Assembly: GCF_900168125.1 (NCBI RefSeq)
Contig: NZ_FUZF01000002.1
Span: 180,464-244,463, forward strand
Direction: 5' to 3'
From: Sphingobacterium nematocida
GTDB lineage: Bacteria; Bacteroidota; Bacteroidia; Sphingobacteriales; Sphingobacteriaceae
DNA: 64,000 nt
Each line of letters opens with the position of its first letter. The stretch's first letter is position 1. The position numbers were made by a program, and so were the translations under genes. The notes beneath the pieces were generated by a model that made no database searches, was not told where the DNA came from, and saw nothing but the letters and a program-made list of their open reading frames with translations. Below, one piece after another: positions 1 through 64,000 of this stretch.

Positions 1-1
1 A

Positions 2-292
2 CACGGAATGGATTTTTATGGATATGTATTGTTGATAGCCTTGTTATTTACGATTATCCCTTTGTTTCTGAATATGTATGCATTGAAAGGTTTAGATTCA
101 TCTGTAGTTGGGATACTGCTCTATATAAACCCTACAATAGCGTTTCTATTGGCTATTTTTTATTTTAAGGAGGAAATCAATCTCGTTCAGATTATGGCTT
201 ATGGTTTGATTTTTCTTGCGGTAATCATCTTTAATGTAGCTTATCTCCGGCAGTATCACCGGTCTAGAAAGCAAGAGATCCTAGCTGCTTAA
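2..292 (+). CDS. RarD-like EamA-family transporter (C-terminal fragment)
   Basis: The reading frame is open to the left edge, so only the last roughly 96 residues of a longer membrane protein are present. Three hydrophobic segments are visible. The stretch YINPTIAFLLAIFYFKEE matches the end of RarD-type members of the EamA drug/metabolite transporter family (ten membrane helices, about 300 residues). The tail is short and basic, as expected for a cytoplasmic C-terminus. The substrate cannot be told. It converges on the YciO-like gene, with stop codons only a few bases apart. Confidence 0.75.
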   Translation, partial: HGMDFYGYVLLIALLFTIIPLFLNMYALKGLDSSVVGILLYINPTIAFLLAIFYFKEEINLVQIMAYGLIFLAVIIFNVAYLRQYHRSRKQEILAA

Positions 293-296
293 TACC

Positions 297-917
297 CTAT
301 AGGTACAGCTCTAAGTCTCCTTTGCCCTCACGTATGACTTCAAACTCGCCTTCGGTCAAATCGACTACGGTAGAAGCTACATTGTCTCCATAGCCGCCGT
401 CGATTACTAGATCAACGAGATCTTGGTATTTTTCATAGATCAATTCTGGATCTGTAGAATATTCGATGATATCGTCTTCATCGTGGATGGAAGCCGTTAC
501 TATTGGATTTCCCAGCTGTTTTACGATCTCGCGTACAATATTGTTGTCTGGAACACGGATACCCACTGTTTTTTTCTTTGAACTCAAAAGCTTAGGAACC
601 TGTCCACTAGCATTGAATATGAACGTAAAGGGGCCAGGTAGTGCTTTTTTGAGCACACGGAAGACTGTCGTATCGAAGGGTTTAGTATACTGCGAGATAT
701 CCGTAAGGTCGTAACAGATAAAAGACAGGTTGGCCTTGTCGGTTTTTAGCCCCCGTATTTGACAAACGCGCTCGATTGCCTTTTGATTCGTAATATCACA
801 ACCTATACCATACACCGTATCTGTCGGGTAGATGATGACACCTCCTTTTTTCAAGATATCGACCGCCTGATCTATATATTTAGTATTGGGTTTATCTTCG
901 TATATTTTTAATAGCAT
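297..917 (-). CDS. YciO-type Sua5/YrdC (TsaC-family) protein
   Basis: A 206-residue single YrdC/Sua5 domain, the same length as E. coli YciO. The N-terminal motif YPTDTVYGIGCD and the core LPGPFTFIF and VGIRVPDN are visible. The position that reads TSAN in true TsaC is TASIHDEDD here, and the C-terminus reads VIREGKGDLELYL, both closer to YciO than to TsaC. TsaC makes L-threonylcarbamoyl-AMP for t6A37 modification of tRNA. YciO members may have a weaker or different role, so t6A synthesis should not be assumed. ATG at 917 is the only sensible start. Confidence 0.85.
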   Translation of the reverse strand: MLLKIYEDKPNTKYIDQAVDILKKGGVIIYPTDTVYGIGCDITNQKAIERVCQIRGLKTDKANLSFICYDLTDISQYTKPFDTTVFRVLKKALPGPFTFIFNASGQVPKLLSSKKKTVGIRVPDNNIVREIVKQLGNPIVTASIHDEDDIIEYSTDPELIYEKYQDLVDLVIDGGYGDNVASTVVDLTEGEFEVIREGKGDLELYL

Positions 918-976
918 TTTTATAGTCGTTAGTATATTGCGTTTTTGGATAGTTTGACGCTTCGCCTCTCTTTTAA

Positions 977-1017
977 AATAACAACAGCCAAAATGATTTG
1001 TTTTGGCTGTTGTTATT
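977..1017 (-). terminator. Rho-independent terminator of asnS
   Basis: A perfect 17-bp inverted repeat (arms 977-993 and 1001-1017) with a 7-nt loop lies just past the asnS stop. On the minus strand it is followed by a short T-rich stretch. Confidence 0.8.
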
Positions 1018-1023
1018 GTTTTA

Positions 1024-2469
1024 TTAAAACTCCGCGTTCTTCGGTGTGCGAGGAAACGGAATCACGTCTCTAATGTTTGTCATTCCTGTGGTAAATAAGA
1101 CCAAGCGTTCGAAGCCAACACCAAAACCAGAGTGCGGCACTGACCCAAATCGACGCGTGTCCAAAAACCAATCCATCTCTTCAGCTTCGATGCCCACTTC
1201 AGACATACGTGTTAAGAGTTTCTCCAGGTTTTCTTCACGTTGTGATCCGCCGACCATCTCTCCAATCCCAGGGAAAAGGATATCCATAGCGCGTACAGTG
1301 TGACGACCTTCGGCATCCGGTTGGTTTTGTTTCATGTAGAAAGACTTGATCTCTCTTGGGTAGTCCGTGAGAATCACAGGTTTTTTAAAATGCTTTTCTA
1401 CGAGGTAACGTTCGTGTTCCGATTGAAGATCAGCTCCCCAGCCTTCAATAAGATATTTAAACTGTTTCTTTTGGTTGGGTTTGCTGCGTTGCAATATTTC
1501 TACCGCCTCCGTGTAGGTTAGGCGTTCGAAGTCATTTTCCAATACGAAGTTTAACTTTTCAACTAAGTTTAATTCTGAACGTTCCGCCTGAGGTTTGGAT
1601 TTCTCCTCCTCCAATAATCTGTTCTTTAAAAATTCGATCTCGTCAGGACATTGTTCTAACGCATGCTTGATTACATATTTCAATAGATCCTCAGCGAGGT
1701 CCATATTATCTTCCAGCTCGTAGAAAGCCATTTCAGGTTCAATCATCCAAAACTCCGCTAAGTGACGGGTTGTATTGGAGTTTTCGGCACGGAAAGTAGG
1801 TCCAAAAGTATAGATATTTCCAAAAGCTAAAGCCGCAAGCTCACCTTCTAATTGACCAGATACTGTTAGATTTGTAGCTTTACCAAAAAAGTCCTCTTTG
1901 AAATCCACTTTGCCATCTTCTGTCAATGAAGGGTTGATCGGATCTAATGTAGTCACTCTGAACATCTCGCCGGCTCCTTCGGCATCCGATCCTGTAATAA
2001 TAGGGGAGTGGAAATACACAAAGTCGCGTTCTTGGAAGAACTTATGGACAGCGAAAGATAGTGCATTACGCACTTTGAATATAGCGTTGAATGTTCCTGT
2101 ACGTACCCGTAAATGTGCAATTTCGCGAAGAAATTCTAAACTATGCTTTTTAGGCTGTAGCGGATACTTCTCTGGGTCCGATTCTCCGATTACCGAAACT
2201 TCTGTTGCTTTAACCTCTACGCGTTGTCCCTTTCCTTGTGATTCAATCAGATTACCTTTCACACGAACAGCAGCACCGGTAGTGATTTTCTTTAGAATCT
2301 CATCTGCTGTGTTTTCGAAATCAACTACGGCTTGGATATTATTTATAGAAGAACCGTCATTAATGGCTATAAATTGGTTGTTACGAAATGTTCTAACCCA
2401 ACCTTTGACAATAACTTCTTTTCCAAAATCTTCCGATTGTAATAATTCTTTAATTCGTGTGTGTTCCAT
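1024..2469 (-). CDS. asnS: Asparagine--tRNA ligase
   Basis: Class II aminoacyl-tRNA synthetase of 481 residues that charges tRNA-Asn. An N-terminal OB-fold anticodon-binding domain (about residues 15-110) precedes the catalytic domain. Class II motif 2 is seen in [25 protein letters not shown], read here as [10 protein letters not shown] followed by TRHLAEFWM. Motif 3 is seen near the C-terminus in [12 protein letters not shown]. The C-terminal sequence DVIPFPRTP is typical of AsnRS rather than AspRS. Start at ATG 2469, with a promoter-like element about 40 bases upstream and a strong terminator downstream, so it is probably transcribed alone. Confidence 0.96.
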
Positions 2470-2504
2470 TTTTTTTAAGGAAATTTTTTCTTTTTATTCT
2501 TGTA

Positions 2505-2512
2505 CAAAAATA
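2505..2512 (-). promoter_or_regulatory. asnS: -7 element upstream of asnS
   Basis: The minus strand reads TATTTTTG, an exact match to the Bacteroidota -7 consensus TAnnTTTG, about 36 bases before the asnS ATG. No TTG was found at the ideal 19-nt spacing, so only the -7 element is supported. Confidence 0.45.
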
Positions 2513-2571
2513 CGCTATATTATTGGCTAATTGCTAACAAAAGCATAAAATGTTAATGCTTCTGACTTTTA

Positions 2572-3324
2572 TCAACGCAGACTCTTTATGAATTCAGGGA
2601 TTTTTTTCAAATAGTCTTCCTCCGCCAATAATTTGACAAATGCGGTGCCTACTATTGCGCCATTGGCGTAGGTCGTTGCTTTTCTAAAAGTCTCTTGATT
2701 AGAAATCCCGAAGCCAATGATAAAGGGATTGTCTAGATCCATATCCTGGATGCGTTTGAAGTAACTTTCTGCTTGATCTTTCACCTCGAGGTTTTTACCT
2801 GTTGTTGAGTTGGAAGACAACAGATAGATGAAGCTACTGGACAACTTGTCTATTTTACGGATTCGCTGTTCGGAAGTCTGTGGAGTCACTAAAAAGATGT
2901 TACTGATGCCATTTTCTTCAAATGTACTTTTGTACAATTCCTCATATTCATACATTGGGAGGTCGGGTATGATCGTCCCATTGACGCCTACCTCTCTACA
3001 TGCTTTGCAAAAATTCTCCACTCCGAATTGAATCACAGGATTGACGTAACCCATCAGAAAAACAGGAATGGATACGTGTTTGCGTAGATCCCTTAGTTGT
3101 TCGAAGAGTACCTGTAATGTCATTACATTTTTTAAGGCCTCTTCCGAACTATGTTGTATGGTAGGCCCATCAGCGACAGGATCGGAGTAAGGGAAGCCGA
3201 TCTCTAGAAAATCGACTCCGGCTGCTTCAAGAGCTTTTGCTACCTGTAAGGTACTATCCAATGTCGGATAACCAGCCGTAAAATATATAGATAATAGTCC
3301 GTTTGCGTGTTTGTTGAGTTGCAT
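2572..3324 (-). CDS. trpA: Tryptophan synthase alpha subunit
   Basis: TIM-barrel subunit of 250 residues that cleaves indole-3-glycerol phosphate to indole and glyceraldehyde 3-phosphate, passing indole to TrpB. The signature LEIGFPYSDPVADGP carries the two acid catalytic residues at Glu41 and Asp52, matching Glu49 and Asp60 of E. coli TrpA. The phosphate-binding GFGISN and GAIVGTAFV segments are present. It is the last gene of the minus-strand trp cluster. An 88-base gap with a tandem repeat separates it from trpB, so it may be translated independently within one transcript. Confidence 0.97.
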   Translation of the reverse strand: MQLNKHANGLLSIYFTAGYPTLDSTLQVAKALEAAGVDFLEIGFPYSDPVADGPTIQHSSEEALKNVMTLQVLFEQLRDLRKHVSIPVFLMGYVNPVIQFGVENFCKACREVGVNGTIIPDLPMYEYEELYKSTFEENGISNIFLVTPQTSEQRIRKIDKLSSSFIYLLSSNSTTGKNLEVKDQAESYFKRIQDMDLDNPFIIGFGISNQETFRKATTYANGAIVGTAFVKLLAEEDYLKKIPEFIKSLR

Positions 3325-3333
3325 GTTTTAATA

Positions 3334-3369
3334 GTTATGAAGGTTATGAAGGTTATGAAGGTTATAAAG
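3334..3369. repeat. Four-copy 9-nt tandem repeat between trpB and trpA
   Basis: The plus strand holds GTTATGAAG three times head to tail (3334-3342, 3343-3351, 3352-3360) followed by a variant GTTATAAAG (3361-3369). In the transcribed minus sense each unit reads CTTCATAAC. It sits entirely inside the trpB-trpA intergenic gap. Confidence 0.85.
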
Positions 3370-3412
3370 TTTTTACTTCGTAACCAACGTGACCTCCTTC
3401 ACCATTATCACT

Positions 3413-4597
3413 TTATAAATTAAAATACTTCATATAGTTGTCTAAATCTTTATCTCCTCGGCCTGATAGACAGATGACGACTGTTTCATCCCCCTTAAAT
3501 GTCATCTTTTCAAGATAGGCTAGGGCATGCGAGCTTTCAATCGCAGGTATAATTCCTTCTAGTTGGGTTAAACGTAAACCTGCTTGCATAGCCTCATCAT
3601 CGGTGATGGAGACATATTCGCCGCGACCTGACTTAAACAACCAAGCATGTTGAGGACCAATACCCGGATAGTCAAGCCCCGCCGAGATGGAATAAGGTTC
3701 CACCACCTGTCCGTCTGCAGTTTGCATCAGGATAGAGCGACTCCCGTGGAGTACACCTTCTTTACCTAGAGCTGTGGTGGCAGCTGTCTCGCCCGAATTG
3801 ACACCATGACCGGCTGCTTCTACCGCGATAAGACGAACAGCCTCTTCGTCCACAAAATTATAAAACATACCAGCGGCATTAGATCCTCCACCAACGCATG
3901 CCATTACGATATCAGGAGTTTCTTGTCCTGTTTTTTCCAAGAGCTGTTTTCTTGTCTCGGCAGATATAATCGACTGAAAACGGGCCACCATATCAGGGTA
4001 GGGGTGTGGACCTACCACAGAACCGATAATATAATGTGTGTCTACCGGGTTATTGATCCAGTCTCGCAATGCTTCATTCGTCGCATCTTTAAGCGTTTGG
4101 CTGCCAGAGGTAGCAGCCACCACCGTAGCTCCCATCATTTTCATCCGTGCTACATTGGGGGCTTGGCGTTCAATATCTATTGCTCCCATATAAACCACAC
4201 ACTCTAGCCCTTTTAATGCACATACTGTCGCTGTTGCTACCCCATGTTGTCCAGCGCCTGTTTCTGCGATAATTCTTTTTTTGCCCAGTCGTTGTGCCAA
4301 TAAGATCTGACCGATGGTGTTGTTTATTTTGTGCGCTCCCGTGTGATTTAGGTCTTCTCTTTTCAAGAAAATTGTTGCCCCATAACGATCCGACAATCGT
4401 TTTGCGTGATATAGTGGTGAGGGACGGCCTACATAATCTTTTAACAGCTCTTCAAATTCAGCTTTAAATGAAGGGTCGTTCATGATTTGTAAATATTGCT
4501 GCTCCAGTTCCTCTACATTTGGATACAGCATCTCCGGAATATATGCTCCGCCAAATGGTCCGTAATATCCCCTATTGTCTACCTGATATTTGCTCAT
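3413..4597 (-). CDS. trpB: Tryptophan synthase beta subunit
   Basis: PLP enzyme of 394 residues that condenses indole with L-serine to make tryptophan; works as an alpha2-beta2 complex with TrpA. The PLP lysine is Lys90 in the motif HTGAHKINN. The glycine-rich phosphate-binding loop [10 protein letters not shown] and the C-terminal CLSGRGDKD are present. The N-terminus [14 protein letters not shown] is typical of TrpB, which supports ATG 4597. This makes a 26-base overlap with the end of trpF and suggests translational coupling. Confidence 0.98.
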
Positions 4598-5213
4598 GAT
4601 GTATAATTGATAATGCTTGTGTTACTGTTTTTATGTCTTTTAAACCAGGCTCCAATTCAAATTTAGAGTTTAAATCTAACGCATAAAGCCTGTCGTCTTC
4701 TATTGTCATTGCTTGTTCTATATTGTCCAATCCCAGACCTCCACTCAAAAAGTAAGGCTTGGAATAAGGATAATTCCTTAACTGCTGCCAGCTAAAAGTC
4801 TGCCCCGTACCTCCATGCTGGGTACTCTTGGTATCGAATAGAAAGAAATCCACATGGTCAAGGTATTTTTCTAAAACAGACCAGTCGAATGCATCGTCGA
4901 TCCCGAACGCCTTGATAATCTCTAGTCCGGCTTGTTTTAAAGACGCACAGAGTTCAGCTGTCTCGTTACCATGCAGCTGTATACAGGTAATGCCATAGGT
5001 GTCGACCTTATCTATTATCGCAGGGTATGTCTCATTGACAAATACTCCTACTTTTTTTATGTTTTCTGGAATAGCCTTCCGGATACCATCCTGAACAAAT
5101 CGCGGTGATTTTGCGTAAAAGATAAAACCGATATAGTCTATAGGCAGACGGACCAGCTGCTGTATATTCTCCAGATCCCGCATTCCGCAAACTTTTATTT
5201 TAATGTTGTTCAT
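4572..5213 (-). CDS. trpF: Phosphoribosylanthranilate isomerase
   Basis: Monofunctional TIM-barrel enzyme of 213 residues that converts N-(5'-phosphoribosyl)anthranilate to CdRP. Catalytic Cys9 lies in KVCGMRD and the catalytic Asp in FLFDTKS, followed by GGTGQTFSW and the phosphate site FLSGGLG. It is not fused to TrpC, and no TrpC domain lies anywhere in the cluster, so the next step must be encoded elsewhere or be missing. It overlaps trpB by 26 bases and is separated from trpD by a 92-base repeat-bearing gap. Confidence 0.96.
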
Positions 5214-5219
5214 GTTTGT

Positions 5220-5302
5220 TATCCTGTTATCTACTACCTGGTTTACTCGTTCACTTTCTATCCTGTTATCGAGTTATCTTGTTAACATCTTAACTCGTTC
5301 AC
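5220..5302. repeat. Interleaved direct repeats in the trpD-trpF gap
   Basis: Two short words each occur twice in the plus strand: TATCCTGTTAT at 5220-5230 and 5259-5269, and ACTCGTTCACT at 5245-5255 and 5293-5303. They alternate and fill almost the whole gap between trpD and trpF, the place where trpC usually lies. Confidence 0.75.
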
Positions 5303-5305
5303 TCC

Positions 5306-6295
5306 TTAACTTCCTACTAACTTCTTCAGACTATTCAATGCCTTTAATCCCAATAGGGAGCTTTCTGCTTCGTAATAGCAATCGGCAAAGCTCTTCTCTG
5401 GATGGAAGGTTTTTATGGCAAAAGCAGCATTGGTTAACACCACATTATTCTGTTCGTTGTTACCCTCTCCGTGGATGATTGTGTTGAAAATACCGGCAGC
5501 TTCTTGAATACTGTCCCCTCCTGTTATAGCTGTGGCTAATACGGGGGGGAATCCCAACTCCTCTACTGTATAGCGACTCTCTCCTTTATTATTTATTAGC
5601 TTAAAGTCACCGGTTAGAGATATCTCGTCGTAGCCATCCAAAGCATGGATAATACTATATTGTTTATCCGCACTTTGGTATAAATAGGTATACAAACGAG
5701 CTAACTCAAGACTAAATACGCCTACAGATTGATATTTTGGATTAGCAGGGTTCGTAAGGGGGCCAAGCATATTGAAAAATGTTTTGACACCAAGAGCTTT
5801 ACGAATAGGCGCTACAGTTTTCATCGCTGGATGGAACAGCGGAGCATGGAGAAAGCAAATGTGTGCATTATCGAGTTGACGCTGGAGCGTATCCTTGTCA
5901 TTGGTGAATTGATAACCCAAGTACTCCATTACGTTTGATGAACCGCACCCTGAAGAGACTCCGACATTACCATGTTTGGCAACGTGATATCCTGCTCCAG
6001 CAACAACAAATGAGGCTAAGGTCGATATGTTGAAGGTGTTTTTACCATCACCACCGGTACCACACATGTCGATGAGATCATAGCCCGTAAAGTCTACCTT
6101 TAGACAGAGGTCGTACATCGCATCGCGAAAACCAGCTAGTTCCTCCACACGAATGCTGCGCATACCATAGGTGGTCATGAATGCTGCAATCTGATGCGTA
6201 TCATACTTGCCAGTAGTAATATGCGTTAAAATATCGTAAGCTTCTTTACGACTGAAGGTTTTATATTCGAATAGGTGTCTTAATATCTCTTTCAT
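5306..6295 (-). CDS. trpD: Anthranilate phosphoribosyltransferase
   Basis: Transfers phosphoribose from PRPP to anthranilate, the second dedicated step of tryptophan synthesis. The 329-residue protein has the helical N-terminal domain and the PRPP-binding signature CGTGGDGKNTFNIST, then KHGNVGVSSGCGSSNVMEYLG. It is the first structural gene after the trp leader; its ATG at 6295 lies about 62 bases past the attenuator hairpin. It is not fused to TrpG, and no anthranilate synthase gene is present upstream. Confidence 0.97.
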   Translation of the reverse strand: MKEILRHLFEYKTFSRKEAYDILTHITTGKYDTHQIAAFMTTYGMRSIRVEELAGFRDAMYDLCLKVDFTGYDLIDMCGTGGDGKNTFNISTLASFVVAGAGYHVAKHGNVGVSSGCGSSNVMEYLGYQFTNDKDTLQRQLDNAHICFLHAPLFHPAMKTVAPIRKALGVKTFFNMLGPLTNPANPKYQSVGVFSLELARLYTYLYQSADKQYSIIHALDGYDEISLTGDFKLINNKGESRYTVEELGFPPVLATAITGGDSIQEAAGIFNTIIHGEGNNEQNNVVLTNAAFAIKTFHPEKSFADCYYEAESSLLGLKALNSLKKLVGS

Positions 6296-6357
6296 CTGTT
6301 AAAGTAAAAAGTTAATAATACAAAGGACTAATTGGCCAAAATTTTATAAATAAAAAA

Positions 6358-6382
6358 GGGGCTCGCCGATATGGCAAGCCCC
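6358..6382 (-). terminator. trp attenuator terminator hairpin (3:4 stem)
   Basis: On the minus strand a 10-bp stem (GGGGCTTGCC pairing with GGCGAGCCCC, one U-G pair) with a 5-nt loop is followed by a T-rich tract. It lies between the Trp-rich leader peptide and trpD, the place of a classical attenuator. Confidence 0.85.
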
Positions 6383-6443
6383 ACTATTTTTTGATTGTAT
6401 CAATTTTAAGCGATAGACATCTGCCACAACATTATCTGTTGTG
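6370..6443 (-). promoter_or_regulatory. Alternative 1:2 and 2:3 RNA pairings of the trp attenuator
   Basis: Segment 1 overlaps the end of the leader peptide and pairs with segment 2 over six bases (CACAAC with GTTGTG, 6425-6430 against 6438-6443). Segment 2 can instead pair with segment 3 over eight positions (minus strand UGUGGCAG with UUGCCAUA, two G-U pairs). Segment 3 forms the left arm of the terminator. The 2:3 and 3:4 stems are therefore mutually exclusive, as in the E. coli trp leader. Pairing was judged by eye. Confidence 0.7.
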
Positions 6444-6479
6444 CCACCACCATGCATTATTGATTACAAAATTGTTCAT
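6432..6479 (-). CDS. trpL: trp operon leader peptide
   Basis: A 15-codon frame reads MNNFVINNAWWWHNR and then TAA. It holds three consecutive TGG codons close to its end. It begins about 11-18 bases downstream of a promoter-like sequence and ends 50 bases before the terminator hairpin that precedes trpD. Three Trp in 15 residues at exactly this place is strong evidence for a sensor peptide: a ribosome stalled for charged tRNA-Trp would cover segment 1 and free segment 2 to block the terminator. Confidence 0.88.
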   Translation of the reverse strand: MNNFVINNAWWWHNR

Positions 6480-6496
6480 TTCTTAATTGTTGCTAA

Positions 6497-6527
6497 CAAA
6501 TATCAAATAAGTTTTTAAAAATGTCAA
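6497..6527 (-). promoter_or_regulatory. Probable trp promoter
   Basis: The minus strand has TTG (within TTGACA) followed after 20 nt by GATATTTG, a 7-of-8 match to the Bacteroidota -7 element TAnnTTTG. The predicted start of transcription lies about 10 bases before the trpL ATG, giving a very short leader. Confidence 0.6.
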
Positions 6528-6542
6528 GTTTTTTTTGATTTT

Positions 6543-7007
6543 TTAATAAAGAACAAAATGTGCTTTGTTATTTCCTTTTGAAACTAAAGTAAAAGAAGCG
6601 ATCTTCCCATTCTCCATATACACGGCCAACATCTGTCGTTTTCTGTAGTGTAGGAAGTACATTTGAGCTGTATCTAGGTCTTCGGGATCAATATCCTTGA
6701 TATCCTTTGTCGGCATTTGATTGTAAGGGATATAGTTAATTTCCTTTATGTCTTTGGATAATAAGTTAATACGAACTTCCTCTAGGGATACCTCAAGGTA
6801 GTCGTAAATTTCATCCGAAGGATTCTCTACGATGAGGTATTTACTTAATACGATATCTACTGCCTTATTCTCATTTGCTAGATCCTTGATAAAAGACTGG
6901 ATAATGGCTATATTTTTTGTGTGATCTTTAGGCTGCGAGTCCTGCGCCCACAAATTCGATGTAAATGAAATTAGTAATAAAGTGATTAATACTCTCATGG
7001 ATGACAT
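6543..7007 (-). CDS. Secreted protein of unknown function
   Basis: I do not recognise a family. The 154-residue product begins with a clear signal peptide (hydrophobic LITLLLISF, cleavage likely after WAQ), so it is probably periplasmic. The mature part is hydrophilic, rich in Asp, Lys and Ile, with no cysteine and no metal motif. An internal Met at position 4 (6998) fits the signal peptide equally well. It lies upstream of and in the same direction as the trp leader, but the trp promoter lies after its stop, so it is probably a separate unit. Confidence 0.7.
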   Translation of the reverse strand: MSSMRVLITLLLISFTSNLWAQDSQPKDHTKNIAIIQSFIKDLANENKAVDIVLSKYLIVENPSDEIYDYLEVSLEEVRINLLSKDIKEINYIPYNQMPTKDIKDIDPEDLDTAQMYFLHYRKRQMLAVYMENGKIASFTLVSKGNNKAHFVLY

Positions 7008-7065
7008 TTTTGTTATTTGACAAAAGTAATGGAATAAGGATTAATCAAAAAAAATGTACATAAAT

Positions 7066-7095
7066 AAAAATCGCACTTCGAAAAGTGCGATTTTT
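7066..7095 (-). terminator. Terminator of the DUF2795-like gene
   Basis: A 13-bp inverted repeat (7066-7078 with 7083-7095) with a CGAA loop flanked by A and T runs follows the stop of the 73-residue gene. Confidence 0.85.
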
Positions 7096-7103
7096 ATGAT
7101 GGA

Positions 7104-7325
7104 TTAATATTCGTCTTCATTGAAAAAGAAATCATCTTTTGTTGGGTAATCTGGCCAGATCTCCTCAATGTTTTCGTAAGGTTCGCCGTCGTCTTCCAAA
7201 GCTTGAAGGTTCTCGATTACTTCTACTGGAGCACCAGAACGAATTGCGTAATCAATTAATTCATCTTTAGTCGCAGGCCATGGTGCATCTTCTAAGTGTG
7301 ATGCTAATTCTAGGGTCCAATACAT
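7104..7325 (-). CDS. DUF2795-like small acidic protein
   Basis: A 73-residue acidic protein rich in Asp, Glu and Tyr. It resembles the DUF2795 family, short conserved Bacteroidota proteins of unknown function (core LELASHLEDAPWPATKDELIDYAI). It has its own well-formed promoter and a terminator, so it is a genuine single-gene transcript. No signal peptide, so cytoplasmic. The conserved family supports that it is real; its role is unknown. Confidence 0.85.
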   Translation of the reverse strand: MYWTLELASHLEDAPWPATKDELIDYAIRSGAPVEVIENLQALEDDGEPYENIEEIWPDYPTKDDFFFNEDEY

Positions 7326-7356
7326 AGTATTACAATTTAAGTTCTACCTTTTTCCG

Positions 7357-7386
7357 CAAAAATAGTATTATATTTTAAATAAGCAA
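7357..7386 (-). promoter_or_regulatory. Bacteroidota-type promoter of the DUF2795-like gene
   Basis: On the minus strand TTG, then exactly 19 nt, then TATTTTTG matches the Bacteroidota housekeeping consensus TTG-N19-TAnnTTTG. It lies about 32 bases before the ATG at 7325. Confidence 0.75.
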
Positions 7387-7436
7387 GTTAATTGTGTGTT
7401 AAATGACTTGGTGTTTGTTATCTGTCTTAAAATCAG

Positions 7437-8216
7437 CTATATGATTTTGTTTGTCGGTGTTTTTTTTACATTTCTCAAGCTATTGGATTTGTCCCAATGC
7501 GTACTCATTTTGTCGTAAACGAGGGACTGGATTTCATCGGCTTGTGTCGATGTCATATCTTTGGTATCTATTGGTGCGAGTACCTGAATATGTATAATTC
7601 CAGGTTTGGAACCAAACTTATCTCCACTATCCCATAGTGTCTGCCAAGCATCTTGGATAACTACCGGTAAGATCTGTATCTGATTGTCCACAGCTAGTTT
7701 GAACGAACCGGATTTGAACTCATGAAGGCGTGGTGGATATTCATCGTCAATTTTCCCTTCGGGAAATATAACGATTGATCTACCCGCTTTAACTAAATTG
7801 TCGGCTTTTTTGAAAGCTTTGAACGCTGATATTTTGCTTTTTCTATCTACAACGATATCTATACTTTTGAAAAAAATACGAGTGACCGGATTACGCAACA
7901 ATTCAACTTTTCCCATAAAGGAAAACGGTTGGGGGCACATAAATGTTATTGCCGTAATATCTAGTATAGAGGTATGATTGGGGCAAATAACGTAAGGTTT
8001 GGACCAGTCTATACTGGACTCATATTCAATTTTGAAAAATATACCGGAAAATGTGGTGCCGAGTACGGATATTATACGCCTCATGTATGCAATAGATGAA
8101 TAGTGCTTGTCAGGACGTCTGGTTAATACGTATAAAAGTGGAAAAAGTAGTATAAAAAAGAATAGAACACAGAGTAGATACCATATCCTATGAACCTTTT
8201 TTAGAAATAGCAGCAT
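7437..8216 (-). CDS. 1-acyl-sn-glycerol-3-phosphate acyltransferase (PlsC family)
   Basis: Membrane-bound acyltransferase of 259 residues that would add the second acyl chain to lysophosphatidic acid in phospholipid synthesis. An N-terminal hydrophobic helix is followed by the HX4D motif NHTSILD (catalytic His and Asp) and the second block FPEGKID, which replaces the usual FPEGTRS. The replacement of Thr-Arg by Lys-Ile is a small departure that could alter glycerophosphate binding. ATG at 8216. It follows the binding-protein gene after a strong terminator, so it is a separate unit. Confidence 0.88.
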   Translation of the reverse strand: MLLFLKKVHRIWYLLCVLFFFILLFPLLYVLTRRPDKHYSSIAYMRRIISVLGTTFSGIFFKIEYESSIDWSKPYVICPNHTSILDITAITFMCPQPFSFMGKVELLRNPVTRIFFKSIDIVVDRKSKISAFKAFKKADNLVKAGRSIVIFPEGKIDDEYPPRLHEFKSGSFKLAVDNQIQILPVVIQDAWQTLWDSGDKFGSKPGIIHIQVLAPIDTKDMTSTQADEIQSLVYDKMSTHWDKSNSLRNVKKTPTNKII

Positions 8217-8250
8217 ACGATTTACATTAATGAAAATCGAATTTAAAAAG

Positions 8251-8278
8251 AAAAAAGGATACCTAGGTATCCTTTTTT
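8251..8278 (-). terminator. Palindromic terminator after the binding-protein gene
   Basis: A perfect 28-nt palindrome with an A run on one side and a T run on the other; the hairpin is GGATAC-CTAG-GTATCC. It closes the TsdA/DsrE/binding-protein unit on the minus strand. Confidence 0.85.
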
Positions 8279-8285
8279 GAAAGTT

Positions 8286-9197
8286 TTATTTTATACTGAA
8301 GCCGTATTTCAAATAAATTTGTTTTGCAGTATCTGTCGCCATAAAATTCATGAAATCTTCGGCTGCCTTCGGATGAGGAGCCTTTTTTAATTTAGCGGCC
8401 ATATAGGTTGCTGTAGAATTGAGTGATTCTGGAATTTCCACGACATCAATTGGATGGCCGATCAGTTTTTGATATACTACTTCAGACGTCCATACGGGGG
8501 CGACATCTGCATCGCCGTATAAAATACGCATTGGACTCTCTCGGTGATGTATACGGGTCAAATAGGTATTACCTGACGCTACTTTATCTTTCATGATTTT
8601 ATTCACCAATGTATCTCCACCAGCTTTTTTGTAAGAGGCCTGTATTTGTTCTCCTATACCTTCCCATAATGGATTGGGCATAGATATACGCACATGGTCT
8701 AGAGCTAGGTCATTGAGGGAAGTTATTTTTGCTGGATTATTTTTAGGGACCATAAGACAGATATTGTTGTAGCAATAGATCTGCGTACGGCTGAAATAAT
8801 CTTTCATTTCGTCAATGGTTCTTTTGCCTGCTGTATATACATCAGGTGTATGCGTAATCTGAAGATTGCCCAATGTCAAAGAACCCCCTTGGATTTGCTT
8901 AGCGAGTATCCCCGGAGGAAGTGTTTCGACAAATATTCGTTCGTATTGTGGATAATCCTTTTTGAATGCCGCTAAAAGGTCATCTACCACCATAAATTGA
9001 TTTCCGGCAAAGAAGATCGTGAGTTGTGGATCGACGATGTCTCCATATAAATCGGGCACATTGTTTATTCCAGGGACTGTAAAATGAACTGCAGAAGAAG
9101 GTGGGGTATTCCACGGTGGGTCAAAATGGTGATCTTGGGCTTTTCCTACCACGAAGATCGCCAAAAATAGAAATAATAGTAAGTATTTATAATTCAT
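8286..9197 (-). CDS. Secreted solute-binding protein, ModA/sulfate-binding-like
   Basis: A 303-residue protein with signal peptide (hydrophobic residues 5-18, cleavage after KAQ). The mature part resembles type-2 periplasmic binding proteins of the molybdate/sulfate class: LTIFFAGNQFMVVDDLLAAFKKDYP near the start, CLMVPKNNPAKI in the middle and a C-terminal APHPKAAEDFMNFM block. No ABC permease or ATPase gene lies beside it, so it may work as a ligand sensor or delivery protein and not as part of an importer. It is the third gene of a tight unit with the DsrE and TsdA genes (12-base gap), which suggests a sulfur oxyanion ligand; this is inference. Confidence 0.8.
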   Translation of the reverse strand: MNYKYLLLFLFLAIFVVGKAQDHHFDPPWNTPPSSAVHFTVPGINNVPDLYGDIVDPQLTIFFAGNQFMVVDDLLAAFKKDYPQYERIFVETLPPGILAKQIQGGSLTLGNLQITHTPDVYTAGKRTIDEMKDYFSRTQIYCYNNICLMVPKNNPAKITSLNDLALDHVRISMPNPLWEGIGEQIQASYKKAGGDTLVNKIMKDKVASGNTYLTRIHHRESPMRILYGDADVAPVWTSEVVYQKLIGHPIDVVEIPESLNSTATYMAAKLKKAPHPKAAEDFMNFMATDTAKQIYLKYGFSIK

Positions 9198-9209
9198 CGG
9201 TATTTATAT

Positions 9210-9686
9210 TTATGGTTTTACAATGACCCATCCTTCACTGGCACGTAGAATTAGTTCGCCATTGCCGCTCGGTACATATGCTAGAAAATCATAAAGTTCG
9301 CTTTTAGCAATCTTGCGCTCTTCTAATGTATTAAGACATTGGACCACATGTACTCCTTTTTCAATGAGGTCTTTCAAGGCAGCTTCGTACTGGCTATTTG
9401 ATTTTTTGAAAGCTTCTGTCCCTCCAGAGAAAGCGATTAGTTCAATTTCCAGTTTGCCCTGAAGACGCGGATCTTTCAGTGCGTTATTGATGTTTCTAAA
9501 TGCTTTAGCGATAATTTTAGGGTCATCGCTGTCTAGTTGGTAAATTGCTTTATAGCTTTTCATTTTAGCTATTGCGCCTAGAAAGGATTTATTTTTGGTC
9601 AAAAGCTGACTTTCTTGGGCGAAGGTTTGTGTCTGAAATGCAAGAGTAAATAGAAACAAACAAGCTGCAATGATGTTGTTTTTCAT
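9210..9686 (-). CDS. Secreted DsrE/DsrF-like protein
   Basis: A 158-residue protein with a signal peptide (cleavage likely after FAQ) and a DsrE-type fold, seen in the pattern IELIAFSGGTEAF and the loop GVHVVQCLNTL with a single conserved Cys117. Cytoplasmic DsrE-like proteins carry sulfane sulfur on such a cysteine. The export signal here makes a periplasmic role likely. Six bases separate it from the upstream TsdA-like cytochrome gene, so the two are probably co-transcribed. A role as sulfur carrier or acceptor for thiosulfate chemistry is inferred from context. Confidence 0.83.
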   Translation of the reverse strand: MKNNIIAACLFLFTLAFQTQTFAQESQLLTKNKSFLGAIAKMKSYKAIYQLDSDDPKIIAKAFRNINNALKDPRLQGKLEIELIAFSGGTEAFKKSNSQYEAALKDLIEKGVHVVQCLNTLEERKIAKSELYDFLAYVPSGNGELILRASEGWVIVKP

Positions 9687-9692
9687 GTTAAA

Positions 9693-10673
9693 TTAAAAAT
9701 TAAAAGGTCCATATTTATGTTGTTGTGCACTAATTTCGTCCGGGTAAGGCGGATAGGCACAGTCTTTCGGCTTTTTAGCGAGGTTGGGATAGTCGTTCTC
9801 TTTATTCGCTTTTTGTGGTCGATCAAATGAATTGATATAAGCTGCTACGTCAAAAGCCTCTGCATCACTCAATAATGGCTCGTCATAGGTGGCTCCAAGT
9901 GGCATATTTGCTTTGATAAATCGAGCTGCTGTAAGGATACGTGCCATTCCGGCCCCGTCATTATAGCTATCAGGCCCCCACAAAGGAGGGTAGAGGTAGC
10001 CTCCTGCATTTTGATTTTTCTGCCCTTGTCCTTGTTCACCATGACAGCTTAGGCATTTGTTGCTATAGATAAGTTGTCCCTGTTTCAGATCTGCGGCACG
10101 GTTAGGAATCTCAATCTTCACAAAGCCTTGACCTTCCAGACGTTTGTCACTTATGATATGACTGCTTATTTGCTTGATGTAGGTAATGATCGCTCGCATC
10201 TCTTTGCTGTTCTCAGGTATAGCTCGACCATTCATACTGCGCTCAAAGCAGCCGTTGATACGTTCTTCGAGAGATTCTATTTTGTCTTCTCGACCGATAT
10301 AGGTCGGAAAGACTTGGTGAAGACCTACGTACGGGGCTGCAAATGCTTTTGTGCCACCATTAAGATGGCAATTAGTACAGGCTAGGTTGTTCCCTATTTT
10401 TTTTCCATCTTCATAAAAATAATCATAAGTATTTTTAATTAGCTTTTCGCCATAACTGGCTAATTGACCTTCGTTGTCTTCCTTAAAAGTTATTGGGACA
10501 TAATTTGCCACATGCGAAATGATGCTATCGCTGTTTGTTCCTCCGGTAGAAGGGAGGGGTACATTTGGTCGTTGCTGATAGGCAAATAAGAATACGCTAA
10601 CACATAGTATTAAAAGTAATAATGCGATCCCTCCAAGAGCCTTTACATAATTGGTTAGTTTCTTATACTCCAT
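9693..10673 (-). CDS. tsdA: TsdA-like dihaem c-type cytochrome (thiosulfate dehydrogenase family)
   Basis: A 326-residue protein with an N-terminal membrane anchor (residues 12-32) and two c-type haem sites: CTNCH at 99-103 and CLSCH at 207-211. Between them RINGCFERSMNGR carries Cys142, which fits the unusual axial cysteine ligand of haem 1 in TsdA. The second domain has LWGPDSYNDGAGM and ANMPLG, where Met257 is a likely haem-2 ligand. TsdA couples thiosulfate and tetrathionate in the periplasm (oxidation or reduction, depending on organism). The direction here cannot be read. It is the first gene of a three-gene unit, behind a palindrome of LysR type. Confidence 0.87.
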   Translation of the reverse strand: MEYKKLTNYVKALGGIALLLLILCVSVFLFAYQQRPNVPLPSTGGTNSDSIISHVANYVPITFKEDNEGQLASYGEKLIKNTYDYFYEDGKKIGNNLACTNCHLNGGTKAFAAPYVGLHQVFPTYIGREDKIESLEERINGCFERSMNGRAIPENSKEMRAIITYIKQISSHIISDKRLEGQGFVKIEIPNRAADLKQGQLIYSNKCLSCHGEQGQGQKNQNAGGYLYPPLWGPDSYNDGAGMARILTAARFIKANMPLGATYDEPLLSDAEAFDVAAYINSFDRPQKANKENDYPNLAKKPKDCAYPPYPDEISAQQHKYGPFNF

Positions 10674-10750
10674 GATTTCATCATAATAAAATGTTTCTAC
10701 AAAGAAACCCCCTTTTTAAATATTCAAAAAGAAAGGAAATATTATGAGGT

Positions 10751-10765
10751 ATAACCAAAAGTTAT
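10751..10765. promoter_or_regulatory. LysR-type operator palindrome upstream of the TsdA-like gene
   Basis: The plus strand reads ATAACCAAAAGTTAT, a perfect 5-bp inverted repeat with 5-nt spacer that contains the T-N11-A core typical of LysR-type regulators. It lies in the 105-base gap between the regulator gene and the cytochrome gene, about 80 bases before the cytochrome ATG. Confidence 0.6.
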
Positions 10766-10778
10766 TTGCGAATGTTAA

Positions 10779-11666
10779 TCATCTCATACAGAACTGTAAA
10801 AACTGGTTAGGTATACCTGTTAGGCCGCCATATACATGGGTAAAATGGAAATAACGTTCGATCTGTAGTTCGGGTATGTCTACGATAGTAAGTCGATCCT
10901 CCAATATTTCTTTTTGAATAGAGTGGATGGAAAGAAAGGCGAAACAGTTACGTTCTTGGATATAACGCTTTATACTCTCTGTAGAGGCTAAAACCATTTC
11001 GATGTTTAATTTTGAAAAATCTATGCCTAGACATCTGACTTTGTTTTCGATAATCGAACGTGTACCTGAACCAAGTTCGCGAACGACCAGGGAAATCTTA
11101 TATAGATCCAGGACTTCAGGTTTTTTGAGCTGTTTCAACATAGGATTTCGACTATTGGTCACCAAGACCAATTCGTCTTTCATAAAAGGGATATATTTTA
11201 AAGCCCTGTTGTCTGTCGCTCCTTCGGTGATACCAAGGTCTATTTTCTGTTCGATCAAGAGTTCCTCGATAGCACGGCTGTTGTATTGAGATACTTCGAT
11301 GTGACTGTTAGGATGTTCGTTCAAAAACTTGGCTAATAACGAAGGGATGATATATTGAGAGATAGTGGTACTTGCGCCTAGTATCAGGTGGCCCTTCATG
11401 TTGGACTGTAGATCAAAAATCTCTTGGTCAGCCTTATTATATAGCTGTATGATTTGACCTGCGTATCGGAAGAGAATTTCGCCTGATTTGGTGAGGATTA
11501 AGTTATTTCCTTTTCTTTCGAAAAGTGAGACACCAAGTTTTTTTTCCAATTCCAGGATATTCTTGCTGACCGCTGGCTGAGAAATATAGAGAACAGCAGC
11601 TGTTTTTGTGAAATTGAGCTGTTGAGCTGCAGTATGAAATACCTTAAGTCGAAAATCAAAATCCAT
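10779..11666 (-). CDS. LysR-family transcriptional regulator
   Basis: A 295-residue regulator. The N-terminal winged helix-turn-helix reads FTKTAAVLYISQPAVSKNI (about residues 19-37), followed by the linker helix and a periplasmic-binding-protein-like effector domain (about 90-290) in the CysB/CysL/CbbR style. It is transcribed in the same direction as the TsdA/DsrE/binding-protein genes directly downstream and probably controls them through the palindrome in between. Its ATG at 11666 lies only three bases after a terminator hairpin, so translation may be restricted or use a leaderless message. Confidence 0.93.
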   Translation of the reverse strand: MDFDFRLKVFHTAAQQLNFTKTAAVLYISQPAVSKNILELEKKLGVSLFERKGNNLILTKSGEILFRYAGQIIQLYNKADQEIFDLQSNMKGHLILGASTTISQYIIPSLLAKFLNEHPNSHIEVSQYNSRAIEELLIEQKIDLGITEGATDNRALKYIPFMKDELVLVTNSRNPMLKQLKKPEVLDLYKISLVVRELGSGTRSIIENKVRCLGIDFSKLNIEMVLASTESIKRYIQERNCFAFLSIHSIQKEILEDRLTIVDIPELQIERYFHFTHVYGGLTGIPNQFLQFCMR

Positions 11667-11669
11667 AGA

Positions 11670-11701
11670 AAAAGGGTTATTTTTTTAAAAATAACCCTTT
11701 T
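11670..11701 (-). terminator. Terminator of the M20 peptidase gene, abutting lysR
   Basis: A 15-bp inverted repeat (11670-11684 with 11687-11701) rich in A and T around GGGTTA/TAACCC follows the M20 stop. On the minus strand it ends in a T run and then three bases later the LysR ATG begins. Confidence 0.8.
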
Positions 11702-11718
11702 ATTCATTTTATGGTAAA

Positions 11719-13089
11719 TTACTTGCTTAATTCAGCATAATATTTGTGAAACAAAGGAATCGTTTCAATACCTTTCAAGTAGTTCTCAATTCCATATTTC
11801 TCATTAGGCGAGTGCAAGTTATCACTGTCTAATCCGAATCCGAGCAATACCGTTTTGATTCCTAATTCTTTTTCGAACAAGGCAACAATTGGGATAGATC
11901 CACCACCTCTTGTAGGGATAGGCTTCTTGTTGAAGGTATCTTCCAAAGCCTTTTCTGCAGCTTTATAAGCGATGCTGTCAGTAGGGGTTACCACCGGTTC
12001 GCCACCGTGGTGTGGTTTTACTTCTACTTTGACCGATTTTGGTGCTATCTTTTCGAAGTGATCTTTGAATAATTTGGTGATTCGTTCCGAATTTTGGTTT
12101 GGCACCAAACGCATCGATATTTTTGCATAAGCTTTCGATGGTAAGACCGTTTTTGCTCCTTCACCGATATAACCACCCCATATACCATTTACTTCAAGAG
12201 TCGGACGAATTCCTGTGTGTTCGATCGCTGTAAAGCCTTTCTCGCCCCAAAGTTCGTCTACACCTAGATCTGTTTTATACTCCTCAATATCAAATGGCGC
12301 TTCATTTAAAGCTTTTCTTTCTTCAGCAGTCAGTTCTACAACATCGTCATAAAATCCTGGGATAGCGATATGATTGTTTTCGTCATGTAATGAAGCAATC
12401 ATTTTAGATAAAATAGTAGCTGGATTGCCTACAGCTCCACCATATACACCAGAGTGTAAATCACGATTTGGTCCAGTAACTTCTACTTCTACATAAGAAA
12501 GACCACGAAGACCTGTCTCTATAGACGGGTTTTCTAAGCTGATCATCGATGTGTCAGATATAACAATGACATCTGCTTTCAAACGTTCTTTATTTGCAGC
12601 CACGAAGATACCAAGGTTTGCGGATCCAACTTCTTCTTCTCCTTCAATCATAAACTTGATGTTACAAGCTAATTGATCGTTTTTCATCATGTATTCAAAT
12701 GCCTTTACGTGCATGTAGAATTGACCTTTGTCATCTGCAGCACCGCGAGCATAGATTTTGCCGTCACGTACAGTCGGTTCAAATGGAGGTGTATCCCATA
12801 GTTCTAAAGGATCTGCTGGCTGTACGTCATAGTGACCATAAACCAATACTGTAGGTAGTGAGGGGTCAAATATTTTTTCACCGTATACGATAGGGTATCC
12901 TGCTGTAGGACAAATTTCTACATTGTCAGCACCCGCATCTTGAAGTTTTTTAGCTACGAATTCAGCGGTATTCAATACCCCCTCTTTGTACTGAGGGTCA
13001 GCACTTACAGAAGGGAAGCGCAATAGTTCAAATAGTTCGTTTAAGAAGCGTTCTTTATTAGCTTCTACATAATCTTTGATGTTTTGCAT
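11719..13089 (-). CDS. M20-family dipeptidase
   Basis: A 456-residue cytoplasmic zinc peptidase of the CNDP/PepV-like M20 family. Metal-site motifs are visible: YGHYDVQPADP (first His and catalytic Asp), ARGAADDKGQ (bridging Asp), EGEEEVGS (catalytic Glu-Glu), VISDTS, and a late His in LHSPNEKYG. A dimerisation domain is inserted after about residue 200. It would cleave small peptides. The ATG at 13089 is preceded 20 bases upstream by a -7 element. Confidence 0.93.
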   Translation of the reverse strand: MQNIKDYVEANKERFLNELFELLRFPSVSADPQYKEGVLNTAEFVAKKLQDAGADNVEICPTAGYPIVYGEKIFDPSLPTVLVYGHYDVQPADPLELWDTPPFEPTVRDGKIYARGAADDKGQFYMHVKAFEYMMKNDQLACNIKFMIEGEEEVGSANLGIFVAANKERLKADVIVISDTSMISLENPSIETGLRGLSYVEVEVTGPNRDLHSGVYGGAVGNPATILSKMIASLHDENNHIAIPGFYDDVVELTAEERKALNEAPFDIEEYKTDLGVDELWGEKGFTAIEHTGIRPTLEVNGIWGGYIGEGAKTVLPSKAYAKISMRLVPNQNSERITKLFKDHFEKIAPKSVKVEVKPHHGGEPVVTPTDSIAYKAAEKALEDTFNKKPIPTRGGGSIPIVALFEKELGIKTVLLGFGLDSDNLHSPNEKYGIENYLKGIETIPLFHKYYAELSK

Positions 13090-13108
13090 GTCAAAAAATG
13101 ATTTAAAA

Positions 13109-13116
13109 CAAAGGTA
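13109..13116 (-). promoter_or_regulatory. -7 element upstream of the M20 dipeptidase
   Basis: The minus strand reads TACCTTTG, an exact TAnnTTTG match about 20 bases before the ATG. No well-placed TTG was seen. Confidence 0.5.
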
Positions 13117-13274
13117 AGTATTTTGAAACGGTATTTCTGATTTTTTGAACCAGTCTTTGAATTATGAGAATCAATATTCTTGAAGAACTTTTTTTTGAAT
13201 TACTTGTAACGTTTTCGATAGTTGTGCAACTAATACTGGAGAAGATTAAGCACATATTATTATTCGATCCTTTT

Positions 13275-15995
13275 ATGAGAGGTATATTTCTGTTTTTTAT
13301 GTTAATGGTTGCGGGGTATGCTGACGGTTACTCCCAAAGTTTGATCACTGGTAGAGTAGTTGATGCCACAGACAAAGCAAAACTCGAAAATGCTACGGTA
13401 ATGCTTTTACAGGCACGAGATTCAGCTTTGATCGCCTATGTTAGGGCAGACGCTACGGGTCAATTTCAATTAAAGAAGCCAGCATCCGGTGAATACCTTA
13501 TTGTAATATCCTATCCAAAGTATGCAGATTTTTACGAGGAATTAAAAGGTGGGACGGGAGCCTCTAACTTAGGCGATTTAGGATTAACCAGTGTGGCACA
13601 TCTTATTGAGGAGGTTGTTGTCAAGAGAAGAGCGGCGATAACGGTCAAAGGTGATACGACAGAATATGATGCCTCACAGTTCAAGATGGAAAAAAATGCG
13701 AAAGTTGAGGATCTGTTAAAGGCATTGCCAGGTATCACAGTTGATGCGTCTGGAAAGATCACAGCACAAGGTAAAACCGTTAAGAAAGTATTGGTCGACG
13801 GCGAAGAGTTCTTTGGGAATGATCCCACCTTAGTGACACGCAATTTGCGTTCGGACATGGTTGATAAAGTACAGGTCTACGAGAAGAAATCGGATCAGGC
13901 CGAACGAACAGGGGTAGATGATGGTGTACGCGAGCAGACTATTAATGTACAACTCAAAGATGATGCTAAAAATGGGATTTTTGGTAAGGCACTGGCAGGG
14001 GGAGGTACAGATAAATACTATATGGGACAGCTCATGCTCAATAAATTCAAGGGCTCACAAAAGATATCTGCATATGGACTATTTGGAAATAACGGGACTA
14101 CCAGTATGAACTGGGATGATGCACAGAAATATGGCATAGAGGTAGATGCCTCTTTTGATGGCGGAACCATGGTTGTGAATGATCCTTTTTCAGGTCAGGG
14201 CGTAGTGGGGATACCGAGAGCGATCAATACAGGGGTTAATTTTACGGATAGATGGAAAAAGGATAAATATCAAATAAACTTAAATTATAAGTACGGAAAG
14301 ATTTCTTCGGATGGAACGGAAGAAACAATTATGTCGGGTATCGTCAATAGTAATACCGAGAAGACTGTTGATACAGATAACGACCAGCATCGTATTAACC
14401 TAAGGTTGAACACAAATATAGATTCTTTAAATGAAGTATTAATCAAAGCTTCGGCAACAAAGAAGAAACTTTGGAGCAATACAATTACAGAGTCTAATAA
14501 TTTTACGGACGGTGTTACTACTAATAACAGTAACGAGTATGTCGACAATGATGTTAATAGTTATGATTTTGATGTGTTGTATACCAAGAGATTCCTGAAG
14601 AAGGGACGTTCATTATCATTAAATGCAGTGGGGAGTAAAAGTGAGACAGAAGGAACGGGTACGTTACGTTCAACACTGAGTACAGGAAGTACAGGTGCTA
14701 AACTTGAAACAGATCAGTCTAAAGATACCCGTCAAGATGTGAATAAGCTACAAGGACAGGTGACTTATACAGAACCTCTTTCGAAGCTCCTGAATTTGTC
14801 ATTAGGCTATCAAATTGTGAATGTGACCAATAGTTCTTTGCTCGAGTCGCGGAATAAAGATGCAACAGGGGATTATACTATTGTAGATGAAAAGTTTAGT
14901 AGTAATTATGATTTTAACCGGTTGAGTAATAATTACGATGTCGCATTGGGCTATAATAGCGAAAAGTTGAAAGCTAATCTGACGAATACATTCAATGATG
15001 ATCGCCTAAACCAAATTAATAACTATAACGGTAAATCGTTGAAAAGAGACTTCTTTACCTACAACCCTAGATTGACAATGACCTATAATTTTTCAATGGC
15101 GAAGGCTTTGCGCTTGAGCTACTCTGGAAGGAATCAATTGCCGTCATTAAATCAGATTCAACCTATAATGAACAACTCTGATCCATTAAATCAATACGAG
15201 GGAAATGAGAATTTGAACCCATCGTTTATAAATACGGTGGAAGGCTTTTATCACAGTTTCAATTTGTTGTCCAATCAGTTTAAATACATAGGTGGTACGG
15301 TGAACCTTACGAAAGATCCGATTTCGCAAAATATTACGACAACAAAGGATGATGACGATAATGTGATTAACTACTACCGCTGGGATAATATGAATGGTAA
15401 GAAGGATTTTAATGCAGCAATGTATGGAGGTTATCATTTCAGGTTAAACAAGGCACTGGTATTAGATAATTCATTTGGCTTGGTTTTTAATGTGGGGGAG
15501 AACAATAACTTCTTTAACAGCGAGGCCAACCTTGTCAAATCTCAGAGTTATACGTTCAGCTACGAAATAAAGAGGGAGACGAAAACAGGTTTGAATTTTC
15601 AGACGAAGCTGAGTCCTCAATATCGACAAATGAAATCCAATTTAAGTCCTGATCAGGATAATAATGGTTTTGTGATGGGAGTGTCGGGTGGATTAGAGTA
15701 TTTCTTTTCGAGTTTGTTTAAAATATATACGAACTATGATTATTCGTATGAGGCGCCAACAGCAGCATTTGATCAAAAATTAGAGCGGTTCCTTGTTCAT
15801 CCAGGTATTAGCAAAAAATTCCTGAAGAATGAGTCTTTGATGTTGGATTTTACAGTCAATGATGTGTTTAATAAAAATATAGGGTACTCCAGGGCGCAGT
15901 CTAATTCGGTATTTACACAGCGAAGATATGATACCATTCGACGTTATTATATGTTGAAGGTATCATGGGATTTCACTAAAATGTTTGTAAAGTAA
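13275..15995 (+). CDS. Outer-membrane beta-barrel protein (TonB-receptor-like, OMP_b-brl_3 type)
   Basis: About 906 residues from ATG 13275, which starts a proper signal peptide (MRGIFLFFMLMVAGYADGYS). An in-frame ATG at 13164 would add 37 residues that spoil it. After the signal come a carboxypeptidase-regulatory-like domain (ITGRVVDATDKAKLENATV), a plug-like region (VEDLLKALPGITVDASGKI, KVLVDGEEFFGNDP) and a long Asn-, Tyr- and aromatic-rich barrel. No TonB box is obvious. The next gene begins on the same A as its stop codon (TAATG) and encodes a GLPGLI protein; such pairs are common in Bacteroidota. Transport or surface-display cargo is unknown. Confidence 0.88.
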   Translation: MRGIFLFFMLMVAGYADGYSQSLITGRVVDATDKAKLENATVMLLQARDSALIAYVRADATGQFQLKKPASGEYLIVISYPKYADFYEELKGGTGASNLGDLGLTSVAHLIEEVVVKRRAAITVKGDTTEYDASQFKMEKNAKVEDLLKALPGITVDASGKITAQGKTVKKVLVDGEEFFGNDPTLVTRNLRSDMVDKVQVYEKKSDQAERTGVDDGVREQTINVQLKDDAKNGIFGKALAGGGTDKYYMGQLMLNKFKGSQKISAYGLFGNNGTTSMNWDDAQKYGIEVDASFDGGTMVVNDPFSGQGVVGIPRAINTGVNFTDRWKKDKYQINLNYKYGKISSDGTEETIMSGIVNSNTEKTVDTDNDQHRINLRLNTNIDSLNEVLIKASATKKKLWSNTITESNNFTDGVTTNNSNEYVDNDVNSYDFDVLYTKRFLKKGRSLSLNAVGSKSETEGTGTLRSTLSTGSTGAKLETDQSKDTRQDVNKLQGQVTYTEPLSKLLNLSLGYQIVNVTNSSLLESRNKDATGDYTIVDEKFSSNYDFNRLSNNYDVALGYNSEKLKANLTNTFNDDRLNQINNYNGKSLKRDFFTYNPRLTMTYNFSMAKALRLSYSGRNQLPSLNQIQPIMNNSDPLNQYEGNENLNPSFINTVEGFYHSFNLLSNQFKYIGGTVNLTKDPISQNITTTKDDDDNVINYYRWDNMNGKKDFNAAMYGGYHFRLNKALVLDNSFGLVFNVGENNNFFNSEANLVKSQSYTFSYEIKRETKTGLNFQTKLSPQYRQMKSNLSPDQDNNGFVMGVSGGLEYFFSSLFKIYTNYDYSYEAPTAAFDQKLERFLVHPGISKKFLKNESLMLDFTVNDVFNKNIGYSRAQSNSVFTQRRYDTIRRYYMLKVSWDFTKMFVK

Positions 15996-16792
15996 TGGTT
16001 AGTATGAAGAATATAATAATAATGTTAGTTGGTCTATCGATATTGGGATCTAAAGCTAACGCACAGTTTGCGATGTTTGGAAAATCAGGGGTAGTAAGCT
16101 ATGACAAGACTATGTATATCAAGAATATCATGCGTAAGCAATATATAGAGAAAGCGGATGAACGGTCTAAAACTCAATTTGAATCCATGTTGCCTACTAT
16201 ACCTGAAAATATGGTGTTGAAGAAAACGCTTAAATTTAAAGAGAATGAAGTTTTGTTTGAGCCGGTGAAGCAAGACATAGATGCAAAGACGAAACAGATT
16301 ATTATGATGTTAGCTTTAGATTTCGATGCGGTTACATTGTCTGATTTAAAGACGAAAGAGTACAATCGATTTAACGACATCATTGGACAAAAAATAATTA
16401 TTCAGGATACCGTTAAAAAAATTAATTGGCGTATTACGGATGAATATCGCGAAATTGCAGGCTACAATTGTCGAAGGGCAAATGGTGTAACGTCAGATTC
16501 AACTTACGTGATAGGTTATTATAGTAATGAAATACCTATCGATGGAGGACCGGAATCTATTAATGGCCTGCCTGGGCTAATCTTAGGATTGGTAGTGCCG
16601 AGTCAGCACGTTTCTTATTTTGCAACCAAGGTGGATATTATGGATAATGTGGTTTTGGATAAAAAGGTATTTGAAAATACCAAGACTAAACGTATGACAA
16701 GAACCGAAATCGCTGCAATGATGACAGAAACATTCAGTAACTTCTTAAATAAAGCGACTATCGAGTATGTGGTAAAGTTGGCATTGATGTAA
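15995..16792 (+). CDS. GLPGLI-family secreted protein
   Basis: A protein of 262-265 residues with a signal peptide that fits best from the internal Met at 16004 (MKNIIIMLVGLSILGSKANAQ is split here as MKNIIIMLVG and a cleavage at ANAQ). The family-naming motif is exact: SINGLPGLILGLVVP at about residues 188-193. GLPGLI proteins are Bacteroidota-specific, of unknown function, and usually next to TonB-receptor-like barrels, as here. The ATG at 15995 overlaps the stop of the barrel gene by one base, so translation is probably coupled. It ends at a bidirectional terminator. Confidence 0.92.
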   Translation: MVSMKNIIIMLVGLSILGSKANAQFAMFGKSGVVSYDKTMYIKNIMRKQYIEKADERSKTQFESMLPTIPENMVLKKTLKFKENEVLFEPVKQDIDAKTKQIIMMLALDFDAVTLSDLKTKEYNRFNDIIGQKIIIQDTVKKINWRITDEYREIAGYNCRRANGVTSDSTYVIGYYSNEIPIDGGPESINGLPGLILGLVVPSQHVSYFATKVDIMDNVVLDKKVFENTKTKRMTRTEIAAMMTETFSNFLNKATIEYVVKLALM

Positions 16793-16822
16793 AAAGATCA
16801 TAGAATGTCACATAAAAAAACA

Positions 16823-16841
16823 GTCCCGAATATTTCGGGAC
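16823..16841. terminator. Bidirectional terminator between GLPGLI gene and histone-like gene
   Basis: GTCCCGAA pairs with TTCGGGAC across a 3-nt loop, with an A run on the left and T run on the right, so it can end both convergent transcripts. Confidence 0.85.
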
Positions 16842-16870
16842 GGTTTTTTTATCTTATAATCTATTATAGA

Positions 16871-17053
16871 TTATTTTTTCTCAACGTTTTTCTTCGCTGT
16901 TACTTCGTTACGGATGTCTTGAGCTAACGTTTTGATGTCTTGTAATCCTTTACGTACGCGAGTACCTGCAGCAGAGTTACCATTGTTGAAGAATTTTTCA
17001 GCATCAGCTTCGATTGAAGCAACCAGTTCTTTTAATTTAGTGTAGTTTTCCAT
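16871..17053 (-). CDS. Histone H1-like DNA-binding protein
   Basis: A 60-residue lysine-rich protein. It matches the short Bacteroidota proteins labelled histone H1/Hc1-like: KLKELVASIEADAEKF, then a glycine/asparagine turn, then GTRVRKGLQDIKTLAQDIR and a basic tail ending in Lys-Lys. Probably a two-helix nucleoid protein. It has its own upstream region and shares a terminator with the convergent GLPGLI gene. The match is by recall of the family pattern. Confidence 0.8.
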   Translation of the reverse strand: MENYTKLKELVASIEADAEKFFNNGNSAAGTRVRKGLQDIKTLAQDIRNEVTAKKNVEKK

Positions 17054-17173
17054 TTTAATTAATATAATTTAGTTTCTAAATATTTGCACTAAGATGTAAT
17101 AAATATACAAAAACAACAAATACAAAAGTAATTAAATCCTATTTTTTTGTTGAAAAAAGCAATTTAATAGCGA

Positions 17174-19321
17174 TTATTCTACAATTGTCAGTTCGTCTAT
17201 GATGTTTTTGGCCCCCGCAAATTTATCAATGACAAATAGAACATATCTGATATCTACTGAAATTGTCCGTTGTAATTTAGGGTCAAAGATGACATCACCA
17301 GCCATAGCTTCTATATTTCCATCAAAAGCCAGGCCAATTAATTCGCCTTTAGCGTTTAATACCGGGGAACCAGAGTTTCCTCCTGTTATATCTTGATCAC
17401 TTAAGAAGTTAACAGGCATGTGACCGTCTTTGTCTGCATAGCGACCATAGTCTTTTTGTTCGTACAATTCAATAAGTCGTTTTGGAAGATCGAATTCCTC
17501 ATCGTTAGGTTTGTACTTAGCGATAGTGCCTTTCAAAGTGGTGTAATTATTTACTTTAGCATCGTTTCTAGGATCTGCAGGTAATGCTCTTACAGTTCCA
17601 TAGGTAAGACGTAATGTGCTGTTTGCGTCAGGGTAGTACTTTCCTTTAGGGTTCATCTCTAAGAATCCTGCTATATATTTGCGGAATGCCGTTTGAAAAT
17701 TATCCTCACGTTGCTCCTGTTCTGGTGTACGCTCACGGTACTTTGTCATCAAAGCCGCTGATATTTTATATAATGGATCTTGAGCTACTGTACCCGCTGT
17801 TGGATTTGCTAGATAGGCTTCTAATTTCGCTCTGGATCCAAATATGCTGTTTTCAAAAGCAGACTTTACCAAACTGTTGAAATTACCATTATTCTGTTTG
17901 GCAAGCTCAGCAATATAAGGCGCTATTTGACCTCCTTTGGCACTATACAAGTTTAATTCGTCTGCTAGTACATCAATTTCTAACGGGATATAAGCTTTTT
18001 CGTAGTTGTCTTGGATCGCCGCATCAAAGCGTACGCGCATTTGCGCACGAGCCGCTTCATTTGCCTCAGCATATTGATTCAACGCTCCGCCCAGACTGAA
18101 AGGAAGTGCTGCAAATGTAGAAGAACGGATCATCCCGATTAGGTAATTGTCATGACGGGACTTTTCATTGGTAGCAGCATAGTAATCATTAATTGTTTTG
18201 ATTACGTCCCCATATTTTGTTTTATTTTCTTTTTTGTTAGCCCATTTTTGGAAATTGTTTTCCAGTTTGCCTTTAACTGCTGCTGTTTGGTGTTTGGATA
18301 ACGCATCAATCATACCTTGACGGTTTTTCCAGTAATTTGCAACACCCGAGTATTGTGAAGCATAGTTAATGTTTACCGCTTGATCTTTGTCCATATGTTT
18401 TTTCATGGCATCCATACCTGTTTTAGAGGCTTCCACCCAAGCTGGATAAGCATACTTCACGTTTTGGTCGATACCGGCAGCAGGCATCCATCTGTTCGTA
18501 CGTCCAGGGTAACCTAATATCATTGAGAAATCACCTTCTTTTATTCCTTTTAAGCTAACAGGTAAGTGATATTTAGGTTTCAATGGAATGTTTTCTTGAG
18601 CATATGGTGCTGGGTTTCCGTTCTTGTCTGCATAAACGCGGAAAAGAGAGAAATCCCCAGTATGGCGTGGCCATTCCCAGTTGTCTGTATCGCCACCAAA
18701 TTTACCAATGCTGTTTGGAGGTGTGCCTACCAGACGTACATCCTCATAATCTTGGTACACGAAGTAATAGTACTCATTACCATTGTAGAAAGACTTAACA
18801 GAAACAACGTACTTTCCATTGTCACTATTTTCTTTTTCAATTTTTGCAATCTCTTGATTAATGATTTTTTGTCTTTCTTTCTCTGACATATTATCATCTA
18901 CCAAACTCAAAATACGTTTTGAAACATCATCCATACGTACAAAGAAGCGTACTGAAAGAGATTTCGGTTTTAACTCTGCGCTATAGTTTTTTGCCCAAAA
19001 GCCATTTGTTAGGTAGTCATGTTCAGGCGAAGATAACTCCGCTATAGCACCATAGCCACAGTGATGGTTGGTCAGCACAAGTCCAGAACCAGAGACAATC
19101 TCCGCGGTACAGCCACCACCAAATTGGACTATCGCATCTTTAAGACTGGAGTTGTTAATGCTGTATATTTCTTCAGCGGTCAATTTAAGACCTTTTTTTT
19201 GCATATCAGCCTCGTTGAGACGCTTTAAATGCATGAGGAACCACATGCCCTCATCTGCCATTGTAGTCAAGCTGACCACACAGAGAATTAATAATGATAC
19301 TATTTTCTTCATTCTATTCAT
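17174..19321 (-). CDS. S46-family dipeptidyl peptidase, DPP7-like
   Basis: A 715-residue periplasmic serine exopeptidase that removes dipeptides from protein N-termini. Signal peptide at the N-terminus (LLILCVVSLTTMA). The catalytic His lies in TNHHCGYGAI (about residue 80). The catalytic Ser is near residue 650 in GGNSGSPVLN. Shortly after, FDGNIEAMAGDV has Gly where the acidic-specific DPP11 has Arg, so the S1 pocket should favour hydrophobic or broad P1 residues as in DPP7. Typical of asaccharolytic peptide use in Bacteroidota. Confidence 0.93.
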   Translation of the reverse strand: MNRMKKIVSLLILCVVSLTTMADEGMWFLMHLKRLNEADMQKKGLKLTAEEIYSINNSSLKDAIVQFGGGCTAEIVSGSGLVLTNHHCGYGAIAELSSPEHDYLTNGFWAKNYSAELKPKSLSVRFFVRMDDVSKRILSLVDDNMSEKERQKIINQEIAKIEKENSDNGKYVVSVKSFYNGNEYYYFVYQDYEDVRLVGTPPNSIGKFGGDTDNWEWPRHTGDFSLFRVYADKNGNPAPYAQENIPLKPKYHLPVSLKGIKEGDFSMILGYPGRTNRWMPAAGIDQNVKYAYPAWVEASKTGMDAMKKHMDKDQAVNINYASQYSGVANYWKNRQGMIDALSKHQTAAVKGKLENNFQKWANKKENKTKYGDVIKTINDYYAATNEKSRHDNYLIGMIRSSTFAALPFSLGGALNQYAEANEAARAQMRVRFDAAIQDNYEKAYIPLEIDVLADELNLYSAKGGQIAPYIAELAKQNNGNFNSLVKSAFENSIFGSRAKLEAYLANPTAGTVAQDPLYKISAALMTKYRERTPEQEQREDNFQTAFRKYIAGFLEMNPKGKYYPDANSTLRLTYGTVRALPADPRNDAKVNNYTTLKGTIAKYKPNDEEFDLPKRLIELYEQKDYGRYADKDGHMPVNFLSDQDITGGNSGSPVLNAKGELIGLAFDGNIEAMAGDVIFDPKLQRTISVDIRYVLFVIDKFAGAKNIIDELTIVE

Positions 19322-19427
19322 TTTTTCTAAAACAAAATTGCTTTAAATCGCTGGCAAAACAAAATTTTTGTATGTGATATACGCAAATTCACAATACGCA
19401 TTACTTAATACTCACTACTATTTTCCC

Positions 19428-19435
19428 TATCTTTG
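19428..19435 (+). promoter_or_regulatory. -7 element placed almost at the helicase ATG
   Basis: TATCTTTG, an exact TAnnTTTG match, ends only five bases before the ATG at 19440. If used, transcription starts at or next to the start codon and the message is leaderless or nearly so. Confidence 0.5.
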
Positions 19436-19439
19436 TAAG

Positions 19440-20801
19440 ATGCAGGTATCGTTCGAAGATTTTAAACTCAATAAGCAAATACTAAATGCAATCACGGATG
19501 CGGGTTATGATAAACCTACCGAGATTCAGCAGAAAGCCATAACGCCTATTCTGGCTGGACAAGATGTGATGGGGATAGCGCAGACAGGAACAGGAAAAAC
19601 AGCTGCTTTTGTATTGCCTATGTTGATGAATCTGAAGTATGCTCAGGGTACCGATCCCCGAGCACTAATACTTAGTCCGACGAGAGAACTTGCTATTCAG
19701 ATCGAAGAGCATATTCGCCTTCTTTCCGTCAATTTAGATTTGCGTACCGTACTTCTTTATGGTGGACTTGGACCTAAGACACAAAAGGAACTGTTGGAGA
19801 AAGGCTGTGATATTATTGTAGCAACACCAGGACGTTTTCTTGATCTTTACCTTGAGGGACATATAAATACAAAGTCCTTAAAGTTATTGGTCATGGATGA
19901 GGCAGATAAGATGATGGACATGGGATTCATCGGTAAGATCCACCGTATATTGGAAGTTGTTCCCCGTAAACGCCAAAATTTACTTTTCTCTGCTACGATG
20001 AGCGAGCTAGTACGTAAGATCGCGGGTGATTTTCTGGCTTTCCCTACCGTCATTGAGGTTACTGAACAGGCCACGCCGGCTATAACCGTTTCCCAAGCGT
20101 TGTATGCCGTGCCGAATCTCAAGACAAAGATTAACTTGCTGCAACATTTGTTTAAAGATGATGAGGCCTTTCATCGTGTTATAGTCTTCTGTAAGACAAA
20201 GGAAGTGGCTGATAATGTTTTCGGTTACTTAGAGCGCAAATTTGGTGAGGATAATGTTCGGGTCATTCATGCCAATAAAGGACAGAATACACGTATAAAT
20301 TCTATTAATGCGTTTAAGTCCGGTGAGGTACGATTCCTTGTGGCTACAGATGTAGCTGCTAGAGGGCTAGATGTGTCTAATGTAAGTCATGTAATCAATT
20401 TCGATGTCCCTATTGTAATCGAGGATTATGTCCATCGTATAGGTCGCACAGGCCGGGCTTTTAGCAAAGGAGATGCTATTACTTTCGCTAATCCAGCGGA
20501 AGAATATTATGTGTCAAAAATAGAAAAGTTGATTCGTCAATCTATCCCGGTGTTCGAGCTGCCAGAAGAGGTTTTTATCGAGAAGACCCCGTATGAGGAG
20601 AAACAAGCCATTGCACGGGAAATAGACAATCAGAAAAAGAAGGATAATCCTGATTTTAAAGGGGCTTTTCATGAAAAGAAATTTGTGATTAAACAGAAAG
20701 AAGCAGCTAAGTCTGGTTATAAACCTAAGAAAGCGGCAAGCAAGTCTTCGGCAAAATCTTCTGGGTTTAAGAAAAAAGGAAAGAAGTTTAAGAACAGTTA
20801 G
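19440..20801 (+). CDS. DEAD-box ATP-dependent RNA helicase
   Basis: A 453-residue RNA helicase of RhlE/CshA type for remodelling RNA in cold adaptation, ribosome assembly or decay. Q motif and Phe upstream (FEDFKLN, PTEIQQKAI), motif I AQTGTGKT, Ia PTRELAIQ, II DEAD, III SAT, and VI HRIGRTGRA are all present. The C-terminal 60 residues are Lys/Ser rich and disordered, likely an RNA-binding tail. ATG 19440 is preferred to an earlier in-frame ATG at 19368 because the -7 element lies between them. The next gene begins two bases after its stop. Confidence 0.95.
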   Translation: MQVSFEDFKLNKQILNAITDAGYDKPTEIQQKAITPILAGQDVMGIAQTGTGKTAAFVLPMLMNLKYAQGTDPRALILSPTRELAIQIEEHIRLLSVNLDLRTVLLYGGLGPKTQKELLEKGCDIIVATPGRFLDLYLEGHINTKSLKLLVMDEADKMMDMGFIGKIHRILEVVPRKRQNLLFSATMSELVRKIAGDFLAFPTVIEVTEQATPAITVSQALYAVPNLKTKINLLQHLFKDDEAFHRVIVFCKTKEVADNVFGYLERKFGEDNVRVIHANKGQNTRINSINAFKSGEVRFLVATDVAARGLDVSNVSHVINFDVPIVIEDYVHRIGRTGRAFSKGDAITFANPAEEYYVSKIEKLIRQSIPVFELPEEVFIEKTPYEEKQAIAREIDNQKKKDNPDFKGAFHEKKFVIKQKEAAKSGYKPKKAASKSSAKSSGFKKKGKKFKNS

Positions 20802-20802
20802 G

Positions 20803-21051
20803 GTGAAACTGACGCCACTTAATATCGCTTTAGCCTGTATCTTGGTTTGGATGATATCCGAATGGGGAAGTGAACAGGAGCAGATCATGTCTTGGGGCTG
20901 GTTGTTGGCACTAGCTATCGTTATTTCTTTGGTTGATTTGGGCTTTAGACTGTTATTTAAAGATATAAAACGCGTTTGGTTTTTACAGATCGGTTTTATA
21001 TTGGTGGTCGGTATATTAATGGTGATATTAAAATTGCAGTCGGGAATCTAA
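20803..21051 (+). CDS. Small predicted membrane protein
   Basis: An 82-residue product with GTG start (20803) two bases after the helicase stop. It has three hydrophobic segments (about residues 5-16, 24-44 and 52-75), so it is probably an inner-membrane protein with three short helices. I do not recognise the family. The tight spacing suggests co-transcription with the helicase. The GTG start and lack of a known family keep confidence moderate. Confidence 0.6.
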   Translation: MKLTPLNIALACILVWMISEWGSEQEQIMSWGWLLALAIVISLVDLGFRLLFKDIKRVWFLQIGFILVVGILMVILKLQSGI

Positions 21052-21141
21052 CTACAAAAGAATAGATTCGTACTTATCATAGAATAGAGAATAAATAGAT
21101 GAAATATCCATGTAGCAGAAGTGTACAAACACGGATGACCG

Positions 21142-21158
21142 CGAATTACAACAATTCG
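21142..21158 (+). terminator. Possible weak hairpin after the helicase unit
   Basis: CGAATT pairs with AATTCG across a 5-nt loop (extendable by a wobble pair). A T-poor tail follows, so termination here is uncertain. Confidence 0.3.
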
Positions 21159-21185
21159 TGCATTATTTAATTTTTGGATATTCCA

Positions 21186-21201
21186 TCCCGACCGGTCGGG
21201 A
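21186..21201. repeat. Perfect 16-nt palindrome upstream of gldC
   Basis: TCCCGACCGGTCGGGA is a perfect palindrome about 37 bases before the gldC ATG. It could be a regulator site or a short hairpin, or a member of a small intergenic repeat family. Confidence 0.65.
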
Positions 21202-21237
21202 CAAGTTAATGACAGATAAAAGACATATTATACACAT

Positions 21238-21588
21238 ATGAAAACAGCGGAGATAAAACTAAACGTCGAGCTTGACGAAAATAATGTTCCAGAAATAATT
21301 CAATGGTCTTCAACTGATGGCGAGACTTCAGATACACTTCCTGCAAAGGCTATGTTTTTAGCGTTATGGGATGCGCAGTATAAAAATTCGTTACGAATTG
21401 ATTTGTGGACAAAAGATATGCCCTACGATGAAATGAAACGCTTTTTTTACGAAACTATACAAACTATGGGGGACTCATTTCTGAGAGCCTCAGGAGGTGA
21501 TCCTATGGCGGAGAAGGTAATTGGAGATCTTCGTGATTATTGTGCACATTTTGCGGAGAAAATGGAAGTATTGGAACAACAAGGCTAG
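21238..21588 (+). CDS. gldC: Gliding motility protein GldC
   Basis: A 116-residue protein with the GldC pattern: IKLNVELDENNVPEIIQWSS, TLPAKAMFLALWDAQYKNSLRIDLWTKDM, MKRFFYETIQTMGDSFLRASG (each only part quoted). GldC is a cytoplasmic protein linked to gliding and to stability of the GldB lipoprotein. Many non-gliding Sphingobacteriaceae keep it, so it does not prove gliding, and no other gld gene lies here. It ends two bases before the EVE gene start. Confidence 0.92.
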   Translation: MKTAEIKLNVELDENNVPEIIQWSSTDGETSDTLPAKAMFLALWDAQYKNSLRIDLWTKDMPYDEMKRFFYETIQTMGDSFLRASGGDPMAEKVIGDLRDYCAHFAEKMEVLEQQG

Positions 21589-21589
21589 T

Positions 21590-21997
21590 ATGAATTATTT
21601 TTTAGTAAAATCTGAACCATTTAAATATAGCTGGGAGCAGTTTAATAAGGATGGCGAGACCTTTTGGGACGGTGTTCGGAATTATCAGGCCCGAAACAAT
21701 CTTAAGGCAATGAAAAAGGGGGATTTGGTACTCTTTTATCATAGTAATGAAGGGAAGGAAGTGGTCGGTGTGGCTAAGGTTGTTAATGAGTTTTATCAAG
21801 ACCCAACTACCGAGGATACTAAATGGGTGGTGGTCGATCTATCACCGGTTGAAACCTTAAAAAGGCCAGTAACACTGGAAACAATAAAAGCCGATGAGTT
21901 TTTGCAGAATATTGCTTTGGTAAAGCAGGGGCGTCTTTCTGTTATGCCACTTAAACAAGAAGAGTTTGACCGTATCCTCGAATTGGGGAATGGGTAA
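21590..21997 (+). CDS. EVE-domain protein
   Basis: A 135-residue single EVE domain (PUA-like fold), seen in NYFLVKSEPFKYSWEQF, the WDGVRNYQARNNL loop and GDLVLFYHSN. EVE domains bind modified bases in RNA or DNA. The ATG at 21590 starts one base after the gldC stop and begins with the conserved domain edge; an earlier frame start at 21521 would lie inside gldC. Likely co-transcribed with gldC; the biological link between them is unclear. Confidence 0.9.
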   Translation: MNYFLVKSEPFKYSWEQFNKDGETFWDGVRNYQARNNLKAMKKGDLVLFYHSNEGKEVVGVAKVVNEFYQDPTTEDTKWVVVDLSPVETLKRPVTLETIKADEFLQNIALVKQGRLSVMPLKQEEFDRILELGNG

Positions 21998-22010
21998 CAT
22001 CGTATAAAGA

Positions 22011-22041
22011 AAAAAGGTTCAGTTTATCGCTGAACCTTTTT
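22011..22041. terminator. Bidirectional terminator between EVE gene and thioesterase gene
   Basis: AAAAAGGTTCAG pairs with CTGAACCTTTTT across a 7-nt loop; A and T runs allow use from both sides. Confidence 0.85.
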
Positions 22042-22045
22042 TGTA

Positions 22046-22570
22046 TTAATGGCTTTTTGCAAAGTTGATTAACTTCTTTAAGCTTTTTGCATCTTTCATT
22101 TCCATTTTTCCAGCCAGTATAAGACGTAATTCTCTACGTTGTAAAGCTTCCTCATAGAGTTTGGTTTCTTCTTCTGTTTCAGGAATTAAGTCAACTACCT
22201 TTCGAGGTTTGGTGTTTTCGTCTACAGCGACAAAAGTGTAATAAGCTTCGTTACTTTTTACTTTCGTACCTTCGGGTAGATTGTGTGCGAATATTTCCAT
22301 ACGTACCTCCATCGATGAACTGAATGCACGTGAAACTTTCGCTTGTATGGTTACGACCTCTCCCAGTTTAATAGATCTTTTGAAGGAAACATTATCTACA
22401 GAAACTGTTACGACTGGGCTATTAGAATGTTTCTGTGCAGCCATTGCTGAACAAATGTCCATCCAGTATAATAGTTTTCCTCCCATTAAGTTGCCAAAAG
22501 TATTTGTATCGTTTGGCAATACCAATTCGTTCATTTCTGTATACGAATCTTTTGCTTTTTTCCCGTCCAT
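22046..22570 (-). CDS. Acyl-CoA thioesterase (hotdog fold)
   Basis: A 174-residue hotdog-fold acyl-CoA hydrolase of the YciA/Acot type. The motif GNLMGGKLLYWMD with the conserved Asp, and the central HSNSPVVTVSVDNVSF segment, are characteristic. A charged C-terminal tail of about 40 residues follows the fold. It abuts the RmlD-like gene, whose stop codon starts one base after this gene's ATG, so the two are likely in one operon. Confidence 0.9.
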   Translation of the reverse strand: MDGKKAKDSYTEMNELVLPNDTNTFGNLMGGKLLYWMDICSAMAAQKHSNSPVVTVSVDNVSFKRSIKLGEVVTIQAKVSRAFSSSMEVRMEIFAHNLPEGTKVKSNEAYYTFVAVDENTKPRKVVDLIPETEEETKLYEEALQRRELRLILAGKMEMKDAKSLKKLINFAKSH

Positions 22571-23482
22571 CTATCTATTGTATTGTTTTAATTGTTCTTC
22601 AATTTTTTGCAAAGATACTATAAAAGGGGTAGGGGTAAAGCCTAAAATAGTCTTGGCTTTGTCAAGAATAAAGCCTGTTCGTTGGGGTCTGTTCTGATCT
22701 TGACCAATTTCTTTAGCAGATATAGACTGTATTAAAGACTGGTCTAACTGCCAATAGTCTGCAACCTGTCGTACCGCAGATTCGATACTGAATTGCTCTC
22801 CTCCGGATATATGGAAGATCCCGCTGGCAGCTTTCTCCATGCTGAGAAAACAGGCGCGCACTAGGTCGTCTACCCATGTGGGCATACGCCATTGATCATT
22901 AACCACTTTGATCGATTTATTGGTTTCCAGTTGCTGCTTTGCCCATAGCACGAGATTACTACGTGTAGTGTCCGCTATACATCCATAGACGAGGATGGTA
23001 CGGAGTATTGCGATATTGCTGTTTAAATTAAGTAAATGTTGTTCGGCTTCGGTTTTAGTCTTTCCATAGGCATTGATAGGCGTAGTTTTATCGGTCTCGC
23101 GATAATGCTCCTGCTGGCGACCGTCAAAAACAAAATCGGTCGATAAGAACGTAAGATGCGTATGATGATTCGTAGCGTACTGACCGAGAAATTTAGTTAA
23201 TTCGATGTTGACAGCTTTAGCTAGTTCTGGATTTTGTACACAGGCTTCAACACTACTGATGGCTGCTGCATGTAGAATATGAGTAGGACGGAATTCAGAT
23301 AATATGTCGCCTAATTTTTCCAAATCGCTGAGATCACATTGAATGAAAGATTCAGAAGAAAGAGATTTATTTCTATTAGGGGCTTTTGAGATTCCTAAAA
23401 ATAGATTCTCTGTCGCGCCGTATAGCTCGCAAAATTTTTGAGCGACAAATCCGTTAGATCCAGTGATAAGTATACGCATCAT
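22571..23482 (-). CDS. RmlD-like NAD(P)-dependent sugar-nucleotide reductase (extended SDR)
   Basis: A 303-residue extended SDR similar to dTDP-4-dehydrorhamnose reductase. The Rossmann motif is ITGSNGFVAQ (last Gly of GxxGxxG replaced by Ala), the active site is YGKTKTEAE, and STDFVFDG and YRETD fit the RmlD family. No other rml gene lies here, so the substrate is open; it could be a general SDR with RmlD-type substrate domain. It adjoins the M28 peptidase gene upstream (one-base gap) and the thioesterase downstream. Confidence 0.85.
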   Translation of the reverse strand: MMRILITGSNGFVAQKFCELYGATENLFLGISKAPNRNKSLSSESFIQCDLSDLEKLGDILSEFRPTHILHAAAISSVEACVQNPELAKAVNIELTKFLGQYATNHHTHLTFLSTDFVFDGRQQEHYRETDKTTPINAYGKTKTEAEQHLLNLNSNIAILRTILVYGCIADTTRSNLVLWAKQQLETNKSIKVVNDQWRMPTWVDDLVRACFLSMEKAASGIFHISGGEQFSIESAVRQVADYWQLDQSLIQSISAKEIGQDQNRPQRTGFILDKAKTILGFTPTPFIVSLQKIEEQLKQYNR

Positions 23483-23483
23483 T

Positions 23484-24425
23484 TTAGTTGGTCCAGCTAA
23501 AGTCCATTTTCGGATGTTTCATTGAATTATCAATGGCATCGATTTCAATTTTCAATATTTTCTTTAATGCAATATAGTCTATCTTTTCTGCATCATCACC
23601 AGTCTTGTGATAGTCGGGATGACCACCGGTATGGAAGAATAGTACAGGAATATTTTTTTTATAAAATGACGTTTGATCGGATCCGCCGTTGCCATCCTTA
23701 CTAAGGTTGAATTTGATATCGCTACTTATGTCTTTAAATATAGGGATAAATTGCGGGCTAGTGCCATAACCTATAATTGCAAGCCCATTATCCGGGTTGT
23801 ATCTTCCAATCATATCCATGTTCAACATCCAGTGGATTTGAGCTAGGGGAACTGTAGGATTTTCTGTCCAGTGTTTAGAGCCTAGCAGTCCCAATTCTTC
23901 TGCGCTGAAAGCTATAAACAGAATGTTGAAGTTTTCTTTGACAGAATTGCTGGAATAGTGACGGGCTAACTCAAGTAAGCCTGCAACCCCAGAAGCATTG
24001 TCGTCTGCGCCGTTATGTATTTTACCTATGTTAAGCGTGTCTTTTGATCCTCCGAAATTTCCAAGACCTAAATGGTCATAATGAGCCCCTATGACAATCG
24101 TTTTGGATGCGCCATTATCTAAAAAACCGATGATATTTTCTGCCCGACGTATACTGTCTGGAACAACAACCCGACGTACTTTGGCATCAAATTGTTGTCT
24201 ATAACCTTTAGTGCCTTTTGGTGATAGTTTGTATTTCTTGAATTCCTTTTCAATGTAGTTCGCTGCTTTTTGTAATTGCTTACTCCCCGTTGCCCGTCCT
24301 TGCATATTGTCGGAGGAAAGATAGTATACATGTTTTTGTAACTTGTTTATATCTATTTCTTGAGCTAAGGATGCTCCAGTGGATAGACAAAAGACGAATA
24401 CAAGAAGGAGGTTAAATTGTTTCAT
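23484..24425 (-). CDS. M28-family zinc aminopeptidase, secreted
   Basis: About 313 residues from ATG 24425, which begins a clean signal peptide (LLLVFVFCLSTGASLAQ). An upstream start at 24479 would spoil it. Zinc ligands are seen in GAHYDHLG, NGADDNASGVAG, SAEELGLLG (general base Glu), NMDMIGR and GHPDYHKTGDD. It would trim N-terminal amino acids from peptides in the periplasm. It is the first gene of a probable three-gene unit with the reductase and thioesterase. It has no PA domain, unlike the longer M28 enzyme at 48.5 kb. Confidence 0.92.
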   Translation of the reverse strand: MKQFNLLLVFVFCLSTGASLAQEIDINKLQKHVYYLSSDNMQGRATGSKQLQKAANYIEKEFKKYKLSPKGTKGYRQQFDAKVRRVVVPDSIRRAENIIGFLDNGASKTIVIGAHYDHLGLGNFGGSKDTLNIGKIHNGADDNASGVAGLLELARHYSSNSVKENFNILFIAFSAEELGLLGSKHWTENPTVPLAQIHWMLNMDMIGRYNPDNGLAIIGYGTSPQFIPIFKDISSDIKFNLSKDGNGGSDQTSFYKKNIPVLFFHTGGHPDYHKTGDDAEKIDYIALKKILKIEIDAIDNSMKHPKMDFSWTN

Positions 24426-24504
24426 GTTTATACGGATAATGCTAGTTACAAACCTACACAAATTCGTTTTTACACACAATATAATTGCGGTGCAATATAA
24501 AAAC

Positions 24505-24529
24505 GAAGAGCGGAAATATTCCGCTCTTC
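24505..24529 (-). terminator. Terminator of lspA
   Basis: An 11-bp perfect stem (GAAGAGCGGAA with TTCCGCTCTTC) and 3-nt loop right after the lspA stop, followed on the minus strand by a T-rich tract. Confidence 0.85.
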
Positions 24530-24536
24530 TTAAGTT

Positions 24537-25187
24537 TTAGTCTTCTAGTACCTCACTGTGTACACTGTCTTTTTCTTGATGTTCTTCTTTAAAATACCGT
24601 TTTTGGAAAATTAATATGAGGAAGACACCTACAGAAATTGCTGAGTCTGCAATGTTGAAGACAGGTCTAAAAAATAGGAAATGCTCACCTCCCCATATCG
24701 GTAACCAGTCTGGGAAATTTCCTTCAATTAACGGAAAGTAGAGCATATCTACCACTTTACCGTGTAGAAAAGAAGCATATCCGCCTCCCTCAGGAAAGAG
24801 AACAGCCTTTTCGTAGAAAGTACTTTCACTAAAAATAAGGCCATAAAATGCCGAATCGATAATATTACCCAGTGCACCAGCAAAAATCAAAGCCACATTA
24901 AGGATAAAACCTCTGTTATACTTGTTTTTTACCATATAGTAAAGACCATAGCCGATCCCTGATACTGCAATTATCCTAAAGACGCTCAAAAATAGCTTGC
25001 CATATTCGCCTCCAAACTCCATTCCATAAGCCATTCCAGGATTTTCGATGAAATGAATAAGAAATTTATCGCCAAGGATTTTAAAGTCTTGGCCAATGGT
25101 CATATTCAGTTTAATCCAAAATTTTGAGATTTGGTCTATTAATAAAACGATGATAATTAATGTAATAGGTCTCGTATAGCCTTTCAT
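24537..25187 (-). CDS. lspA: Lipoprotein signal peptidase (signal peptidase II)
   Basis: Aspartic inner-membrane protease of 216 residues that removes signal peptides from prolipoproteins. Four hydrophobic segments are visible. The catalytic aspartates lie in GALGNIIDS and FNIADSAIS. The loop between them is longer than in E. coli LspA, as usual in Bacteroidota, and the C-terminus has a charged tail. It lies after ileS and the TraR/DksA gene in the same direction, separated by an inverted-repeat element. Several lipoproteins in this window would be substrates. Confidence 0.95.
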   Translation of the reverse strand: MKGYTRPITLIIIVLLIDQISKFWIKLNMTIGQDFKILGDKFLIHFIENPGMAYGMEFGGEYGKLFLSVFRIIAVSGIGYGLYYMVKNKYNRGFILNVALIFAGALGNIIDSAFYGLIFSESTFYEKAVLFPEGGGYASFLHGKVVDMLYFPLIEGNFPDWLPIWGGEHFLFFRPVFNIADSAISVGVFLILIFQKRYFKEEHQEKDSVHSEVLED

Positions 25188-25201
25188 AGTTGATTCATAA
25201 A

Positions 25202-25263
25202 ATGGGGCTGACTAAAAAGAGAACGTCAAAATGACGATATTTTATCTTTTTAGACAGCCCCAT
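25202..25263. repeat. MITE-like 62-bp element with 19-bp terminal inverted repeats
   Basis: The arms at 25202-25220 and 25245-25263 are inverted copies of 19 bp with a single mismatch. They start with ATGGGGCTG, like the ends of several insertion sequences. The 24-nt centre holds a smaller CGTCA-AAA-TGACG hairpin. It lies between the TraR/DksA gene and lspA and could also act as a terminator or RNA structure. Confidence 0.65.
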
Positions 25264-25278
25264 CTGTCATTTTTTTAT

Positions 25279-25665
25279 TTAGTATTGTTTATTTTTCGCT
25301 TCGATGCTCAAAGTCGTATGTGGGACTGCTTTAAGGCGTTCCTTTTGGATCAATTTACCTGTCTCCCGACAGATTCCATAAGTTTTGTTCTCAATGCGTA
25401 CTAAAGCGGCCTCAAGATTGTCGATAAACTTTTTCTGACGTGCTGCAAGCTGATTGGTTTGCTCTTTTTCAAGAGTAGCAGATCCGTCTTCTAGTGTTTT
25501 GTAAGTACCGGCTGTATCGTCCGTTCCGTTTGCGTTACCTCCACTTAATGTTTTTGTTAAGGCTAGGAGCTCCTCCTTTGCAATTCTTAACTTGTCCAAT
25601 ATAATGGCTTTGAATTCTGATAATTCAGCATCACTATAGCGGGTTTTTTCTGTGTTTTCTCCCAT
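25279..25665 (-). CDS. TraR/DksA-family regulator
   Basis: A 128-residue DksA/TraR-like protein. The N-terminal half is a coiled-coil (charged Glu/Lys helices); the C-terminal zinc-finger-like part reads YGICRETGKLIQKERLKAVP. Only one of the four zinc cysteines of classical DksA is left, so it probably does not bind zinc the usual way. Such proteins bind RNA polymerase through the secondary channel. It starts four bases after the ileS stop, so it is probably co-expressed with ileS, an arrangement common in Bacteroidota. Confidence 0.92.
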   Translation of the reverse strand: MGENTEKTRYSDAELSEFKAIILDKLRIAKEELLALTKTLSGGNANGTDDTAGTYKTLEDGSATLEKEQTNQLAARQKKFIDNLEAALVRIENKTYGICRETGKLIQKERLKAVPHTTLSIEAKNKQY

Positions 25666-25668
25666 ACT

Positions 25669-28600
25669 TTAATTTTTTTCGATTAATACCTCAAGTTTAC
25701 TTTCATTGATTTCTATACTATCACCTCCCGTAATATTATCTTCAAAATCAAATGAATCAGCTAATATTTCCGTGCAAATATACGATAAATTATTCGTGGC
25801 AGCTTCCTTAATCTCATTATTTTGAGACAATCGAACTCGTATTCTGTCAGTTACCTCAAATCCCTTCTCCTTGCGAAGGTTTTGTACACGATTTATAAGC
25901 TCTCTCGCAATACCTTCCTGTTTCAAGTCTTCGCTGATTTGTATATCTAATGCTACCGTTAGATTTCCAAGGTTGGCAACTTGCCAGCCCGCTACATCTT
26001 CTGCAATGATTTCTACATCTTCAAGACCAATACTGTAAGGGGTACCCTCTAATTGTAACGAACCGGTCTTTTCCAATTCACTGATCTGATCCAAAGTGAA
26101 TGCCTGAATCGCAGCGCTAACTGTTTTCATGTCCTTGCCTACTTTTGCCCCTAATGCTTTAAAGTTAGGCTTTATTTTTTTCTTGATAATACCTGCAGTA
26201 TCTGTGATAAACTCGATGTCTTTGATATTAGTTTCCGATAAGATTAAATCTTTTACTTTCTCCACTTTCGTTTGGAAAGAGGAATCGAGGACAGGGATCA
26301 AGATTTTACTTAACGGTTGGCGTACATTGATGCTCGTTTTCTTACGTAGAGACAAGGTAAGCGAGGAAATGTCTTGTGCCAAAGCCATACGTTCTTCCAG
26401 TTCCTTATCTACTAAATCTGCATGATAAACAGGGAAGTCTGCTAAATGTACAGATTCGAATGTCTGTTTGTTTGTCGCGGCATTTAAATCAAGGTAAAGC
26501 TGATCGGCAAAGAACGGCGATATTGGGGACATTAGTTTGGCTATGGTATCTAAACAAGTGTACAATGTTTGATAGGCCGAAATTTTATCCTCTGTATAAT
26601 CACCTTTCCAAAAACGACGACGGCATAGACGCACATACCAGTTACTCAAGTGTTCGTCTACGAAGTTTTGGATAGCACGGGCAGCTTTGGTTGGCTCGTA
26701 ATCGCTATAGTATCCGTCCACTTCTTGCGTAAGACTATTTAACAAAGACAAGATCCATCTGTCGATCTCAGGTCTGTTGGCTAAACCTATTTCATGTTCT
26801 GCATAATTGAAATTGTCAATGTTGGCATACAATGCAAAAAAGGCGTAAGTGTTATAGAGGGTTCCAAAAAATTTGCGGCGCACCTCGTCTAATCCTTCCT
26901 CGTTGAATTTTAAGTTGTCCCAAGGAGCAGCATTACTAATCATATACCAACGGGTAGCATCTGCGCTATATTTCTCAATAGTAGCAAAAGGATCAACGCC
27001 ATTTCCTAGACGTTTTGACATCTTATTGCCATTTTTGTCCAATACAAGACCATTGGATACCACGTTTTTGAAGGCGATGGAACCTGTAACCATGGTAGAA
27101 ATAGCATGTAATGTAAAGAACCATCCACGAGTCTGGTCAACTCCCTCTGCTATAAAATCGGCAGGGAAGGCATTATTGTACTCTGATTTAAAAGGAAGAG
27201 CATCCCCTTTGGCCAGTTTGTCATAATCCAGTCCCCATTGCGCATAAGGCATCGCTCCCGAATCAAACCATACATCGATTAGATCGAGTTCACGGTAAAG
27301 CTTTTGACCCGCATCCGAAACTAGCACGACATGATCCACATAAGGACGGTGTAGGTCAAGTTTGTCAGTTCCGAATTTTTCTAAATATTCTTTATTAATA
27401 GCTTTTTCGGCATCGGTCAAAACAGGAGACGCTAAAGAAGCTTCTAAATAAGATTTCAATTCAGACATAGAACCAATACAGATTTCCTCGTTTTCATCCT
27501 CAGATCGCCATATTGGTAACGGCGTACCCCAATACCTCGACCTGGAAAGATTCCAGTCTACTAGGTTCTCCAGCCAGTTTCCAAAACGACCTGTTCCGGT
27601 AGCTTCCGGTTTCCAATTGATTGTTTTGTTTAAAGCTACTAACTTATCTTTGACAGCTGTAGTTTTGATAAACCAGCTATCCAGAGGATAATATAAAACA
27701 GGCTTATCCGTACGCCAGCAATGTGGGTAGGTGTGCTCATATTTTTTAACATCAAATGCCTTGTTGTCTTCCTTTAATTTGATGGCGATTAATACATCCG
27801 TTGGACGGAAATCTTTATCTGCGCGTTCTTCAGCTGAATAATATTCTTCTTTGACAAATCTGCCTGCAAAATCAGTAACTTCTTTGACAAAACGTCCTGT
27901 ACGATCTACTGTTGGTACATCCTTGCCATTTTCATCTTTTACTAGAATAGCAGGAACGTCATTCTCTTTAGCTACTCTAAAGTCATCTGCACCATAAGTA
28001 GGAGCAGCATGGACGATACCTGTACCATCTTCGGTAGTTACAAAATCTCCTGGGATAACACGAAATGCCTTCTCAACCAGTTCTTCAGAGGTGATATAAG
28101 GTAACAGCTGATGGTATCTGATGCCTACTAACTCTTCGCCTTTAAATTCTGCAGCTTTTTCCCAAGGGACAATCTTGTCGCCTGTTTTATAATCTTGGAA
28201 TGAAGCATTTTCTCCCTCCGCTTTGAAATGCTTAAGAATTAAGTTTTTTGCTAAAATAACGGATACGGGTTCCCCAGTGTACTGGTTAAAGGTCTTGATT
28301 TTAACATAGTCAATATTTTTGCCTACTACAAGTGCTGTATTACTCGGTAAAGTCCAAGGGGTGGTGGTCCATGCGATAAAAGCCACATCTTCGTCTGTGC
28401 TTTCTACCAAAGTAGATACCATCGGATGCAGTTGTGTTTTGTCTAGACGGAACTCAGCAACAATGGTCGTGTCTTTTACATCCTTATAGGTGCCGGGTTG
28501 GTTCAGTTCATGCGAACTCAATCCTGTTCCCGCGGCTGGAGAATAAGGTTGTATCGTATAGCCTTTATATAAAAGCCCTTTTTTATAAAGGTCTTTTAAT

Positions 28601-29082
28601 AAGAACCATAATGTTTCGATATATTCGTTTTGATAAGTGATATAAGGATTTTCCAAATCTACCCAATACCCCATTTTTTCGGTAAGATCATTCCATAGGT
28701 CAGTGTATTTCATGACTTCTTTGCGGCAAGCATCATTATATGCTTCTACCGAGATCTTGATGCCTATATCTTCTTTGGTGATGCCCAAAGACTTTTCCAC
28801 GGCCAATTCTATCGGTAAACCGTGAGTATCCCAACCACCTTTACGCTTTACCTGGAATCCTTTTAGGGTTTTGTAGCGGCAAAAAATATCTTTGATAGCG
28901 CGCGCCATCACGTGGTGAATTCCTGGCGTGCCATTTGCTGAAGGAGGACCTTCATAAAAAGTGTAAGGTTTGCTAGAAGGACGATTGGAAATGCTCTTTT
29001 CAAATATATTTTCTGTTTCCCAACGCTTTAATACTTCTTTGCCGATTTCCGGTAAATTTAACTGCTTATATTCCTTGTACAT
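25669..29082 (-). CDS. ileS: Isoleucine--tRNA ligase, long eukaryote-like type
   Basis: A 1137-residue class Ia synthetase that charges tRNA-Ile, longer than E. coli IleS (938). The HIGH motif reads HHVM at residues 56-59 and KMSKR is seen in NKMSKRLGNG. The segment GWDTHGLPIELAVEKSLGI and the length resemble type-2 (eukaryote-like) IleRS. The ATG at 29082 is chosen over an in-frame TTG at 29100. An editing domain fills residues of about 200-420. Co-directional with the TraR/DksA gene and lspA. Confidence 0.96.
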   Translation of the reverse strand: MYKEYKQLNLPEIGKEVLKRWETENIFEKSISNRPSSKPYTFYEGPPSANGTPGIHHVMARAIKDIFCRYKTLKGFQVKRKGGWDTHGLPIELAVEKSLGITKEDIGIKISVEAYNDACRKEVMKYTDLWNDLTEKMGYWVDLENPYITYQNEYIETLWFLLKDLYKKGLLYKGYTIQPYSPAAGTGLSSHELNQPGTYKDVKDTTIVAEFRLDKTQLHPMVSTLVESTDEDVAFIAWTTTPWTLPSNTALVVGKNIDYVKIKTFNQYTGEPVSVILAKNLILKHFKAEGENASFQDYKTGDKIVPWEKAAEFKGEELVGIRYHQLLPYITSEELVEKAFRVIPGDFVTTEDGTGIVHAAPTYGADDFRVAKENDVPAILVKDENGKDVPTVDRTGRFVKEVTDFAGRFVKEEYYSAEERADKDFRPTDVLIAIKLKEDNKAFDVKKYEHTYPHCWRTDKPVLYYPLDSWFIKTTAVKDKLVALNKTINWKPEATGTGRFGNWLENLVDWNLSRSRYWGTPLPIWRSEDENEEICIGSMSELKSYLEASLASPVLTDAEKAINKEYLEKFGTDKLDLHRPYVDHVVLVSDAGQKLYRELDLIDVWFDSGAMPYAQWGLDYDKLAKGDALPFKSEYNNAFPADFIAEGVDQTRGWFFTLHAISTMVTGSIAFKNVVSNGLVLDKNGNKMSKRLGNGVDPFATIEKYSADATRWYMISNAAPWDNLKFNEEGLDEVRRKFFGTLYNTYAFFALYANIDNFNYAEHEIGLANRPEIDRWILSLLNSLTQEVDGYYSDYEPTKAARAIQNFVDEHLSNWYVRLCRRRFWKGDYTEDKISAYQTLYTCLDTIAKLMSPISPFFADQLYLDLNAATNKQTFESVHLADFPVYHADLVDKELEERMALAQDISSLTLSLRKKTSINVRQPLSKILIPVLDSSFQTKVEKVKDLILSETNIKDIEFITDTAGIIKKKIKPNFKALGAKVGKDMKTVSAAIQAFTLDQISELEKTGSLQLEGTPYSIGLEDVEIIAEDVAGWQVANLGNLTVALDIQISEDLKQEGIARELINRVQNLRKEKGFEVTDRIRVRLSQNNEIKEAATNNLSYICTEILADSFDFEDNITGGDSIEINESKLEVLIEKN

Positions 29083-29421
29083 CACGTATTTATAAATCAA
29101 TTTTTAAAGGTTGCTAATTTAACGATAATTAAGGAAAGGTAAAAGTGAGTAGGGGATAATATTGGGTAGAGCGATTCCGAAAAGAAAAAACTTTCATAAT
29201 TCCTCTGGATCACCAAGAGGGATGAACCGATCCTGATGTTATCGGGAGAGCTCTTGAATGCCTACAATAAAGAACAATGTCATGAAAAAAGTTCTTGATG
29301 GCCATTGAGTACAAACACTTTCAGAAAAAATAAGGTTGTATTATTCGATTCGAGGGGGAGGTTGAGATAAAGCTGCTCTTAACGAGTTTCTTTAAGCCCG
29401 AAGAGCAGCTTCAAATAAGTG
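29083..29421. other. Gene-free stretch between ileS and the IscA-like gene
   Basis: Holds a terminator hairpin at its right end, a small CCGAT-n9-ATCGG inverted repeat near 29231-29249 and no convincing open frame. A 31-codon minus-strand frame around 29216-29311 has no recognisable product. No leader peptide rich in Ile codons was found ahead of ileS. Confidence 0.6.
29370..29411 (-). terminator. Terminator-like hairpin after the IscA-like gene
   Basis: A perfect 11-bp stem (AAGCTGCTCTT with AAGAGCAGCTT) with a 20-nt loop, eleven bases after the stop codon. The T run is poor, so efficiency is uncertain. Confidence 0.6.
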
Positions 29422-29775
29422 TTAAGCGGAAAAGCTGGATCCGCAACCACAAGTACTGGTTGCATTGGGATTATTGAAGGTAAATCCGCGTGCGTCTAGA
29501 CCATTTCTAAAATCAACTTCCATACCTGCAAGGTACATTCCATGCGCCTTGTTCATAAAGACACGAATGCCTTCTATTTCGTATTCTGCATCACCCTCTT
29601 TCTTTTGGTCAAATCCGAGAATGTAATTCATGCCAGAACAACCGCCACCTTCAACTCCTAGACGAAGCCCAAAGTCAGCACTGATCTCTTGTTGGCTTAT
29701 TAATTTTTTTAGTTCTTGGACAGCGCCGACAGTTAATTTAACCGGTGCTGCATCTGTTGTATGTTCGATACTCAT
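29422..29775 (-). CDS. IscA/HesB-family iron-sulfur cluster assembly protein
   Basis: A 117-residue A-type carrier with the three conserved cysteines: Cys46 in GGGCSGMNY and Cys109 and Cys111 in TCGCGSSF. These proteins receive and deliver iron-sulfur clusters to apo-enzymes. The ATG at 29775 is preferred to an earlier one at 29820, which would add an unrelated 15 residues. No suf or isc gene lies beside it. The divergent gene starts about 100 bases away. Confidence 0.92.
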   Translation of the reverse strand: MSIEHTTDAAPVKLTVGAVQELKKLISQQEISADFGLRLGVEGGGCSGMNYILGFDQKKEGDAEYEIEGIRVFMNKAHGMYLAGMEVDFRNGLDARGFTFNNPNATSTCGCGSSFSA

Positions 29776-29880
29776 TTTGTCTTGCCTTTCCCTATTGTTG
29801 ATAGTTAAACAAAAATACATATTTTTAGCCGAAATAAATATGTGCTGATTTTTTTGACACTATATAAACAAGACTGTATA

Positions 29881-30408
29881 ATGGAATATGTTGATTTTTT
29901 TAAAGAGCTTTTTGTTTTGGCTTTTGGCGTTTTTGTCGCGTTGGTACTCGCTTTCTATATCGTTTGGCCGAAAATTGAAAATCTTTTGTTAAAAATGAGT
30001 AACATCAATCAAAACAAAGCGTTACTCAAAGATAAAATGCAATTGCGATTTGCGGCTTATGAACGCTTAGTTTTATTCGTACATCGGATGTCTCCGGATC
30101 AATTGATGATAAGGCATCATAACATAGGGATCTCTGTTAACCAGTTTAAGCAAGCGGTAATTGCTGATATTGAATCGGAGTTTCAGCATAATTTTACGCA
30201 ACAGCTGTATGTTTCGGATGCTGCATGGACTATTGTGAAAGATTTGAAAGTAAATACAATAGACCTATTGCGCAATGCGAACAAAGGACTGTCTAATGAT
30301 GTGTCTTTGGATGGGTATGTTGAGCTCGTCCTAAAGCATTTGAAAGGACTAGAACTTAATCCTTATAATGCTGCGCAAGTGTTGTTGAAAAAGGAGCTCT
30401 CGGTTTAA
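29881..30408 (+). CDS. Membrane-anchored protein of unknown function (DUF7935-like)
   Basis: A 175-residue protein with an N-terminal membrane helix (residues 9-27) and a cytoplasmic helical domain. The pattern LRFAAYERLVLFVHRMSP and EFQHNFTQQLYVSDAAW resembles a conserved Bacteroidota family that I recall as DUF7935; function unknown. ATG 29881 is preferred because an earlier ATG at 29842 would put extra polar residues ahead of the helix. It lies upstream of glyA but has a 165-base gap, so it is probably separate. Confidence 0.78.
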   Translation: MEYVDFFKELFVLAFGVFVALVLAFYIVWPKIENLLLKMSNINQNKALLKDKMQLRFAAYERLVLFVHRMSPDQLMIRHHNIGISVNQFKQAVIADIESEFQHNFTQQLYVSDAAWTIVKDLKVNTIDLLRNANKGLSNDVSLDGYVELVLKHLKGLELNPYNAAQVLLKKELSV

Positions 30409-30520
30409 TAGGGAGTGGACTAGAATAGATAGAAGAATGCCTTTGATTGTTAAATGTTTAAAATAAGGGTTGTTTTTCAAAAGATGTACTAAAGGATTCC
30501 TTTAAAAGGTAAGATAGTCG

Positions 30521-30528
30521 TATATTTG
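30521..30528 (+). promoter_or_regulatory. glyA: -7 element upstream of glyA
   Basis: TATATTTG, an exact TAnnTTTG match, about 45 bases before the glyA ATG at 30574. The -33 region is not convincing. Confidence 0.5.
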
Positions 30529-30573
30529 CGGCAAAATAAATTATTCTCAATACCCAATAATAATTACACAAGA

Positions 30574-31845
30574 ATGGAAAGAGATCAAGCTATCTTTAAT
30601 CTAATCGCAGATGAACTAAAGCGCCAGGAAGAAGGCATTGAATTAATCGCGTCAGAAAACTTTGTGAGCAAACAAGTAATGGAGGCCGCAGGTTCTGTAT
30701 TGACCAATAAATACGCTGAAGGACTCCCAGGAAAGCGTTATTATGGAGGTTGTGAAGTGGTCGATGAAATCGAGACAATCGCTATTGAGCGTGCTAAAAA
30801 ACTTTTTGGTGCAGAGTGGGTAAACGTTCAGCCGCATTCTGGAGCTCAGGCTAATGCTGCGGTGTTCTTGGCTACAATTAAACCGGGTGATAAGATTTTA
30901 GGTCTTGACCTGTCTCATGGAGGCCATTTAACACATGGCTCGCCTGCAAATCTATCGGGTAAAATTTATCAACCACTATTCTATGGGGTAAAAGAGGATA
31001 CCGGCCTTATCGATTACGAGCAATTAGAAGAGACTGCGCTTCGTGAGAAGCCTAAGATGATCATTTGTGGTGCTTCGGCATATTCACGTGATTGGGACTA
31101 TGCTCGTATACGTAAAGTGGCTGATGAAATCGGAGCCTTACTATTGGCGGATATTTCACACCCGGCGGGTTTAATTGCTAAAGGATTGTTGAATGATCCA
31201 TTACCTCACTGTCATATCGTTACTACTACAACCCATAAAACATTACGTGGGCCTCGTGGCGGGATGATTATGGTGGGTAAAGATTTTGAAAATACTTGGG
31301 GAGCGAAAACACCAAAAGGAGAAACACGTACAATCACACAACTGTTGGATTTGGCGGTATTCCCTGGTACTCAAGGTGGGCCATTGGAGCATACTATAGC
31401 TGCAAAAGCTGTTGCTTATGGTGAAGCGTTAAGTGATGAGTATTTAACTTATATCAAGCAAGTCCAAAGTAATGCACAGGCGTTAGCACAGTTCTTTGTG
31501 GATCGCGACTATAAGATTATTTCTGGCGGTACGGACAACCACTTGATGTTAGTTGATTTGCGTAACAAAGATATTTCGGGTAAAGAAGCTGAAGCTGTAT
31601 TGGGAATGGCCGGTATTACTACGAATAAAAATATGGTTCCATTTGATACCCGGTCACCTTTTGTTACTTCAGGTGTTCGTTTCGGTACAGCTGCGATCAC
31701 TACCCGTGGGGTGAAAGAAGCAGAGATGGTTCAGATTGGTGAGTTGATCGATGAGGCATTAAAAAGCCGTGCCGATGCAGTACAACTAGCAAAAATAGAA
31801 GGTAAAGTAAAAGCTATGATGGCTAGATTTCCTTTATATAGCTAA
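30574..31845 (+). CDS. glyA: Serine hydroxymethyltransferase
   Basis: PLP enzyme of 423 residues that interconverts serine and glycine with tetrahydrofolate, the main source of one-carbon units. The N-terminal blocks [10 protein letters not shown] and [15 protein letters not shown] and the PLP-lysine motif [14 protein letters not shown] are present, as is [13 protein letters not shown] 30574 is preferred to a frame start at 30526, which would lie at the promoter element. Single-gene transcript ending in a strong hairpin. Confidence 0.98.
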
Positions 31846-31870
31846 GAAAATACTAGATATTGTAAATAGT

Positions 31871-31892
31871 GCCGTGGAGTTTACTCCACGGC
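31871..31892 (+). terminator. Terminator of glyA
   Basis: GCCGTGGAGT pairs with ACTCCACGGC across a 2-nt gap, followed by ATTTTTG, 26 bases after the stop. Confidence 0.9.
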
Positions 31893-32120
31893 ATTTTTGT
31901 TTAGCACTGATGCGAAGAATGTGGTATAATTATTGCATTTGAGAATTGTGAATTTATGTTAAAAGTCTCTTTTTAAATTTGAAAGATCATTTTTTTTCAG
32001 CTACTTTGGATTAGATAACGATATTTAAAACAATTAAAAATAGAAGCCTATCGAAACACGCTTACTCTAAAAAATTGAATTGCTTACATGCTCTATACTT
32101 AAAATATTAGGGGAATTATT

Positions 32121-32711
32121 ATGAAACTACTGAAAAGCAAAACCGATCAGGAGTTAATCCGAGCCTATATCGATGGCGATGAAAATGGATTAAGGGTGTT
32201 GATAGATCGTTACAAGAGTAAGATATATACTTCTATTTATGTCCGCATCAAGGATGAGTTCCTTGCTGAGGATATTTTTCAAGAAACCTTTATAAAGGTA
32301 ATCAACACATTTAAAACTGGACGCTATAATGAAGAAGGCAAGTTCTTGCCTTGGGTGATCCGTATTGCACACAATATGGTTATTGATCATTTTAGGAAAG
32401 AAAAGAGAGGCCCTTCTGTGATTAACGGGGATGGTTACGATATTTTTGAAGTGCTTAATTTTGCAGACGAAGATGCTGAGAGTAAATTGGTGCGGCATCA
32501 GGTAGATGTCGATCTTAAGAAGTTAATTCAGCTACTTCCCGACGATCAGAAGGAGGTATTGATTATGCGACATTTTTGTGATATGAGTTTTAAGGATATC
32601 GCAGAGATTACCGAAGTTAGTATCAATACGGCGCTAGGGCGTATGCGTTACGCGCTAAGTAACCTCAGAAAGATGATCGAAGATCATAACATGACATTTC
32701 AGTTTAACTAA
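32121..32711 (+). CDS. ECF-type RNA polymerase sigma factor
   Basis: A 196-residue sigma-70 family member with region 2 (LIDRYKSKIYTSIYVRIKDEFLAEDIFQETFIKV) and region 4 (LPDDQKEVLIMRHFCDMSFKDIAEITEVSINTALGRMRYAL), each only described by part here. There is no region 1 or 3. No anti-sigma factor gene lies beside it, and it has its own terminator. Its regulon and signal cannot be told. Start at ATG 32121. Confidence 0.93.
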   Translation: MKLLKSKTDQELIRAYIDGDENGLRVLIDRYKSKIYTSIYVRIKDEFLAEDIFQETFIKVINTFKTGRYNEEGKFLPWVIRIAHNMVIDHFRKEKRGPSVINGDGYDIFEVLNFADEDAESKLVRHQVDVDLKKLIQLLPDDQKEVLIMRHFCDMSFKDIAEITEVSINTALGRMRYALSNLRKMIEDHNMTFQFN

Positions 32712-32737
32712 CCTCTATAGTTGTTAGTTAAGGAATA

Positions 32738-32764
32738 GGGCTTTCGGATGTATACCGAAAGCCC
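32738..32764 (+). terminator. Terminator of the sigma-factor gene
   Basis: GGGCTTTCGG pairs with CCGAAAGCCC across a 7-nt loop, then six T. Confidence 0.9.
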
Positions 32765-32959
32765 TTTTTTATATCTCGGGTTCATCAAGTAAAAAGATTG
32801 GTTAGCGTGCGGATTTTTTGACTGTTTTCTGAGAATTATGAAGCTGTAATTTGTCAAAATGACAGAATTTTTATGTTTATTTGTTGTATTCCGAGTTTTG
32901 GAATCTGTTTTGATGATATAAAAGAGTAAAGAATTGATTTTAGTTTTAATAGAAAAAAT

Positions 32960-33646
32960 ATGGGAATTTGGATTTTATTAATTGTTATTGGGATCGTTAG
33001 TATGATCGTCCAGACAAGGTTTAAAAATAAGTTTAAAAAGTATTCGGAAATGCCGTTAACCTCGGGATTGTCTGGTGCGGAGATTGCGCAAAAAATGTTA
33101 CATGACAGTAATATTTATGATGTGAATATTGTTTCTGTAGAAGGACAATTGACCGATCATTATAACCCAGCTACTAGAACCGTAAACTTGAGCCCTGAGG
33201 TTTATCACGGCCGCAGTGTTGCGGCGGCGGCAGTCGCAGCCCACGAATGTGGACATGCTGTGCAGCATGCTACGGCATACTCTTGGTTGCAGTTCCGGTC
33301 TTCGATGGTTCCTATTGTTAACTTCTCATCAAAGATCGTATCCTTCACCCTGATGATAGGTGTGATGTTGGCTATATTCTCCCATAATTATCTTTTGCTA
33401 CAGATAGGAGTGGCAGCTTTAGCGGTAACTACTGTTTTTAGTTTTATAACTTTACCTGTAGAGTTTGATGCATCTAAGCGCGCTTTAGTATGGTTGGATG
33501 CGGCTCATGTAACACACAGTAGGGAAGAACATAATGGAGCAAAAGATGCGTTGAAATGGGCCGCTATGACTTATGTTATTGCTGCTTTATCTGCACTTGT
33601 CACTTTATTATATTACGCATCTATCCTTCTAGGAAGAAGGGATTAA
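32960..33646 (+). CDS. Membrane zinc metallopeptidase (YugP-like)
   Basis: A 228-residue membrane protein of the YugP/Zn-protease-2 family. The zinc motif HECGH in AAHECGHAVQH (about residues 94-98) is preceded by a pattern typical of the family. Four hydrophobic segments include the N-terminal signal-anchor. The substrate is unknown; a role in membrane protein turnover is a guess. ATG 32960. Followed by a strong terminator. Confidence 0.9.
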   Translation: MGIWILLIVIGIVSMIVQTRFKNKFKKYSEMPLTSGLSGAEIAQKMLHDSNIYDVNIVSVEGQLTDHYNPATRTVNLSPEVYHGRSVAAAAVAAHECGHAVQHATAYSWLQFRSSMVPIVNFSSKIVSFTLMIGVMLAIFSHNYLLLQIGVAALAVTTVFSFITLPVEFDASKRALVWLDAAHVTHSREEHNGAKDALKWAAMTYVIAALSALVTLLYYASILLGRRD

Positions 33647-33667
33647 GGAAAGAAAATATATAATATT

Positions 33668-33699
33668 AAAGCCGAAGTAGTAAAATCTACTTCGGCTTT
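33668..33699 (+). terminator. Terminator of the zinc metallopeptidase gene
   Basis: A 13-bp stem (AAAGCCGAAGTAG with CTACTTCGGCTTT) with a 6-nt loop and a T run. Confidence 0.9.
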
Positions 33700-33802
33700 T
33701 TTGTGTACTCCAGCTAATTACCAGCTAGAAGATTGGTTATTATATTATACTGATAATAGAAGTAGGATAAAAGTAGATAATTCGGATTTTATTCGAATTA
33801 TT

Positions 33803-33835
33803 CCGAATGAAGTCCGAATAAAGTCCGAATGAAGT
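33803..33835. repeat. Three-copy 11-nt tandem repeat upstream of ffh
   Basis: CCGAATGAAGT, CCGAATAAAGT and CCGAATGAAGT follow each other without gap (33803-33813, 33814-33824, 33825-33835), then a partial CCG. The 11-nt period is close to one DNA turn. An ATTCGG/CCGAAT inverted pair lies just upstream. Confidence 0.8.
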
Positions 33836-33949
33836 CCGTGTTAAGTACGAATAATATATTAACTTGTACATAACATGTCTTTAGGGTGTAAGGGGTGCGT
33901 GCGAAGGATGCATTTGCATAAAAGAAGATAAATCCGTATGTACGAGAAG

Positions 33950-33979
33950 TTGAGAAAAAGCAAAATATTATTAACTTTG
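33950..33979 (+). promoter_or_regulatory. ffh: Bacteroidota-type promoter of ffh
   Basis: TTG at 33950-33952, exactly 19 nt, then TAACTTTG at 33972-33979, a full match to the Bacteroidota housekeeping consensus. The ATG lies 33 bases further. Confidence 0.75.
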
Positions 33980-34011
33980 CAACTTAGCATAAGAGTTTCA
34001 AAAAATTAACT

Positions 34012-35355
34012 ATGTTTTCAAATCTTCAGGATAAGTTAGATAGAGCCTTTAAGGTATTAAAAGGTCAAGGAAATATTACCGAAATCAACGTCGCTGAGAC
34101 GATGAAGGAAATTCGCAAGGCCTTGTTGGATGCCGATGTGAATTACAAAACTGCCAAGACTTTCACGGATGACGTTAAGCAAAAGGCTCTTGGTGAAAAT
34201 GTGTTGAGTAGCATTTCTCCTGGACAGTTGTTGACGAAGATCATGAATGATGAACTGACCAGTTTAATGGGAGGTGAGGTCAATGAGTTAGATCTGTCTA
34301 AAAACCCTACAGTTATTTTGATAGCAGGTTTGAATGGAGCAGGAAAGACTACTTTTACAGGTAAGCTAGCAAGTTTTTTAAAGGATAAGAAAGGGAAGAA
34401 GCCTCTTTTGGTTGCAGGAGACGTATATCGTCCGGCAGCGATCGATCAATTAGAGGTATTGGGTAGCCAGGTGGGAGTACCCGTCTATACAGATAGAAAT
34501 TCAACCGATCCTATTGCAATAGCAAAGGCTGGAGTAGAGGAAGGTAAGCGTAGTGGACATAATGTAATTATTGTGGATACCGCAGGTCGTTTGGCTATTG
34601 ATGAAGCGTTGATGAATGAGATAACGGCGGTTAAAGATGCAACTCAACCACACGAAATTTTATTTGTAGTAGATGCTATGACTGGACAGGATGCCGTTAA
34701 TACAGCGAAAGCTTTTAACGATAGACTGGATTTTACAGGGGTAGTCCTGACTAAGCTGGATGGTGATACGCGTGGTGGTGCTGCATTGTCGATCAAGTCT
34801 GTTGTAAATAAGCCAATCAAGTTTATCGGTACGGGTGAGAAGATGGAGGCATTGGATGTATTCTATCCAGATCGTATGGCTTCCCGTATTTTAGGGATGG
34901 GTGACGTTGTGTCCTTGGTAGAGCGGGCGCAGCAGCAATTTGATGAAAAGCAGGCTGCGGAACTTCAAAAGAAAATCCGCAAGAATAAATTTGACTTTAA
35001 TGACTTCCGGTCTCAAATTCAGCAGATCAAGAAAATGGGTAATATGAAGGATTTGATCGGTATGATTCCTGGGGCAGGTAAGGCGCTTAAGGATGTGGAA
35101 ATCGAGGACGATGCTTTCAAACCGATAGAAGCTATTATCGATTCCATGACTCCTTTTGAAAGAGAGAATCCAGATGCTATTGATCAGAGAAGAAGAGGTA
35201 GAATTGCGAAAGGATCAGGTACGAATCTCGATGAGGTGAACAAGCTCTTGAAGCAATTTATGGATATGCGGAAGGTGATGAAGCAAATGTCTAATCCTGC
35301 TATGGCAGCAAAGATGATGCGTAATATGCCAAAGATGCCAGGTAAGCCTTTTTAA
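34012..35355 (+). CDS. ffh: Signal recognition particle protein Ffh
   Basis: GTPase of 447 residues that binds signal sequences of nascent membrane proteins and 4.5S RNA. N domain (1-90), G domain with P-loop GLNGAGKTT (about residues 105-113), DTAGR and TKLDGDTRGG, and a methionine-rich M domain (about 310-447: KQFMDMRKVMKQMSNPAMAAKMM, quoted in part). Typical length. Own promoter and terminator; the SRP RNA gene was not seen next to it. Confidence 0.97.
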   Translation: MFSNLQDKLDRAFKVLKGQGNITEINVAETMKEIRKALLDADVNYKTAKTFTDDVKQKALGENVLSSISPGQLLTKIMNDELTSLMGGEVNELDLSKNPTVILIAGLNGAGKTTFTGKLASFLKDKKGKKPLLVAGDVYRPAAIDQLEVLGSQVGVPVYTDRNSTDPIAIAKAGVEEGKRSGHNVIIVDTAGRLAIDEALMNEITAVKDATQPHEILFVVDAMTGQDAVNTAKAFNDRLDFTGVVLTKLDGDTRGGAALSIKSVVNKPIKFIGTGEKMEALDVFYPDRMASRILGMGDVVSLVERAQQQFDEKQAAELQKKIRKNKFDFNDFRSQIQQIKKMGNMKDLIGMIPGAGKALKDVEIEDDAFKPIEAIIDSMTPFERENPDAIDQRRRGRIAKGSGTNLDEVNKLLKQFMDMRKVMKQMSNPAMAAKMMRNMPKMPGKPF

Positions 35356-35383
35356 GACGAACCATTACGAAGTAATAAGATAG

Positions 35384-35412
35384 AGGGCCAAGGTGAAATC
35401 ATACTTGGCCCT
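35384..35412 (+). terminator. Terminator of ffh
   Basis: AGGGCCAAG pairs with CTTGGCCCT across an 11-nt loop, followed by TGTTTGTTTT. Confidence 0.8.
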
Positions 35413-35468
35413 TGTTTGTTTTAGACCTAAATTTGACGGTTATTTTTAGAAAGAATAGAATTTATTGT

Positions 35469-35476
35469 TAATTTTG
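35469..35476 (+). promoter_or_regulatory. nuoA: -7 element adjacent to the nuoA start
   Basis: TAATTTTG, an exact TAnnTTTG match, ends five bases before the ATG at 35482. If used, the nuoA message has almost no leader. It argues against the in-frame GTG at 35476, which overlaps it. Confidence 0.5.
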
Positions 35477-35481
35477 TGATT

Positions 35482-36081
35482 ATGGACGACCATCCCACGC
35501 AACTCTCAGCTTATGGATCTATTCTCCTTATGGGGATTATCGGTATTTTATTAGTATGCGTGACGATTTTTTTAGCCAAATTAATTGCCCCAAACAAACC
35601 TAATCCAATCAAAGAAAGTACATACGAATGCGGCGAGGAGACAGTAGGATCTGCTTGGGTTCAATTCAATCCCCGGTTTTATGTAATAGCATTAATTTTC
35701 CTGCTTTTTGACGTAGAGCTGATCTTTATATTTCCTTGGTCCGTAGTTTTTGGAAATGAATCTTTGATTGCAGCCGATAATCGATGGGGGTGGTTTACAT
35801 TGGCGGAGATGGCGATTTTCTTGTCTATATTGATTATTGGATTAATCTACGTCTGGCGTAAAGGGGATCTTAACTGGATTAAGGCTACCTATAAGATACC
35901 GTCGGTCGATGTTAATATCCCCCCGAGTGCCTATGCACAGTTGAATAATAAGGTATATGAAGTCCGAGATTTTAGATCCACGGAAGGTATTGTTGAATCG
36001 ATGAACGATTCCCCTAAAGTGGATAATTTGGCGAAGCCCTCAGTGGGATTTAAACCAAGATTTAAAAAGCCGGGGTTATGA
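35482..36081 (+). CDS. nuoA: NADH-quinone oxidoreductase subunit A
   Basis: Membrane subunit of respiratory complex I. About 199 residues with three transmembrane helices (about 14-36, 77-96, 109-130). Family motifs ESTYECGEE and [18 protein letters not shown] are clear. A C-terminal extension of about 70 polar residues beyond helix 3 makes it longer than E. coli NuoA (147). It overlaps nuoB by four bases (ATGA). No other nuo gene is in the window. Confidence 0.95.
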
Positions 36082-36581
36082 ATATAGATGAACAATTGAG
36101 ATCAGATGGCGTGATCGTCGCTAAAATAGATGATTTGTTAAATTGGGCACGTTTGTCATCCATGTGGCCGGTAAGTTTCGGTATTGCATGCTGCGCCATA
36201 GAGATGATGGGTGCCATGGCATCGACATATGATTTAGATCGATTAGGGGTCTTTCCTAGGCCCTCACCAAGGCAGTCCGATGTGATGATTATAGCGGGAA
36301 CAGTCACATTTAAGATGGCCGATCGAATCAAGCGTCTATACGAGCAGATGCCCGAACCTCGTTATGTGATTTCTATGGGGTCTTGTTCCAACTGTGGAGG
36401 ACCATATTGGCAACATGGATATCATGTGGTAAAAGGAGTAGATAAAATTATTCCGGTGGATGTTTACGTTCAAGGCTGTCCACCGAGACCAGAAGCACTG
36501 ATCGGTGCATTTTTGGAGTTACAGAAAAAGATTGAGAAAGAGCAGATTTTTCAAGATAAGTATTTTGAAGAACAAGCCTAA
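36078..36581 (+). CDS. nuoB: NADH-quinone oxidoreductase subunit B
   Basis: Peripheral-arm subunit of 167 residues carrying the terminal 4Fe-4S cluster N2 of complex I. The ligands are Cys38, Cys39 ([10 protein letters not shown]), Cys103 ([10 protein letters not shown]) and Cys134 ([10 protein letters not shown]). The start overlaps the nuoA stop by four bases. After nuoB come purK and purE and not nuoC, so the complex-I genes are split in this genome, or this pair belongs to a separate complex. Confidence 0.97.
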
Positions 36582-36596
36582 GTATATAAGTTAATT

Positions 36597-37739
36597 ATGG
36601 GAAAAGATTTTTATGGTGAGTTGCAATTGGGGATTCTTGGCGGAGGTCAGTTGGGCCGGATGCTAATTCAAGAAGCAATAAATTATAATGTAAATGTACA
36701 TGTGCTAGATCCTGACAAAAATGCACCTTGTCGTAAACTCTGCAATCACTTTGAATGTGGATCGCTTAGCGACTATGATACGGTCTATAACTTTGGTAAG
36801 GATCTGGATATGATCACTATCGAAATAGAAAAAGTAAATGTTGATGCACTCGAAGCATTGGAGGATAAAGGAGTATTGGTGTATCCACAATCTCGTGTCA
36901 TTCGGTTGATTCAAGATAAGGGATTACAGAAGCAATTTTTCAAGCAGAATGATATACCTACTGCGGCCTTTCAATTGATCTCTAATAAAGAATCTCTTCG
37001 CAATGCAAATCTATCATTGCCATACGTACAGAAGATGAGAAAGGATGGATATGACGGTAAGGGAGTGAAGATGATTTATACCGAAGACGATCTGGCGAAC
37101 GCATTTGAAGAGCCTAGTATCATCGAGGAAATTGTGCCGTTTCAAAAGGAAATAGCGGTCATTGTAGCTCGTAATGATCGTGGAGATATGAAGACATTTC
37201 CAATGGTAGAGATGGAATTCAATCCGCAAGCTAATCTAGTAGAGTTTTTGATTTCGCCGTCTACTTATAGTTTTGAAATACAGCAACAAGCCGAAGAATT
37301 GGCGAAAAAAGTGGCTAATGATCTGCAAATTGTAGGGATCTTGGCGGTAGAGATGTTTCTTACAGAAGATGGGGAGATCTTGGTTAATGAGTTGGCTCCG
37401 AGACCACATAATTCAGGTCATCAAACGATAGAAGGTAATTTTACGTCGCAGTTTGGACAACACCTTCGTGCTATTTTTAATTTACCTTTGGGTAATACCG
37501 AAGCTAGATCAAACGCGGTGATGATAAATCTATTGGGCGAACCTGGATATGAAGGGTTAGCAACGTATGAGGGGGTAGAAGAAGTTTTGGCTATGGATGG
37601 AGTGTATCTGCATTTGTACGGCAAAAAGTATACTAAGCCATTTCGTAAGATGGGGCACGTATGTATTGTAAATTCGGATAGAGAAGTCGCGATTAGCAAT
37701 GCACGTAAAGTACAGGAAATATTGAAAGTAATAGCATAA
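36597..37739 (+). CDS. purK: N5-carboxyaminoimidazole ribonucleotide synthetase
   Basis: ATP-grasp enzyme of 380 residues that carboxylates AIR to N5-CAIR in purine synthesis. The N-terminal GILGGGQLGRML motif, the lysine-rich ATP-grasp VQKMRKDGYDGKG, and the C-terminal NELAPRPHNSGHQTIE with metal ligands are all present. Fifteen bases from nuoB, and purE starts three bases after its stop, so purK and purE are one unit, possibly read through from nuoAB. Confidence 0.96.
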   Translation: MGKDFYGELQLGILGGGQLGRMLIQEAINYNVNVHVLDPDKNAPCRKLCNHFECGSLSDYDTVYNFGKDLDMITIEIEKVNVDALEALEDKGVLVYPQSRVIRLIQDKGLQKQFFKQNDIPTAAFQLISNKESLRNANLSLPYVQKMRKDGYDGKGVKMIYTEDDLANAFEEPSIIEEIVPFQKEIAVIVARNDRGDMKTFPMVEMEFNPQANLVEFLISPSTYSFEIQQQAEELAKKVANDLQIVGILAVEMFLTEDGEILVNELAPRPHNSGHQTIEGNFTSQFGQHLRAIFNLPLGNTEARSNAVMINLLGEPGYEGLATYEGVEEVLAMDGVYLHLYGKKYTKPFRKMGHVCIVNSDREVAISNARKVQEILKVIA

Positions 37740-37742
37740 AGA

Positions 37743-38249
37743 ATGAGTGCACAATCAGTTCAAGTAGGAATTATTATGGGGAGTAAATCGGATCTCCCTG
37801 TCATGCAAGACGCGGTGGAAGTTTTAAAGGAATTAGGTGTAGGGTTTGAAGTCACTATCGTATCCGCACACCGTACACCACACCGTATGTTTACATATGC
37901 AGAAGAAGCTGCCTCGAGAGGTATTAAAGTGATTATTGCAGGGGCAGGAGGAGCGGCGCATTTACCCGGTATGGTGGCCTCTATAACGCATCTTCCTGTA
38001 ATTGGAGTGCCTGTAAAATCATCTAATTCAATTGATGGATGGGATTCGGTGCTTTCGATTTTACAGATGCCTAATGGCATTCCTGTAGCAACTGTCGCTT
38101 TGAATGCCGCTAAGAATGCGGGTATTTTGGCTGCACAGATAATCGGAACAAATAATACTGAAGTGGCGGATAATCTATTGACCTTCAAAAAAGGGTTGAA
38201 AGAAAAAGTCGAAGAGACGGCTACGGAAGTTGAAAATATGAAGTTTTAA
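37743..38249 (+). CDS. purE: N5-carboxyaminoimidazole ribonucleotide mutase
   Basis: Class I PurE of 168 residues that isomerises N5-CAIR to CAIR, working with PurK. The active-site pattern GIIMGSKSDLPVMQDA and SAHRTPHRM (catalytic His) is clear, followed by the GGAAHLPGMVAS block. The presence of purK beside it supports class I. Typical length. A long palindrome lies 30 bases downstream. Confidence 0.97.
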   Translation: MSAQSVQVGIIMGSKSDLPVMQDAVEVLKELGVGFEVTIVSAHRTPHRMFTYAEEAASRGIKVIIAGAGGAAHLPGMVASITHLPVIGVPVKSSNSIDGWDSVLSILQMPNGIPVATVALNAAKNAGILAAQIIGTNNTEVADNLLTFKKGLKEKVEETATEVENMKF

Positions 38250-38278
38250 AAGTTAAAAAGAGGCTGTTTCGTATTTAA

Positions 38279-38332
38279 AACTATCACGTCATTTCGACTG
38301 TAGTGCAGCGCAGTCGAAATGACGTGATAGTT
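38279..38332. repeat. Perfect 22-bp inverted repeat after purE (intergenic palindrome)
   Basis: Arms at 38279-38300 and 38311-38332 are perfect inverted copies with a 10-nt loop (TAGTGCAGCG). The core, CATTTCGACTG and its complement, resembles a palindrome often seen between genes in Bacteroidota. It lies between the purE and isomerase-gene ends, which converge, so it could serve as a terminator. Confidence 0.85.
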
Positions 38333-38353
38333 GACTTTTGATACCCCCCCTTT

Positions 38354-39331
38354 TTATTTGCTTAAGAAACGTTGAACATAGTCATAGCTACTTTTAATGC
38401 TTTCAAATTTGTTCGGAAGATAAATATCATCTTGTTCTACAAAAGCATATTCTAAGCCGGATTGTTTTGCGTTTTGAGCGATGTTAACATAATCAATCTG
38501 TCCTGTTCCTACCTCCGTAAATCGTACCTGTTTTTGGATAGAGTCGAACGGTAGTTTATCAAACTTTTCGCCAACAATAGGTTCTGCATAGTTCTTATCC
38601 ATATCTTTTACATGCCACATCGTAAAACGACCAGGATATTTTTGAAAGTATGATTGGGCACTTAATCCAGCTTTTTCAATCCAATAAATGTCTAATTCGA
38701 AGCTTACAAGGTCGGGCTCTGTGAAAGCGACTAATATATCTAATCCCTTGGTTCCGTTGGCAAAATCCCGAAATTCCCAGAAATGATTGTGATAAGCCAT
38801 CTTTACACCAGCTTTTTTTGCTACTTCACCTGCCTTATTGAGCTGTTCTGCTGCATATTGATAGTCTTCAGGTTTTAAATTATTGAGATCATCCATTGGT
38901 GTTACAGGAGCTACCACATATTTTTGCCCCAATTCGACAGCAGTCTCGATGTACTTTTCGATATTTTCCTTGTCTGTGTGGTGTCGACTTAGATATTTAC
39001 TAAGATCATAATGGCCACTATGGGTGTTTAAATTAATGTCGGCCATTATCTTTTTTAATTCAGGTACTTTCAATCCCCAGAACGAGTTTTCGCTGGTTTG
39101 GAGGCCGAAAGTTTCAATATGGCTATAACCGATACGTGCGACAGTTTCTAAGGTAAGTTTAGGGTCTTGGACTAACAGATCTCGGAGGGAATAGATCTGT
39201 AAACCTATATTTGCAAAAGGGCCTTCCTTTTTTAGCGAATTTTGAGTACATGCGGTTAGCATAGAAGAACCAAAGTAAGTCCCCATTAATCCTAGGCCAG
39301 TCTTTTTGATAAAATTACGTCTTGTGGTCAT
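38354..39331 (-). CDS. Sugar-phosphate isomerase/epimerase-like protein, Tat-exported lipoprotein
   Basis: A 325-residue TIM-barrel protein of the xylose isomerase-like family. The N-terminus has a twin-arginine pattern TTRRNFIKK, then a hydrophobic stretch and a lipobox ending at Cys28 (SMLTAC), so it is probably a Tat-dependent lipoprotein. Metal and substrate residues fit the family: SGHYDLS, AYHNHFWEF, FELDIYWIEKAG, WHVKDMD, VEQDD. Substrate unknown; keto-sugar processing is likely. TatC is encoded in this window at 50.8 kb. Confidence 0.87.
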   Translation of the reverse strand: MTTRRNFIKKTGLGLMGTYFGSSMLTACTQNSLKKEGPFANIGLQIYSLRDLLVQDPKLTLETVARIGYSHIETFGLQTSENSFWGLKVPELKKIMADINLNTHSGHYDLSKYLSRHHTDKENIEKYIETAVELGQKYVVAPVTPMDDLNNLKPEDYQYAAEQLNKAGEVAKKAGVKMAYHNHFWEFRDFANGTKGLDILVAFTEPDLVSFELDIYWIEKAGLSAQSYFQKYPGRFTMWHVKDMDKNYAEPIVGEKFDKLPFDSIQKQVRFTEVGTGQIDYVNIAQNAKQSGLEYAFVEQDDIYLPNKFESIKSSYDYVQRFLSK

Positions 39332-39381
39332 TATTTGTCGTTTGAAGGAATACTAAAATTAATAAATGATAATCACAATTC

Positions 39382-39429
39382 CCAGCAATAAAAAAAGCTA
39401 TCCCTAGAGATAGCTTTTTTTATTGCTGG
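39382..39429 (-). terminator. Terminator of frr
   Basis: A perfect 21-bp stem (39382-39402 with 39409-39429) with a 6-nt loop, ten bases after the frr stop, with A and T runs on both sides. Confidence 0.85.
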
Positions 39430-39439
39430 TATAATGAAT

Positions 39440-40003
39440 TTATACAGTCATGATATCTTTTTCTTTCAACTCAGCCAGTTGGTCTACTTTTGCGATATAA
39501 CTGTCTGTTAGTTTTTGAACTTCAGCTTCACCAAGTTTTATTTCGTCCTCAGAAGCACCGTCATTTTTTAGTTTCTTGATGGATTCGTTAGTATCCTTGC
39601 GGATATTACGAACACCGACACGTCCTTTTTCAGCTTCTTCTTTCGCTTTTTTTACTAAATCGCGTCTTCTTTCTTCTGTCAAAGGAGGAACAACCAAACG
39701 TATTACAGAACCATCATTTTGTGGATTTAATCCAATGTTGGAGTCCATAATTGCTTTTTCAATGGCACCAAGAAGATTTTTTTCCCAAGGTTGGATGACG
39801 ATAGTACGTGCATCAGTAGTATTGACGTTACTTACTTGAGATAGTGCAGTAGCAGATCCATAATAATCTACATGTATACCGTCTAACATAGATGGGGTAG
39901 CCTTTCCTGCCCGAATTTTAGTAAGTTCTGATTCGGTATGCTGCACTGCTTTTGTCATTTTCTCTTTGCAGTCATCCAATTCTATTGATATCAGTTCGTT
40001 CAT
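39440..40003 (-). CDS. frr: Ribosome recycling factor
   Basis: A 187-residue protein that, with EF-G, splits the post-termination ribosome. The two-domain RRF pattern is clear: TELTKIRAGKATPSMLDGI near the start, VNTTDARTIVIQPWEK in the middle and RRDLVKKAKEEAEKGRVGVRNIRKD near the end (each partly quoted). Full length. It follows pyrH in one operon (20-base gap), a conserved pairing in many bacteria. Confidence 0.97.
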   Translation of the reverse strand: MNELISIELDDCKEKMTKAVQHTESELTKIRAGKATPSMLDGIHVDYYGSATALSQVSNVNTTDARTIVIQPWEKNLLGAIEKAIMDSNIGLNPQNDGSVIRLVVPPLTEERRRDLVKKAKEEAEKGRVGVRNIRKDTNESIKKLKNDGASEDEIKLGEAEVQKLTDSYIAKVDQLAELKEKDIMTV

Positions 40004-40023
40004 ATGTTTGTAGTTTTATTTTT

Positions 40024-40728
40024 TTAGCTAACAATAGTCCCGATATGTTCTCCGTCAGCTAGCTTCCTTAAGTTGCCCGGCTTGTTCATATCAAAAACTA
40101 TAATTGGCAGGTTATTTTCCTGACACAGTGTAAAAGCAGTCATATCCATAACATTTAACCCTTTTTGGTATACCTCGGTAAAGGAAATGTTGTCAAAACG
40201 GGTCGCGGTAGGATCTTTCTCTGGATCTGCAGAGTAGATTCCATCCACACGTGTACCTTTTAATACAGCATCTGCATTGATTTCAATCGCTCTCAATGAT
40301 GCAGCTGTATCTGTAGTGAAGTAGGGATTTCCAGTGCCTGCTCCAAAAATTACGATTCTGCCTTTTTCTAAGTGTCTTACAGCTCTTCTACGGATAAATG
40401 GTTCACAGATTTGTTCCATTTTGATTGCTGTAAGTAATCTTGTTTTTAAACCTACTTTTTCCAAGGCATCTTGTAAGGCCATACTGTTGATTACTGTTGC
40501 CAACATTCCCATGTAATCTGCCTGTACTCTGTCCATCCCTGCTTTTTCAGCGCTCAGACCTCTGTAGATATTTCCTCCTCCGATGACGATTGCAATTTCT
40601 AAGCCTTGTTCGTGAATTTCTTTAATGTCTCTGGCATATTGAGCAACTCTGTTGATATCAATGCCATAATTCTGCTCTCCCATTAGAGCTTCACCGCTGA
40701 GTTTTAGTAGGATACGTTTATATTTCAT
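40024..40728 (-). CDS. pyrH: UMP kinase
   Basis: Amino-acid-kinase fold enzyme of about 234 residues that phosphorylates UMP to UDP. Motifs [38 protein letters not shown] and [15 protein letters not shown] are typical. The ATG at 40728 is preferred to an in-frame TTG at 40761, because a -7 promoter element overlaps that codon. First gene of the pyrH-frr unit. Confidence 0.96.
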
Positions 40729-40758
40729 GCTTGATTTTTTTGGAATATTTCCAAAAGT

Positions 40759-40766
40759 CAAAGATA
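40759..40766 (-). promoter_or_regulatory. pyrH: -7 element upstream of pyrH
   Basis: The minus strand reads TATCTTTG, an exact TAnnTTTG match, 30 bases before the pyrH ATG. No TTG at ideal spacing. Confidence 0.55.
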
Positions 40767-40807
40767 TAATTTTTTTTTCGCCTAAAGTGTGCTGAATGTG
40801 ATTTGTT

Positions 40808-41941
40808 TTACTTTTTTACGCTTTCAATGGCTTTGTTATAATACCCTTCATATAAGGGAAGAATTTGTTTGATATCAAAGTCCTTGGCCCTAGCATAAGC
40901 TGCTTTTTTAAAGTTCTCTAGCCGCTCACAGTCTTCCAAAATATAAACGGCATTTTTAGCCATGTCGTCTACATCGCCTATGTTGCTCAAAAAGCCGGTA
41001 ACCCCGTTTACGTTTAGCTCAGGCAATCCCCCAGCATTGGACGACACAACAGGTACACTACAGGCCATAGCCTCTAATGCCGCCAGTCCAAAACTTTCGG
41101 AGGAAGAGGGCATAAGAAAAAGATCCGAAACGGATAATATTTCCTCTATGGCATCTTGTTTTCCGAGAAAACGTACGCAATTAGATATGCCTAATTGTCT
41201 GGATAATTCTTCTGCATTTGTTCGTTCCGGGCCATCTCCAACCATCAGCAATTTACTCGGGATCTTTTGGTTTACCTGGTGAAATATGCGTACGACATCA
41301 CTTGTGTTTTTTACCTTTCTGAAGTTGGAAGTATGTACCATGATGCGCTCGTTGTCCGGTGCTATCGCTCTTTTGAAATGTTCTCTCTTTTTATTTACAA
41401 ATCGGTTGAGATCGATAAAATTTGGGATGACTTCAATATCTCGGGTAATATCAAAAAATTCTAAGGTCTGCTTTTTTAAGCTTTCAGATACGGTGGTAAC
41501 GCCATCCGATTCGTTGATCGAAAACGTAACTACCGGTTTAAAACTTTTGTCCTTTCCTACCAGCGTGATATCTGTACCGTGCAATGTGGTTACTACCGGG
41601 ATGTCAATGCCGTAGGTCCGTAGTATTTGCTTGGCGAGGTAGGCCGCAGACGCGTGAGGAATGGCATAGTGTACGTGTAGTACGTCGAGTTTTTCAAAGC
41701 GTACAACATCAACTAGTTTACTGGCTAAAGCGGATTCATACGGAGGGAAATCGAACAGCGGGTACTGTGATACAGCTACCTCATGATAGAATAAGTTTTC
41801 AGAGAAAAAGTCCAATCGTGCAGGTTGACTATAGGTTATGAAATGTACTTGATGTCCTTCTGAAGCCAATCCTTTACCTAGTTCCGTCGCTACTACTCCT
41901 GAACCACCAAATGTGGGGTAACAAACTATTCCTATTTTCAT
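40808..41941 (-). CDS. bshA: N-acetyl-alpha-D-glucosaminyl L-malate synthase
   Basis: GT4-family glycosyltransferase of 377 residues, first step of bacillithiol synthesis, joining GlcNAc from UDP-GlcNAc to L-malate. The N-terminus [20 protein letters not shown] is the BshA signature. The GT-B fold ends with [20 protein letters not shown], the usual acidic EX7E motif. bshB and bshC are not in the window. Start ATG 41941; a -7 element lies about 30 bases upstream. Confidence 0.94.
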
Positions 41942-41969
41942 GAAGTTTTGTTTATATATTTATAACATT

Positions 41970-41977
41970 CAAATTTA
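41970..41977 (-). promoter_or_regulatory. bshA: -7 element upstream of bshA
   Basis: The minus strand reads TAAATTTG, an exact TAnnTTTG match, about 29 bases before the ATG. Confidence 0.5.
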
Positions 41978-42024
41978 AATAACGTTTTACAATCATTTTG
42001 CAATAAAATCGTAAAGTTTATCGG

Positions 42025-42432
42025 ATGGAGATTAATTTAGAAGAATTAAAAAAAGAAGTCGCATTTAAGACCTCTCGTTCGGGTGGATCCGGTGGACAAA
42101 ATGTAAATAAAGTAGAAACTAAAGTGACATTATTGTGGGATGTAATAAACTCTAAAATATTCTCCTCCTTACAAAAAGATTTGATTCAATCCAAGTTAGC
42201 ACACCGTATATATGCAGAAGGATGGTTACAGTTGGAGGCGTCTGAGAGTAGGAGTCAACTCGCAAATAAAGAAATAGCAGTTGAAAGATTATTTGATTTG
42301 CTGGTAAAGGCGCTGACCCCCACAAAAAAACGTATACCTACGAAGATACCACGGGCTAAAGTGCTAGCTCGTCTGGATCGAAAGACGAAGCAATCGGAGA
42401 AAAAATCCAATCGGAGATGGCGTATCGACTGA
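42025..42432 (+). CDS. arfB: Alternative ribosome-rescue factor B (peptidyl-tRNA hydrolase)
   Basis: A 135-residue class-I release-factor-like protein with the catalytic GGQ motif at residues 23-25 (SGGSGGQNVNKV) and a basic C-terminal tail (TKQSEKKSNRRWRID) that would enter the empty mRNA channel of a stalled ribosome. No codon-recognition domain. Rescues ribosomes on non-stop messages. Divergent from bshA with an 83-base gap. Confidence 0.94.
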   Translation: MEINLEELKKEVAFKTSRSGGSGGQNVNKVETKVTLLWDVINSKIFSSLQKDLIQSKLAHRIYAEGWLQLEASESRSQLANKEIAVERLFDLLVKALTPTKKRIPTKIPRAKVLARLDRKTKQSEKKSNRRWRID

Positions 42433-42465
42433 TTATCAGGAGAGCGAATCAGCTTTTTGTATTAA

Positions 42466-42481
42466 AACTAAAAAAATAGTT
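42466..42481. promoter_or_regulatory. Probable BlaI operator, copy 1
   Basis: AACTA and TAGTT are inverted around a 6-nt A-only spacer. Its centre lies exactly 20 bp from the centre of the second palindrome, about two DNA turns. Confidence 0.6.
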
Positions 42482-42484
42482 GTG

Positions 42485-42502
42485 AAACTAAGTTTTTAGT
42501 TT
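42485..42502. promoter_or_regulatory. Probable BlaI operator, copy 2
   Basis: AAACTAA and TTAGTTT form a perfect 7-bp inverted repeat with a 4-nt spacer, 57 bases before the BlaI-type gene. Confidence 0.65.
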
Positions 42503-42559
42503 TAACTTAGATTCATAATCGGTTATAGGCAGACGTGCCATTTTTTATAAAATAGTATT

Positions 42560-42928
42560 ATGGACGAGATTAAAGAATTAACAAAAGCAGAGGAACAAAT
42601 CATGCAGGAGCTTTGGGATATGGGCGGAGGATTTGTAAAGGAAATTATTGATCGATTGCCTGAACCTAAACCTGCGTACAATACAGTTTCTACTATTATC
42701 AGGATCTTAGAGACCAAGGGTTTTGTGGATCATCAAGCGTTTGGTAAAAGCCATCGCTATATTCCAGTTGTTCAGAAAGAAGACTATAAGAAAATTGTAG
42801 CTGGTAAGTTGTTGAATGGATATTTTGAGAACTCTCCGAAGCGCATGCTTTCTTATTTTTTGGAAGAGAACAAGTTGGATGTAAAAGAATTAGATGAAAT
42901 ATTGACATTGATCAATAAAAACAAGTAG
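42560..42928 (+). CDS. BlaI/MecI/CopY-family repressor
   Basis: A 122-residue winged-helix repressor. The pattern LTKAEEQIMQELWDMGGGFVKEIID and AYNTVSTIIRILETKGFVDH (parts of helices 1-3 and wing) is typical of the BlaI/MecI family; the dimerisation helices end the protein. It is the first gene of an operon with a BlaR1-type membrane peptidase. Two phased palindromes upstream are likely autoregulatory operators. No beta-lactamase gene is present, so the target response is open. Confidence 0.95.
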   Translation: MDEIKELTKAEEQIMQELWDMGGGFVKEIIDRLPEPKPAYNTVSTIIRILETKGFVDHQAFGKSHRYIPVVQKEDYKKIVAGKLLNGYFENSPKRMLSYFLEENKLDVKELDEILTLINKNK

Positions 42929-42965
42929 TAATCCTACTACTACTTGACCATAAACTTAAAAACTT

Positions 42966-44627
42966 ATGATTTACTTACTCTTAGTGAACATCGCGATGGG
43001 TATCGGATTTGGATTATACCATCTTTGCTTTCGTAAATTGACATTTTTTCAATGGAATCGAGTTTATCTATTGGGAATTGTAATGGTCTCCTTATTGATT
43101 CCGGTAGGACTCTTTGTTGATCTTTCTGACGTCTTCGTAAAGGAACAAATGCTCCCGGTCGTGAATCTAGCGGAGGTTATGGATGTTGTCTATATCCCTG
43201 ATACTTCTGATGAACAGTCGTATCGCTTGGTGGATATCTTATCGAAGTTGTATTGGGGAGGTGTTCTTGTTTGCGTATTACTCTTAATTTGGCGATTGCG
43301 AAAAGTCAGTAAGGCTTTTACTTTTCGACACGAGTACGCAAGCTTTTCTTTCTTTAGGAAGGTGTTTCTAGGAAGTAAGGTGCAGGATGAAAGGATGATA
43401 GGCGATCATGAACAGGTTCACGTAGATCAAGGACATTCATACGATATTGTTTTACTAGAAATTGTGGGTGTTTTAAATTGGTTCAATCCAATAGTTTATC
43501 TAATTCGTAAAGAGTTAAAGTTTCAGCACGAGTGCATCGCTGATGAACTTTGTTCGCAAGACAAAGTCGCTTATGCAGAATTGTTGGTTGCGCATGCAAT
43601 GCGTACTAATCCAAGTCATCTGGTTCATTATTTTTCGAACCAGTCATTTTTAAAAAAGAGAATTATGATGTTGTTTAAGAATAAATCATCGAATAGAAAT
43701 AAACTGTTTTATTTAGCAGGTCTACCTATTTTGCTGATTGTAGTTTGTTCGACCCTGATATTCAATACCAGTAGAGCTCGTGCAGTAGTGTCGGATGTGG
43801 AATCCAAAATTGTTGATGTTGATTTTCTGAAAGTTGAACACAACTCAGGATCGGTTTCCGATGGAAAAGAAGAAATATTTATTGCACAGGATACCTCAAA
43901 GAAAGGCGGTGAAATCCGAAAGCAAAAAAATGATGAAGGTAAAGTCGTTACCACAGGTGATGGAACTGAGCTCTTCGAATCTGTTGAGATTCAACCTGAA
44001 CCTTCAGGAGGGATGGTGGCTTTTCGTCGATGGATCGGTGAGAATTATCAATACCCAAAATCAGCCTTAGATGCTGCAGTAAAAGGGACCGTTGTGGTTT
44101 CTTTTATTGTCGAGAAGGACGGAACGCTAAGTAATCTTAAAATAACAAAGGATATCGGTCATGGTACAGGTGAGGCTGCTGTTAATTTATTAAGTAATTC
44201 TACCAAATGGTCTCCCGGCGTGCAGAATGGGAGAGCCGTGAGGGTAGCATATGCCCTACCTATTCGATTGGATTTAACTTCTATTTCAGAGAAGGAAGGA
44301 AAAAATGAAGTGTTTACCGAAGTTGAGAATGCACCGAAACCACCCGAGGGGATGGCTGTTTTCCGTAAATGGATTGGAGACAATTACCAATATCCGTCAG
44401 GAGCTATTGATGCTGGAGTCAAGGGAACAATTCGCGTACAGTTTATCGTAGAAAAAGATGGTTCACTTTCTAATGTTAAGAGTACAGAAGACTTAGGTTA
44501 CGGGACCGGCGAGGCTGCCGTACACTTATTGAGCAATGCGCCCAAATGGATTCCTGGTGTACAAAACGGGCGGACTGTTCGGGTGGAGTATGAATTGCCG
44601 ATACGCTTGGATTTGACGAATATGTAG
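42966..44627 (+). CDS. BlaR1-type M56 membrane metallopeptidase with two C-terminal TonB domains
   Basis: A 553-residue sensor. Three or four membrane helices (N-terminal 1-20 and 33-52, then about 97-112, and about 245-265) surround a cytoplasmic zinc-peptidase domain with HEQVH at residues 148-152 and the third ligand in HECIADE (188-194). After the last helix, an extracytoplasmic linker leads to two TonB-C-like domains (about 345-438 and 458-553) that repeat each other. It has no penicillin-binding sensor domain like that of BlaR1. It starts 37 bases after the repressor gene. Confidence 0.93.
   Translation: MIYLLLVNIAMGIGFGLYHLCFRKLTFFQWNRVYLLGIVMVSLLIPVGLFVDLSDVFVKEQMLPVVNLAEVMDVVYIPDTSDEQSYRLVDILSKLYWGGVLVCVLLLIWRLRKVSKAFTFRHEYASFSFFRKVFLGSKVQDERMIGDHEQVHVDQGHSYDIVLLEIVGVLNWFNPIVYLIRKELKFQHECIADELCSQDKVAYAELLVAHAMRTNPSHLVHYFSNQSFLKKRIMMLFKNKSSNRNKLFYLAGLPILLIVVCSTLIFNTSRARAVVSDVESKIVDVDFLKVEHNSGSVSDGKEEIFIAQDTSKKGGEIRKQKNDEGKVVTTGDGTELFESVEIQPEPSGGMVAFRRWIGENYQYPKSALDAAVKGTVVVSFIVEKDGTLSNLKITKDIGHGTGEAAVNLLSNSTKWSPGVQNGRAVRVAYALPIRLDLTSISEKEGKNEVFTEVENAPKPPEGMAVFRKWIGDNYQYPSGAIDAGVKGTIRVQFIVEKDGSLSNVKSTEDLGYGTGEAAVHLLSNAPKWIPGVQNGRTVRVEYELPIRLDLTNM
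43996..44624 (+). repeat. Tandem duplication encoding two TonB-C domains
   Basis: The DNA from about 43996 to 44275 recurs from about 44335 to 44624 with a period of 339 bases (113 codons). Both copies encode GENYQYP or GDNYQYP, FIVEKDG, GTGEAAV and LPIRLDLT in the same order. The copies have diverged in DNA but keep the frame, so the duplication is not recent. Confidence 0.85.
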
Positions 44628-44636
44628 TCGATTTTG

Positions 44637-45479
44637 ATGATGTTAAGAAATTCAGGGTTGTTGTTTTTAGTAATGGTCATTTTATCGGGTTGCAGATCCC
44701 CTCATTTTGCGAAAGGCGGAGTGTTTGTTGAAGATGTAGACCGATACTTTAATACTCATTTGCAGAATTCGAATGTCTGGTTGTACATGGATTTGAAACC
44801 ATTTAATGGCGGTAAATCTGGATTGAAAACAGTTGGAACCTACGAAGAAGACAAGAGGATTTTGAAATCTGTCGGTGTACAAATGAAGGGAGCGAAGCTG
44901 TTATTTTCTGCAGTACCCGAGTCTAGTCCGAGATACCATCTTATTGCCTTGTACCACAAGAATGCTGTGGAAAAGCTCGATGGTTATGAAAGAAAGAATT
45001 ATCAAAATTCATATTACTATCAGAAAGATTTGGAAAGTGGACGATTGGATATCCGTCATGTTTATATCCCTTATAAAGACCAAGCTGGCCTGAGTTTGAT
45101 CTATTACATTAGCACCGAGGAACATCTGAGTTGCCGCTTTTGTAAAATAGACTATCTGGCCCGTATTAATGCACAACGGCTACAGGAAGGGAATGCCGAT
45201 AGCTTGAAGTGGCAGATATCTAACTGTGAGAGCGAAGTGAAAAGGAAAAATGTACGTGTAGAGCCGCAAACTGATTTAAGAAGGGTCAATCAGATTAAAT
45301 ATGCTAAAGTGTATATCGATTTCTTAAACGGAAATACTGGGATTCAGTATTTCCAAATCTTTAAACCAGGTGAGGATAAGAAACTGCAACTAGAATTATG
45401 TCCTGCTAAGTATTATGTGGAATATTATGATGCGAAATTTAATGTATTGCATCGAGATACACTGAATCTTGATGATTGA
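44637..45479 (+). CDS. Lipoprotein of unknown function in the BlaI/M56 operon
   Basis: About 280 residues with a lipoprotein signal: hydrophobic LLFLVMVI then LSGC, the lipidated Cys being near residue 19. The mature part starts HFAKGG and is rich in Lys, Tyr and Asp; no family was recognised. The CxxC-like FCKIDY and KISNCESEVKR are not clearly metal sites. ATG at 44637 (a TTG just before and a second ATG at 44640 are alternatives). Nine bases after the M56 gene, so probably the third gene of that operon and perhaps its effector or ligand. Confidence 0.72.
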   Translation: MMLRNSGLLFLVMVILSGCRSPHFAKGGVFVEDVDRYFNTHLQNSNVWLYMDLKPFNGGKSGLKTVGTYEEDKRILKSVGVQMKGAKLLFSAVPESSPRYHLIALYHKNAVEKLDGYERKNYQNSYYYQKDLESGRLDIRHVYIPYKDQAGLSLIYYISTEEHLSCRFCKIDYLARINAQRLQEGNADSLKWQISNCESEVKRKNVRVEPQTDLRRVNQIKYAKVYIDFLNGNTGIQYFQIFKPGEDKKLQLELCPAKYYVEYYDAKFNVLHRDTLNLDD

Positions 45480-45480
45480 A

Positions 45481-45521
45481 AATAATAAGAGCTGGTTTTA
45501 TTAAAACCAGCTCTTATTATT
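45481..45521. terminator. Bidirectional terminator between the lipoprotein gene and purC
   Basis: A perfect 19-bp stem (45481-45499 with 45503-45521) with a 3-nt loop. The right arm overlaps the purC stop codon, so both converging genes share it. Confidence 0.85.
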
Positions 45522-46204
45522 TATGATAAAAACTCTTTTTCTAAATCTAAGGGGGCGATATAAGTGCCGTTTTTATAAACGCGCATGTTGCCTCCAGATA
45601 TTTCATCGATTAGGATTATTTGCTTGCTTGTCTTATCATACCCAAATTCTAACTTAATGTCGTATAAGTCCAAACCTTTTTTTGAAAGTTCTGCTTTTAC
45701 GATAGCACAGATTTTGACCGTCAATGCTTTCAACTCTTGGTAAAGTTCTTTAGTTAAGATTCCAAGGTTTTCTAAAGCATCTTCCGAGATTACCGGATCT
45801 CCGCGCTCATCATCTTTAATCGTAACCTCTACAAATCCATTTAGGTCCTGACCTTCGTTACAATAAGCTGCATAGCGTCTGTAGAAGCTGCCTACTGCTC
45901 TATAGCGACAAATCACTTCTAATCCTTTGCCTAGGACTTCAGCTTCTTTAACGATCATGCTTACCTCATTCAGATCAACAGATATTAAATGAGTCGGAAT
46001 CTGAAGAGCATTTAATAATTCATAAAAGTACTTGGTCATTTTTAGACCTGATTTTCCAGCACCATCAATAGTTAATCCTACCGTGTTAGCTCCTGGATCG
46101 AAGACACCGTTTTCACCGGTGACATCATCTTTGAATTTCAATAGATATTGGCTATTACCTAAATCGTAGACGTCTTTCGTCTTACCTTTATAAATTAATT
46201 GCAT
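45521..46204 (-). CDS. purC: Phosphoribosylaminoimidazole-succinocarboxamide synthase
   Basis: A 227-residue SAICAR synthetase that joins aspartate to CAIR with ATP. N-terminus IYKGKTKDVYDLGN, then FKDDVTGENG and the substrate loop VICRYRAVGSFYRRYA are diagnostic. It has the short E. coli-like form and not the longer form. PurK and PurE, the previous steps, lie 8 kb away in another unit. ATG 46204. Confidence 0.96.
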   Translation of the reverse strand: MQLIYKGKTKDVYDLGNSQYLLKFKDDVTGENGVFDPGANTVGLTIDGAGKSGLKMTKYFYELLNALQIPTHLISVDLNEVSMIVKEAEVLGKGLEVICRYRAVGSFYRRYAAYCNEGQDLNGFVEVTIKDDERGDPVISEDALENLGILTKELYQELKALTVKICAIVKAELSKKGLDLYDIKLEFGYDKTSKQIILIDEISGGNMRVYKNGTYIAPLDLEKEFLS

Positions 46205-46236
46205 GACAGGTTAAGTTTTAAGCGCGCAATTTAATA

Positions 46237-46980
46237 CTATTTTGCCAAATATCCGCCATCAACCGGATAATAGGAAGCCGTTACGAAAGATGATTTATCT
46301 GTTGCAAGCCATAGTGCAAGTTCAGCGACTTCTTCTGGTTTCCCTAAGCGTTGAAAAGCATGTTGGCTAGCCAAGTATGTTTTTGTGGCATCGTCTAGCG
46401 CATTTTCGATTAATGGTGTTTCAATAAACCCAGGGCCTATCGCATTGACGCGTACACCTTTAGTAGCGTATTCCCAACCCGCTGTTTTTGTCAAACCAAC
46501 CACGCCATGTTTTGCTGCAACATAAGCAGCTGAGTTCATGAATCCAACAGAACCCAGAATCGAAGCAACGTTAATGATACTGCCGCCCACCTTAGCAATC
46601 TCCGGCAATTGATAATGCATACCATAGAATACACCATTTAAGTTGATATTGATAACCTTGTCCCAGCCATCAATAGAAAGGTCACCTACGGGATTGGATT
46701 CACCGCCAATACCGGCGTTGTTAACGGCGATATGTAAGGCCCCAAAATTAGCGATAGCTGCTTCCACAATTTTCTCATTATCTTTTGGTGAAGAAGAATC
46801 AGCTTTGACAAAAATAGCATGGTTACCGCCACAGCTATTTATAAATTCATTACCTGCCTTTTCATTTAAATCAGAGACTACAACTTTAGCACCCTCTCTG
46901 ATGAAGATCTCGACAATAGCTTTACCTATTCCTGACGCACCACCGGTGACGATGGCTACCTTGTTTTCTAATTGTTTCAT
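46237..46980 (-). CDS. SDR-family oxidoreductase
   Basis: A 247-residue classical short-chain dehydrogenase/reductase. TGGASGIGKA (cofactor), NNAGIGG, Ser in NVASILGSVG, and YVAAKHGV (catalytic Tyr and Lys) are all present. Asp after the second strand (VVVSDLNEKAG) suggests NAD(H). ATG 46980 is preferred to an earlier frame start at 47010. Substrate unknown; 3-oxoacyl or sugar-alcohol type SDRs share this pattern. Thirty-two bases from purC; probably a separate function. Confidence 0.9.
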   Translation of the reverse strand: MKQLENKVAIVTGGASGIGKAIVEIFIREGAKVVVSDLNEKAGNEFINSCGGNHAIFVKADSSSPKDNEKIVEAAIANFGALHIAVNNAGIGGESNPVGDLSIDGWDKVININLNGVFYGMHYQLPEIAKVGGSIINVASILGSVGFMNSAAYVAAKHGVVGLTKTAGWEYATKGVRVNAIGPGFIETPLIENALDDATKTYLASQHAFQRLGKPEEVAELALWLATDKSSFVTASYYPVDGGYLAK

Positions 46981-47115
46981 AGTTCTTCTTTGTTTATGTC
47001 TATATAACAATTTAAGAAATATGTATTTAACAAGCTAACAGGCGAGCGGGACAATGTCTGATTATGACATTAATAGGAAAAAGCCAGTATTGAATTACAG
47101 TACTGTGAAGATATT

Positions 47116-47391
47116 TTAGTGTGATCGTTTTAGAAGTTTTATTTCGTGCTGTAGAAATTCGATCTTCTGCAAGAGATGTTGTACGACTTCTATTCCTTGA
47201 ACGTTGAGTTCTAAATTGTAATACCAATTATGGTATCTCTCTATCTGAGCAATCTGCTCTTCTGGTACAAACTCCTGACTCTCAATTACGGTAATGTCTA
47301 TCAAGCCGCTTTGCTGCAATTCTTTGATAAAGGTGATCTCGATATTATTAGATCGACATATATCAACAATCTTAAATAAGGTAGCTTCCAT
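47116..47391 (-). CDS. cbpM: Chaperone modulator CbpM-like protein
   Basis: A 91-residue MerR/CbpM-like helical protein. The pattern VDICRSNNIEITFIKELQQSGLIDI, quoted in part as ITFIKELQQSGLI, fits the family, followed by an acidic, then a leucine-rich helix. CbpM binds the J domain of CbpA and inhibits it. One base separates its start from the stop of cbpA, which is upstream in the transcript, as in E. coli. Confidence 0.88.
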   Translation of the reverse strand: MEATLFKIVDICRSNNIEITFIKELQQSGLIDITVIESQEFVPEEQIAQIERYHNWYYNLELNVQGIEVVQHLLQKIEFLQHEIKLLKRSH

Positions 47392-47392
47392 A

Positions 47393-48304
47393 TTATTCTT
47401 TGTTTAAAGCGGCTGCTTGTTCAAATAGTTTCCGCTGTTCATCATTTAAATCAGTTGGTATTTTTACTTGTATTTCGGCGTAGAAGTCGCCAAATCTGCC
47501 CTCCTCCTTATAAACAGGGAACCCCTTGTCCTTTAGTCTTATTTTTGTTCCATTTTGTGTGCCGGCCTTTATTTTAACTTTAGCTTTTCCATTCCAAGTA
47601 TTTATAATCGCATCTCCTCCAAGTAAAGCGGTAAAGAGATCGATTTCTAATTTGCTATATAGATCATTGCCTTTGCGGGTAAGTTGCGGATCTTGAGCAA
47701 CGTGGAACGTGATGTAAAGATCTCCTTTCGGTCCCCCATTTAAACCAGCAGCACCTTGTCCTTTCAGACGAATTTTTTGACCATCTTGAACTCCAGCAGG
47801 AATAGTGAAGCGGATATTCTTTCCATTAACGGTGAATGTTTGCTGGTGTGTAGTACCCGCCTGTTGAAGTGTTAACTCGACCTCGGCATTGTAGTCTTCT
47901 CCTTTATAAGAACTTTTGCGTCCTCCTCCAAACCTAGACCCAAATAGTTGCTCGAAGAAGTCGGAGTATTCACCGGTATCATAATTTCCGTTATAGTCAA
48001 AGCCTTCGAATGGATTTTGTTGTCCAGATCCTCTTGATGAATATCCTCGTTGTTGCTGTGCGCGCTCATATTCATCTCCATGCTTCCAATTTTCGCCGTA
48101 TTGATCATACTTTTTTCTTTTTTCCGGATCTGTCAGAACTTCATTGGCTTCGTTAATCTCTTGAAACTTCTTTTTTGCAGCCTCATCGTCGGGATTCAAG
48201 TCGGGATGATATTTTCGCGCGAGTTTTCGATAGGTTTTTTTAATGTCGTCTTGACTTGCTGTTTTGTCAAGACCTAAGGTGCTATAATAGTCTACAAATG
48301 CCAT
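47393..48304 (-). CDS. cbpA: CbpA-type DnaJ-family co-chaperone
   Basis: A 303-residue J-domain protein with HPD at residues 33-35, a Gly/Phe-rich linker and a C-terminal peptide-binding region ([21 protein letters not shown], quoted in part; [19 protein letters not shown]). It lacks the four-CxxCxGxG zinc domain of DnaJ, which fits CbpA, a DnaJ paralogue that cooperates with DnaK. Next to cbpM in one operon. Confidence 0.94.
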
Positions 48305-48405
48305 TTGATCGTGTTAATATCCTATAAACAGAAATATACCTATTTTGTTTACTTTTATAAGTATTCTATTACTATCGTAGATTTTGAAGGAAGACGACAT
48401 GTCGT

Positions 48406-48448
48406 AAATATGAAAGCAGTGCTTTCTTAGGGCACTGCTTTCATATTT
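48406..48448 (-). terminator. Terminator of the M28 lipoprotein peptidase gene
   Basis: A 17-bp perfect stem (48406-48422 with 48432-48448) with a 9-nt loop, 18 bases after the stop. Confidence 0.85.
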
Positions 48449-48466
48449 ATTGTCTCTGTAGGTAAC

Positions 48467-50038
48467 TTATTTTTTATTACTATCTACAACAAGTCTTTTG
48501 TCTCTGTTTGCTATTTCCCAAGCGGTATGGAAAATTAACTTTTCACGCTTTACCATCATCGGGAAATCGATTTTGTCTACGGTGTCCTCTGGTGTATGGT
48601 AATGTGGGTGAAGACCTGAAAAGAAGAAGGCTGAAGGTATTCCTTTTTCAGCAAAATTGTAATGGTCTGATCGATAATAAAGACGCATTGGTTCATTGGG
48701 GTCATTATAGGAATAATCCAATTCGATTCCCACAAAATCTTTGTTCGCTTTCTCGGTTACACTTTGGAGTTCTGAACTTAATTTATCTAGACCTATAGCA
48801 TGTAGATAGTTGTGGTTGCCATTTAGGTGTTTGTCATCTATCCGTCCAATCATGTCAATATTGATACATGCTACAGTATTTTGCAGTGGTAATATGGGGT
48901 TTTCTACATAGAATTTAGATCCTAAAAGACCTTTCTCTTCGGCTGCTAATCCGATGAAAAGGATACTTCTACGAGGCCCCTTACCCTCTTTTTTAGCAGC
49001 CGCAAATGCCCGTGCTAGCTCCAAAACGGCCACAGTCCCGCTACCGTTATCATCAGCACCAGGAAAGAATGTGCCGTCAGGTAAAATGCCATCATGGTCA
49101 TAGTGCCCGCAGAGGACGATAACCTCATCTTTTAAGTCTGATCCTTCAAGAAGTCCCAGTACATTGGGATCATTCAGTTTTTCTTTAGTTACCCCCATCT
49201 CAGCATCTAGTTTGCTGGTGATGACTAAAGGTTTTTGGACTTGTACTGTTGCCTCCTCTTTAAATTTAGTAACGGAGCTGTTTGCTTTACTTAAAATCTG
49301 TTCTGCAATCTTTTCGCTAATATTAACAACAGGTACGGGTTGAGTAAGCATCCGGTTATTATCCCCATTGTCCAACGCGATACGTCCCGATGTTAATCGA
49401 CCTTTCATTCTACCTATCATATCTACAACCTGAGAGTTCGTAGCCAATATAAGCTTAGGTTGTAATTTGACAAGTTCCTGTATTCTTTTGAATCGGCTGC
49501 TAGACCAGTCTGACTTCGACTTTGTGCCCGTTAGGAGTGAGTTTCCAGCTTTATCATATGGCTCTCCTTCATTAAGCACTAATATCACTTTGTCTTTGAT
49601 ATCTGTGCCTTTGAGTTCATTATAATTTTCGTGTTGTAAACCATAGCCTACAAATACAATCTCTTGAGAAGCGAAGCTAGAAAGATCGTTGTCTCCCTGT
49701 ACAAAAAAGTCTTTCCCGTTTTCCAGAGGAGTTTGATCCAATACAAAACTGTTTACCGTATAGCCGATTCGTAATAAGGAGACGGGTTGAAAGTACGAAC
49801 TGCCATTTACGATAGGAGTCAATCCATATGACTTGAAGTGGTCGGCGATATAATTAGCCGCCTTTCTGCCTCCTTCTTGACCTGTTCCTCTTCCTTCGAA
49901 TTCTTTGCTCGCTAATATGGTAAGGTGTTTTCTAGAACTTTCCTCCGTTATTAGTTCTGCGTATTTTTTCTGTACTTGCGCCAAGCTACAGCTGTACAAA
50001 GCAGGTAAAATGAATAAAATTGAGAATAATCTTTTCAT
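48467..50038 (-). CDS. M28-family zinc peptidase, predicted lipoprotein
   Basis: About 523 residues from ATG 50038, beginning a lipoprotein-type signal (LFSILFILPALYSC, Cys17). An earlier frame start at 50092 would overlap rpiB. The M28 zinc set is GHYDHDG, PGADDNGSGT, AAEEKGLLG, NIDMIGR and HPHYHTPEDTVDKI. A PA-like insertion lies about residues 110-250. It would be anchored to the outer membrane and trim peptides outside. Confidence 0.92.
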   Translation of the reverse strand: MKRLFSILFILPALYSCSLAQVQKKYAELITEESSRKHLTILASKEFEGRGTGQEGGRKAANYIADHFKSYGLTPIVNGSSYFQPVSLLRIGYTVNSFVLDQTPLENGKDFFVQGDNDLSSFASQEIVFVGYGLQHENYNELKGTDIKDKVILVLNEGEPYDKAGNSLLTGTKSKSDWSSSRFKRIQELVKLQPKLILATNSQVVDMIGRMKGRLTSGRIALDNGDNNRMLTQPVPVVNISEKIAEQILSKANSSVTKFKEEATVQVQKPLVITSKLDAEMGVTKEKLNDPNVLGLLEGSDLKDEVIVLCGHYDHDGILPDGTFFPGADDNGSGTVAVLELARAFAAAKKEGKGPRRSILFIGLAAEEKGLLGSKFYVENPILPLQNTVACINIDMIGRIDDKHLNGNHNYLHAIGLDKLSSELQSVTEKANKDFVGIELDYSYNDPNEPMRLYYRSDHYNFAEKGIPSAFFFSGLHPHYHTPEDTVDKIDFPMMVKREKLIFHTAWEIANRDKRLVVDSNKK

Positions 50039-50078
50039 ATGTATATAACTATCTTTGATGACTGTTATTAAAACTGGT

Positions 50079-50510
50079 TTAGCAACAAGCAATCTTATCT
50101 ACGCGATTAGCGTGACGACCACCTTCAAACGGTGTCGTTAAGAAGGTATGTGCTATTTTTTTTGCCAGATCAAGGTCTATAAATCGTGCAGGAATACATA
50201 TGATATTAGCATTGTTGTGTTGACGGGCTAGTGCTGCAATTTCATTTTGCCAAGCTATAGCCGCGCGGATTCCTTGGTGTTTATTAGCTGTTATAGCTAC
50301 ACCATTGGCACTGCCACAGATCAAGATGCCTAACTCATTTTCCTGAGTTTCTACAGACGTTGAGACAGGGTGAGCAAAGTCAGGGTAGTCTACAGAATCA
50401 GCAGTCGTAGGACCAAAATCTTGTACTTCGTAACCTAGGGCGGTTAAGTAGGGGATAATCTCCGTTTTATAATCAAATCCAGCGTGATCGCTTCCTATTG
50501 CAATTTTCAT
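50079..50510 (-). CDS. rpiB: Ribose-5-phosphate isomerase B
   Basis: A 143-residue RpiB/LacAB-family isomerase that interconverts ribose 5-phosphate and ribulose 5-phosphate. GSDHAGFDYK near the start, the active-site cysteine in GILICGSANGVAIT, and NDANIICIPAR-like RQHNNANIICIPARF are present. Typical length. Its ATG overlaps by four bases the stop of a short frame that lies between it and tatC. Confidence 0.95.
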   Translation of the reverse strand: MKIAIGSDHAGFDYKTEIIPYLTALGYEVQDFGPTTADSVDYPDFAHPVSTSVETQENELGILICGSANGVAITANKHQGIRAAIAWQNEIAALARQHNNANIICIPARFIDLDLAKKIAHTFLTTPFEGGRHANRVDKIACC

Positions 50511-50734
50511 ATGTGTATAATTTGATTTTCAGTTGTATTATGGAATACCCAAAGTATATTATGCACGAATTGTTGTAATTGGTGTGCATGCTGCTTCTCG
50601 GTCATTCGTATTTGTGCAGTTCTACTACATGGATATTTCATATGTAAATAATTATTCGTTCGTTTAATTGTTTTCTTGATGGAACTCATGAATGCTTCAC
50701 ATTTATTACATGATCCGCCAGCTGATGGACTCAT
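50507..50734 (-). CDS. Possible small protein between tatC and rpiB
   Basis: A 75-residue open frame that starts 24 bases after tatC and ends with an ATGA overlap on the rpiB start, an arrangement typical of coupled genes. The first half (SAGGSCNKCEAFMSSIKKTIKRT) has a CxxC and a basic helix and looks protein-like; the second half is rich in His and Gln and does not. I do not recognise it. It could be a chance frame or a frameshifted gene. Confidence 0.3.
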   Translation of the reverse strand: MSPSAGGSCNKCEAFMSSIKKTIKRTNNYLHMKYPCSRTAQIRMTEKQHAHQLQQFVHNILWVFHNTTENQIIHI

Positions 50735-50757
50735 GAGTATTTCCTAAATACTTAATA

Positions 50758-51624
50758 TTAGCTGTTGTAAAATTCTTTTTCCTTTAAGTCTTTTTGTTTT
50801 TTAACATTTGCCGATACCATAATGCTTAACTCATAAAGGATAAACATTGGAGCACTGACTGTAAGCAATGTAATAATATCTGCAGTAGGTGTAATGATAG
50901 CACCAATAATCAAGATGATGACTGCCGCGTAACGACGACTTGCTCGCATAAATTGTGGCGTCATTAATCCCAGTTTAGATAAAATAAAAATCAGGATAGG
51001 TAGTAAGAATACGATACCACAGCCTAGCGTTAAAGTAGCTATTGTCGATAGATAGGAATCTATCGTGATTTGATTGGTGATTTCCTGGCTTAATGATACG
51101 TTTGCAAGAAAGTTGACCGATAAAGGAACGACAATATAATAACCAAATAAAGCACCTATTATGAAGAGTACTGTCGCATAAAATACAAAACCACGAGCAG
51201 ATTGTTGTTCAACATCTGTAAGAGCTGGTTTTACAAATAGCCACACCTCAAATAGCAAATAAGGAAAACCTAATGCTAAAGCCATCAATAAGCAAGAGTT
51301 TATTTGTAGCATAAATTGTCCGGCGAGCTCCGTATTGATAATATTAAAAGGTATGCGTTCTACGCAGAAGCCATCGAGATTCATCAAATCTCCAACTTTA
51401 CACATCATGCGATAGGTCCAGAAATCGAGATTTTTTGGCCCCATAATGATTTGGTTGAATACAAAATCATAGAATGTAAATGATAGGATGGCAAACAGGG
51501 CGATAGCAATAACAGAACGGATGATATGCCATCGTAAAACTTCCAAATGTTCAAAGAATGACATTTCGGCTTCTATATTCTTTCCTTTCTCTTTAATAGC
51601 GTCGATTAGTTTTTTACTGGACAT
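50758..51624 (-). CDS. tatC: Sec-independent protein translocase TatC
   Basis: A 288-residue integral membrane protein with six helices that receives folded twin-arginine proteins. The N-terminal EMSFFEHLEVLRWHIIRS and the conserved PFTFAF-like ELAGQFMLQI and PYLLFEVWLFVKPALT blocks fit TatC. ATG 51624 is chosen over a TTG further upstream, which lies at the accC terminator. TatA/E genes are not in the window. The isomerase-like lipoprotein at 38 kb is a probable substrate. Confidence 0.93.
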   Translation of the reverse strand: MSSKKLIDAIKEKGKNIEAEMSFFEHLEVLRWHIIRSVIAIALFAILSFTFYDFVFNQIIMGPKNLDFWTYRMMCKVGDLMNLDGFCVERIPFNIINTELAGQFMLQINSCLLMALALGFPYLLFEVWLFVKPALTDVEQQSARGFVFYATVLFIIGALFGYYIVVPLSVNFLANVSLSQEITNQITIDSYLSTIATLTLGCGIVFLLPILIFILSKLGLMTPQFMRASRRYAAVIILIIGAIITPTADIITLLTVSAPMFILYELSIMVSANVKKQKDLKEKEFYNS

Positions 51625-51648
51625 ATGTATACTTATATGAAAACAAAA

Positions 51649-51676
51649 ATACCATTCTTTGGGAGAAGAATGGTAT
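51649..51676 (-). terminator. Terminator of accC
   Basis: ATACCATTCTT pairs with AAGAATGGTAT across a 6-nt loop, followed on the minus strand by a T run; lies between accC and tatC. Confidence 0.85.
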
Positions 51677-51704
51677 CTTTTAATATAAAACAAAAATTTT
51701 ACGT

Positions 51705-53060
51705 TTAATCTTCGTCTGGATATTCTGTTAAGTCAAAAGTTTCCATGAATTTGGTGGTAAAATTACCAGCTCTGAAATTAGGATCGCGCATTAACCGCAG
51801 GTGTAGTGGGATCGTGGTCTTAACTCCTTCGATGACAAATTCACTAAGCGCGCGTTCCATCGTACTTATGGCCTCTTCTCTTGTTTGAGCTACACAGATT
51901 AGCTTAGCAATCATAGAGTCATAGTTAGAAGGAATAGTATATCCTGCATAAACGTGTGTGTCTACACGTACACCATGACCTCCCGGGGAATGAAAGTTTG
52001 TAATCTTACCTGGTGATGGACGGAAGTTATTGAATGGGTCTTCTGCGTTTATACGACATTCTATTGCATGCATGGTAGGCTCATAGCTTTTCCCTGAAAT
52101 AGGAATACCTGCCGCCACTTTTATTTGTTCTTTGATTAAATCAAAGTTTATGACTTCTTCTGTTACGGGGTGCTCTACTTGAATACGTGTATTCATTTCC
52201 ATAAAATAGAAGTTACGGTGCTTGTCTACCAAGAACTCTATAGTACCCGCTCCTTCATAGTTAACAGCTTGTGCTCCTTTGATTGCCGCTTCACCCATTT
52301 GAGCACGTAACTCTGGTGTGATGAAAGGGGAAGGTGCTTCCTCTACTAATTTTTGATGACGGCGCTGGATCGAACAATCTCTTTCAGAAAGGTGACAAAC
52401 TGTGCCGTATTGATCCCCAATCACCTGTATTTCAATGTGACGCGGTTCTTCAACAAATTTCTCTAAATAGATACCATCGTTGCCAAAAGCTGCGGCAGAT
52501 TCTTGACGTGCTGAATCCCAGTTAGGTTCAAACTCCTCATCTTTCCAAATAATACGCATACCACGGCCACCACCTCCAGCAGTTGCTTTGATAATGACCG
52601 GATAACCGATTTCTTTGGCTATAGCAATACCCGTTTTTACATCGGGGATAAGCCCGTCCGAACCAGGTACCGTAGGTACACCAGCTTTTTTCATCGTATC
52701 TTTTGCGGAGGCTTTGTCGCCCATCTTTTCAATCTGATCTGCCGTAGCACCTATAAATTTAATGCCATATTCAGCGCAGATAGCTGAGAATTTTGCGTTT
52801 TCAGATAAAAATCCGTAACCCGGGTGTATTGCATCCGCATTGGTTAATTCGGCTGCTGCAATAATATTTGGAATATTTAAATAAGAGTCTTTACTCGCTG
52901 GAGGTCCAATACAAACTGCCTCATCAGCAAATCTTACGTGAAGACTGTCCCTGTCTGCGGTTGAATATACTGCGACACTCTTTATTCCCATCTCGCGACA
53001 AGTGCGGATGATACGTAATGCGATTTCGCCTCTATTTGCTATTAATATCTTTTTGAACAT
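51705..53060 (-). CDS. accC: Biotin carboxylase subunit of acetyl-CoA carboxylase
   Basis: A 451-residue biotin carboxylase (from ATG 53060; a start at 53081 adds seven residues). [16 protein letters not shown], the ATP-grasp lid [13 protein letters not shown], the metal-ligand [14 protein letters not shown] and the biotin-site block are typical. It carboxylates the biotin on AccB as the first step of fatty acid synthesis. It is separated from accB by about 150 bases and two hairpins, which may set the two subunits' ratio. Confidence 0.95.
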
Positions 53061-53131
53061 AGTGAATAACTTGATGAACAATTAACTGTGCATTTTTGCG
53101 CAGTTCTGTAGAAGTTTTTATTTAGAAAAAA

Positions 53132-53166
53132 CGGAATAAACCCCTAATGTAAGGGTAGATATTCCG
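53132..53166 (-). terminator. Hairpin upstream of accC
   Basis: CGGAATA pairs with TATTCCG, with an inner CCCT/AGGG pairing in the loop region. It could terminate part of the transcript from accB. Confidence 0.5.
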
Positions 53167-53185
53167 GTTGTTTTTAAATTTAAAA

Positions 53186-53205
53186 AGCTGCTTAATTAAG
53201 CAGCT
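53186..53205 (-). terminator. Palindromic hairpin after accB
   Basis: A perfect 20-nt palindrome AGCTGCTTAATTAAGCAGCT five bases after the accB stop, followed on the minus strand by TTTTTAAATTTA. Read-through is needed for accC if it has no own promoter. Confidence 0.75.
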
Positions 53206-53210
53206 AGAGA

Positions 53211-53699
53211 TTATCTTGGATCAACTAAGAAAAGAGGTTGATCATACTCGACGGGTTGAGCGTCGTTCACTAATATTTTTACTATTTTACCAGATACTTC
53301 TGACTCGATTTCATTGAACAGCTTCATTGCTTCAACAATACAAGTTACTTTTCCCGGTGTGATATCATCGCCTACATTTACAAATGGAGCTTTATCTGGG
53401 CCTGAGGAACGATAAAAAGTACCTATCATAGGTGATTTTACAGTGATGAAATGAGACTCATCGTCTGCAGCAGGTGTCGCAACTACAGCTACCGGTGCTG
53501 TTACTGGAGCTGCTGGAGCAGGGGCGCCTTGAACAGCGACTGGAGCAACGGCAGCAGGTAAAGATGCAGTAACATAAGTTGGTTCCTGATTTGTTTTTAT
53601 TGTGATCTTGAAATCTTTTTCTTCAATCGATACTTCATTCACTCCTGATTTAGAAACAAATTTGATCAGGTCTTGAATTTGTTTGATATCCATACTCAT
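53211..53699 (-). CDS. accB: Biotin carboxyl carrier protein of acetyl-CoA carboxylase
   Basis: A 162-residue carrier with an N-terminal helical part, an Ala/Pro/Val-rich linker (about residues 45-80) and a biotinyl domain. The biotin-receiving Lys126 lies in VEAMKLFNEI (the EAMK form usual in such carriers). It shuttles CO2 from AccC to the carboxyltransferase. First of the accB-accC pair, downstream of fabH by 146 bases. Confidence 0.96.
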   Translation of the reverse strand: MSMDIKQIQDLIKFVSKSGVNEVSIEEKDFKITIKTNQEPTYVTASLPAAVAPVAVQGAPAPAAPVTAPVAVVATPAADDESHFITVKSPMIGTFYRSSGPDKAPFVNVGDDITPGKVTCIVEAMKLFNEIESEVSGKIVKILVNDAQPVEYDQPLFLVDPR

Positions 53700-53845
53700 A
53701 CTTCAGTAGGTTTTATTTTTTTAAATAATTTTTAAAATAGCGTATAAAGATACATAAAAACTTTTACGATTCTATTGAATTGCCAACAGTCGTGAAAGTT
53801 GTTACGGCTTTTGTAATAGTTATATTTTTAGCAAAATGGATAAAC

Positions 53846-54835
53846 TTAATAGGCCCATTTTAAATATACAGAGCCCCAAGTGAATCCTCCGCCAAATGCA
53901 GCAAGAATTAAGTTGTCTCCTTTTTTTAACTGACTTTCCCATTCCCATAAACAAAGTGGAATGGTGCCACTCGTTGTATTTCCATATTTATGGATGTTCA
54001 CCATTACTTTTTCCTCTGGAAGACCAGCCCGTTCAGCTGTAGCATCGATAATGCGTTTATTTGCTTGATGCGGTACTAGCCAAGCGATATCATCTGCTGT
54101 AAGCTGATTGCGTACCATGATTTCGTGAGCCACATCAGCCATATTAGTTACAGCGAATTTAAATACTGTTTTCCCTTCTTGATAAGCATAGTGTAAACCC
54201 GCTTCAACAGTCTCATGCGATGCTGGATTTAGCGATCCACCACCTTTGATATTTAAGTATTGGCCTCCCGAACCATCTGTTTTTAAGATCGTGTCTTGTA
54301 TGCCATTACCTTCTGTATTCGGTTCTAATAATACGGCGCCGCAGCCATCTCCAAACAAGATACAGGTGTTGCGATCAGTATAGTTTACCACAGACGACAT
54401 TTTGTCTGCGCCAACGACTAATACTTTTTTATGTTTGCCTGATTCAATGAACTGCGAGCCTGTTGTTAATCCAAATAAAAAACCTGAACAAGCAGCCTGC
54501 AAATCGTAGCCCCAAGCATTTTTAGCTCCAATTTTATCAGCTAGAATATTAGCCGTAGCTGGAAACAACATGTCAGGGGTACTTGTACAAAAAATAATTA
54601 AGTCGATATCCTCTGCTGTGATTCCTCTTTTTTCAAGTAATCCTTTGACAGCAGGGACTGCTAAATCAGATGTTGCAAGTCCTTCACCCTTTAGAATACG
54701 ACGTTCTTTGATACCTGTGCGTGATACAATCCACTCGTCATTGGTATCAACCATTGTTTCTAGTTCCTTGTTTGTTAATACATATTCCGGAACATACCCA
54801 TTTACCGCCGTAATAGCTGCATGAATTTTAGACAT
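53846..54835 (-). CDS. fabH: 3-oxoacyl-ACP synthase III
   Basis: A 329-residue condensing enzyme that starts fatty acid chains from acyl-CoA and malonyl-ACP. The active-site Cys116 (AACSGFLFG), His in PHQANKRI and Asn in [12 protein letters not shown] form the usual triad. Typical length. It follows plsX by six bases, as in many bacteria. Confidence 0.96.
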
Positions 54836-54841
54836 ATTATC

Positions 54842-55780
54842 TTAGTTAAAAGCTGATTTAATCTTGTCAATAAATTTTGACTCGATCATATCTTTGGATA
54901 GTAATACCATGTTTTTTATTGCTTCAGGTGTAGAGATACCATGACCAATAATGACGGGAGCATTGACACCTAATATTGGACTTCCACCGTACCGTTCATA
55001 ATTGAACCTGTCAAAAAAGTCGTCCTTAAAGCCCTTTTTCAATGTGACCACATAGAAAGATTCCGCTAATTTTAGAACAACATTGCCCGTATACCCATCA
55101 CATACATATACATCAGCCTGATCTGTAAACAAATCACGTCCTTCAGCATTACCTATGAAATTGATTTTGGGGTTTGATTTTAGTAGGGGATAGGTCGATA
55201 TTGTTAGAATGTTTCCTTTTTCTTCTTCTTCTCCAATGTTCAAAAGGCCAACTTTTGGATTTTGTACGCCGTATACATGTTCAGAATACAAGCTGCCTAG
55301 TAAGGCAAACTGATTTAACATTTCGGGTTTACAATCTGCGTTGGCTCCAACGTCAAGGAGAATTCCGTAACCATTTTTGAGTTTAGGAACATTTGTTGCT
55401 ATCGCTGGTCTTAATACTCCGGGGATAGTTTTTACACTGAACATAGCTCCTACAAGCATAGCACCAGTGTTTCCTGCAGAAGAGAAAGAGTCAATCTCAC
55501 CGTTTTTTAATAACTCAAAGCCTTTAGCTACGCTTGAGTTAGGCTTTTGGGTGATAGCTTTGGTAGGATGTTCATGCATCGAAATGTTTTCCGGGGCATG
55601 GACGTAATCAAATAGCAGTGGGTCTACTCCAGCTTCTATTATCCGATTTCTGCTATCTTCTTCGTCTCCGAACAACACAATACGTTGATCGTTTTTAAGA
55701 ACTTTTTGTGCTTCTATAGCACCAAGAATTGTGGAATTTGGAGCATAATCTCCACCTAAGACGTCTAATCCAATCTTCAT
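54842..55780 (-). CDS. plsX: Phosphate acyltransferase PlsX
   Basis: A 312-residue enzyme that makes acyl-phosphate from acyl-ACP for the PlsX-PlsY route to phosphatidic acid. Motifs DVLGGDYAPNSTILGA, SAGNTGAMLVGAMF and VCDGYTGNVVLKLAE are typical. It follows rpmF after a 15-bp hairpin and precedes fabH, in the conserved DUF177-rpmF-plsX-fabH order. Confidence 0.96.
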   Translation of the reverse strand: MKIGLDVLGGDYAPNSTILGAIEAQKVLKNDQRIVLFGDEEDSRNRIIEAGVDPLLFDYVHAPENISMHEHPTKAITQKPNSSVAKGFELLKNGEIDSFSSAGNTGAMLVGAMFSVKTIPGVLRPAIATNVPKLKNGYGILLDVGANADCKPEMLNQFALLGSLYSEHVYGVQNPKVGLLNIGEEEEKGNILTISTYPLLKSNPKINFIGNAEGRDLFTDQADVYVCDGYTGNVVLKLAESFYVVTLKKGFKDDFFDRFNYERYGGSPILGVNAPVIIGHGISTPEAIKNMVLLSKDMIESKFIDKIKSAFN

Positions 55781-55811
55781 CCGTTATTATTTTTCTAAAT
55801 CAATAATACGC

Positions 55812-55871
55812 AAAAAACATCCCAAATTAAAGCAAAATGTTAAATAATTAAGCTTTTTTGGGATGTTTTTT
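55812..55871 (-). terminator. Possible terminator between rpmF and plsX
   Basis: A 15-bp stem (55812-55826 with 55857-55871) with a 30-nt loop just after the rpmF stop, with a T run on the minus strand. It may be partial, since plsX is usually in the same operon. Confidence 0.6.
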
Positions 55872-55883
55872 AAAAGATATTTT

Positions 55884-56075
55884 TTAGACAGCAGCAGTGT
55901 TCTCGATAATCAATTTACCGTTGTAGTATAAATTGCCATCTACTTCATATGCTTTGTGTGGTACGTGTACTGCACCTGTTTCTTTACATACTGTCAATGT
56001 AGGTTTTTCAGCCTTATAATGTGTTCTTCTTTTGTCTCTTCTCGATTTCGAAGTCTTACGTTTTGGATGTGCCAT
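55884..56075 (-). CDS. rpmF: 50S ribosomal protein L32
   Basis: A 63-residue basic protein with the L32 start AHPKRKTSKSRRDKRR and LTVCKETGAVHVPHKAY. Only one cysteine is left, so it is the zinc-free form. Sixteen bases after the DUF177 gene, in the usual order. Confidence 0.97.
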   Translation of the reverse strand: MAHPKRKTSKSRRDKRRTHYKAEKPTLTVCKETGAVHVPHKAYEVDGNLYYNGKLIIENTAAV

Positions 56076-56091
56076 CTCGTATTATGTTTTT

Positions 56092-56634
56092 TTAATTGTT
56101 TTTAATATTCTTTAATGCGGCCCAACGAGGGTCAATACTTTCGTTTTCTGTTACCGACTCTTCTTCTGCATCTACTGTTCCACTGATCTTTGCTAACATT
56201 TCGGGATCACATGTTGTGTCTTCACCTTGTTCGCTGCATTTAGCGTAATAAGGAACTTGAACGTTGATGTATTCGTAAAGTAGTGTAGCAATGTCTAGTT
56301 CATGGTCTGTCTTGTTCAAGACAATGACCTCTTCGGTGTCATCAGCCCATTCTTCATTGATGAACTTCACGATCACTCGTTCAGAAAAATGAACTGGAGA
56401 TTGAATCTCCGCTAAACAAACATCGCATGTTAGTGAAATCTTTCCGCTAATGTCAAAATTGACGATTAGCATGGATTCTTGCTTCTGTAGTGAAACTTTC
56501 GCAAGAAGACTTCCTTTTTTAACTAATGAATGCTCAAAGCAGTCAAAGAACTTGTTGTCAATCTCAAAGTCAAAATCATGTTTCCCTGCAGCAAGTCCTG
56601 AAAAGGGGATTCTATATTGTTTTAGATACTTCAA
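56092..56634 (-). CDS. DUF177 (YceD-like) protein
   Basis: A 180-residue member of the YceD/DUF177 family, needed for 23S rRNA accumulation in some bacteria. A zinc-like CDVC pair (LTCDVCLAEI) and two later Cys (AKCSEQ, TTCDPE) are seen. C-terminal PRWAALKNIKNN ends as expected (typical D-PR-a-L motif). First gene of the lipid cluster, a position conserved in many phyla. Confidence 0.92.
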   Translation of the reverse strand: MKYLKQYRIPFSGLAAGKHDFDFEIDNKFFDCFEHSLVKKGSLLAKVSLQKQESMLIVNFDISGKISLTCDVCLAEIQSPVHFSERVIVKFINEEWADDTEEVIVLNKTDHELDIATLLYEYINVQVPYYAKCSEQGEDTTCDPEMLAKISGTVDAEEESVTENESIDPRWAALKNIKNN

Positions 56635-56703
56635 AATCTTGTATTTGAGCCTGCAAAATTAATGTTTTAAAACCAAGGATGCAATTATTTTGTAAAATAA
56701 ATT

Positions 56704-57366
56704 TTATTCCTCGTCTCCGTAGTATTTTGTGCCTAGTTCTACCTTTTCACGGTTGTTGGCCATGCGCCATTTATTGGTGTCACGAAGCGAATATGCGCAA
56801 CCGCAGTATTCCTGCATGTAGAATTTCTCTCGTTTACTGATTTCTAACATACGGGCCGAACCACCCTTTTTACGCCAATTGAATGTCCAATATTCCATGT
56901 TTGGGTGGCGCGAAGCAGCTCGTAGACCGCAGTCATTGATCTGTTCCATATTTTTCCAGCGAGATATACCCAAAGAGCTTGATATGACATCAAATCCATT
57001 GGCGGCAGCATACTCCGCGGTTTTTTCAAAGCGCATGTCAAAGCACATGGTACATCGGATGCCTTTTTCAGGTTCATGTTCCATGCCTTTGGCTAATTCA
57101 AACCAATGATCCACGTCGTAGTCGGCGTCTATGAAAGGGATATTGTGTTTCTCTGCAAACCGAATATTTTCATCTTTACGGATGTCGTATTCCTTTCTCG
57201 GATGAATATTGGGGTTATAGAAATAAATAGTGAAATCAATATCTGAGGAAATTAATGCCTCCATAACTTCACCGGCACAAGGCGCACAGCAAGAGTGCAA
57301 TAAGAGCTTCTTGCCATCTTTGGGTAATGTTAATTTTTCCCTGTTGAATTCTTTCGTAATCTCCAT
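56704..57366 (-). CDS. queH: Epoxyqueuosine reductase QueH
   Basis: A 220-residue iron-sulfur enzyme that reduces epoxyqueuosine to queuosine in tRNA. Four conserved cysteines are visible: the adjacent pair and third Cys in HSCCAPC, later RCTMCFDMR, and the QueH end [11 protein letters not shown]. It replaces the B12-dependent QueG. Divergent from the lipoprotein gene. Confidence 0.93.
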
Positions 57367-57523
57367 GATTATTTTCTTCCCGACTGCAATTTTACGGAAA
57401 ACTCTCTACATTATAAAGTTTATTGTGGTTGTGGCGATTACTCTCTCTTTTTCGTTACCATTTATGTGGAGTATTCTCCGCCAAATTTTCGAATAGGAGT
57501 TCGTGAATATAAAGCATTTTACA

Positions 57524-57531
57524 TAAGTTTG
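57524..57531 (+). promoter_or_regulatory. -7 element upstream of the propeller-like lipoprotein gene
   Basis: TAAGTTTG, an exact TAnnTTTG match, 23 bases before the ATG at 57555. Confidence 0.5.
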
Positions 57532-57554
57532 CATATTAAGAATTAATCCATAAC

Positions 57555-58673
57555 ATGAAGAATTATCTCTTTTCTATAGTTGCAGTATTTATAGTAGTTT
57601 CGATTGTTGCCTGTAAGCGTGACGATGATGAACCAGAACGTGTACGAAAGTCTATATCGAGGTTGTATGTTTCTACGGAGGATTATGCGAGTGGTTCAGC
57701 GGCAGCCGACCTTTATAATGTTTGGGCTTTGGATGGTGTTAATGATGAGAAACTCCCTCAGACTTTCGCATTCAAGTTAGCGTCTGCTGCAAAAGGTGGG
57801 AGTATGATTCACTTCAGTCCATTTTCTGGAGGATCGCTTTTTCAGGGAAGTGTAAATAGTCAATCTAGCCTAGATACTGCTGTGCATGTTATGGAAGTGA
57901 GTAAAACAGGTGTGATTAGTAATAGAAACAGTATCAGAAACCGGATGTATGATAAGGTTAGAGGATTGTTTTATACTGTGGTCAATGATGGTCAGCTTTC
58001 GGAGGACTATCTTCTCTTTGCAAATGCTTCGGATACGACGAAGGGTACGCCACCCAATCAACCAGCAGTACCAGACTATACTTTGTTTGCTATCGATAGA
58101 CCACGTAATAAAGGTAATTTTACTAGGCCGCGTTATCGCATGAAACTTGATCATAATCCTTGGGGGGTTATCGGTATTGGGAATGACTTGGTTATTTCTA
58201 ATGCAGCGGAAAAAGACGGTGGAGTGGTCATTTACAAGGGCTTTATACCTCAGTTATTAAATAATGGCGATACGATTATGAAAGCTCCTGAAAAATACGT
58301 GCTGAAGGTTGCTGATGCGCAGAATATCAGAGGACTTTCCTATTCTGCAAGTGCTGACGTTTTATTGTTGACAGACTATGTTCAAGGGCAGGCAAATTCT
58401 GGAAAAATTCTGGTCTTTGAAAAATTCTCCCAATATCAAGCTTCACAAACCATAACGCCGACACGGATAGTAACAGGTGCTCTTACGAAACTACAAGAAC
58501 CCATGGATGTAGCCATAGATAGTAAAGAGGATGGGAAGTATTTCTTTGTAGCAGATCCTGCTGCCAGTAGGGTTTTTCGTTTTCTGATTAGTGCTACAGG
58601 AAACGTTGCTCCCGATGCAGAACTCACAGTTGAAAACAGACGACCTCGATCGATCTCTTTAGACTCCCGTTAA
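57555..58673 (+). CDS. Lipoprotein with NHL/beta-propeller-like repeats
   Basis: A 372-residue protein with a lipoprotein signal (FIVVSIVAC, Cys20). The mature part has repeats like GVIGIGNDLVISNA, NIRGLSYSASADVLLLTDY and EPMDVAIDSKEDGKYFFVAD, which look like blades of a six-bladed propeller (NHL or SMP-30-like). Likely outer-membrane anchored. Function unknown. Its stop overlaps the stop of the converging gene by four bases. Confidence 0.7.
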   Translation: MKNYLFSIVAVFIVVSIVACKRDDDEPERVRKSISRLYVSTEDYASGSAAADLYNVWALDGVNDEKLPQTFAFKLASAAKGGSMIHFSPFSGGSLFQGSVNSQSSLDTAVHVMEVSKTGVISNRNSIRNRMYDKVRGLFYTVVNDGQLSEDYLLFANASDTTKGTPPNQPAVPDYTLFAIDRPRNKGNFTRPRYRMKLDHNPWGVIGIGNDLVISNAAEKDGGVVIYKGFIPQLLNNGDTIMKAPEKYVLKVADAQNIRGLSYSASADVLLLTDYVQGQANSGKILVFEKFSQYQASQTITPTRIVTGALTKLQEPMDVAIDSKEDGKYFFVADPAASRVFRFLISATGNVAPDAELTVENRRPRSISLDSR

Positions 58674-59518
58674 TTAAAATCAGATAGTAAAAGGAGAAGG
58701 GTATTAACCTCTTCTCTTTTTTCGATATTTCCCAGATTGTCGTAAGCGGTCGTTAGATTACGTAATACCCGTTTGATGATGGCGATATTTGAACAGGGGA
58801 GCGTGTACTCTTCTTTGGGGGGCAGATTAAGTTGCTTAAGAAAAGAGAAGATATCATCATGTTTCATCACCTGGCCCCGGTTGAATACATTAATGTAGAA
58901 TAATGGACTTTCATGCTCTTCATCGATATAGGCAACGATGAAATGTTTGGGGAGATTGACGCCATAAATTGGAATATCAAGCTTTTGGGCTATAATACTA
59001 TAGATACAAGCTAGAGAGATAGGATTGCCTTTTTTTGTTTCAAGGACTTTATGCAAAAATGAATTTTGAGGATCGTGATAATTTGTGGTATTGCCTGAAA
59101 GGCCAAACTCCCGAAAAATAATGTTATTCAAAAGCTTAACCTTTTCTAACGGGCTCATTTCATACATGAGCTGAAACCAAGCATTTCTTCGTAGCTCTGC
59201 CAGTTGGTAATGAACGGCATTCTCATCTAGATTCGGATATTGATATCTGTTTATAGTCAAAAGACCTTCTAAAAGATCATCGTTGTTCTGTAACGCCCAG
59301 ATTTGAAGATCGTTTTGAACCTGGTCAAATTGAATTTTGTGGATTATATTTTCAATCCGTGTCTGTGACAAAGGGTCAAACGAAGACTCCCAGCTAGCCT
59401 CTAGCTGAGGAATCACCTCCGGTCCAGAAGTGATCAGCTGCTGCTGCACCTGATTGAAAATCTCCATATCAGGATCATCCAACAAAGATATAAGCGCTTT
59501 CAGTTCCTTTTCCTCCAT
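58670..59518 (-). CDS. SirB1-like transglutaminase-fold protein
   Basis: A 282-residue protein. The core KKGNPISLACIYSIIAQKLDI and GVNLPKHFIVAYID, with a Cys and a His that fit the transglutaminase-like fold of the SirB1 family, is at about residues 155-195. The N-terminal half is helical (TPR-like). Function unknown. It lies downstream of the ABC exporter genes in the same direction by 45 bases. Confidence 0.83.
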   Translation of the reverse strand: MEEKELKALISLLDDPDMEIFNQVQQQLITSGPEVIPQLEASWESSFDPLSQTRIENIIHKIQFDQVQNDLQIWALQNNDDLLEGLLTINRYQYPNLDENAVHYQLAELRRNAWFQLMYEMSPLEKVKLLNNIIFREFGLSGNTTNYHDPQNSFLHKVLETKKGNPISLACIYSIIAQKLDIPIYGVNLPKHFIVAYIDEEHESPLFYINVFNRGQVMKHDDIFSFLKQLNLPPKEEYTLPCSNIAIIKRVLRNLTTAYDNLGNIEKREEVNTLLLLLSDFN

Positions 59519-59563
59519 ATACTAATTTAAGAAAAAGAAAGCGCTTGTACAATGTTTGGATAT

Positions 59564-60229
59564 TTATATGTCTTTCAATTGACCATCTAGCATGTTGATT
59601 ATACGGTGACCATATTCGGCATTTTTTTCCGAATGGGTTACCTGTATGATCGTAACCCCATCTTCATTTAGCTGTTTGAACAATGTCATGATATCTTCAC
59701 CTTGTTTTGAGTTGAGGTTGCCAGTAGGTTCATCTGCCAATAATAATTTAGGCGACGAAGCTAGCGCTCTAGCGATGCCTACGACCTGTTGCTGCCCACC
59801 AGAAAGTTGTGATGGGAAGAGGTCTTTTTTGCCTACGATACCAAATCTATCCAGCATATCGGCTACTATGGCTTTACGCTCTTTACCGGTTAGATCTTTG
59901 TAGATGAGTGGAGTCTCTATGTTCTCATAGACCGTAAGCTCGTCGATCAAATGGTAGGACTGAAAGACATAGCCCATGGATGATTGAAACAAGGCAGCCC
60001 TCTTTTTTGCCTTTAGCGCAAGTACATCTTCGTCCATAAAATAGTACTTGCCTTCATTTGGTTCGTCGAGGGAACCGATTACGTTCAGTAATGTGGATTT
60101 TCCAGATCCGGAGGGACCCATTATAGAGACAAAATCTCCCTGCTCAATATTCAAGTTAATGTCCTTTAATACGTATGAGCGGGTACCACCTACATTGTAC
60201 CATTTAAATATATTTTCTAGTTTTATCAT
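59564..60229 (-). CDS. ABC transporter ATP-binding protein (MacB/LolD-like)
   Basis: A 221-residue ATPase with Walker A GPSGSGKST, signature LSGGQQQ, Walker B LLLADEPTGNL and the His switch VTHS. Short single-domain ATPases of this type pair with FtsX/MacB-like permeases. Two such permeases lie directly upstream in the same direction. Likely export of peptides or lipoproteins, or a mechanotransmission role; the substrate cannot be told. Confidence 0.94.
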   Translation of the reverse strand: MIKLENIFKWYNVGGTRSYVLKDINLNIEQGDFVSIMGPSGSGKSTLLNVIGSLDEPNEGKYYFMDEDVLALKAKKRAALFQSSMGYVFQSYHLIDELTVYENIETPLIYKDLTGKERKAIVADMLDRFGIVGKKDLFPSQLSGGQQQVVGIARALASSPKLLLADEPTGNLNSKQGEDIMTLFKQLNEDGVTIIQVTHSEKNAEYGHRIINMLDGQLKDI

Positions 60230-60291
60230 TTTTAGATATTGGATTTAAGAATGAGATTTTGAGACCTTGCTTTGGGTTATTATATTAATTA

Positions 60292-62658
60292 CTATTCATC
60301 TTTAAGCGAGTTTACAGGGTTGGTCTGCGCAGCTCTTAAGGATTGAAAAGATACTGTTATAACAGCGATAAGAATTGCCAATGAGCCAGCCAGTGCAATA
60401 ATCCACCAAGAAATATTGATCCGATAAGCGAAATCATCTAACCAGATATTCATTGCCCACCATGCGACAGGGGCACCAATTAATAGAGCTATGACTACCA
60501 ATTTGATGAAATCTTTGGATAGAAGGGTTGTAATACCTATTACTGAGGCACCCAATACTTTACGGATACCGATCTCTTTGGTACGGGTCTCGGCGATATA
60601 GGAAGCTAGACCAAATAGTCCCAGACAGGAGATGAAAATAGCCAGTACGGAGAATACAAAAGCTAACCTACCTATCTGTTCCTGCTGTTTAAATTTCTGA
60701 GCGTACTGTTCGTCTACAAATCGGTAAGTGAAAGGGTAGTTTGGATTAATTTTTTTTACCACCATTTCTAGGTTTGCCAAGGTTTGATTCATGGGGAGTT
60801 GACCGTTTGTTCGTACCACGATGTTCTGTAGGTACTTCGTTGAAGGGTGTATGAGTAGAGGTCGTACTTCTTGGTAGGGCGAACCACTGACATAGTCTTT
60901 GATAATACCAACAATGGTAAAAGCAGCATCTCCCCATTTCAAATATTTGCCGACAGGGTTTTGTAATCCCATCGTCTTTATAGCAGTTTCATTTAATAGT
61001 ATTCCTGTACTATCAGCAGGAAAGTTTGCATAATTGATATCCCTACCATCGATCAATGTTAGTCCTAACGTTTTTATAAAATCATCCCCCGAGGTACGGA
61101 CTATTGTAAATGTGGTGTTTTTCTCTTGTTCTGGTGTGGATCCTTCCCAAGTGAAATTTCCACCAGACGAAGCATTGTCCGCAGTTATTGTCCAGCCGGT
61201 ACGTGTAATGTTTGTCGCTGTTCGATCATCAAGAAGTGTGGTCTTTACGGCTTCATAATTACGTTCTAAATTCCCTTCTACCGGTATTTCAATAAGCTGA
61301 GCAGGATTGTAACCTATTTCGCGTTCACCAGCATAGGAGATCTGTAAACGAATCACCAGGGTGGCAACAATCAAAAAAATTGCGATACCAAACTGAATGA
61401 CTACGAGTGCCTCTCTAAAGCTGAATACGTGAGATCTATTACTCGTATCTCTTAAAGATTTAATAGGTTTGAATGCTGATAAGACAAATGCAGGGTATAT
61501 ACCGGCCAACAGTCCGGTCAGTAAAACAAAGCCTAAGCCTAGCCCCCATATTATAGGGCTACTCCAGTCGACTAGGAGTGGAGCTCCTAGAATACGGTTA
61601 AAGACTGGTAAGAATAATATAGTCATCATAATAGCGATTATGCCAGCGATTAGAGCGAGCAGCATGGATTCGATAAGAAACTGTTGTATCAAGCTCCATT
61701 TTTTTGCGCCGACCACTTTACGTACACCGACTTCTTTGCTACGTTTCTGGCTACGTGCCGTACTGAGATTCATAAAATTTATACAGGCTATCCCCAGTAT
61801 TAATAATCCGATAGCACCTATTAGACGTACCTGATCAATTCTCCCTCCAGAAGGAATCCCATTTTTGAAGCTTCCATACAGATATTGTTTGGTGATAGGA
61901 TAGAGGAAAACGGATGTCCATTTTAAATCTTTGGCGTTGGTACGGATTAGCGGTTTGATCTTATTATTGAATTGCTCTACATCGGTGCCGGCTTTTAACG
62001 TGACAAATGTATAGTAGGTGTTGGTGTTCCAATTTGTCCCATACTCTTTGGTTTTACTTTCTGTTAATGGAATCAGGTATTTAAAGTTAAAACTCGAATA
62101 TGAAGGTAGGTCTTCAAGTACTCCTGTTACTTTATAGGACTCTCCTGATCCAAATGTAACAGTTTTATTCAGGGGATTTTGTTCGCCAAAAAGACTTTTT
62201 GATAGGCTTTTTGTTAACACTATATTATTGGGAGTAGACAGCATACCATCACTTATGCCTTGTCGTACCGGGAAATTAAAGATTTTCAAAAAATCAGAAT
62301 CTACTTCATTCCCTTCGGATTTGATGTTTATATCTCCGAAAGAGATTAGACTTTCTGTAGCCCAATATAGACGTGCACTGTGTTCGACTTCTGGATATTC
62401 TCTTTTTAGTGCTTCAGCAGCAGGAGCCATTGTTATGCTTCCTACATTGGTATTACCTTGATAATCGGTGCGACTCCACAGTTTATATATGTTTTCTTTG
62501 TTCGTGTAAAAACTATCGTAGAGGAATTGATTTTGTATCCATATCGCGATCAACAATACTGCGGCTATACCGGTGGCAAGGCCTATAATGTTGATTATCG
62601 TATAACCTTTGTTCTTTAACAAATTTCTCCAAGCTATTTTAAGGTGATTTTTTATCAT
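60292..62658 (-). CDS. ABC transporter permease, MacB/FtsX type (large)
   Basis: A 788-residue permease of the Bacteroidota type with two copies of the MacB periplasmic domain plus FtsX fold. Hydrophobic helices lie near residues 20-42, 285-310, 330-360, 375-400, 425-445 and at the C-terminus (675-700, 725-745, 760-780). Repeated words RSQKRSKEVGVRKVVGAKKWSLIQQFLIES and ETRTKEIGIRKVLGASV (each part of an FtsX region) occur once in each half. Sixty-two bases upstream of the ATPase gene. Confidence 0.93.
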   Translation of the reverse strand: MIKNHLKIAWRNLLKNKGYTIINIIGLATGIAAVLLIAIWIQNQFLYDSFYTNKENIYKLWSRTDYQGNTNVGSITMAPAAEALKREYPEVEHSARLYWATESLISFGDINIKSEGNEVDSDFLKIFNFPVRQGISDGMLSTPNNIVLTKSLSKSLFGEQNPLNKTVTFGSGESYKVTGVLEDLPSYSSFNFKYLIPLTESKTKEYGTNWNTNTYYTFVTLKAGTDVEQFNNKIKPLIRTNAKDLKWTSVFLYPITKQYLYGSFKNGIPSGGRIDQVRLIGAIGLLILGIACINFMNLSTARSQKRSKEVGVRKVVGAKKWSLIQQFLIESMLLALIAGIIAIMMTILFLPVFNRILGAPLLVDWSSPIIWGLGLGFVLLTGLLAGIYPAFVLSAFKPIKSLRDTSNRSHVFSFREALVVIQFGIAIFLIVATLVIRLQISYAGEREIGYNPAQLIEIPVEGNLERNYEAVKTTLLDDRTATNITRTGWTITADNASSGGNFTWEGSTPEQEKNTTFTIVRTSGDDFIKTLGLTLIDGRDINYANFPADSTGILLNETAIKTMGLQNPVGKYLKWGDAAFTIVGIIKDYVSGSPYQEVRPLLIHPSTKYLQNIVVRTNGQLPMNQTLANLEMVVKKINPNYPFTYRFVDEQYAQKFKQQEQIGRLAFVFSVLAIFISCLGLFGLASYIAETRTKEIGIRKVLGASVIGITTLLSKDFIKLVVIALLIGAPVAWWAMNIWLDDFAYRINISWWIIALAGSLAILIAVITVSFQSLRAAQTNPVNSLKDE

Positions 62659-62711
62659 TGTTGGTCATTTAGATATGAGAACTTTTATGGTCTTTGATCT
62701 TTGTTTTTTCT

Positions 62712-64000
62712 TTATTGATCTCTAAGCGAATTTACCGGATTTAGACTTGCGGCTTTAATAGTGTGTATACATATGGTGATGCAGGCTAAAGCCATCATAG
62801 CCAATGCGCATAAAATGAGTATCCCAAAATGAAAGTGAAAGCGGTAGGAGAAGGTGTTGAGCCATTCGCTAGAAATATACCATGCAATAGGTAGCCCTAA
62901 CAGTAAGGATAAAGCTACAATGCGAAGGAAATCTTTGGATAATAATAAGACAAGATTCCATATTGTACTTCCTAATACTTTTCGGATGCCGATTTCTCTA
63001 ACGCGTGCACTGATAGCGACAAGAGCTGCAGCAAAAAGCCCCATACAGGCTATGATGACTGCAATTATTCCACCTGCGCTTATAATTTTCATCATTTGCT
63101 GTTCTTGTTCATACATGCGATCCGTATTTTCATCGAGATAGGAAGCATCGTTTTTGTAATCCGTATAGATCGTTTTCCATATGCTTTCTACCTCTTTCAA
63201 AGATTGTACAAGGTTGGTGGATTTGACACGGACGAGGATATATTTGATATCAAACCCAAGGTTTGGATCTATAAATAACGATAGCGGCTGTATACCTTGT
63301 CTCAGGTCTTTGAAATTGTAATCTTTAACGACACCAATAACCGTCATTTGCTTATCAAATAAAGGAAGGGGCTTGTTGAGAATATTTTCTACTCCACCTA
63401 GTTGCGCTGCCATCTTTTCGTTGATAACTAGGGCCGTTGAATCCGCAGCTCTTTCTGTTGAAAAACCTCGGCCTGCAATCAATGGAATATCTAAGGTACT
63501 GAAATAGTCGAAATCTACACGTTGCCAGTTGGTGGTAAATCCTTTACCTTGATAATCAAAACCCAACTGCGAAGTTGATTGGCTACCGTCCCGACCTAAC
63601 CCAAGGTTGATGTCGGATGCTGTAACTCGGGTAACCAGGGGATTAGATGAAACCGCTAAACGCATTTTTTGTAGGGCTTGATTTGCATCTATCTTTGGGC
63701 CAATCGGGATGCTAATGACTTGTTGTTTTTCAAATCCCAATGGCATTTGTTTAATATGGTTGATTTGCAAAACGACGACAACACTACACACCACGAGCAC
63801 GATTGCAATTGTAAATTGAATCAGTGGCAATATCTTTTGTATGCTCCAACGGGTGCGGATATCCGATTTACCTTTTACAAGTGTAGAAATGCTTTGTCGC
63901 GTGATGCGTAAAGCTGGATAGCCGCCTGCAATAAAACTGATAATCAAAAATGAAAGACTAATTGTCATTAAGTGTGTCCAGGAAAATAAGTCGTCTAATT
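62712..64000 (-). CDS. ABC transporter permease, MacB/FtsX type (partial)
   Basis: The frame is open to the right edge of the window, so only the C-terminal part (about 429 residues) is seen; the visible ATG at 63968 is internal. It has the same architecture as the neighbour: GGYPALRITRQS, a periplasmic MacB domain and C-terminal FtsX helices with RVREIGIRKVLGSTIWNLVLLLS. It is a paralogue of the permease next to it, 53 bases apart, so one operon probably encodes a pair of permeases and one ATPase. Confidence 0.92.
   Translation of the reverse strand, partial: LDDLFSWTHLMTISLSFLIISFIAGGYPALRITRQSISTLVKGKSDIRTRWSIQKILPLIQFTIAIVLVVCSVVVVLQINHIKQMPLGFEKQQVISIPIGPKIDANQALQKMRLAVSSNPLVTRVTASDINLGLGRDGSQSTSQLGFDYQGKGFTTNWQRVDFDYFSTLDIPLIAGRGFSTERAADSTALVINEKMAAQLGGVENILNKPLPLFDKQMTVIGVVKDYNFKDLRQGIQPLSLFIDPNLGFDIKYILVRVKSTNLVQSLKEVESIWKTIYTDYKNDASYLDENTDRMYEQEQQMMKIISAGGIIAVIIACMGLFAAALVAISARVREIGIRKVLGSTIWNLVLLLSKDFLRIVALSLLLGLPIAWYISSEWLNTFSYRFHFHFGILILCALAMMALACITICIHTIKAASLNPVNSLRDQ

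Follow-up and report, generated by a model that had tools for sequence, protein, structure and literature searches.

A probable tryptophan attenuator upstream of trpD-F-B-A in Sphingobacterium nematocida and a second leader on the other half of a split trp gene set

The trpD-F-B-A genes of this Sphingobacterium are, with a probability of about 93%, controlled by a ribosome-mediated transcription attenuator that would sense charged tRNA-Trp. In the window, the whole stretch of 64,000 nucleotides from Sphingobacterium nematocida that was analysed, the minus strand from 6527 to 6352 contains a Bacteroidota-like promoter sequence, a leader ORF, a 1:2 hairpin, a 2:3 pairing and an intrinsic terminator located 62 bases upstream of trpD (Table 1). 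All these elements, their conservation, the alternative folds and a second leader are evident from the sequence. The original prediction of an attenuator in front of the trpD operon holds for the attenuator itself; what follows it is not a whole trp operon, being one half of a split gene set of which the other half possesses a second leader. As the logic is textbook knowledge and the kind of element has been catalogued for the phylum, the discovery value of a single attenuator is modest. Added here, beyond the single attenuator, are paired Trp leaders on a split trp regulon, and the useful part of the finding is this pair, a split pathway with an own leader at each half in 92 of 112 genomes, which provides a large natural set for how a cis-acting switch persists through operon break-up.

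Elements and folds of the trpD leader

Table 1. Positions in the window of the trpD leader elements and the surrounding genes.
Feature	Position	Strand	Basis or remark
trpA, last trp gene of the unit	2572..3324	minus	ORF and profile match
trpB	3413..4597	minus	ORF and profile match
trpF	4572..5213	minus	ORF and profile match
trpD	5306..6295	minus	TIGR01245, 294.5 bits
Terminator 3:4, 10 pairs, -20.6 kcal/mol	6358..6382	minus	terminator scan, alignment, fold
Strand 3, partner of strand 2 or strand 4	6373..6385	minus	alignment and fold
Antiterminator strand 2 (GGCAG, GTCT, CGCT)	6409..6425	minus	predicted fold
Hairpin 1:2, CACAACA 6443-6437 / TGTTGTG 6431-6425, stop codon in the loop	6425..6443	minus	folding and alignment
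Leader ORF, 15 codons	6432..6479	minus	ATG at 6479, stop TAA 6434-6432
Three Trp codons, codons 10-12	6444..6452	minus	read from the sequence
-7 element GATATTTG, TAnnTTTG variant	6497..6504	minus	conserved pattern; predicted transcription start near 6492
-33 element TTG	6525..6527	minus	conserved pattern before trpD leaders
Codirectional ORF of 154 aa upstream, without NCBIfam match	6543..7007	minus	ends 15 bases before the -33 element

The predicted 15-codon leader ORF with three Trp codons is present and reads MNNFVINNAWWWHNR followed by the stop codon; equally, the 1:2 hairpin and the 3:4 terminator with its T tail were recovered as predicted. The terminator stem pairs GGGGCTTGCC (6382-6373) with GGCGAGCCCC (6367-6358), followed by T6 at 6357-6352, and is one of two sites found in a terminator scan of 6200-6700 in which 0.2 were expected. 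The predicted fold of the leader RNA, at -43.6 kcal/mol, is more stable than those of all 200 shuffles (mean -28.2, sd 3.4; z -4.5). The start of the ORF at 6543-7007, which lies directly upstream of the trp leader, resembles a secretion signal.

With strand 1 hidden, as it would be under a ribosome at the Trp codons, and arm 4 not yet made, the predicted fold is the antiterminator, in which GGCAG..GUCU..CGCU pairs with AGUG GGGC UUGCC at -12.2 kcal/mol. Once the leader RNA is complete, folding yields the terminator both with and without strand 1 hidden, and 3:4 alone has -20.6 kcal/mol. This energy comparison had been suggested as a check; as attenuation depends on the order of events, the greater stability of 3:4 in the full-length RNA is no argument against 2:3. 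The alternative 2:3 pairing, exclusive of 3:4, is formed in 90.7% of the cells of an alignment of trpD leaders.

From these elements we infer a transcription start, ribosome stalling, termination and a response to Trp. Transcription would start near 6492, whereupon a ribosome would load onto the leader ORF. With Trp-tRNA scarce, the ribosome would stall at codons 10-12 and mask strand 1 (6443-6437); strand 2 would then take strand 3 before strand 4 exists, and RNA polymerase would continue into trpD. With ample Trp-tRNA the ribosome would get to the stop codon (6434-6432) and mask strand 2, after which the 3:4 hairpin would form and transcription would end at about 6352. A second attenuator of the same logic is proposed to act before trpE-G-C on another contig and, with an attenuator at each half, both trp halves should respond to one signal. 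The earlier proposal that charged tRNA-Trp is sensed by stalling at the Trp codons gains support from the conservation of these codons and from the compensatory changes in 1:2.

T-box and TRAP elements control trp genes in other bacteria, so that a Trp-sensing leader of another class, in which the RNA binds uncharged tRNA (T-box) or a protein binds NAG repeats (TRAP), might be considered. Such a leader is extremely improbable here, as a scan of the whole window returned no Rfam family at the gathering score, the permissive list holds no T-box in 6250-6560, and one GAG and one TAG counted by eye in 6479-6358 are far from a repeat array; moreover, both classes leave the Trp codons unexplained.

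Conservation of Trp codons, promoter and stems

The upstream regions of trpD were taken from 133 genomes of the family (135 with a match; G032 and G149 are partial matches) and those of trpE from 113 genomes (134 with a match). The trpD upstream region of G015 comprises only 183 bases, its likely leader lying at the end of another contig (L013), and the script-picked trpE ORF of G098, with a TTG start, is probably wrong. The Trp codons, predicted to be conserved in relatives, proved to be so: a short ORF with at least the WW motif precedes trpD in 122 of 133 regions (WWW in 104) and trpE in 99 of 113 (WWW in 52). The reverse-complement controls gave 4 such ORFs for trpD (WWW 0) and 0 for trpE (WWW 0), and dinucleotide shuffles, as the mean of ten rounds, 5.3 for trpD (WWW 0.2) and 5.0 for trpE (WWW 0.2). 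In 103 of 122 trpD and 73 of 99 trpE leaders, codon 10 is the first to encode W; among several possible starts, the one closest to that place was chosen. These counts bear on the reading that the terminator merely ends the transcript of the upstream gene (6543-7007) and that the leader ORF is a chance frame. In its favour, a codirectional gene does end at 6543 and the terminator stem begins 160 bases after it; nevertheless, this reading is very unlikely, as it has to face both the excess of WW ORFs before trpD (122 of 133, about 5 in shuffles) and the fixed place of the first W.

The regions without WW were re-inspected with ATG starts only in the last 330 bases. With the pattern widened post hoc, the 14 trpE misses contain WxW in ten cases, a single W at the usual place in three and none in one, and the 11 trpD misses WxW in five, a single W in one and none in four, with G015 cut by the contig end. 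In genus g3 (G002, G027 and G044) no Trp leader was found before trpD (L169, L170, L175) and a single Trp codon stands at the usual place on the trpE side (L246, L242, L239), a possible loss of attenuation. The count of TGGTGGTGG in the S. nematocida genome (70 occurrences) is uninformative since the reversed pattern is about as common (71).

The predicted promoter-like sequence is retained in an altered form. An E. coli-type match, TTGACA/GATATT, is not above chance in a scan of the leader region (2 found against 2.5 expected), whereas a Bacteroidota-like variant of the -33/-7 elements is conserved. The Bacteroidota -7 element described in the literature is TAnnTTTG, located at -12 to -5 (PMC9723704, PMC7366714, PMC6847099). 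In its canonical form it is not enriched in the 45 bases before the trpD leaders (3 of 122; controls 5 of 244); the variant boxes found there differ in the first base and are CATATTTG (81 of 120), GATATTTG (15 of 120), which is the form of S. nematocida, and AATATTTG (11 of 120). The pattern TTG-(16 to 22)-nAnnTTTG, picked after looking, occurs before 105 of 122 trpD leaders against 5 of 365 control stretches, which likewise argues against a chance frame. Before trpE leaders, TAnnTTTG itself is present within 45 bases in 84 of 99 cases, ending 4-10 bases before the ATG (control windows 3 of 198), and the stricter TTTG-(16 to 22)-TAnnTTTG in 65 of 99 (controls 0 of 297).

With transcription predicted to start near 6492, the 5' UTR of the trpD leader would be about 13 bases long. 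Among leaders with a box, the predicted 5' UTR does not exceed 6 bases in 90 of 97 trpE and is below 10 bases in 100 of 120 trpD leaders. A near-leaderless RNA is, however, not claimed as a distinctive trait of these leaders, because among ORFs of at least 150 aa from 81 sources (the window and L262-L341) 64 have a box in the 45 bases upstream, and in 29 of these 64 the box is likewise no more than 6 bases from the ATG; many of the 29 represent one orthologous gene. In a gene starting with MNFSS (L286-L336), which we take to be RecR, TAnnTTTG ends exactly 4 bases before the ATG in 21 loci, which suggests a conserved leaderless mRNA.

Pairing was assessed in an alignment of 28 trpD leaders from two genera, 27 of them distinct (A1), and in a second one (A2) that comprises 19 trpE leaders from the genus. 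Leaders without a terminator by a simple rule (10 of 122 trpD, 25 of 99 trpE) were omitted from the alignments and from the strand-swap comparison, and all nine g4 trpE leaders are for this reason absent from A2. In A1, 98.7% of the cells of 1:2 and 3:4 are paired and three pairs are changed on both sides, all of them in 1:2 (6 of 500 shuffles reach this); these compensatory changes, foreseen for the stems in related genomes, are equally at odds with a chance frame. The 2:3 pairing of trpD has its five core pairs formed in 97.8% of cells and is kept without covariation: none was detected above shuffles, 463 of 500 of which reached the same share of paired cells or more. Strand 3 hardly varies, and the drawn pair of columns 70/98 is formed in only 11 of 27 leaders. 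In A2, 2:3 and 3:4 each have three pairs with changes in both partners, a number reached by 3 and 5 of 500 shuffles, respectively, and the 90.2% of 2:3 cells paired is not unusual (75 of 500 shuffles).

Strand 2 pairs with its own strand 3 better than the mean of shuffled strands 2 in 105 of 112 trpD and 68 of 74 trpE leaders. Swapping strand 3 between genomes brings little change, the own strand being better in 6265 of 12030 trpD and 2931 of 5198 trpE pairs with different arms; this comparison is weak because strand 3 is nearly constant in trpD leaders. The compensatory changes of 2:3 are clearest in the three trpE leaders with CCCGAT in strand 3 (G053, G122, G142), whose strand 2 contains ATCGGG, coding for Ser-Ile-Gly, while 11 leaders of the genus with CCCGAC carry GTCGGG. 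Of the 19 genus trpE leaders, 14 possess an exact 6-base complement to strand 3; those that lack it are G090, G102, G107, G112 and G117, of which G107 has ATCGGG opposite CCCGAC. Six genus trpE leaders (RWWLL type) show, by eye, a stop before strand 2 together with a matching change in strand 1. Outside the genus, an exact complement was found in only 1 of 51 trpE leaders with the CC[CT]G core (four leaders lack the core), so that strand 2 is there imperfect or located elsewhere. The variant -7 box and the weak 2:3 evidence outside the genus are details which leave the main reading unaffected.

The conserved product could also be the leader peptide, acting in trans like peTrpL of Sinorhizobium, rather than an RNA switch. 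The peptide ends look conserved, with WWWHN in most trpD leaders of the genus, and a trans role of peTrpL is reported for S. meliloti (PMC7298713); still, such a product scarcely deserves credence here, as the residues after WWW are encoded by RNA strand 1 (CACAAC) and the SVG/SIG of genus trpE leaders by strand 2, mostly changing with the terminator. RNA pairing suffices for the conserved residues and the remaining peptide varies.

Split trp genes and the leader before trpE-G-C

The trp unit of the window consists of trpD-F-B-A only, with trpC, trpE and trpG located outside; the genome's sole trpC match lies on contig C37 and adjoins trpG and trpE. Among named relatives, the best matches to trpD come from Sphingobacterium tabacisoli and S. 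faecale, with 88% identity, records very near the own genome possibly being left out. Among 80 named trpD loci, 77 have trpD-F-B-A in this order and three have fewer of these genes, and in none of the 80 do trpE, trpG or trpC occur near trpD (flank of 5 kb where the contig allowed). Equally, whole-genome tables place trpE and trpD far apart or on different contigs in the compared genomes, some of which are limited by the contig ends of drafts. Together, the 80 loci and the tables indicate that the split is general in the part of the family seen.

The trpE leader of S. nematocida is on the minus strand of locus L041, starts at 7717 or 7714 and reads, from the second ATG, MTQSTYQFWWWPGANSVGRHLYWFSE followed by a stop codon. 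Its terminator pairs GCCCGACG with CGTCGGGC and is followed by a T run ending near 7573, and as long as arm 4 is missing, folding predicts the antiterminator (-20.2 kcal/mol). The distance from the start of this leader to trpE is about 330 bases, compared with 167-213 bases in 18 relatives of the genus, and the extra stretch, L041:7385-7572, holds the inverted repeat ATACTCATG/CATGAGTAT. The 112 genomes covered at both places divide into 92 with a WW leader on each side, 10 with one before trpD alone, 6 with one before trpE alone and 4 that have none.

A model built from trpD leaders (R1) detects the trpE leader of the own genome with 35.2 bits (E 2.1e-4), and a model of trpE leaders (R2) detects the trpD leader of the window with 32.1 bits. 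This mutual detection indicates that the two leaders are similar in build, and common descent is likely. We tentatively consider, at slightly less than even odds, that an ancestral Sphingobacteriaceae trp operon was split into trpE-G-C and trpD-F-B-A, that duplication of its leader, or recruitment of a further one, left a separate tRNA-Trp sensor on either half, and that the sensors then diverged in architecture. The trpD leader has its stop codon between strands 1 and 2, and in many trpE leaders strand 2 is inside the ORF and the stops are variable; with such diverged architecture the two halves may respond to Trp shortage at different thresholds. Of 16 outgroup leaders, 11 obtain a higher score with R1 than with R2; as the two models differ in build, this is not decisive on which leader is ancestral. 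An order-level leader search gave matches from the same family only. In the literature covered, with subscription reviews on trp regulation outside its scope, no description of two trp leaders in Bacteroidota was found; absence from print is not claimed.

Relation to catalogued leaders

In a permissive scan with 4227 Rfam families, the best match of the trpD leader by E-value is RF01692 (Bacteroid-trp), aligned over its full length (1-131) at 34.8 bits, which is below the gathering score of 49. The trpD leader of G142 from the same genus is above this cut-off (53.9 bits), and of the 151 genomes of the family, 83 give a match at E 1, with 8 reaching the gathering score. The leader shares with RF01692 the leader start, the Trp codons, the 1:2 region and GGCUUG of strand 3; it differs in its score below the cut-off and in preceding trpD-F-B-A, half of a split set. 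In a search of 246 genomes of the class (E 0.01), 16 further genomes outside the family match RF01692; trpE or trpB-trpE directly follows 15 of the 16 matches, the sixteenth stretch being too short on that side. R1 detects all 16 outgroup leaders tested, located before trpE or trpB-trpE elsewhere in the class, with 24.9 to 60 bits. With the stricter filters of the class search (E 0.01), the own genome was not among the RF01692 matches.

The trpD leader is a divergent relative of RF01692, a kind of element already catalogued for Bacteroidota: Bacteroid-trp was listed in 2010 by Weinberg et al. (PMC2864571) and is discussed for the trp operon of Flavobacterium psychrophilum (PMC6414381), in line with the earlier statement that attenuation is known by sequence beyond Proteobacteria. 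Of the RF01692 matches listed for the family, most are before trpD and four directly before trpE (G032, G038, G039, G058). An RF01692 search of the S. nematocida genome at E 10, in which 150 of the 816 candidates from a first look were scored, did not list the trpE leader. The four matches before trpE suggest that the current Rfam model overlooks the majority of the family's trpE-side leaders.

The trp leader of E. coli combines clustered Trp codons, a stop codon between strands 1 and 2 and mutually exclusive 2:3 and 3:4 pairings, a logic common to the Sphingobacterium trpD leader. The latter nevertheless scores 18.4 bits with the E. coli family RF00513 (Trp_leader; cut-off 41), has a Bacteroidota-like promoter and is one of two leaders, not a single one. 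Sinorhizobium meliloti, with trpL-trpE(G), equally has split trp genes and a ribosome-dependent attenuator, and its RNA begins at the leader ATG, as the Sphingobacterium RNA is predicted to begin close to it; in the account available, however, only trpE(G) of three operons is attenuated, in contrast to leaders at both halves here (PMC7298713). In F. psychrophilum, of the same phylum, the same element has been named and clues of attenuation upstream of amino-acid operons have been reported, but no second leader was found described in the accessible text of these sources (PMC6414381, PMC9723704).

Besides the two trp leaders, R1 and R2 gave weaker matches in the own genome, four of which were inspected. 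Three of them, L387, L392 and L394, were rejected as Trp leaders since they look like ordinary terminators after genes. In the fourth, L386:1501-1660 (G000:C41:107213-107372, minus strand), a Val/Ile-rich leader, MKRQSLNIINSSLNVVVVAVCVVILTKMGGAITI followed by a stop codon, and a terminator-like hairpin with a T run precede a 164-aa ORF without Pfam or NCBIfam match; by its appearance this is likely another attenuator with a branched-chain amino acid leader.
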